Virus record (IMG/VR): IMGVR_UViG_3300015265_000025
Coordinates: 1 to 20,684 of that record
DNA: 20,684 nucleotides
Strand: one strand, 5' to 3'
Origin: a virus
A program made the position numbers and the translations under genes. The notes beneath the pieces are model-generated. The model worked only from the letters and a program-made list of their open reading frames with translations, was not told where the DNA came from and did not search any database. Below are positions 1 to 20,684 of this stretch, piece by piece; positions within the stretch are counted from its first letter, which is position 1, and each line of letters begins with the position of its first letter.

Positions 1-19
1 AACCTGGAGGCCAAAACGT

Positions 20-118
20 ATGAAGCTTTTGCTGCGTACGCTGAGCCTCGTATGGAGATTGTTGAAAGCGTTTCGCTTTTACGAGTTCCTGCGAGACCAC
101 TTTGACGACCTGAAGTAA
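20..118 (+). CDS. Small hypothetical protein, 32 aa, basic and hydrophobic
   Basis: I do not recognise this gene. A GGAGG ribosome binding site at 6-10 lies nine bases before the ATG, and the frame closes with TAA just ahead of a strong terminator at 141-174, so it looks like the last gene of a plus-strand unit that begins outside the window. The peptide starts MKLLLRTLSLVWRLLKAF, a basic amphipathic or hydrophobic stretch, and ends in an acidic tail (DHFDDLK), which suggests membrane association but proves nothing. Third-position G+C is high in this frame. A second open frame (1-105) crosses the same bases but has no visible start, so I prefer this one. The function is unknown; it could also be the downstream end of a larger host gene. 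Confidence 0.45.
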   Translation: MKLLLRTLSLVWRLLKAFRFYEFLRDHFDDLK

Positions 119-140
119 CGGTCATAAATGTGGGGAAAAG

Positions 141-174
141 CCCGTTTCAGTTTCGGCTGAGGCGGGTTTTTTTT
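141..174 (+). terminator. Rho-independent terminator
   Basis: A 10-bp stem (CCCGTTTCAG at 141-150 with CTGAGGCGGG at 157-166, two G-T wobbles) closes a six-base loop and is followed directly by eight T residues at 167-174. It is preceded by an A-run, so it may also work weakly on the other strand. It ends the transcript of the 32-codon ORF and separates it from the SOS-type gene that follows. Confidence 0.9.
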
Positions 175-278
175 GTCTTGAACAAGCTGTCAAAAGTAGG
201 ATTTATACCCGGGTCATTCTCTGATGCCTGTAAGCCATTTCGTCGGCATCTGTAGGTGTCATCCGAAGATCATGAATA

Positions 279-298
279 TACTGTCTGTACATACAGTA
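279..298 (+). promoter_or_regulatory. LexA (SOS) operator
   Basis: The site is CTGT-N8-ACAG (281-296) with symmetric flanks, giving TACTGT...ACAGTA, which matches the gammaproteobacterial LexA consensus at every conserved base. It overlaps a possible -10 element (TATACT, 277-282) and lies 25 bases before the ATG of the 83-residue protein, so LexA bound here would block its transcription. No convincing -35 element was found. Confidence 0.85.
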
Positions 299-322
299 TT
301 ATTTGCCGTGGAGTCTGAATTG

Positions 323-574
323 ATGACAAACACAATCACAGCCGAAGTCCCCGCCGTGCAAATGGATTTATCACACTGGCAAACCATGCTCGCAGACAAA
401 GCCACGCTACTCGCCCAGCCAGGCGCTCATCACAAGGCGTTGCTGACACAAGCTTATGCGCTGCACGAAAACAGGCTGATTGATAGCGACGACCTTTGTG
501 ATCTGCTTGAGTTGGCGGATGGGGCGCTGGCCTTCGCCGTGGAATCAATGCTCGACATCGATAGCGACGAGTAG
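323..574 (+). CDS. SOS-regulated small protein, 83 aa, function unknown
   Basis: The ATG at 323 is chosen because GGAG (310-313) lies nine bases upstream. The longer in-frame start at 224 would place the LexA operator inside the gene. The product is acidic and mainly helical in appearance (QMDLSHWQTMLADKATLLAQ, then DSDDLCDLLELADGALAF), with no signal peptide or membrane segment, so it is probably cytosolic. I do not recognise the family. Control by a perfect LexA box suggests a role during DNA damage, such as SOS response or prophage induction, but that is inference. The 68-residue ORF lies 99 bases downstream on the same strand and may be cotranscribed. Confidence 0.7.
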   Translation: MTNTITAEVPAVQMDLSHWQTMLADKATLLAQPGAHHKALLTQAYALHENRLIDSDDLCDLLELADGALAFAVESMLDIDSDE

Positions 575-673
575 GGCTTCCACATGCACCTACTGGTCAC
601 CCCGATGAGGTCTCGCGGCATCGCGCTCGACGCTAAGGCACGACGACGCTACCCCGCGATCAAAGGAAATGTC

Positions 674-880
674 ATGGTGAATTCATCGGTTTGTAAAGAG
701 TTGGGGCGGGCCACCAATGTCGCCCGCGTTGAAGTGGGCTTGCCGTTGGATCCGGATCCGTTGCCTCAATTGCTGGACGCAACGTTAGCCGGGATGGCGG
801 TGACGGGCTTTGTCCTGAGCGGCGTTGAATACATCGATGGTTGCGCCTACGCGCAATTTTGGTGGTGCTGGTTGGAGTAA
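674..880 (+). CDS. Hypothetical protein, 68 aa
   Basis: The ATG at 674 follows AAAGGA (662-667) at a good spacing. In-frame codons extend back to an ATG at 584, but that start has no ribosome binding site. The protein has a short central segment rich in Leu, Ala, Gly and Val (QLLDATLAGMAVTGFVLSG) and a Trp-rich C-terminus (AQFWWCWLE). I recognise no domain. It follows the LexA-controlled gene on the same strand and could be read from the same promoter. It might be the last gene before the prophage border. Confidence 0.5.
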   Translation: MVNSSVCKELGRATNVARVEVGLPLDPDPLPQLLDATLAGMAVTGFVLSGVEYIDGCAYAQFWWCWLE

Positions 881-964
881 GGACGCGCGTGCGGCATGAC
901 CGCCCGACAAAGGTGAGTTAGAAAAATGTTGCTCTGTTGGTGGCCTAATGGCACTATTGGGTTG

Positions 965-1071
965 GGCATGTGGTGTAATGGTTCGCACGTTCCGATAAAT
1001 CATAGTTACTGCTTACCATTGGTAAGTTTGTAATTTTATTGGAAAGGTCTCGGTTCGAATCCGGCATGCCA
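965..1071 (+). ncRNA. tRNA-like sequence with extended anticodon arm (pseudo-tRNA or structured RNA)
   Basis: The bases fold like a tRNA with an oversized anticodon arm. The acceptor stem is 965-970 with 1065-1070 (GGCATG/CATGCC) and base 1071 is A. A D-arm follows: stem 973-976/985-988 and an 8-base loop AATGGTTC containing the GG pair. The T-arm has a canonical 7-base loop TTCGAAT (1054-1060) on a 4-bp stem (1050-1053/1061-1064). In place of a 17-base anticodon arm there is a long hairpin, 990-1044: 10 bp (990-999/1035-1044), then 4 bp (1006-1009/1030-1033), then 6 bp (1012-1017/1021-1026) with loop ATT. Acceptor and T stems are each one pair short, and there is no readable anticodon. It could be a decayed tRNA with an insertion, an attachment-site remnant, or a functional structured RNA. 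Confidence 0.5.
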
Positions 1072-1100
1072 AAATAATTTCCATGAGATTATTTTGGCAT
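1066..1100. repeat. Perfect 13-bp inverted repeat
   Basis: ATGCCAAAATAAT (1066-1078) is repeated as its exact reverse complement at 1088-1100, around a 9-base spacer. The left arm begins in the 3' acceptor strand of the tRNA-like sequence. No T-run follows on the plus strand, so a classic terminator is unlikely. Possible roles are a protein binding site, a recombination or attachment site, or a processing hairpin at the 3' end of the RNA. It sits 70 bases before the HEPN gene. Confidence 0.85.
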
Positions 1101-1169
1101 CTGGATTCACGATAGTGTATTCATGATCATTCTAGTGAATGAAATATCTTCTTGCTGCGCAGGAGTTTA

Positions 1170-1967
1170 ATGTTGAATTCAGGTACTCCTGCCCCTGCTG
1201 CAACTCCTCCTGCAACTGCTGTTGCTACCCCCGAGTTTATTGCGAAAGTGAAAGGTTATCATGATGATAACTTTACTGAGGTTAACTCTGCACTTACGAA
1301 TATTGAGAAGCAGTTACGAAAAGCCTTATCGAAGGGTGATGACTCGGGCGAGCTTACATTCACCCGTCTTTATACTATGTTACTTGGAGTTTGGTGCGAA
1401 GCTAGACTTCATAAGCTTTTGTACGAAAAAGGGGTCTTCTCGGAAACAGAGAGGCAATTTGTATATGCAGTTACGCAGCTTAGCGAGCGCTGGCAGCGCG
1501 CATTAGAATTGGGCCTAAAGAAACATTTAGGGTTGCCGATGGATGAAGAGATCTCGAGGCGTACCGTAAAATTTTCGAAGCTTAATATTTATGAGGAAAT
1601 TCGAGAGTGGATTTCTGAACATTTCAGCCCGGCAATTACATTGCGGAATAAAATTGCGCACGGGCAGTGGGCTATGCCATTTCCTAACACTCAAGGTGAT
1701 TGGCTGAGTAGCAATAATTTCAGTATTTGCGGGTTGTCAAAAGCTGCCTTGAGTGCTGAGAATTTACTCACAACGTCAATAAAAATAGATCTTATCAAAG
1801 AAATTTCGGTGACTATCAATAATTTGGCAGTGGATAGTCTTATCTATAAAGTTGAAAACTTTGATGAGCGATATGCCGAGGTGTCGTCGATTATCGAAAA
1901 GTTGCCATTGGTTGATTATCGCGCTTTCAAACAAGGAATTAGGGGTACATTTAAAACCCCCGCTTGA
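1170..1967 (+). CDS. HEPN-domain protein, putative RNase (prophage cargo)
   Basis: A 265-residue protein. The ATG at 1170 is chosen because AGGAG (1161-1165) precedes it; an upstream in-frame TTG at 1152 has no such site. Residues 1-22 are a low-complexity Pro/Ala/Thr leader. The rest looks helical and carries RNKIAH at residues 159-164. This is the R-N-x3-H (RX4H) motif of HEPN domains, where Arg and His form the RNA-cleaving site of many toxin and abortive-infection RNases. The segment at about 65-90 (TRLYTMLLGVWCEARLHKLL) resembles an early HEPN helix. Local G+C is near 35% in the line counted (1261-1320), far below the neighbouring phage genes, so the gene was probably acquired separately. 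It points towards the methyltransferase gene (convergent). RNase activity is inferred from the motif only. Confidence 0.7.
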   Translation: MLNSGTPAPAATPPATAVATPEFIAKVKGYHDDNFTEVNSALTNIEKQLRKALSKGDDSGELTFTRLYTMLLGVWCEARLHKLLYEKGVFSETERQFVYAVTQLSERWQRALELGLKKHLGLPMDEEISRRTVKFSKLNIYEEIREWISEHFSPAITLRNKIAHGQWAMPFPNTQGDWLSSNNFSICGLSKAALSAENLLTTSIKIDLIKEISVTINNLAVDSLIYKVENFDERYAEVSSIIEKLPLVDYRAFKQGIRGTFKTPA

Positions 1968-2170
1968 TGCCCGGCAAAACGTAGCAAATATCTACTTGCG
2001 CAAGCCAGTGAGTTCACAGCCTCAACTCTTTTCGCTGGTTTAGCAGGGCGTTTCGATCCGTAGATTCTCTTCAGCTAGCCACCCGAGTAAACATCAGTCA
2101 GAGAGTTTCGTGCTGCTTTTTCAGCGTGTTGCGCGTTGTGGCCTATTCCCAAACGCGCCCGTCCTCTGAA

Positions 2171-3022
2171 TCATTCCGTCCGAATCAACCCCCGCCCAAC
2201 CCACTCCGCGACCTGCGTAACAACGGCGTTTCCGGCACCAAAAGCCTCTGCAAGGTTGGCCGCATCCAGTCCGAGGCAAAGCCCATCATCCTCAGCCGCT
2301 CGCTGCCGCTCAGCCATCTGATCCCATCCGTTCGGGTGAGCGACGAGAGTGGTACAGCCCATAGCGATTTGGGAAGGGGCTTTGTCTGCCAATAGAGTAT
2401 TGGCAGCCCAGGCATCCGCGGGGCGTGGCCACTGGATCGATTGAGACGCTGGAGGTATTGCGTCCACTGGCGCGGCGTCAGCCAGCAGCTCGATGGGGGG
2501 CATTCGTCGATAACCTGCGACCAGGAATACTCGGCGACGTTGCTGGGGGACTCCGAAATATTGAGCATTAAGCACTCGCCAAAATCCCACATACCCGCAG
2601 TCCGCAAGGGCCCTGATGACTGTTTCAAAGTCTTGGCTATCGTTGATAGCGAGCAAGTTAACGACGTTCTCAAGGACCACCCAGCGAGGTTGAATTTCTT
2701 TGAGGATTCGTATGACTTCCCAAAACAGGCCGCTGCGTTCGCCGCGTAGTCCGCGGGTGGCTTGGTTGCTGGGTCTGGCACCGGCAATGCTGATGTCTTG
2801 GCAGGGGAACCCGGCGGTGAGGACATCGACGGGGGAGAGGTTATGGGCGCCGCACTGGCGCACGTCTTCAAATTGGCGTGCATGGGGAAATCGATCGGCA
2901 AGCACAGCCCGGTTGACCGGGTTGAGTTCAACTTGCCAGGCGCTGCGGTAACCGGCGTTTTCAAATCCGACATCAAAGCCTCCTATGCCTGCGAACAGGC
3001 TGCCAATGGTGGGTTGCTGCAT
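2171..3022 (-). CDS. DNA cytosine-5 methyltransferase
   Basis: A 283-residue C5 methyltransferase that would transfer a methyl group from S-adenosylmethionine to cytosine in a specific DNA site. Motif I is GSLFAGIGGF (7-16), the catalytic PCQ of motif IV is at 73-75 with Cys74 as nucleophile, ENV of motif VI is at 118-120, QRRRVFLVA of motif VIII starts at 161, and GNAVV of motif X starts at 264. The segment between VIII and X is short for a target-recognition region, and motif IX is not visible in this frame; a good match lies one frame over (see findings). The start overlaps the end of com by 40 bases, as mom overlaps com in phage Mu. No partner endonuclease gene is present, so this is likely a solitary phage enzyme, perhaps protecting phage DNA from host restriction. 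Confidence 0.88.
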   Translation of the reverse strand: MQQPTIGSLFAGIGGFDVGFENAGYRSAWQVELNPVNRAVLADRFPHARQFEDVRQCGAHNLSPVDVLTAGFPCQDISIAGARPSNQATRGLRGERSGLFWEVIRILKEIQPRWVVLENVVNLLAINDSQDFETVIRALADCGYVGFWRVLNAQYFGVPQQRRRVFLVAGYRRMPPIELLADAAPVDAIPPASQSIQWPRPADAWAANTLLADKAPSQIAMGCTTLVAHPNGWDQMAERQRAAEDDGLCLGLDAANLAEAFGAGNAVVTQVAEWVGRGLIRTE

Positions 3023-3183
3023 TCATGAACTCGTTGTTCTGGATGCTCGCGGCACGCTGGGGGGAGGCTCTGGGCCTTCAAGTGGTTCAGTGTTCGGCAA
3101 CGCGGACACTTGATTTGTATTTCAAGGAAGCCGCTGGCGGCGGCGAGTTTGCGGTTGCATTGGCCGCAACGTATGTCCTGCAT
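2983..3183 (-). CDS. com: Com-family zinc-finger translational activator
   Basis: A 66-residue protein whose first 40 residues match the Mu Com family (Mu-like_Com): MQDIRCGQCNRKLAAASGF, then a second pair CPRC. The two CxxC pairs (Cys6/Cys9 and Cys26/Cys29) should hold one zinc ion. In Mu, Com binds the com-mom mRNA and opens the mom ribosome binding site. Here the gene lies directly upstream of the methyltransferase gene, and its last 40 bases contain that gene's start codon, so the same coupling is expected. A ribosome binding site (AGGA) lies eight bases before the ATG. The tail after residue 40 (Pro, Cys and Ala rich, ending LAACSQA) is not conserved and mostly overlaps the next gene. 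Confidence 0.85.
   Translation of the reverse strand: MQDIRCGQCNRKLAAASGFLEIQIKCPRCRTLNHLKAQSLPPACREHPEQRVHECSNPPLAACSQA
3019..3046 (-). promoter_or_regulatory. Candidate hairpin covering the methyltransferase start codon
   Basis: On the minus-strand transcript, GCAT (3046-3043) can pair with ATGC (3022-3019), and GAAC (3039-3036) with GTTC (3030-3027) around a 5-base loop. The ATG of the methyltransferase gene (3022-3020) lies in the outer stem. The region upstream has no strong ribosome binding site. This fits Mu-type control, where Com melts or reshapes the leader to allow translation. The structure is short (4 + 4 bp with an internal loop), so it is a candidate only. Confidence 0.4.
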
Positions 3184-3225
3184 GAAAATCGTCCTTGATG
3201 GGAATCAGTCAGTCGTTAATCAGGT

Positions 3226-4494
3226 TTATGTTTTCTCTGCCTTCATTCGTTTCCACTCTCGATCCGTCGCCCGCTTCGCCGCTTTCTCAGTGGCGTACAA
3301 CCATCGCAACCGCTTCGGCTTGCTCTGATCCCCAATCGTCACAGTCTTCTCTTTCCCGGATTTCTTGTCGCGGTAATGGGCAACGATGCCGGTGAAGTCA
3401 CCCTTGTTCTCTTCAGCCAGATCCTCGACGGTGTCTTCCGGCAGCTTGCTCTCCAGCTCCAGGCTGACGGTGTAGCCGCTGTCCGCGCGGAGGGTGTGCT
3501 GCACGTTTCCGCCGTACCAGATGATTGCGTCGATCTCGTCCTTCACACCCTGGAGCGTGTAAGTCAGTTCGGGAATCAGGTCTGGTCGCCCCAGTGCCAG
3601 CGTGTAACTGAGGGTGGCGCTGCCGCGTTGCAGACGATTGAACTCGGCCCGGGCAGCACGCAAGGCTGATTGCCGATCGCTGTAGGTGTGGCGCAAGTCC
3701 TTGAGATTTTCGCCGCCGCCGGCAATGGCTTCCTGTTTCTTGGCGCTGTTCACGTCATAGAAGTAGGCACGCGCGCCGTCATAGCTGTCGCGGTCAGCTT
3801 GCAGGTAGCGGTGTTGGTCACCGTCGGCGCGGGTGAGGGTGATATGCGGCAGTTCGGCGCCGCTGGCGGTCTTGCCGCCGCCCGCTGGCAGGCAGAGCAG
3901 GCAGCCGGCCTTGATGGTAACCACCGCATCGAATTCTTCACCGATGCGGCAGATCAGGTTGGCGTCGGACTCGTTAGCCTGGTCGAGCTGCAGGATGTCC
4001 AAACCATCAAGAGTGCCGGCAATGGTCACGGTCAGGCCGTGGCTCAGGGCGATGCCGCCCAGTACGTCGCCGAGGGTGGTGTTGCTCCAGCTGCGTTCGC
4101 GTTTGGTCTTCAGGCCTTTGCGCAGGTCAGCCGATCGGGCGCGGATGCTCAGCACGTCGGGCGCGCCGCTGTGTTCGGTTTCATCGACGGTGTAGGTGCC
4201 CTTGTCCACCAGGCCGGTATCGCTCCAGCCGAGCCAGAGCCGAATGACCGCGCCTGTGGGTGGGATGGCCAGCAGGCCGTCGTGGTCGCTGAGGGTAAGG
4301 CTCAACTGATCGGCCTCGATGCCGCGGTTGTCGGTCAGCTCCAGGCTCATCAGCCGCGGGCTGATCAGTTTGGCGATGTCGTTGCCATCCACCGTGATGC
4401 GGAACGCCGGCACCGGGTAGCCGGCTTCGCGGCGGTAGCGTTCGACGGCGTCATCCAGAAAGCCGGTGACGCGGGAAAGGGCCATATCGATCAC
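3226..4494 (-). CDS. D: P2 gpD-like baseplate hub / late control protein D
   Basis: A 422-residue homologue of P2 gpD (about 387 aa), the hub protein at the base of the contractile tail, structurally like T4 gp27. The family pattern is visible: PAFRITVDGNDI near residue 28, ISPRLMSLELTDNRGIEADQ, then WSDTGLVDKGTYTVDETEHSG, and RIGEEFDAVVTIKAGCL in the middle. The C-terminal 60 residues are highly basic (KPKRLRWLYATEKAAKRATDREWKRMKAEK). The start is GTG at 4494, overlapping the U stop as GTGA, with GAGG eight bases upstream; an internal ATG at 4485 lacks a usable site. It is the last structural gene of the tail operon, as in P2, where it precedes ogr. Here com and a methyltransferase gene follow instead. 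Confidence 0.95.
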   Translation of the reverse strand: MIDMALSRVTGFLDDAVERYRREAGYPVPAFRITVDGNDIAKLISPRLMSLELTDNRGIEADQLSLTLSDHDGLLAIPPTGAVIRLWLGWSDTGLVDKGTYTVDETEHSGAPDVLSIRARSADLRKGLKTKRERSWSNTTLGDVLGGIALSHGLTVTIAGTLDGLDILQLDQANESDANLICRIGEEFDAVVTIKAGCLLCLPAGGGKTASGAELPHITLTRADGDQHRYLQADRDSYDGARAYFYDVNSAKKQEAIAGGGENLKDLRHTYSDRQSALRAARAEFNRLQRGSATLSYTLALGRPDLIPELTYTLQGVKDEIDAIIWYGGNVQHTLRADSGYTVSLELESKLPEDTVEDLAEENKGDFTGIVAHYRDKKSGKEKTVTIGDQSKPKRLRWLYATEKAAKRATDREWKRMKAEKT

Positions 4495-4931
4495 AGCAAC
4501 GACCTCATGATGCTAACGCCTGCGCGAGTGCCGGCGCCGATCAGGTCGATCCGGTCGTCATCGATGCGTTTGAGGCTGAGAGTGAATTCGATGCGGCGCG
4601 GCGTGCCGTCACGGAAGAAAAACGTCTTGGTCTCGCTTAGGCTTTCGATGACCCATAAGCCGTAAATTCGACCGCTGCCCTCGACCACGGGCCAGGGCTT
4701 GCCGGTGTTGGCCATAAGGCGCAGCGCGTCGAGGCTGAGGGGGCTGCCGGCCAGTTCCGGCAGGATGATGCCGGGGAGGGTGATCGCGTCTTCACCGCGG
4801 CCGACGAATTGCCGCGCGGGTGCCGCACCAATGCGGCTGTTGCTGGCGTGGCGCCAATCGGTCTGGCGTTGCAGTTCCTGGTAGGCGACGGTGGAAAGGC
4901 TGAAGACGAACATGCCCAGGGCAAGCATCAT
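4491..4931 (-). CDS. U: P2 gpU-like tail protein
   Basis: A 146-residue member of the phage P2 GpU family (P2 U is about 159 aa), a tail terminator or tail-completion component. Typical features are the N-terminal MFVFSLSTVAYQELQRQTDWRH, the central EDAITLPGIILPE, and FFFRDGTPRRIEFTLSLKRID near residue 105. The ATG at 4931 is preceded by GGAG (4941-4944) at an 8-base spacing, five bases beyond the end of T. The stop overlaps the start of D. Order T-U-D is identical to P2. Confidence 0.94.
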   Translation of the reverse strand: MMLALGMFVFSLSTVAYQELQRQTDWRHASNSRIGAAPARQFVGRGEDAITLPGIILPELAGSPLSLDALRLMANTGKPWPVVEGSGRIYGLWVIESLSETKTFFFRDGTPRRIEFTLSLKRIDDDRIDLIGAGTRAGVSIMRSLL

Positions 4932-4936
4932 AGTGA

Positions 4937-7489
4937 TTACTCCAGGTCGGCGAGTCGGCTGCGTTGACGAGCGCTTTTCTCACGTTCAATGCGCGTCAGT
5001 TCGACGCGCACGGCGCGGGCGATGGCTTGTGCGTCCAGGCCAGGTGTTGCAGGGATGTGGATCTCGTAGGTGTCGTGGCTGTCGTAAACGGCGCTGCCGG
5101 CGTTGCTGATAGGGGCACGGCTATCGACCGTTATGCCGGGCAAAGACGTCATGCCCAATGCCATGGAACCAGCGGACGTGATTTGCTTGCTGATGTCGGT
5201 GATGACGTCTAATGGGCCGCGCTGGCCATCCTGAAGACCTTGCGCCAGGCCGGCCATGGTGAAGCCACCCAGTTCGGCAAACACCCGCGACGGACTGTGA
5301 ATGCCGAGCTTTTCCTTGAACCAGCCAATGGTTGCGTCGCTGATATCACCCATGACGTTCTTGAGCTTGCCGAAGCTTGCTTTCAGCCCGTTCACCAAGC
5401 CGTCGATGAGCAGGCCGCCGAACTCGGTAAAGCGGCCGGGCAGGTCGATGCCCAAGTAATTCATGACCGCCGCAAACGCCTGGTAGATCAGGCCAATGGG
5501 GCTGAAGTCGATCAGAACTTTAAGAATTCCACCGATTCCGTCACTGAACCCGGCTTTGATTTCGCGCCAGGCGCTGGTGAAATATGACTTCACCGCGTCC
5601 CAGTTTTTGTAGATCAGGTAGGCGCCGCCAGCGATGGCCGTGATCGCCAGGCCGATGGGGCTGAGCATCAGCGCACGGCCGACCATGAGCAGCGCTTTGC
5701 CCACAAACGGAAGTACTGATCTGCCGAGGCTCCATAACAGGCTGATCAAACCGGGCAGCCGAATCCCCAATTGCGCGAACATAAAACGCAATGCCACAAA
5801 TGGCAGTAGCACGCTGGCCACGGTGATGAGCAACCCGCCCAGGGCGATGGACAGCGCGGCGATGACGGCGACGGTTTTGACGAGTCCAGCGGCGAGGTTC
5901 GGGTTTTCGCTGGCCCAGCTTTTGACCCCGCGGATGATCTCGGTGACTGACTGAATCAGCCCGCGCAACGGCCCATCCTGTTGCTCTTGCAATTCGATGC
6001 CCAGATCCTGCCAGGCACTGCTCAAGGTCGTCAGATCGCCCTTGAGGTTGTCGGCCATCACTGAGGCCGTTTGCGCTGTTTCGCCCTGACTTTGCCGCAG
6101 GTTCGCGATGAGTTTTTGCAGGTCACCCGTACCGGCCTGTTCGACCAATTGCGCCATGCCTTTAACCGCTTCCTCGCCGGAAATGGCTTTGAGTAACCCG
6201 CCCTTGTCGGCAGTGCCCAGGTCTTTGGTTTTGTCGTGGATCTCTTTGAGGATGTCCGGCAAGGGGCGCAGGTTGCCATGGGCATCGGCGGTGGTGACCT
6301 TGAGTTTTGCCAAGGCTTTTTCCGCGGCCTTGGGCGGGGTGGCCAGGCGGTTCATGATGGTGCTGAGTGCGGTGCCGCCCATGCTGCCCTGCAAACCGGC
6401 ATCGCCCAATTTACCCGCCATTGCTGCGGCGACTTCGAGTTCGACGCCGTAGGTCTTGGCCATGGGCGCGGCGTATTTCATGGTTTCGCCGAGCATCTGC
6501 AGGTTGGTGTTGGAGCGGGTGAAGGTACCCACCAACACATCCCCCAGTTTGCCCATCTGGTCGGCCTGCATGCCGAGTCCGGAGAGGATGTTGGAGGCGA
6601 TATCGGCGGTTTGTGCCAACTCGGTACCACCGGCCGCTGCGAGGTCGAGCATTCCTGGCATCGCGGTTTTGATGGCCGCCGGATCGAAGCCTGCCATGGC
6701 GAGAAAGCCTTGAGCATCGGCGGCCTGGCCGGCGGTGAATTGCGTCGATCCGCCCAGTTCCCGCGCTTGCTTACGCAACGCCGCGAGCGCTTCTGAGTCT
6801 TTCTCCAGTCGGGAGATAGCCTGCGTTTTACTCATGCTGGCGTCGAAGTCGATGCCCGGCGCCATCAGCTTGGCACCCGCATACAGCGTTGCACCGCCGC
6901 CGGCTACGGCGGTGGCGCCTTTGCCGGTCATGTCGCTGGCGAGGTGTCTGGATTTATCAAAGGTTGCGCGCGCCGCGGCCAAGCGTCTCTGTTGAGCGGC
7001 CAGCGCAGCCAGTCGAGTGGTTTGTTCGGTGATGCTGTGGTTGGTGGCGCGGATCTGCTCGCGCAACTGCCGCTCATGGTTGCCAAGGTTTTGGGTGCTG
7101 ATCCCTGCGGCCTGCAAGCGGGTGCGCAAACCTTGGAGCTGTTGGCTCTGCTGCTGATGCTGCTGTTTGAGTTTCTGCGCTTCGCGCACGGCAGTGCGGA
7201 AGTCCTTGGTCATGGCCTTGGTCGGCGCGCCGGTCGCGGCAATCTGCTGACTGAGAGCCTTCACCTTGTCGCGGGCGGCGTTCAGCGCCTGCTCGGTCTG
7301 CTGCGCCGCAGCGCGTTGCGTACGCCAGGCACTGACATCTTTCTGTTGGGTGTTGAGTGCCTTGAGCCGGTCGCGGGCGTCCTTGAGTGCACGAGCGGCG
7401 CCGATGCTCTCGTTGTTGATCGCCCTCAATGGCCGGGTGGCCTTGTCGATGGCGTTCAGCAGCACCCGAAGTTTTAAATCATTCGCCAT
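4937..7489 (-). CDS. T: Tail tape measure protein (P2 gpT-like)
   Basis: An 850-residue tape measure protein (P2 gpT is about 815 aa). It sets tail length and sits inside the tail tube. Residues about 30-180 are a charged, Gln-rich coiled coil. Residues about 215-480 match the phage minor tail / tape measure core (FDASMSKTQAISRLEKDSEAL, QFTAGQAADAQGFLAMAG, TALSTIMNRL). Two hydrophobic stretches follow (about 533-573 and 605-627), expected for a protein that enters the host membrane during ejection. LGIHSPSRVFAELG (728-741) is a C-terminal motif seen in many tape measure proteins. The start overlaps the end of the E' frame by 11 bases. It is the longest gene here, so tail length should be slightly greater than that of P2. 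Confidence 0.96.
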   Translation of the reverse strand: MANDLKLRVLLNAIDKATRPLRAINNESIGAARALKDARDRLKALNTQQKDVSAWRTQRAAAQQTEQALNAARDKVKALSQQIAATGAPTKAMTKDFRTAVREAQKLKQQHQQQSQQLQGLRTRLQAAGISTQNLGNHERQLREQIRATNHSITEQTTRLAALAAQQRRLAAARATFDKSRHLASDMTGKGATAVAGGGATLYAGAKLMAPGIDFDASMSKTQAISRLEKDSEALAALRKQARELGGSTQFTAGQAADAQGFLAMAGFDPAAIKTAMPGMLDLAAAGGTELAQTADIASNILSGLGMQADQMGKLGDVLVGTFTRSNTNLQMLGETMKYAAPMAKTYGVELEVAAAMAGKLGDAGLQGSMGGTALSTIMNRLATPPKAAEKALAKLKVTTADAHGNLRPLPDILKEIHDKTKDLGTADKGGLLKAISGEEAVKGMAQLVEQAGTGDLQKLIANLRQSQGETAQTASVMADNLKGDLTTLSSAWQDLGIELQEQQDGPLRGLIQSVTEIIRGVKSWASENPNLAAGLVKTVAVIAALSIALGGLLITVASVLLPFVALRFMFAQLGIRLPGLISLLWSLGRSVLPFVGKALLMVGRALMLSPIGLAITAIAGGAYLIYKNWDAVKSYFTSAWREIKAGFSDGIGGILKVLIDFSPIGLIYQAFAAVMNYLGIDLPGRFTEFGGLLIDGLVNGLKASFGKLKNVMGDISDATIGWFKEKLGIHSPSRVFAELGGFTMAGLAQGLQDGQRGPLDVITDISKQITSAGSMALGMTSLPGITVDSRAPISNAGSAVYDSHDTYEIHIPATPGLDAQAIARAVRVELTRIEREKSARQRSRLADLE

Positions 7490-7598
7490 CGGCGACGCTC
7501 CGCACCCTGGCGCGCTCGCGCCATTGCATTAATTCTTGCAGGCCCAACTGGTCCATATCCGCCGGCGCCCAATGAAAGACCACGGCCAGGTCGGCCAT
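7479..7598 (-). CDS. P2 GpE-type (E' frame) tail protein; read mainly as the C-terminus of E+E'
   Basis: This 39-residue frame (MADLAVVFHWAPADMDQLGL...) matches the short P2 GpE family. It is most likely expressed as the C-terminal part of a fusion made when ribosomes slip back one base at 7649-7655. The fused product would be 93 residues of E followed by 56 residues of E' (VAEIGEDGRLP..., ending SVADGE), about 149 aa, compared with about 142 for P2 E+E'. Such E and E+E' pairs are tail assembly chaperones that bind the tape measure protein, and the gene directly precedes T. Independent initiation at the ATG at 7598 is possible but not required. Confidence 0.85.
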   Translation of the reverse strand: MADLAVVFHWAPADMDQLGLQELMQWRERARVRSVADGE

Positions 7599-7606
7599 GG
7601 CGTCCT

Positions 7607-7927
7607 CTACGCAACGAGGGAGGCGTCCGTCTTCACCGATTTCTGCAACAAAAAACCGGAAATCTTGCTGCCACATGCGAGCAGGTCGGCCGGGTCCATA
7701 CCGGCGGCTTCCGGTGCGGTTATGCCGGGGCTGGTGAGGCGCGGCAGGATCTTGATCAGGGTGGCCACGTCCATGTTCAACAATTCCACCAACTGCACGC
7801 CGCGCAGTTCGCCGGCCTGCGGTTTACGTAAGGTGAGGGTGTCGATGGTGGTCTTGCCGCGCGCGATCGGCGTGTCGAGGGTGACGGTGTTGTCTTCGGC
7901 GAGTGGTTGAATTTCGATGGTCTGCAT
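7607..7927 (-). CDS. E: Tail assembly chaperone gpE
   Basis: A 106-residue tail assembly chaperone (P2 gpE about 91 aa). It begins MQTIEIQPLAEDNTVTL and includes TIDTLTLRKPQAGELRGV, a pattern shared by P2 E and Mu gp41-type chaperones. It lies between the tube gene FII and T, as in P2. Near its 3' end the codons GGT TTT TTG contain the slippery heptamer TTTTTTG, at which a fraction of ribosomes shift -1 to make E+E'. Unshifted ribosomes finish with LQKSVKTDASLVA. It acts in the cytoplasm during tail assembly and is not expected in the virion. Confidence 0.92.
   Translation of the reverse strand: MQTIEIQPLAEDNTVTLDTPIARGKTTIDTLTLRKPQAGELRGVQLVELLNMDVATLIKILPRLTSPGITAPEAAGMDPADLLACGSKISGFLLQKSVKTDASLVA
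7649..7655 (-). promoter_or_regulatory. Programmed -1 frameshift site (T TTT TTG)
   Basis: The minus strand reads TTTTTTG in phase with gpE (ggT TTT TTG). A one-base slip continues into the E' frame as VAEIGEDG and onward to the stop at 7479. The same heptamer is used in P2 gene E, and the overlapping GpE-type frame is conserved. I did not identify a clear downstream pseudoknot. Confidence 0.88.
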
Positions 7928-7954
7928 GGGGTTTTCCAGATAGCTGTGAGTGGC

Positions 7955-8470
7955 TTAGAGGCCAATGGCGGCGCGCTGCTGTTCCAGCAGGTCGACGCCG
8001 TTGACCTTCTCGATGAAGTTGAGCAAGTCGATCTCGATGATGTCTTCGTTGTCGACGATCAGCTTGTAGTAGGAACAGGTGGTGGTGATGCTGTGTTCGG
8101 TGTCTTCCCCGGGCTCGTGGTCACCCATTTCGATGGTTTCGTGGCGGCCGCGCAGGACCACCTCCACGGCGCTGACGTCGCCGGTGTCGTCCTGCTGAAA
8201 CGAGCCGGCAAAGCGCAGCGCGATGCCCGAGGCATTGACGGCGCCGAACTGGCGCAGGGAGATCAGATCGAGGCCGCCGGTCTTCCATTCGAACTGGATG
8301 CCGTCGTCGGAGAAGCCCAGGTCGGCCTTCACGGGACCATTCATGCCACCGCCGCGATAGGCTTCCATCTTGCGTCCCAGGGGCGGCAAGGTGACCGACT
8401 TCACGACGCCGACGTAGCTGTTGGCATCGTTGAACAGGTTGAGGTTTTTCAGTTTGCGCGGCATGGCCAT
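7955..8470 (-). CDS. FII: Major tail tube protein gpFII
   Basis: A 171-residue tail tube protein, almost the same length as P2 FII (172 aa). Family features include the N-terminal PRKLKNLNLFNDANSYVG, VTLPPLGRKMEAYRGGGMNGPV, LEFEW-type strand IQFEWKTGG, and the C-terminal DIIEIDLLNFIEKVNGVDLLEQQRAAIGL. It polymerises into the inner tube surrounded by the FI sheath. The ATG at 8470 is preceded by GGAG at a 9-base spacing; a second ATG at 8464 is possible but more distant. It directly follows FI in the same operon. Confidence 0.95.
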   Translation of the reverse strand: MAMPRKLKNLNLFNDANSYVGVVKSVTLPPLGRKMEAYRGGGMNGPVKADLGFSDDGIQFEWKTGGLDLISLRQFGAVNASGIALRFAGSFQQDDTGDVSAVEVVLRGRHETIEMGDHEPGEDTEHSITTTCSYYKLIVDNEDIIEIDLLNFIEKVNGVDLLEQQRAAIGL

Positions 8471-8485
8471 GGCGCTGGTCTCCGG

Positions 8486-9655
8486 TTAGCGATTGATCTG
8501 GCTGGCGAAGTTGATGAGGTAGCGGTCGGTGATGCGCTGGCGCAGGGTGAGGTCTTCCAGCGGCGGCACCGGTGTGTAGTCGTAATCAAGCCAGAGCTTG
8601 CCGGCCTTGAGGGTGTCCTCGGTGTTGATGTCTTCGGGATACCAGCAGCTTCCGCCGATCAGGTAACCAGCGGACACCTTGCTGCGGAACTCAGCGTTGA
8701 CGCCTTCGATCATGTCGCGCACCAGGGAGGCGTGCAGCGGCTTGTCCATGGCCCACATTTGCGTGCCGGCCATGGTGTCCGCCAATACCTGCGCGGTGCG
8801 GGTGTAGCTCTCGAAAGCAAACAACGGATCGTCACTGCAGGTGCGACTACCCCAGAAGCGCAAACCGCCCTCGTTGATCAGCGTGGTGACCTCTTGACTG
8901 TTGAGGTAGTTGGCATCGGTGGCGGGGTTTTGCAGGTCCCAGAACACGTCGGCGTTGATGCCGGTGACACCGTTGACGGCGATGTTGGAAAGGGTTTTGT
9001 GCCAACCGGTTTGTTGGTCGATCTTGGCGCGCAGGCCGAGAGCGCGAGCAACGGCCGTGGCGTTGACGGTCTTGTTGGTGGCGGTGTCCCAGCTGAGGAA
9101 ATCCGGCCAGATGACCATGACTTCACGGGCGCCGAAATTCTTGCGATAGGCGACCGCTTCCTCCTTGGTGTTGCAGCCCCAGGCGCTGACATAACTGAAC
9201 GCCCGCAGTTGCTGGGCGATGGACACGAGTGCGGTGGCGACGGGTAGGGTGTCCAAGCCTGGGACACCCAGAATGCGCGGTACCAGGCCGAGCCGCGACT
9301 TGGCGGCGAGCAGGGCTTTCATGCCGGTGTACTTGCCGGTTTCAGTGGTGGTGCCGATCAGGGCGCTGGTGGTCTCGGCTTCGTCCTGACCTTCCTTGAC
9401 GCGCACGACGATGACGTAGGGTTTGGTCTGGTCGGCGATGGCTTGCAGGCTGACGGCGAGGGTACCTTTTACGCCGGCTTTGCCGATGGCGGTCTGGACG
9501 CTGGTGATCAGGACTGGCGTGTCAAATGGGAAGACTGTTGCGTCGGCATCGTCAGCGGTGCAGACCATGCCGATCACGGCGGTGGGGATGGTGCGGATGG
9601 GGCGTGAGCCATCGTTGAGTTCGATGACTCGCACGCCGTGTAGATAGTCGGACAT
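8486..9655 (-). CDS. FI: Contractile tail sheath protein gpFI
   Basis: A 389-residue tail sheath protein (P2 FI about 396 aa). It starts MSDYLHGVRVIELNDGSRPI; the open frame extends 11 codons further upstream, but MSDYLHG is the conserved N-terminus. The first 110 residues (TAVIGMVCTADDAD, FPFDTPVLITS, KGTLAVSLQAIADQ) and the core (VPRILGVPGLDT, INADVFWDLQNP, GLRFWGSRTCSDDPLFAFE, RTAQVLADTM) match the Phage_sheath family. It contracts to drive the FII tube through the cell envelope. It is the first gene after a 120-base gap that holds a candidate late promoter site (9729-9747), matching PF of P2. Confidence 0.96.
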   Translation of the reverse strand: MSDYLHGVRVIELNDGSRPIRTIPTAVIGMVCTADDADATVFPFDTPVLITSVQTAIGKAGVKGTLAVSLQAIADQTKPYVIVVRVKEGQDEAETTSALIGTTTETGKYTGMKALLAAKSRLGLVPRILGVPGLDTLPVATALVSIAQQLRAFSYVSAWGCNTKEEAVAYRKNFGAREVMVIWPDFLSWDTATNKTVNATAVARALGLRAKIDQQTGWHKTLSNIAVNGVTGINADVFWDLQNPATDANYLNSQEVTTLINEGGLRFWGSRTCSDDPLFAFESYTRTAQVLADTMAGTQMWAMDKPLHASLVRDMIEGVNAEFRSKVSAGYLIGGSCWYPEDINTEDTLKAGKLWLDYDYTPVPPLEDLTLRQRITDRYLINFASQINR

Positions 9656-9728
9656 GGCTGATCTGCGTGGTGATAAAGGACACCACACAGGCTGCCGCGC
9701 TCATCACACGTTGACGAGCCGCGGCGGT

Positions 9729-9747
9729 TGTATCGGGCAGGCTAACA
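9729..9747 (-). promoter_or_regulatory. Candidate late-activator binding dyad upstream of FI (PF position)
   Basis: TGT (9729-9731) and ACA (9745-9747) are separated by 13 bases, so the site reads TGT-N13-ACA on both strands. P2 late promoters carry TGT-N12-ACA centred near -55, bound by Ogr. This site is about 74 bases before the FI start codon, in the only sizeable gap between the fibre genes and FI, exactly where P2 has PF. A matching site precedes V. I could not assign a confident -10 element. Confidence 0.4.
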
Positions 9748-9775
9748 AGGTACGAAGTAGCATCGCAAAAGGGAG

Positions 9776-10339
9776 TCAAGACTTGTCTATCGTTGGAGGC
9801 GCTGGCCACTCGGCGTTCATAGGGAATCCGGGTTGCTGTTCAAGGCGATTGAGCTCCACGCTGTAGCGCATCCAGCCCAGTAATGCCGCCTGTTCATCCG
9901 ATGTAATCAACTGCAGTTGTTCAGCATATTGCAGCGGAGCGATGCGCAGTTGGGCGTGTTGCATCAAGGTGTCACGCTCCAATAGTACGTGTGCCTTTTT
10001 TTCCGCCAAAACTGCTGACTGATCGAGCAACCAATCATCACCTGTCCAGTGGTAATGGGTACCTGGCCAAGGTTTTGTAGTAACGGAGTCGGGCAGCTCG
10101 CCCACTTCATGCCACAGCAGCGATTCGCCGTTGTTTGTCCGGTAGACGAGACCGCGATGATCCACCCTCTGCTCAGGCAAGCCATCAACCAAAACCCAGA
10201 CATAGCCTGGTTTTGCATTTTCCAACGCCTTCGGCAGATGAACAGCATTGCTGGGTAACTCAAGTCCAAGTCCTGGGACGATCGGGAATTCGACCGGCCC
10301 TATCAAAACACCGGCGTTATCGATCAAGTAATTTTTCAT
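9776..10339 (-). CDS. Tail fibre assembly chaperone (gpG position)
   Basis: A 187-residue protein starting MKNYLIDNAGVLIGPVEFP. The C-terminal half has the pattern of tail fibre assembly proteins (Caudo_TAP): LRIAPLQYAEQLQLITSDEQAALLGWMRYSVELNRL, then a Trp/Pro-rich end (NAEWPAPPTIDKS). It should help the H fibre trimerise and not enter the virion. The ATG at 10339 is used; an upstream TTG (10351) overlaps the H stop and is less likely. It follows H directly, as G follows H in P2. Codon use is more AT-rich than in FI or J, consistent with exchange of host-range cassettes. Confidence 0.85.
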   Translation of the reverse strand: MKNYLIDNAGVLIGPVEFPIVPGLGLELPSNAVHLPKALENAKPGYVWVLVDGLPEQRVDHRGLVYRTNNGESLLWHEVGELPDSVTTKPWPGTHYHWTGDDWLLDQSAVLAEKKAHVLLERDTLMQHAQLRIAPLQYAEQLQLITSDEQAALLGWMRYSVELNRLEQQPGFPMNAEWPAPPTIDKS

Positions 10340-10347
10340 GGCTGCTC

Positions 10348-11697
10348 TCAAATGATTTTGATCCGCCCTGGATAAGCAATGTTTCGAGGTCGCATTACTC
10401 CAACCGTGCCGATTTGCCTGATTTGCGTTATGCCAGATTGATCACCGGCCAATATGCTCCCTCTGTAATTCGCCATTTCAGCCAGGTCGAGGCCGTGAAT
10501 GTCGTGAGCTCGTTTCTGTTCATCCTGACTGAGGCCTGTTACCAGTATGGTCCCGCCATCAGTACTGAAGTCGTAGGGTTGCCTCGAACCTTTTTGCCAA
10601 GTACCGGGTGTGCGTCCTGCATCAACGTTGCGTGAGTCGTCGAGAATTCGAAGAAACTCCCCCCGGCCTTCTGGCCCGCGAAAGGTCATCCCGTCGTCTT
10701 GAACAGTCCATCCACCTTCGTTGCCTATGCTGTGTTGCTCGGTGCTGAGCATTCCTGATTGCTGGGCGTGGTCCCAAAGCCAAGGCCACTCCAAGCGTTG
10801 AAACGTTCGACGGTTCAACGCGGCGTAACCGCCGGGGCTGAATTTGGTAGTGGTTTCAAAAACCGGATGGCCCAGCGGTAGCGTATCCAGGCGCCCGAGG
10901 GGCCACCAGTGACCCAATCCGTCAGCGCACAAGTGCCACCAATCGCCTGTGCCCATCAGTGTCAGAAACGAATAGCCGTTATCGGAAAGATGCGTATGAA
11001 ACAGGATGCGATCTGTTCCGTTGGCTTCAACAACAAGTCGATGTCCGGAATGGTCTTTGCGACGTATCAGAATTTCTCGCCTTGTGAGTTTCGCATCAGA
11101 GGGCGGGAGTCTTATCGTCACGGCACCCTTGCTGGCGTCGCAGAGCACCAAACCCATGTGTTCGGAGGTGAGGGTTTTTCTTTCGCGAATCAGGGTGTAG
11201 GGGCGCGCATGTGCATTTCGTAGAGAACGCTCTACAAAGTCACGGGTGGCGAGCACCACAGAGGGGTCAATTTTCAATTGAATGTTGGCGGTGCCGCTGG
11301 TGATGATGTGCATCCGCACCACCTGGTTGCGCCCCGATCCTTGGGCCAGCAGCGGTTTATAGCTGGGCGCCAGATTCGCCACTGCTGAAAACACGCCGTC
11401 CTTATCTTCAAGGGCCAGTTCCGTCATCCACCAGCCGCCCACTTCAGGAGGCAACACCACTTCGGCAATCAACACATTCGAATCGGTGGGGGAGACGCGC
11501 AATTGATTGAGCTGCGCACGATGTACCTGATGGATCAGCCGTGTCTGTGACGGATCCGGTACCGGATCGTCGCCATAGGCATCACCGATCAGCATGTAAC
11601 TCGGCTCCCAAGGAATGCCGAGGGCGTCGCAGTTGGTTTTCTTGGCGGCTCCGAGGGTGGTGAGCATGCCGCCGAAAAGAGTGTTCTTATCAACCAT
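10348..11697 (-). CDS. H: Tail fibre protein (gpH-like)
   Basis: A 449-residue tail fibre, shorter than P2 H (about 669 aa). The start is the ATG at 11697 because MVDKNTLFGGMLTTLGAAKK is the usual fibre N-terminus; upstream in-frame codons overlap gene I. Residues 1-160 form the conserved baseplate-attachment region (Phage_tail_fib type: EPSYMLIGDAYGDDPVPDPSQ, LPPEVGGWWMTELALEDKDG). The distal region is unlike P2 and rich in Trp and Gly; it includes GRGEFLRILDDSRNVDAGR and ends VMRPRNIAYPGRIKII, a C-terminus typical of tail-collar fibres. The distal half should determine receptor binding and hence host range. Confidence 0.9.
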   Translation of the reverse strand: MVDKNTLFGGMLTTLGAAKKTNCDALGIPWEPSYMLIGDAYGDDPVPDPSQTRLIHQVHRAQLNQLRVSPTDSNVLIAEVVLPPEVGGWWMTELALEDKDGVFSAVANLAPSYKPLLAQGSGRNQVVRMHIITSGTANIQLKIDPSVVLATRDFVERSLRNAHARPYTLIRERKTLTSEHMGLVLCDASKGAVTIRLPPSDAKLTRREILIRRKDHSGHRLVVEANGTDRILFHTHLSDNGYSFLTLMGTGDWWHLCADGLGHWWPLGRLDTLPLGHPVFETTTKFSPGGYAALNRRTFQRLEWPWLWDHAQQSGMLSTEQHSIGNEGGWTVQDDGMTFRGPEGRGEFLRILDDSRNVDAGRTPGTWQKGSRQPYDFSTDGGTILVTGLSQDEQKRAHDIHGLDLAEMANYRGSILAGDQSGITQIRQIGTVGVMRPRNIAYPGRIKII

Positions 11698-12313
11698 GAA
11701 GGTACACGTCCAGTTCGTCGAGGGTGTAAATGCTGGCACCGCCATAGCCCTGAACGAACACATCAATGTCCGGGTTTACCCACGGATAAACATCGATTTC
11801 GTCGCCGTCATCGATGGCCACTGCGGCATAGGTATCGACGCGGGTTTCCAGAATGATGTCGAGGCTGTTCAGGTGGCGGGTGAGGGGCTTGGCGTCGTCG
11901 ATGAGCCAGGTCAGTTCCTGGTACATCTCTTCGGTGATGCCGGTTTCGGACACGCTGATGTTCAGGGCAAACGTGGCGCGCGGGCCGAGGGGCACGGTCT
12001 GCCACCATTCCACGACTTCAATTACAAATCCCAGCGGCTCGACGACGCGGCGCAGTGAGCCGAGGGTGCCTTTGCGTGAGTGGATGTAGTACGCGGAGCG
12101 AATGGCCGAGCGCTTGGCTGATTCTGGCCATTGGCTGTCCCAGCGGTCTACCGAGAACGCCCAGGCCAGATAGGGCAATAAGGGCACGGGACAGAGGTCT
12201 GGGTTGTAGAGCTGGCGCAGCGGGATGGGGACGCGTTGGATCTGGGCCAGGGCTTTAGCGGCTAGATGTTCCAGTGGTGTGGCGTTGCGCGGGAGCAGTG
12301 ACAGGTCAGTCAT
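11690..12313 (-). CDS. I: Baseplate protein gpI
   Basis: A 207-residue P2 gpI-type baseplate or tail-tip protein (P2 I about 176 aa). It starts MTDLSLLPRNATPLEHLAAKAL; the ATG at 12313, or the adjacent one at 12316, overlaps the end of J. Core features are PDLCPVPLLPYLAWAFSVDRWD, RSAIRSAYYIHSRKGTLGSLRRVVEPLGF and EWWQTVPLGPRATF. The C-terminal 60 residues are acidic and end DELDVYLHG, an extension beyond the P2 protein. The stop lies inside the start of H. It links the baseplate wedge (W, J) to the fibres. Confidence 0.93.
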   Translation of the reverse strand: MTDLSLLPRNATPLEHLAAKALAQIQRVPIPLRQLYNPDLCPVPLLPYLAWAFSVDRWDSQWPESAKRSAIRSAYYIHSRKGTLGSLRRVVEPLGFVIEVVEWWQTVPLGPRATFALNISVSETGITEEMYQELTWLIDDAKPLTRHLNSLDIILETRVDTYAAVAIDDGDEIDVYPWVNPDIDVFVQGYGGASIYTLDELDVYLHG

Positions 12314-13223
12314 CATCAAGCCCCAGTGACAGGTCGATGTCGGTGCAGTACGGCGCCTGGTAGGGAGTGGCGACAATGTCGTCCCAATCGTCCAGCACCA
12401 CCTTGCGCACACCCTCGACATGCAGCGAGGCGTGGAGGATGGATTCGGATATCTCCAGCCCCAGCCGACGGCGTTGATGCACAAATTTCAGCAGCCGTTC
12501 TTTGGCCGCTTTCAGGATCAGCTCCGACTCTGGGCCTGATGTCAGCAGGTAGAGTTCGGCGCTGATTTCGTAGTTGATGATTTGCGCGCCTTGAACCTTC
12601 AGGCGGTCGCCTAATGGGCGGCGGTCATCGTCGCTTAGGTAGGCTTCCACGGTGGTCAACAGATCCGTCGAGGCTCTGCCATTGCCCAGTGCCGATTGCA
12701 CGGTGATGACCGCTTCTGATGGATTAGGACTTTCAGCTGTGGCGTCGGCCACACGACCATCGGCGGAACGTGCGTGGAAGATGTAGCTGTTGCGAGGGCC
12801 CGCTGTGCTGAGACCTTCCCAGGCCATTTGGGCACGCTCGCGCAGGCTGTCGTCGCTTTCCATCAGCTTGGGAATGGGCGGTATGGCCGAAGGGTTGGCG
12901 ACCTGAATGACTAACCGCCTGACGTTGTAGTTGGCGGCCAGGTTCTCCAGATCGGCGCCCTTGGCCAGGGCGAGCATGTTCGCCGCTGATGCCTCATTGA
13001 CCCGCTGGCGCCAGATCATTTCGCGGTAGGCGTTTTCCTCGAGCAGTTTGGTTAGCGGTTCCGATTCCATGTTCAGGCGTGCGGCGATTTCGGCCTGTTC
13101 CTCGGCTGGCCAAAGGCTGATGGCATAGGCTTTGCGCTCGGCAAGGATCTGCTCGTAATCGATCTGTTCGACGACCTGCGGTGCCGGGAGCTGGCTCAGG
13201 TCGATGGCGACGAAGGTGTTCAA
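12306..13223 (-). CDS. J: Baseplate wedge protein gpJ
   Basis: A 305-residue baseplate J protein (P2 J about 302 aa). It begins with TTG at 13223, overlapping the W stop as TTGA, and the N-terminus NTFVAIDLSQLPAPQVVE is the usual one for the family, so the rare start is credible. LAANYNVRRLVIQ, DDSLRERAQMAWEGLSTAGPRNSYIFHARSAD and VITVQSALGNG follow the Baseplate_J pattern. The predicted product is cytosolic until built into the baseplate wedge. It lies between W and I as in P2. Confidence 0.95.
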   Translation of the reverse strand: MNTFVAIDLSQLPAPQVVEQIDYEQILAERKAYAISLWPAEEQAEIAARLNMESEPLTKLLEENAYREMIWRQRVNEASAANMLALAKGADLENLAANYNVRRLVIQVANPSAIPPIPKLMESDDSLRERAQMAWEGLSTAGPRNSYIFHARSADGRVADATAESPNPSEAVITVQSALGNGRASTDLLTTVEAYLSDDDRRPLGDRLKVQGAQIINYEISAELYLLTSGPESELILKAAKERLLKFVHQRRRLGLEISESILHASLHVEGVRKVVLDDWDDIVATPYQAPYCTDIDLSLGLDDD

Positions 13224-13564
13224 ACGCTGCCCCCCAAACGCAGAGGAACACTGAGACTCAGCGGCTCGTTGGTATCGACGATGCTGCCCTCAAGATCCAG
13301 CGTTGATTGACCTGCCAACGTGGCACCGAGTAATTGCACGCGACTGAGGCTGATGCGTGGTTCCCAGCGCATTAGCGCCATGACGGTGGCGGCGTAGGCT
13401 TGCAAGCGGATGAAGTCGTTGAACGGCTGGTCCACGAGTTCGGGTAGCAAGCTGCCGTACTCGCGGCGCATGACGCGGGTGCCGAGGCGGGTGGTCAGAA
13501 TGTCGGTGACGGACTGGGTGATGTGTTCGACCTGGTCGAGGGCGGCTCCGGTTTCTCGGTTCAT
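13220..13564 (-). CDS. W: Baseplate wedge protein gpW (gp25-like)
   Basis: A 114-residue homologue of P2 gpW (115 aa) and T4 gp25, with a lysozyme-like GPW_gp25 fold. The conserved motif region is ITQSVTDILTTRLGTRVMRR, then EYGSLLPELVDQPFND and RWEPRISLSRVQL. The ATG at 13564 overlaps the V stop (ATGA), which sets the start; the same frame remains open upstream without meaning. In related phages it is needed for baseplate wedge formation and initiates sheath assembly. Confidence 0.96.
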   Translation of the reverse strand: MNRETGAALDQVEHITQSVTDILTTRLGTRVMRREYGSLLPELVDQPFNDFIRLQAYAATVMALMRWEPRISLSRVQLLGATLAGQSTLDLEGSIVDTNEPLSLSVPLRLGGSV

Positions 13565-14133
13565 TGCGGCTGGCCTGTGATGCCGCCACCAGACATGACG
13601 CCGCCGTGAGGGTGTTTGACCAGGCTGATGTTGGCTGCGACCACATCCACCGATACGGTGACTTTGCCGGTGATGGTTTGGTTGCCGGTTTGGGTGTAGT
13701 CGCCCTCGTGGGTAATTGGGCCGACGATACGGATGCCGCCCGTGCTGGTCAGGTTGGTGGTGCCGCCCTCGGGCAGAGTGGCGTTCAGATGGTGCGCGAT
13801 GCTGTCGTACTCGATGACGGTCCCGTCGCGGTAGGTACAACGGTGCAGACCTTCGCGGTCGCCGTTGGCCGGGTGGTGGTCGCTGAACAGACCGGTGAGG
13901 ACAATGCCATTGCCGAGCTGACCGGAGGGACTGAACAAGATGACCTGCTCTTCGAGAGCGGGAGGATTCCACTCGCAGTCGGCACCTGCTCGCGGGGCGA
14001 TCCATGGCAGCCAGCCGGTGGTCAGCGCGCCGGTTTTCACTCGCACGCGTGGGGGCTTCATCTGGGTTTCGGTGATGGTGCCGAGGCGGATGAGGTTTTC
14101 AATCAGGCGGGCGAGGGTGGCTAAGTCGTTCAT
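13561..14133 (-). CDS. V: Baseplate spike protein gpV
   Basis: A 190-residue P2 gpV homologue (211 aa), the membrane-piercing spike. The N-terminal OB-like domain (residues about 15-95) contains RVRVKTGALTTGWLPWIAPRAG and EEQVILFSPSGQLGNGIVLTG. The C-terminal part (about 110-190) is a repetitive beta-helix with alternating Thr, Ile and Val (GDYTQTGNQTITGKVTVSVDV). It ends with HPHGGV, a His-rich apex segment that could bind iron as in P2 V. The start is the first ATG, with a weak ribosome binding site. It is the first gene after the plus-strand moron and should be transcribed from its own late promoter. Confidence 0.95.
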   Translation of the reverse strand: MNDLATLARLIENLIRLGTITETQMKPPRVRVKTGALTTGWLPWIAPRAGADCEWNPPALEEQVILFSPSGQLGNGIVLTGLFSDHHPANGDREGLHRCTYRDGTVIEYDSIAHHLNATLPEGGTTNLTSTGGIRIVGPITHEGDYTQTGNQTITGKVTVSVDVVAANISLVKHPHGGVMSGGGITGQPQ

Positions 14134-14180
14134 GCACCCATGGTGGCATTCCCGCGTGTATGAACGCAGGGGGCTTCACC

Positions 14181-14199
14181 TGTAGTATCGCCAGTTACA
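14181..14199 (-). promoter_or_regulatory. Candidate late-activator binding dyad upstream of V (PV position)
   Basis: TGT (14181-14183) and ACA (14197-14199) are 13 bases apart; the arms extend to TGTA/TTACA. The site has the same TGT-N13-ACA geometry as that upstream of FI, and lies in the divergent gap between V and the moron gene, where P2 places PV. Its centre is 57 bases from the V start codon, which leaves little or no leader if the activator sits near -55. It could instead regulate the moron. Confidence 0.38.
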
Positions 14200-14310
14200 T
14201 GAAAAACAAATCGGTGCGAAACCCTTAAAGTTATTGATAGTATTTTTACATCGCTAGATTCGTGCTTGGTTTTTGCTTGCAGCATTCATTTCAGTTGCCT
14301 TGGAGGCATC

Positions 14311-15153
14311 GTGGTCATCAAATTTGAAAATAGATTGATTGCTTTCTTGGATGTGCTTGGGTTTTCTGCTCGCTTAGAAACTGATGATATTGAAGAATTA
14401 CATCACAAGTATTCATCTTTCATCGACGAAGCCAAGGTAAAAACGTTCTATGAGGCGCAAGGCGATGGGGAAGGAAGAAAAAACTTTGATTTTTCGCAGT
14501 TTTTGTTTGATTCAATTGTTTTGGTGTCCTGCCCGATAGACGATGTTTATAACGTTAATAATTTTGTGGCCGCCGTTTCTTTTCTGCTTGAACTGGGGTT
14601 TAAAAACAAACTGCCATTGCGAGGAGCTATCAGTCGAGGTGATTTTTTATTCGATCCAGAAAGAAATATTTTTCTCAGTGAGCGTTTTCCGGAGCTAGCA
14701 AAATTCGAGCTGAAACAGGAGTGGGCAGGTTGCTCTGTCCTCCACCATGCTGAAGAAATTATACTTAGTTCATCAATGGGGGAAGGTGAAAAACTATTGG
14801 GAGATCAGAGAAGAGACCAGCCTTTTCATCGGTACACTGTACCTCTGAAGGACGGAGAAGAATTGAATTGCCTCGTATTGAATTATCTTTTTTTTCTAAC
14901 GGAGGCTGAGATAAATGAAGGTATTGATTTTTTGATTTCTGGAAAAAAAGAGGAGAATGTTAAGTATTTTGAGTTTCTTAAAAATCTTCCGCTACCACTC
15001 CAAGTATTGCAGCCTCAATTTTTTCCAGCAAAGTATGCGGCAATTATGACGACTCGAAGTGGGTTTCGTATTAAGTTCGCTGATGAGAATTTCAAGTCGT
15101 GTACGCCAGGACCAGGCAGCTTTCAATTCACAGCGGTGGGTCGGTGGAAATAG
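14311..15153 (+). CDS. Moron: putative class III nucleotidyl-cyclase-fold protein
   Basis: A 280-residue protein on the opposite strand from the surrounding late genes. The GTG at 14311 has GGAGG (14302-14306) upstream; an earlier TTG at 14266 does not. IAFLDVLGF (10-18) and FLFDSIVLV (64-72) resemble the two metal-binding strands of class III nucleotidyl cyclases, with Asp14 and Asp67 as metal ligands. LRGAISRGD (103-111) fits the following conserved strand. A later segment (EWAGCSVLHHAEEII) resembles the region after it in the widespread FIDILGF-type proteins of unknown role. G+C is about 38% in 14341-14400, well below the flanks, so it is an acquired moron. It lies between S and V, the slot of P2 orf30. 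A cyclic nucleotide signalling or anti-phage role is plausible; no effector gene is next to it. Confidence 0.62.
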   Translation: MVIKFENRLIAFLDVLGFSARLETDDIEELHHKYSSFIDEAKVKTFYEAQGDGEGRKNFDFSQFLFDSIVLVSCPIDDVYNVNNFVAAVSFLLELGFKNKLPLRGAISRGDFLFDPERNIFLSERFPELAKFELKQEWAGCSVLHHAEEIILSSSMGEGEKLLGDQRRDQPFHRYTVPLKDGEELNCLVLNYLFFLTEAEINEGIDFLISGKKEENVKYFEFLKNLPLPLQVLQPQFFPAKYAAIMTTRSGFRIKFADENFKSCTPGPGSFQFTAVGRWK

Positions 15154-15168
15154 GTGGCTATCACGTAG

Positions 15169-15618
15169 TCAAATGCAAAGCAGATGGTCTCGGATTAAAG
15201 CTATATCGATATCGGTGAAACCAAGTATTTCCCTTTGGTCGTATTGCACATCTGGTGCACCTCGTTCGGCGCGATTCTTCAACCCGTACTGATGCACCTT
15301 GGCTATTCGAGCGATTCGGCCAGTGAATCCTAAGCTGATGGTGTTACCGTCGCCTTTGACCTTTAAAAATCTTGCGGTCCGAATTTTCCGGAACATTTGG
15401 GCTTTCCGCTTCACCCGTTCCTGCTTACCGCGCAGGTTGCGCTGCTTGCGAGGTGCGAACTTGCTGCCGCCAGGGTTGTGTTGGGCCATGATTCGTTGCT
15501 GCTGGCTTTTCCGCAAAGCTTGGCCAAGGCTTCGGACCAGTCTGTTGCGGGCTGTCGGCTCAAGTTGCCCGAGCAGACCGGCCGCCCAGTCCTCCAGCGC
15601 ATCCAGTTGGTTGGTCAT
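15169..15618 (-). CDS. S: Tail completion protein gpS
   Basis: A 149-residue P2 gpS homologue (150 aa), the virion morphogenesis or tail-completion family. It starts MTNQLDALEDWAAGLLGQL at the ATG at 15618, overlapping the R stop (ATGA). The basic middle (QQRIMAQHNPGGSKFAPRK, then KRKAQMFRKIRTARFLKVK) and IARIAKVHQYGLKNRAERG are typical. The final residues (LIRDHLLCI) end close to the moron stop, 15 bases away, and may have been altered when that gene was inserted. It acts in joining tails to heads. Confidence 0.93.
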   Translation of the reverse strand: MTNQLDALEDWAAGLLGQLEPTARNRLVRSLGQALRKSQQQRIMAQHNPGGSKFAPRKQRNLRGKQERVKRKAQMFRKIRTARFLKVKGDGNTISLGFTGRIARIAKVHQYGLKNRAERGAPDVQYDQREILGFTDIDIALIRDHLLCI

Positions 15619-16091
15619 TGCGGAACGGCCCATTCAATGCCAGTGCTCTGGGCGCCGGGTATCCAGTTCATGTCTAGGAATGCGGCGACTCGCTGCGGTT
15701 CACCAGGATGACGGATGGTGATGTTGCCTTCTTCGTCCTTGCCCACCACCACACGTTCGGTCAGCGGCAGCGTCAAACTCATATCCACTTTGCTGTTATC
15801 CAGAACGTCTGCCTCGAACTGGATGCCGTCGGCGGATTTGTTCAGGTTCTCCAGCAACTCAGACTGATGCACGCTCAACCAACCGAGAAGCGGCAGCATG
15901 ACGCTGTCGGGATGGCCGGCAAAGTCGGTGAGGATGATCTGCAGGTCGAAACTGTATTCGAACGACAGGCTCGCCGCAGCGGTGCAGCGAACCTTGCCGT
16001 TGTCGATGAAGATCAGCAACCGGTCAGGGTTGTGCTTGAGTTCGGCAATGGTGGCCAGCAGATGTGTGCGCAAGCTATCGGGTTTATTCAT
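15615..16091 (-). CDS. R: Tail completion protein gpR
   Basis: A 158-residue member of the P2 phage tail completion R family (P2 R about 155 aa). Markers are MNKPDSLRTHLLATIAELKHNPDRLLIFIDNG at the N-terminus, SFEYSFDLQIILTDFAGHPD, and near the end RHPGEPQRVAAFLDMNWIPG. It is needed to finish tails. It follows the endolysin gene after 45 bases and overlaps S by four bases. In P2 the spanin genes lysB/lysC lie immediately before R; here that slot is empty. Confidence 0.94.
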   Translation of the reverse strand: MNKPDSLRTHLLATIAELKHNPDRLLIFIDNGKVRCTAAASLSFEYSFDLQIILTDFAGHPDSVMLPLLGWLSVHQSELLENLNKSADGIQFEADVLDNSKVDMSLTLPLTERVVVGKDEEGNITIRHPGEPQRVAAFLDMNWIPGAQSTGIEWAVPQ

Positions 16092-16136
16092 GGTTGCCTG
16101 CGGGGCTGATGTGTAGATAAGCGATGTAAGGACGAA

Positions 16137-16979
16137 TCATGCCGCCACCAACTGACCGCAACCGCAGTTCTCATGCCGCTCGTAGGCGCGCTGGAGCTTG
16201 ATGTCGTACAGGTTCCGTTGGTAGTCCGGTCCGTTATAGAGCTTGGCAAACTCGGCCCATTGGCGTGCCTTCAATGCCTTGTACAACGCCGGGTCAGTTT
16301 CGATGAAGCGTACGAACGCGTCGAACTGCTGCGATTCGTTTGTGCTCATGGCTGCGACGAAGTCTTGCGCGTCGGCATAGCCCAATCGTTTCCAGTGAAA
16401 CCCCATGATCTGGAAGGCGCCCCAGGAAGCGGACTCCAGGGCGGCAATGTCGTTAAGCACGCGGGCGCTGCCTAGCCGTTGATGTTCGGCGCTACCGCCG
16501 ACGTAGCCACCGGCTTTCGGGTTGACGATGGTCGGGTGAGCGGCGGCGAGTTGATCGGCACGGCGTTTGAGGTCGGCGAGGTTATCGCTTTCGTGGCGAG
16601 CTTTCGAAAGCTGGCGGTACATGATGTGGCGTTCGAACAGGATCACCGGTTTGCCGATGTCGAGAAAGCCGCGGCCTTTTGATTCGACTTCGTTGACCGC
16701 ATAGACGACAGCCAGTGGCACGTCGAGGCGTTGTGCGGCGTTGACCAGGTCGACGTTTTTCAGCAGTTGCTGGCAGTCATTGCCGGCGAGCGCTGCTTGT
16801 GTTTTGGGACCGGCGATGCCATCGGCCACTAGACCAATGCTCAACTGATAGACACGCACGGCCGCTTCAGTGGTGTCGCCGTAGTGCCCGTCAACGACCA
16901 GTCGGGCACCGTTAGTGTTCAGGGTGGTTTGCAGGTGGCGCACCGCTTGCGAGCGGTCGCCGTGACGTAATGAAATCAT
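16137..16979 (-). CDS. Endolysin: N-acetylmuramidase with peptidoglycan-binding domain
   Basis: A 280-residue two-domain endolysin. Residues about 5-65 are a peptidoglycan-binding domain (GDRSQAVRHLQTTLN, VDGHYGDTTEAAVRVYQ, VADGIAGPKTQAAL). Residues about 75-270 are an N-acetylmuramidase (DUF3380) domain: VNEVESKGRGFLDIGKPVILFERH with likely catalytic Glu97 or Glu99, SASWGAFQIMGFHW (183-196) and YNGPDYQ (248-254). It would cut the glycan strands once the holin opens the membrane. No signal peptide is visible, so release should depend on the holin. The ATG at 16979 overlaps the holin stop. It replaces the unrelated gpK lysozyme of P2 and resembles endolysins of Pseudomonas and Burkholderia phages. 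Confidence 0.94.
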   Translation of the reverse strand: MISLRHGDRSQAVRHLQTTLNTNGARLVVDGHYGDTTEAAVRVYQLSIGLVADGIAGPKTQAALAGNDCQQLLKNVDLVNAAQRLDVPLAVVYAVNEVESKGRGFLDIGKPVILFERHIMYRQLSKARHESDNLADLKRRADQLAAAHPTIVNPKAGGYVGGSAEHQRLGSARVLNDIAALESASWGAFQIMGFHWKRLGYADAQDFVAAMSTNESQQFDAFVRFIETDPALYKALKARQWAEFAKLYNGPDYQRNLYDIKLQRAYERHENCGCGQLVAA

Positions 16980-17290
16980 CGTGAGGCTTCCTTGCGAATG
17001 AAAAGTTTCCTGGCTGCAGCGCGGGTTCCTTCCACGCCGAGCAGGCCGATAATGCCACCAAAAAAAGGCGCGGTGGACGCGGAAACACCGAGCAACGGTA
17101 GGCCATGGCTAGCGGCCAATGCCAAGGCGCCGCAGAGCGGGGCTTCGATGGCGATACGGCGCCGAGTGCCACCGCCGTACATGATTCGAAGGGCGGCGAT
17201 GATCAAGGCTAGGAGGCCGGCGTACAGGGTCGGCCAGTGCTGTTCGAGCCAAGCGGCGAGCCAGGCCCAGGTGTCGGGACGTTCGGGCAT
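16976..17290 (-). CDS. Holin
   Basis: A 104-residue membrane protein with about three hydrophobic segments: residues 22-37 (LYAGLLALIIAALRIM), 51-67 (PLCGALALAASHGLPLL) and 73-88 (APFFGGIIGLLGVEG). It has a charged C-terminus (RAAARKLFIRKEASR). It lies between X and the endolysin gene, the position of the P2 holin Y. A good ribosome binding site (AAGGA) lies five bases before the ATG. It should form the lethal membrane lesion that releases the endolysin. No separate antiholin gene was seen. Confidence 0.88.
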   Translation of the reverse strand: MPERPDTWAWLAAWLEQHWPTLYAGLLALIIAALRIMYGGGTRRRIAIEAPLCGALALAASHGLPLLGVSASTAPFFGGIIGLLGVEGTRAAARKLFIRKEASR

Positions 17291-17327
17291 GTGTTTCCTT
17301 CCTTGGTTTAGGCGTGGTTGTAATGGG

Positions 17328-17540
17328 TCAGTCCCACAGGTTCACCATTTGCCTTTGCGGGGCGGCGGTTTGTGTTTCGGGCATTTGCACGGCTAGACCC
17401 TGAGGCAATGTCGGTCCGTGGTCGGCCAGCCCGGGGTTGGCGTCAAGTACGTTTTCGGTTACGCCAGCGGTGCGGCCGTAATGTCGCCAGCAGAGGGCAT
17501 CGACGGTGTCGTTTTGCTGGGCGCGAACGGTGACGACCAT
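17328..17540 (-). CDS. X: Tail protein gpX (LysM-like)
   Basis: A 70-residue P2 gpX-type tail protein (67 aa in P2). The sequence MVVTVRAQQNDTVDALCWRHYGRTAG, then ENVLDANPGLADHGPTLPQGL, is the LysM-like Phage_tail_X pattern. The ATG at 17540 overlaps the stop of L. It is required for tail completion. The last residues are QRQMVNLWD, a common ending in this family. Confidence 0.95.
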   Translation of the reverse strand: MVVTVRAQQNDTVDALCWRHYGRTAGVTENVLDANPGLADHGPTLPQGLAVQMPETQTAAPQRQMVNLWD

Positions 17541-18001
17541 CAGATCAACTCCACGGTGGTGCGGCCGAGGCCGAGGAAGTCGCGCACGGCCCAACGCTGG
17601 TCGCGGCGCAGTTCGTCGATGCTCGGGGTGAGGTCGTCGGCGTTTTGGTGGCCGCTATTGGTGCTGTCGTAGGAGCGGTAGCGCTCACAGATTTCGGCAC
17701 CGGTCGCCGCGTAGATCGCCCGTTGGTATAGGTGGACGAACTGCGATACGTTTTTGACCCGATCGGTGGGGATGTCGGCCAGCGTGGTGTAGCCCTCGGC
17801 CTGTTGGGTACGACGCCACTCGGCGAGCTCGCGGTTGACGCTAATGGCGGCGGCGATGGTCGCGGTTTCCAGTCGGATCGCTGTGACGCTGGCGTCGATC
17901 CGCAGCGTGCCGCGCACGTCGTCCAGATTGATCGACGGCCAGAAAGGGTCGGTATTGATGTGACCGCTGGGGGCCTTGCCGCCCGCGATGAATCCGCTCA
18001 T
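17540..18001 (-). CDS. L: Head completion protein gpL
   Basis: A 153-residue P2 gpL homologue (169 aa), which caps and stabilises the DNA-filled head. Recognisable blocks are FWPSINLDDVRGTLRIDASVT, VNRELAEWRRTQQAEGYTTLADIP and RRDQRWAVRDFLGLGRTTVELI. It overlaps the start of X by one base. The 103 bases between it and M contain a GC-rich hairpin but no gene that I can support. Confidence 0.95.
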   Translation of the reverse strand: MSGFIAGGKAPSGHINTDPFWPSINLDDVRGTLRIDASVTAIRLETATIAAAISVNRELAEWRRTQQAEGYTTLADIPTDRVKNVSQFVHLYQRAIYAATGAEICERYRSYDSTNSGHQNADDLTPSIDELRRDQRWAVRDFLGLGRTTVELI

Positions 18002-18104
18002 TGCGCTGCACTCTGCAATAGGTCGCCGGTGGTCGGGGCTTCACGTTCAGGTACGTGGCCTGGCCGATCCGCCCCGAGCCGGCGGGGTGCGTGGGGACGC
18101 TCGG

Positions 18105-18803
18105 TTAGCCGCCAGTGGCGGCGAGTTTGTTGAGCAGCCGTTCGGCCCGCTCCAGATCTTTTTTGCCACCGCAGGCGTCATGCAGTTCGATGGCTTTTTT
18201 CAGCAGGTCGATGCCGGCCTGAACTTGACAAGGTTGGCCGGGCGGTTCTTCGGTGAGGCCTTCCAGAGTGGCGCGGCCCATGGCGAGGAACAGCTTGGCG
18301 CGGGCCTGGTCGGGCATGTCTTCGGTGTCGGTCAATTCGGCGGCGCGATGCAGCGTGGCCAGGTCGAACGATTCGCTGACCTTCTGCGCGCTCAAGGCTG
18401 CCGTGGCGATGTCTTCGGCGACCAGGCAGCCTAGCGTGCGGGCGAAGCGATCCGGCATGACCATCTTGTGCTTCAGCACGTACTGCGCGATGTCGAGGCC
18501 ACCGCTGAAGTCGCCGGCATCGAAGCGCCAGACCATGATGGTGGTCAGCACTTCATCTTGCGCACCGAGCCCGGCTTCCAGTACGCCTTGCACATACGGC
18601 ACGTAGTCCGGCAGCAACTGGCGTTTGAGTTCGGCCTTGCCCTGATTCGACTGGATCTGTTTCAGGCGCAGGCGATCTTGTAGCAGTTGGTTGAGCTGAT
18701 GTTCGTAGGCGGTGGCGCCAGCCATGGTTTGGTTGGGTTCGACCGCGGCCGCCTCAATGGCGGCCGTGACGCGCAGGAAGTGATGACGGCAGGGGTTGGT
18801 CAT
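18105..18803 (-). CDS. M: Terminase small (endonuclease) subunit gpM
   Basis: A 232-residue P2 gpM homologue (247 aa), the small terminase subunit that cuts cos with the large subunit gpP. It starts MTNPCRHHFLRVTAAIEAAA. The family blocks include YEHQLNQLLQDRLRLKQIQS, KRQLLPDYVPYVQGVLEAG, DEVLTTIMVWRFDAGDFSGG and KHKMVMPDRFARTLGCLVAE. It follows N after ten bases. The partner P lies on the other side of O in P2 and is outside this window. Confidence 0.95.
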   Translation of the reverse strand: MTNPCRHHFLRVTAAIEAAAVEPNQTMAGATAYEHQLNQLLQDRLRLKQIQSNQGKAELKRQLLPDYVPYVQGVLEAGLGAQDEVLTTIMVWRFDAGDFSGGLDIAQYVLKHKMVMPDRFARTLGCLVAEDIATAALSAQKVSESFDLATLHRAAELTDTEDMPDQARAKLFLAMGRATLEGLTEEPPGQPCQVQAGIDLLKKAIELHDACGGKKDLERAERLLNKLAATGG

Positions 18804-18813
18804 GGTCGTCTGC

Positions 18814-19824
18814 CTACGATGCGATTTCGATGTTTTCAGCGAGGGCGGCGCATTCCAGGTCCTCGATCACATACGCGTCGTTGACCGACTCGTAGTTTTC
18901 GATGCGGTCGCGCTTGGCGTTGTCGAGGACGGTGCGACGGCGGCTGCCTTCCTGCCAGTAGATCGACAGGTTTTCGAGCTTGGTCACCAGCAGCCCACGT
19001 GCCGGGAAGTACGGCACGCGCACCGCCGGCAAGTTGCCCAGGCGTTTCTGGCTGGTGACGATGTCGGCGGCGAGGATCTCGCTCGGGGCGTTGTCCTTGT
19101 TGATGATCGGGAAGTATTTGTCGGCCAGCAGTTGGCGGCCGCAGATCACCACCAGGTCTGGATCTTCCTGGTACCAGGGCGCGATGAACTCTTCGACCAT
19201 GCTGAACACCAGGGCGTCGAGGTTGGTGAAGTCTTTGCCGGCGCCGATGGCGATCTTGCCCGAGCCTTCGGCGATTTCTTTCATCACACGGGCGGCATTC
19301 TCGGTGCGCATTTTTTGCAGCCAGCCGATGTTGACGTCCTGGCGCAGTGGGTTGGTCGCCGGGTTTGAGGTGGCGGCGCGGCTGGTGCCGTTCCAGCCGA
19401 TCAGGATGCGGTCCAGCGCCTGGCGTTTCAGGATCGCGTCGCGGATGCGTGCCTGGAAGTCGGGGAATTTGGCCCAGGCATCCAGTTTGCTGTAACGCAG
19501 GTGGGTGTCGAAGTTGGTCTGCGAGCAGAAGTAGCCGCGATCATCGAGGGTGGTGATGTCGGTGGTTTCGCGGTCCTTCTGGGTGGTGTCGGTGGTGCCG
19601 GCGTTCGGACCGCCGATGCCCATGCCGATCTTCTCGCCCATCTGCTCGGTAACACCGTAGATGTTGATCGCGCTGAGGAACTGACTGGATTCCTGCATGC
19701 GGGTTTCCAACGTTTGGGTGACGCTGGGGGCGGTGGCGAATTTGGTGGTGACGTCGGGTACGCCGTGCAGTTTGGTCAACTGGCCGAGGTAGGCGTTGAA
19801 GAGGTTGCGGGTGTCGTTGCGCAT
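18814..19824 (-). CDS. N: Major capsid protein gpN
   Basis: A 336-residue major capsid protein of the P2 family (P2 N about 357 aa, HK97-like fold). It begins MRNDTRNLFNAYLGQLTKLHGV and contains SQFLSAINIYGVTEQMGEKIG, DTHLRYSKLDAWAKFPDFQAR, ALDRILIGWNGTSRAA and a C-terminal RRTVLDNAKRDRIENYESVNDAYV. In P2 the N-terminus is removed by the gpO protease during maturation, and the same is expected here. The start has AAGGA seven bases upstream. Confidence 0.97.
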   Translation of the reverse strand: MRNDTRNLFNAYLGQLTKLHGVPDVTTKFATAPSVTQTLETRMQESSQFLSAINIYGVTEQMGEKIGMGIGGPNAGTTDTTQKDRETTDITTLDDRGYFCSQTNFDTHLRYSKLDAWAKFPDFQARIRDAILKRQALDRILIGWNGTSRAATSNPATNPLRQDVNIGWLQKMRTENAARVMKEIAEGSGKIAIGAGKDFTNLDALVFSMVEEFIAPWYQEDPDLVVICGRQLLADKYFPIINKDNAPSEILAADIVTSQKRLGNLPAVRVPYFPARGLLVTKLENLSIYWQEGSRRRTVLDNAKRDRIENYESVNDAYVIEDLECAALAENIEIAS

Positions 19825-19840
19825 GGGGTCGTCCTTGGTG

Positions 19841-20671
19841 TCAGCAGTCGGTCATGACCTGGTTTCCGCCGCCAGTGACGGGAGGGCGTGTCTTTTGGTT
19901 GTGGTCCTGGGTGGTCGAGAGCTTGGTTTTCAGTTCGGTGAAGTCTTTGGTCAACTGGTCGAGCTGCGTTTTCAGTTCTGCGGAGAACTGTTTCTCCGCG
20001 GCCAGTTGATCGGGCAGGTCTTTGACGTGTTCGGCGATGGTTTCGACGGCTTGGCCGATCTGCGCGAACTCGCTGTCATCCTTGGCCTGTTTGCCTTTGA
20101 GCAGGGTTTGCACCTTGCTGAAGAGCTGGGCGCCGAGGCTGGGCTTTTCTTCAAACTCTTCGAATGTCAGTTCGGCTTCGACGGCCTCGGTGAACATCGA
20201 GGTTGCGGAGTAGTGCCGGTCTTTGAAGGGGCTGACGTCGGGCTTCTGCGCTGAGAAGGCGAGTACGTCGGTGCCGAGGCTGGCGGGGGAGTCCGTCACG
20301 GCCAGGCCGACGATGTAGGCCTCTCCGGTGTCGGCGAAGCTGTCGTCGATTTCAATCGAGGTGTAGATCTTTTGCTTGGCCTTGTTCATGGCGATCAGGT
20401 CGGCGGTGGGCTCGACCTGGGCGAACAGGGCCAGTTTCTTTTGGCCGTTGATATCGATTTCTTCGGTCTTCACCGCAAGGACGTCGCCGTAGGCCTTGAA
20501 CGGGCTGTCTGGCAGCAGGCTGCGAAAATGCTCCAGCCAGATGCGGGCGCCGTAGGTGGAGGGGTTGAAGTTCTTCGCGGCCTGTTCCAGCCAGTCGCGT
20601 TTGATGGTGCGTTTGTCCGAGGTCGCGCCTTCGACGGCGACGCGGAACCAGTTGCTGCGAAATTTCTTCAT
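19841..20671 (-). CDS. O: Capsid scaffold and maturation protease gpO
   Basis: A 276-residue P2 gpO homologue (284 aa), an internal scaffold with an N-terminal serine protease. The P2 catalytic residues are kept: Asp19, His48 (in IWLEHFRS) and Ser105 (in KIYTSIEI), the last corresponding to Ser107 in P2. The C-terminal third (about 170-250) is a charged helical scaffold region (FSKVQTLLKGKQAKDDSE, LAAEKQFSAELKTQLDQL). It shapes the procapsid from gpN and then cleaves the head proteins. The gene is complete, with 13 bases of upstream sequence left in the window, so its promoter is not visible. Confidence 0.96.
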   Translation of the reverse strand: MKKFRSNWFRVAVEGATSDKRTIKRDWLEQAAKNFNPSTYGARIWLEHFRSLLPDSPFKAYGDVLAVKTEEIDINGQKKLALFAQVEPTADLIAMNKAKQKIYTSIEIDDSFADTGEAYIVGLAVTDSPASLGTDVLAFSAQKPDVSPFKDRHYSATSMFTEAVEAELTFEEFEEKPSLGAQLFSKVQTLLKGKQAKDDSEFAQIGQAVETIAEHVKDLPDQLAAEKQFSAELKTQLDQLTKDFTELKTKLSTTQDHNQKTRPPVTGGGNQVMTDC

Positions 20672-20684
20672 GCCGGGAATGCTC

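Follow-up and report, generated by a model that had tools for sequence, protein, structure and literature searches.

A tRNA-like RNA lies directly upstream of a gene for a probable HEPN ribonuclease, on the same strand, in a P2-like phage and next to every distinct full-length relative of that gene that we found. We propose, with a confidence a little better than even, that the two form a module resembling type III toxin–antitoxin systems, in which the tRNA-mimic RNA would restrain the HEPN ribonuclease and a rival hairpin would set the balance between them. By analogy, the module looks like a kind of RNA-restrained HEPN toxin that has apparently not yet been described. The window, by which we mean the whole stretch of DNA that was analysed, is an IMG/VR virus record of 20,684 bases, and the features discussed below are collected in Table 1.

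Table 1. Features of the RNA and of the HEPN gene in the window (positions are those of the window).
Feature	Positions	Strand	Remarks
Putative promoter	929-957	+	-35 box TTGCTC at 929-934, 17-nt spacer, -10 box CACTAT at 952-957
Acceptor stem, 5' strand (GGCATG)	965-970	+	pairs with 1065-1070, 6 bp
D arm (GUGU-AAUGGUUC-GCAC)	973-988	+	stem 973-976/985-988, 4 bp; GG in the loop
Variable hairpin at the anticodon position	990-1044	+	55 nt; stems of 10, 5 and 7 bp
T arm (UCGG-UUCGAAU-CCGG)	1050-1064	+	stem 1050-1053/1061-1064, 4 bp
Acceptor stem, 3' strand (CATGCC)	1065-1070	+	common to both rival folds; CCA absent after it
Rival hairpin	1057-1108	+	1085-1108 pairs with the trailer and with the 3' strands of T-loop/T-stem and acceptor
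Downstream strand of the rival hairpin (GGCATCTGGATTC)	1096-1108	+	1096-1100 antisense to the acceptor 3' strand, 1103-1108 to the T arm
Shine-Dalgarno of the HEPN gene (AGGAG)	1161-1165	+	before the ATG at 1170
HEPN protein gene	1170-1967	+	265 aa; R-N-K-I-A-H motif at about 1644-1661

A sequence-only reading of the window had placed the RNA about 100 bases before a HEPN gene, which the position of the start codon bears out, and had raised the possibility of a decoy or antitoxin. Searches with protein queries, which drew relatives from IMG/VR, Pseudomonas genomes and plasmids, yielded distinct full-length HEPN proteins down to about 15% amino-acid identity, and a tRNA-like RNA lies upstream on the same strand in 22 of 22, a count that includes two near-duplicate pairs (L009/L016 and L018/L021). 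This pairing, which is directly observed, strengthens the suggested link between RNA and gene, and the idea of a decoy or antitoxin appears much strengthened by it. The relatives come from Pseudomonas, Raoultella, Rhodococcus and a cyanobacterium, and also from prophages and satellites; the pair is found in Pseudomonadota, Actinomycetota and Cyanobacteria, and plasmids of Rhodococcus and Kovacikia are among its carriers. The HEPN start codon follows the acceptor by 14–101 nt in the 21 loci measured. Two of the loci (L035 and L036) came to light once this arrangement had already been predicted, and both have the upstream RNA. A model of the RNA built from seven elements recovers 13 loci on which it was not trained at E <0.003 and a further one (L010) at 0.078. 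When 369 gammaproteobacterial genomes were searched with the RNA first, a small test for orphan copies, 15 loci were inspected, and these comprised one real element, already known and accompanied by a HEPN gene, and 14 ordinary tRNAs without one.

The RNA is missing only next to fragmentary relatives (L027, L028 and L029). A 109-codon HEPN remnant without the mimic is found in the E. coli lambda-like phages 4A7, D2, 1W, 3W and 4C10, and the same remnant is carried by the E. coli plasmid pMY504-2 (L029). At about 2491-2917 in L028 (LR595864.1, 27.7 kb) and L029 it is 67% identical to the cyanobacterial protein, and sitABC genes adjoin it there.

In the window itself, the proposed cloverleaf is confirmed by the Rfam tRNA model, which matches positions 964-1072 with 28.3 bits, just below the gathering score of 29 (E 7.4e-6, computed for this record alone); ARAGORN run on the window does not call a tRNA at 965-1071. 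The GG of the D-loop and the UUCGAAU of the T-loop are both present as had been described. The 55-nt hairpin that occupies the site of an anticodon arm is likewise confirmed, although its stems, given earlier as 10, 4 and 6 bp, are computed to have the lengths listed in Table 1. That the pairing within it is extensive is supported by a folding energy, for the arm alone, of -19.3 kcal/mol compared to -6.6 in shuffled sequences (z -5.6, with none of 200 shuffles as stable); for the whole element the corresponding z is -3.8, again with 0 of 200. Within the long arm is a terminator-like stem at 1011-1027 (GCTTACC-ATT-GGTAAGT, then TTGTAATTTT), which possibly reflects an inserted element, or else a premature terminator, particular to this copy. 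A terminator scan of the window flags only this stem and 1149-1165. The inner 29 nt of the arm are absent from all other IMG/VR contigs, and searches of phage, plasmid and E. coli DNA with the window or an enterobacterial copy gave no match at the DNA level. The window copy might carry a defect of its own, but its HEPN frame and RNA stems are intact.

Across the family the body of the RNA is conserved and the arm at the anticodon position is free to vary. We compared 19 non-redundant elements, with segments assigned manually since MAFFT, applied to all 16 elements, aligns the D arm wrongly, and made formal pair counts on a well-aligned subset of seven rows (A7). The T-loop reads UUCRANU in 22 of 22 elements and the D-loop holds GG in 21 of the 22. 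Acceptor strands pair in 90 of 95 cells over the 19 elements (shuffled mean 46.7, 0 of 10000 as high) and T-stem strands in 92 of 95 (shuffled mean 65.5, 0 of 10000), while in the seven-row alignment 11 pairs of the cloverleaf and trailer hairpin have changed on both sides (shuffled mean 5.5, 0 of 500). The anticodon position, for its part, is occupied by GAAA and GCAA (GNRA) or UUCG tetraloops, by UCU, UAU or UUU triloops, by hairpins of 6–10 bp or by the 55 nt of the window; the arm ranges from about 10 to 55 nt and its loop has 3, 4, 6 or 10 nt, with the standard 5-bp stem and 7-nt anticodon loop seen in one locus only (L002). The long arm does not define the RNA; it is one extreme of a segment that varies freely in length and sequence. 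Even against the nearest relative (L001), whose HEPN protein is 80% identical and whose RNA body is nearly unchanged, the 55-nt arm of the window is unrelated to an arm of about 18 nt. No copy encodes CCA, and an A-rich trailer usually follows the acceptor. Some of the other copies reach the Rfam tRNA cut-off or receive an ARAGORN call with a nonsense anticodon, and others match over the T arm only. Judged from its sequence the RNA imitates a tRNA without being one; an ordinary suppressor or decoding tRNA is ruled out by the triloops and tetraloops and by the lack of CCA.

The sequence-only reading contained neither a second fold of this RNA nor a promoter at its first base. The second fold is a hairpin that reuses the 3' strands of the T arm and of the acceptor and is therefore incompatible with the cloverleaf. 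In the window it has a computed energy of -31.7 kcal/mol compared to -10.6 in shuffles (z -7.8). Both folds are directly supported in the family: the strand 3' of the acceptor is complementary to the acceptor 3' strand in 84 of 85 cells over 17 elements (shuffled mean 43.0, 0 of 10000) and in most elements to part of the T arm as well, giving a hairpin of about 20 bp. Twelve of its pairs have changed on both sides (0 of 500 shuffles), a level comparable to that of the cloverleaf, the two counts not being independent as the arms and the apical trailer stem are common to both folds. Computed on the whole RNA, the hairpin is more stable than the cloverleaf by 8–24 kcal/mol in 19 of the 22 elements. 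With so large a margin in silico, the RNA may adopt the cloverleaf only while it is being transcribed, once it is processed or when protein is present.

Where the two folds differ in quality, the weaker partner is the acceptor, and the rival strand pairs perfectly in every element that has a clear hairpin. The acceptor carries an A.C mismatch in four loci (L011, L014, L015 and L036), a U.U in one (L006) and a G.U in four others (L017, L018, L021 and L026). The hairpin is lacking in L007 and is weak or absent in L011 and L023. The L007 element, from Pseudomonas (minus strand, 2028-1950), has a full and strong acceptor, no rival hairpin and only 14 nt before the HEPN start, and provides a natural test of the need for the hairpin. 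The best Shine-Dalgarno of the HEPN gene falls inside the hairpin in 10 of 21 loci and, in the window, outside it. As a plain intrinsic terminator the hairpin was rejected, its T-rich tract lying within the stem and not 3' of it; some copies only, such as L013, are terminator-like.

In 13 of 19 elements, compared to a mean of 0.97 and a maximum of 5 in 300 shuffling trials, a pair of promoter-like boxes stops 6–9 nt short of the acceptor. This position is directly supported at the level of the family, and the predicted transcript therefore begins with the first base of the mimic, in the window at about 965. Taken alone the window promoter is weak: its score is the joint best within 60 nt but is surpassed within 90 nt, and a stricter promoter scan of the window gave no match. 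A transcript starting there should have no leader for RNase P and should continue into the HEPN gene.

The HEPN protein belongs to PHROG 12663 (E 3.3e-31 for the window protein, in a range of 3e-12 to 2e-73), a family annotated as of unknown function. Pfam, with seven members scanned, NCBIfam and PADLOC gave no family above threshold. An AlphaFold model of good quality (pLDDT 89, pTM 0.85) was compared to known structures with VIA-align, and the best eight matches are all HEPN proteins, chiefly HepT toxins, with Z of 6.2–7.6, values that alone are moderate for a helical protein and need the motif beside them. Plain Foldseek with the same model gave no confident match, and a profile search of PDB sequences no meaningful one. 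The protein has the R-polar-x3-H catalytic motif of the HEPN superfamily, in the form RNxxAHxQW, invariant across 20 aligned proteins; a member found later (L035) carries RNKITH. Since the structural matches combine with this invariant motif, we regard the HEPN assignment, an all-helical predicted fold and a motif taken together, as sound, and the protein is probably an RNA-cutting enzyme. The fold and the motif are, with the pairing of RNA and gene, the two rival folds and the promoter position described above, what the data bear on directly.

Several known systems resemble the module in part. The nearest one with experimental tests behind it is the HEPN toxin AbiF, whose upstream RNA neutralises it and lowers toxin expression as well (PMC12373285; PMC12737573). 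Like AbiF (Abi_2) with its AbiFr/RCd22 RNA, the module has a structured RNA directly before a HEPN RNase gene on the same strand, is prophage-borne and shows an R-x4-H motif; its RNA, however, combines a tRNA cloverleaf and a competing hairpin, whereas that of abiF consists of hairpin motifs. None of the seven HEPN members scanned matches Abi_2 in Pfam, and Rfam scans of the loci gave no match to the abiF RNA (RF03085), the matches there being mainly of tRNA or tmRNA type; identity with the abiF RNA or AbiF protein was ruled out by these absences. One HEPN member is weakly similar to an Abi PHROG (E 0.002). In type III systems (ToxIN, TenpIN, CptIN) an upstream RNA and a downstream RNase gene share one transcript. 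The likeness here is a conserved structured RNA preceding a predicted RNase gene in 22 of 22 loci; the putative toxin, in contrast, is HEPN and probably not of the ToxN fold (no ToxN chain appears among the structural matches listed, of which the best are HEPN proteins), and the RNA is a single tRNA mimic in place of pseudoknot repeats.

HepT toxins of the HepT-MntA pair (HEPN-MNT, type VII) are the best structural matches of the AlphaFold model, but in the loci inspected the RNA apparently adjoins the HEPN gene in place of an MNT antitoxin gene: we saw none in the window, among the large neighbours in four loci (Pfam) or in the annotations of two plasmids. With tRNA (RF00005) the mimic shares the cloverleaf, the D-loop GG, the T-loop UUCRANU and the elbow, and differs from it in lacking a conserved anticodon loop and CCA, in the promoter at base 1 and in the rival 3' hairpin. 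PHROG 12663 includes the HEPN protein, but its annotation does not mention an RNA partner. In the open literature, which excludes subscription papers and most preprints, we found no description of a tRNA-like partner of a HEPN gene, and there is a fair chance that a switch built on a substrate mimic is new in kind.

The minus-strand gene order of the ORF list (late-control D, U, tape measure, sheath and tube, fibre, baseplate, lysozyme and capsid genes to O) is, in our reading, that of a P2-like phage, whose host is probably Pseudomonas. Anti-phage systems are known to concentrate in P2-like phages and P4-like satellites (PMC9122126). The nearest relative lies on a satellite-like contig with an integrase, a Toprim protein and a C4 antisense RNA; L002 has a Mrr-type restriction gene and a C4 RNA as neighbours; L013 and L018 adjoin a tail protein and lysozyme gene; and genes for an AbiGi antitoxin and a restriction enzyme are neighbours of the Rhodococcus copy. 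These satellites, phage accessory sites and restriction or Abi neighbourhoods, together with the precedent of AbiF, count in favour of the proposed module.

Other observations concern the surroundings. On the Raoultella plasmid NZ_CP062917.1 (L009, 2361-11316) the module is part of a cluster, possibly a defence island, that also encodes a YfbU protein, a P-loop NTPase and a protein with a RelA/SpoT domain. In the window, a C5-cytosine DNA methylase gene (2171-3022, minus strand) adjoins the late-control D gene, with no restriction partner evident among the neighbouring ORFs, and a 295-aa ORF at 14266-15153, on the strand opposite to the flanking tail genes and without a Pfam match, is probably a further phage accessory gene.

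The mechanism that we propose would run as follows. The mimic would be transcribed from its own first base, with the HEPN ribonuclease following on the same transcript. Having retained the elbow of a tRNA together with its acceptor and T stems, and given up the anticodon loop, it would bind and restrain the HEPN protein as an uncleavable look-alike of its tRNA substrate, much as type III and AbiF RNA antitoxins do. The 3' strand could displace the acceptor and T stems to form the long hairpin, with loss of the tRNA shape, and in about half of the loci this hairpin would cover the HEPN ribosome-binding site. Refolding would then determine how much antitoxin RNA is available relative to toxin and tie the synthesis of toxin to correctly folded antitoxin. 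Phage infection or loss of the element would upset the balance, and the free RNase would cut RNA, probably tRNA, so that growth stops. We infer the toxicity, the RNase activity, the trigger and, by analogy with AbiF, neutralisation, the tRNA target and switching. A more specific form of the proposal, to which we give somewhat less than an even chance, is that the module constitutes a new class of RNA–protein toxin–antitoxin or defence module, in which a true tRNA mimic neutralises a HEPN RNase by substrate mimicry and switches between antitoxin, as cloverleaf, and silencer of the toxin, as hairpin.

Other readings can be set against this one. It is unlikely, in our judgement, that the RNA acts only in cis, as a bistable 5' UTR that controls HEPN expression with no free antitoxin RNA and might serve as a binding site for the HEPN protein, a modification enzyme or an enzyme of tRNA processing. 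Such a leader would account for the single predicted promoter at the first base, the short distance from acceptor to HEPN start, the conservation of both folds and the 10 loci with a Shine-Dalgarno inside the hairpin; however, a tRNA elbow and acceptor kept across phyla exceed the needs of a simple switch, and in about half of the loci, the window included, the Shine-Dalgarno lies outside. Somewhat less probable again is a sensor or bait, in which phage tRNA enzymes would cleave or modify the RNA and so release or activate an otherwise harmless HEPN effector. The tRNA mimicry and the phage and satellite setting are consistent with this, as is the evasion of tRNA-cutting defences by phage tRNAs (PMC11555353; PMC10264068), though the idea overlaps with the antitoxin model and differs from it solely in the trigger.

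We consider it very improbable that the RNA is a structural cofactor or guide whose variable arm confers specificity, remotely like the crRNA of Cas13. The complete exchange of the arm between the window and its nearest relative, on a nearly identical body, would fit a guide, and one member has sub-threshold similarity to Cas13e and Abi families, but many arms are minimal triloops or tetraloops (GAAA, GCAA, UUCG) with nothing free to guide. Finally, a decayed phage tRNA with an insertion, beside the HEPN gene by accident, was offered as the simpler explanation of the window and would fit a score just under the tRNA threshold, the missing ARAGORN call and the lack of CCA, but it is scarcely credible and is refuted for the family by co-occurrence in 22 of 22 loci across phyla, long-range conservation with covariation of the stems and the conserved rival hairpin.

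To our knowledge, few kinds of RNA antitoxin of HEPN toxins are known, and such RNAs are thought to be ancestral to Cas13 guide RNAs. If the antitoxin model is true, a tRNA-cutting toxin would be kept in check by a molecule that resembles the substrate it cuts, and a class of odd phage 'tRNAs' would be explained. The RNA of the module would also offer a compact natural bistable RNA, the two folds of which are testable by simple pairs of mutations.

What the first reader, a model, noticed from the sequence alone, without database searches (positions are those of the whole stretch)
14311..15153. Cyclase-fold moron in the S-V slot of a P2-like prophage
A plus-strand, AT-rich gene interrupts the minus-strand late operon exactly where P2 carries orf30. 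The protein has two spaced aspartates in cyclase-like strands (FLDVLGF, FDSIV) and LRGAISRGD, a pattern fitting the class III nucleotidyl cyclase fold. Such enzymes make signals in Pycsar-type defence, but this gene has no adjacent effector. It could be a standalone signalling enzyme, a non-catalytic relative, or act through a host effector. The divergent layout suggests expression from the lysogen.
Basis: partly seen in the sequence, partly recalled or inferred. Interest (0 to 1): 0.7.

Follow-up and report, generated by a model that had tools for sequence, protein, structure and literature searches.

The report
Cyclase-fold gene in prophage cargo slot
A prophage of a probable Pseudomonas host carries a stand-alone gene for a protein folded like the enzymes that make cyclic nucleotide signals, in a spot where related phages swap in many different genes, some of defence type, so it is probably a single-gene anti-phage or lysogen-protecting factor of an unnamed family.

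Summary
The gene is real: 280 codons from a GTG start, conserved at 71-81% protein identity at the same place in two other P2-like phage contigs, between tail gene S and baseplate gene V, where P2 has orf30. Asp67 and Arg104 are nearly invariant among relatives, Asp14 in the fair subset. The canonical transition-state Asn and Arg are Pro127 and Lys131, and none of 45 relatives scanned matches a Pycsar-cyclase model: cyclase-fold, but not shown to be a cyclase and not Pycsar by these tests.

Two facts point to defence cargo. The S-V slot is a hotspot: 71 of 74 related phage contigs carry AT-rich cargo there, of many types (FRG and AbiV proteins among them). Close orthologues are integron cassettes in two Pseudomonas genomes and cargo beside portal Q in another P2-like phage. 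Distant relatives adjoin known defence genes more often than control genes do (P 0.013). Enzyme activity and protection are untested.

The parts
14311..15153 (+). Cyclase-fold moron, 280 aa, GTG start
   Evidence: model mc82fa046cc9f; fold searches
14302..14306 (+). Shine-Dalgarno-like GGAGG, 4 nt before the GTG
   Evidence: read from sequence; similar GGAGG in L001
14134..15168 (.). S-V cargo slot (1035 bp), hypervariable among related phage contigs
14181..14199 (.). TGT-N13-ACA palindrome, probable Ogr-type activator site of the V-operon late promoter, at the V-side edge of the slot
   Evidence: 65-67 nt before V in 72 of 75 slots; P2 late-promoter consensus TGT-N12-ACA from PMC3931495 passages
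13561..14133 (-). Baseplate assembly protein V (flank)
   Evidence: phrog_9992 E 5e-30
15169..15633 (-). Tail completion protein S (flank)
   Evidence: phrog_26 E 5e-36; gpR next to it, PF06891

Best explanation
A horizontally exchanged, single-gene anti-phage (superinfection-excluding) factor built on a class III nucleotidyl-cyclase domain. Shown here: the predicted fold; conserved metal-site Asp14/Asp67 and Arg104; loss of the canonical transition-state Asn/Arg; location in a cargo hotspot; occurrence of orthologues as integron cassettes. Inferred: it is a metal-dependent enzyme acting on a nucleotide (a non-canonical signal or an altered nucleotide), switched on by infection by another phage, and it limits that phage either alone or through a host protein that senses the product. 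It serves the lysogen rather than the phage's own late programme.
For: Fold: pLDDT 90.9, pTM 0.90; 44 of 44 PDB matches at E <= 0.001 are adenylyl or guanylyl cyclases; Z 14.2; profile-profile comparison with 20 bacterial class III domains (four of them identical or nearly so) gives P 8.8e-7, probability 83.9%, with both Asp columns aligned. Active-site constraint. Cargo status: 71 of 74 related phage contigs carry AT-rich cargo in the slot, 3 are empty; about 26 content clusters, including FRG proteins (5 inside the slot) and an AbiV protein. Mobility: orthologues flanked by attC-like repeats in L018 and L019; beside portal Q in another P2-like phage. Defence neighbourhood of distant relatives: at least 12 of 113 immediate neighbours match PADLOC models at E <= 1e-20 against 3 of 116 control genes, Fisher one-sided P 0.013. 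Purifying selection.
Against: No activity or protection was measured. Canonical Asn, Arg and base-specifying residues are absent, so enzyme activity is uncertain. There is no effector beside it, and no cNMP-binding domain in any of 4 phage records, which may be fragments. The defence neighbours belong to distant relatives (about 15-41% identity); the moron's own orthologues were not in that study. 10 of the 113 neighbours were picked by eye and scanned one by one, the other 103 together; loci were not corrected for relatedness. Slot cargo can also be non-defensive, and most cargo types were not tested against any family library. A profile search of PDB sequences gave nothing significant (best E 0.14 to unrelated proteins; an adenylate cyclase at E 1.7).
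Confidence: 0.5

Rival explanations
1. A Pycsar-like pyrimidine or purine cyclase: it makes a cyclic mononucleotide that opens or activates an effector encoded elsewhere in the host.
For: Same fold as PycC (7r65_A at rank 47, E 1.4e-3); both metal Asp kept; PycC base-recognition residues also differ between clades (PMC11224242, passages). Some distant relatives do have a small TM protein directly beside them in the same direction: 10 of 41 close codirectional neighbours have a predicted TM helix, four in L034 and L140.
Against: 0 of 45 members match any PADLOC PycC model at E <= 1, while an ordinary Pseudomonas class III domain matches 13. Asn/Arg pair replaced. TM neighbours are not enriched overall (27 of 113 against 26 of 116). 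No cNMP-binding domain in 4 phage records.
Confidence: 0.2
2. A non-catalytic cyclase relative: it uses the fold to bind a nucleotide or to dimerise with another protein, acting as sensor, sponge or toxin-like adaptor.
For: Transition-state Asn in 1 of 45 and Arg in 2 of 45, and in 5 of 20 and 2 of 20. The usual substrate-specifying Lys/Asp positions hold Gln63 and Ile120 (my own mapping on the alignment; the positions are recalled).
Against: Asp67 is kept in 65 of 65 and Arg104 in 61 of 65, with Lys in the other 4; a dead site would not be expected to keep the metal ligands so strictly. Lys131 sits at the Arg position in 6 of 7 orthologues and Arg in the seventh.
Confidence: 0.2
3. Phage counter-defence or a phage regulatory gene acting during the phage's own lytic cycle, for example perturbing host cyclic-nucleotide signalling.
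For: It is in a phage genome near a late-promoter element.
Against: It is transcribed against the late operon; orthologues are integron cassettes in bacterial genomes and one lies in a Glycocaulis contig between a PLP-enzyme gene and a tRNA-Pro; 48 relatives were found in bacterial and archaeal genome contigs (some may be prophage) against 13 in viral contigs.
Confidence: 0.08
4. A metabolic or stress moron, not defensive.
For: Many relatives sit next to ordinary-looking genes (output partly cut); integron cassettes carry diverse functions.
Against: Patchy distribution (27 of 298 Pseudomonas genomes), hotspot location, and excess of defence neighbours.
Confidence: 0.15

Closest known systems
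Class III adenylyl/guanylyl cyclases (PF00211)
   Same: Predicted fold, both metal-site Asp in the right strands, RGAI..G strand aligned with IRMGLNTG, and a G..L..A..LE helix aligned with GRDVNLASRLE
   Different: No Pfam hit for the window protein; transition-state Asn and Arg replaced by Pro127 and Lys131; base-specifying residues absent; extra C-terminal region 195-280 hardly covered by the matches
Pycsar cyclase PycC
   Same: Class III fold, paired Asp, phage-related context
   Different: No PycC model match in any of 45 members; no PycTM or PycTIR effector adjacent; Asn/Arg lost
P2 orf30 and old/tin type prophage cargo
   Same: Accessory gene at a fixed site in a P2-like phage; orf30 named as a locus of acquired genes (PMC3091744, passages)
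   Different: The E. coli P2 defence hotspot of PMC9122126 (passages) is the cos-proximal A-Q site, not S-V; cyclase fold
Antiphage gene cassettes of integrons (titles seen only in the reference list of PMC13092281)
   Same: Orthologues are cassettes between attC-like repeats next to an integron-type integrase
   Different: I did not see those papers and cannot say whether this cassette is listed there

Membership tests
Class III nucleotidyl cyclase | Class III cyclase fold | tested here: met
   predicted model
Class III nucleotidyl cyclase | Two metal-binding Asp (strand 1 and the strand 2-3 hairpin) | tested here: met
   Asp14 and Asp67 aligned with the Asp of true cyclases; conserved
Class III nucleotidyl cyclase | Transition-state Asn and Arg | tested here: not met
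   Pro127 and Lys131; Asn in 1 of 45, Arg in 2 of 45
Class III nucleotidyl cyclase | Cyclic nucleotide synthesis | not testable with these tools
   needs biochemistry
Pycsar | Match to PycC models | tested here: not met
   0 of 45 at E <= 1; positive control
Pycsar | Adjacent PycTM or PycTIR effector | tested here: not met
   Direct neighbours are S and V; no cNMP-binding domain in 4 phage records
Pycsar | cCMP or cUMP production and abortive infection | not testable with these tools
   needs experiment
Prophage moron / cargo | Own transcription direction, atypical composition, variable presence at one site | tested here: met
Anti-phage defence gene | Protects against phage | not testable with these tools
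   only indirect: hotspot and neighbour data
Integron gene cassette (orthologues L018, L019) | ORF between attC-like repeats near an integron-type integrase | tested here: met
   L018 recombinase PF00589 and PF13495, L019 recombinase 54% identical to it; the IntI and attC assignments use motifs recalled from memory

The most novel reading that the evidence does not exclude
An unrecognised, widespread immune enzyme family: class III cyclase-fold proteins that kept the two-metal site but dropped the cyclase transition-state and base-recognition residues, and so make a new kind of nucleotide signal or modification. They work as one-gene systems shuttled between prophage hotspots, integron cassettes and defence islands.
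Probability: 0.3. Interest if true: 0.85.

Novelty: new variant of a known kind. Interest (0 to 1): 0.62.

Why it matters
Pfam, PADLOC and NCBIfam do not name this protein, yet profile relatives occur in 27 of 298 sampled Pseudomonas genomes and in several phyla. If it acts in immunity, it adds a cyclase-fold enzyme outside Pycsar whose product is unknown, and it makes the question 'what does a class III fold do without Asn/Arg?' directly testable with a 280-residue protein. The S-V slot of these P2-like phages is also a ready source of candidate defence genes.

Tried and rejected
Pycsar membership: rejected on models, effector and residues. I hoped to align true PycC proteins, but a Pseudomonas scan with PDLC00766 found none at E <= 1e-25 in 298 genomes and nothing rang in the controls, so it proves nothing.

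Expression from the lysogen by a sigma-70 promoter: no scored site; undecided. The conserved palindrome upstream was first considered as the moron's regulator; rejected because it keeps its distance to V whatever the cargo.

Phage and plasmid record collections: no match at E <= 1e-5 in phages or E <= 0.01 in plasmids; two weak phage hits at E <= 10, of which MT835554.1 carries the family motifs.

Tree of 7 orthologues: too poorly resolved to say which way the gene moved between phage and integron (no starred branch).

Ascertainment: the 48 genome loci were found with the pattern [AL]FLD[VI]LGF[SK], so Asp14 conservation in that set is by construction; the profile-found Pseudomonas set is the fair test. 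Of its 28 matches I examined 20; left out were L018's own genome, already in the 45, and the 7 weakest. Rows dropped elsewhere: the neighbour study listed 60 loci chosen by me, two (L032, L145) gave no recovered homologue, and the orthologue group, near-duplicates and very short contigs were left out beforehand. Only the best 80 of 141 V relatives were fetched; 6 of these 80 had no S and were dropped. The FRG and AbiV searches covered 26 records picked by eye out of 74. At the looser PADLOC limit (1e-6) no fair count is possible: the neighbours gave 306 families of which 25 were shown, the control 16.

The second AT-rich ORF (1152-1967) gave one relative only and was not pursued.

Print: the listings of searches of the open-licence library, and the passages read, showed no description of this family or of S-V as a defence hotspot. 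PMC13182921 (passages) does report defence genes in P2-like prophages of Pseudomonas syringae. Subscription papers and supplements were not searchable.

Full report
OBSERVATION. The window is a 20,684-base virus record; a Pseudomonas host is my inference from where its orthologues live. The ORF at 14311-15153 is real, starts with GTG after a GGAGG, and encodes 280 residues. In the orthologous contigs L001 (81%) and L002 (71%) the GTG is the only start in frame. Synonymous differences are near saturation while pN is 0.11-0.18 among the three. GC drops to 0.40-0.43 against about 0.6 around it. The flanks are tail-completion S (phrog_26) and baseplate V (phrog_9992), both on the minus strand; gpR, holin and a P2-family capsid gene lie further on. 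P2 Orf30 lies between V and S, and that site is named as a locus of acquired genes (PMC3091744, passages).

FOLD. No Pfam, PADLOC or NCBIfam hit and no PDB sequence hit for the protein itself; only phrog_23933, function unknown, E 3e-6. I built a 45-member alignment from the window and loci found by the search for related loci. AlphaFold2 on it gave pLDDT 90.9 and pTM 0.90. Foldseek against the PDB gave 44 matches at E <= 0.001, all adenylyl or guanylyl cyclases. VIA-align gave Z 14.2, 175 residues, rmsd 3.6 to soluble guanylyl cyclase; most matches span residues 1-195. In the viral library only two hits reached E <= 0.001, a giant-virus response regulator and a giant-virus guanylate-cyclase-domain protein. 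PF00211 was the Pfam family that most members hit, but weakly (3 of 45, best E 0.061). A profile search of PDB sequences gave nothing significant: best E 0.14 to unrelated proteins, an adenylate cyclase at 1.7. Profile-profile alignment with 20 bacterial class III domains gave P 8.8e-7, probability 83.9%, over 164 columns.

ACTIVE SITE. The alignment puts Asp14 and Asp67 on the two metal-binding Asp of true cyclases, RGAISRG on the IRMGLNTG strand, and residues 123-133 on the GRDVNLASRLE helix. Asp67 is kept in 45 of 45, Arg104 in 41 of 45 (Lys in 4), Gly105 in 45 of 45. Of 28 Pseudomonas matches found with the family profile I examined 20: Asp14 in 19 of 19 with a letter there (the other is a broken copy), Asp67 in 20 of 20, Arg104 in 20 of 20, Gly105 in 18 of 20. 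The canonical transition-state Asn falls on Pro127 and the Arg on Lys131; Asn occurs in 1 of 45 and Arg in 2 of 45, and in 5 of 20 and 2 of 20. So the metal site is under strict selection while the cyclising residues are not. I infer an active but non-canonical metal-dependent nucleotide enzyme; this is not shown.

NOT PYCSAR BY THE TESTS RUN. None of 45 members matches any PADLOC PycC model at E <= 1, while an ordinary Pseudomonas class III domain matches 13 of them. There is no effector beside the gene and no cNMP-binding domain in 4 phage records, which may be fragments. TM proteins are no commoner next to relatives than in controls (27 of 113 against 26 of 116), though 10 of 41 close codirectional neighbours have a predicted TM helix, four in L034 and L140. 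PycC enzymes themselves share the paired Asp and vary in base-recognition residues (PMC11224242, passages), so a distant functional parallel is not excluded.

THE SLOT. I fetched the best 80 of 141 viral loci with a relative of V. Of the 74 that also hold S upstream, 3 have a 61-bp gap (GC 0.67-0.77) and 71 carry 493-3068 bp of AT-rich cargo (GC 0.39-0.50). Single-linkage grouping by shared ORFs gives 29 content clusters for 75 slots including the window, three of them the empties; near-identical contigs are among them and the grouping is rough. In this set only the window, L001 and L002 hold the cyclase-fold gene. Family searches on 26 of these records, picked by eye, found FRG proteins (7 matches in 6 records; 5 fall inside the slot by coordinate arithmetic) and an AbiV protein inside the slot of L197; the start of the L155 cargo resembles ABC/OLD-type ATPases. 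Other types (DUF4062, DUF2971, KAP, restriction-like) were named by eye only. This hotspot differs from the cos-proximal A-Q hotspot reported for E. coli P2 phages (PMC9122126, passages).

LATE-PROMOTER SITE. A TGT-N13-ACA palindrome at 14181-14199 lies 65-67 nt before V in 72 of 75 slots whatever the cargo, against 21 of 637 control windows inside cargo; the three empty slots, with 61 bp, are too short to hold it. Another copy lies before FI (9729-9747); by count alone such sites are no commoner in the window than chance (3 found, 3.3 expected), so the argument rests on the fixed place. P2 late promoters PV and PF carry TGT-N12-ACA (PMC3931495, passages). I read it as the V-operon late promoter and the inner edge of the cargo slot, not as the moron's regulator.

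WHERE ELSE. Orthologues of 72% and 68% identity lie in two Pseudomonas draft genomes (L018, L019) inside arrays of 9 and 6 repeats of 83-86 nt, near a tyrosine recombinase that I judge integron-type from memory of its motifs. In L018 the cassette holds this gene alone; in L019 an HNH-type ORF (by eye) shares it. A 60% orthologue in another P2-like phage (L007; capsid genes N and O recognised) follows portal Q, which I take to be the cos side from P2 gene order. A 49% orthologue sits in Glycocaulis beside a tRNA-Pro, and a Pseudomonas copy (39%) is broken by a stop. Profile relatives occur in 27 of 298 Pseudomonas genomes.

DEFENCE NEIGHBOURS OF DISTANT RELATIVES. For 58 loci, none of them the close orthologues above, I took the immediate neighbours (113 proteins) and, as control, genes 5-7.5 kb away (116). 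At E <= 1e-20 at least 12 of 113 match PADLOC models: ZorE2, GajB, PifA, type III restriction, DrmMI/IIG, two OLD/AriA/GajA-type ATPases, a PtuA-type ATPase and a methylase (9 of 10 proteins picked by eye), and at least 3, judged by type, among the remaining 103 (25 of 34 families shown). The control has 3 of 116, one a transposase. Fisher one-sided P 0.013; with the 9 alone it would be 0.06. The excess is moderate, not corrected for relatedness, and concerns relatives at about 15-41% identity. The broken 39% copy (L130) is one of the 58.

VERDICT. Fold about 0.97 sure, mobile accessory cargo about 0.95, defence role about 0.7, active enzyme about 0.6, canonical cyclic mononucleotide product about 0.25 (my judgement). 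The whole stated mechanism gets 0.5.

Noticed in passing
window 1152-1967 (+): Second AT-rich plus-strand ORF near the end of the late region; phrog_12663, function unknown (E 3.6e-31); no Pfam hit, no PADLOC hit; one 78% relative in viral contigs.
   Followed up: partly
window 2171-3022 (-): C5 cytosine DNA methylase (PF00145, E 2.9e-50) next to the tail gene at 3226-4494, another likely accessory gene.
   Followed up: partly
L146-L225, interval between S and V: The S-V slot of P2-like phages related to this one is a hypervariable hotspot with about 26 content clusters (FRG, AbiV and, by eye, DUF4062, DUF2971, KAP and restriction-like proteins); a source of candidate defence genes.
   Followed up: partly
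window 9729-9747 and 14181-14199: TGT-N13-ACA sites before FI and V, one base longer than the P2 TGT-N12-ACA consensus; before V it is fixed in 72 of 75 slots.
   Followed up: yes
L018 7011-7910 and L164/L165 slot: A DUF2971 protein is a neighbouring integron cassette (PF11185), and similar-looking proteins (by eye) occupy the S-V slot in other phages, so integrons and this phage slot may draw on one gene pool.
   Followed up: no
L058 8827-9627 and L139 7116-7916: A 267-aa protein of unknown function, similar by eye, is directly downstream of two distant relatives, a possible partner gene.
   Followed up: no
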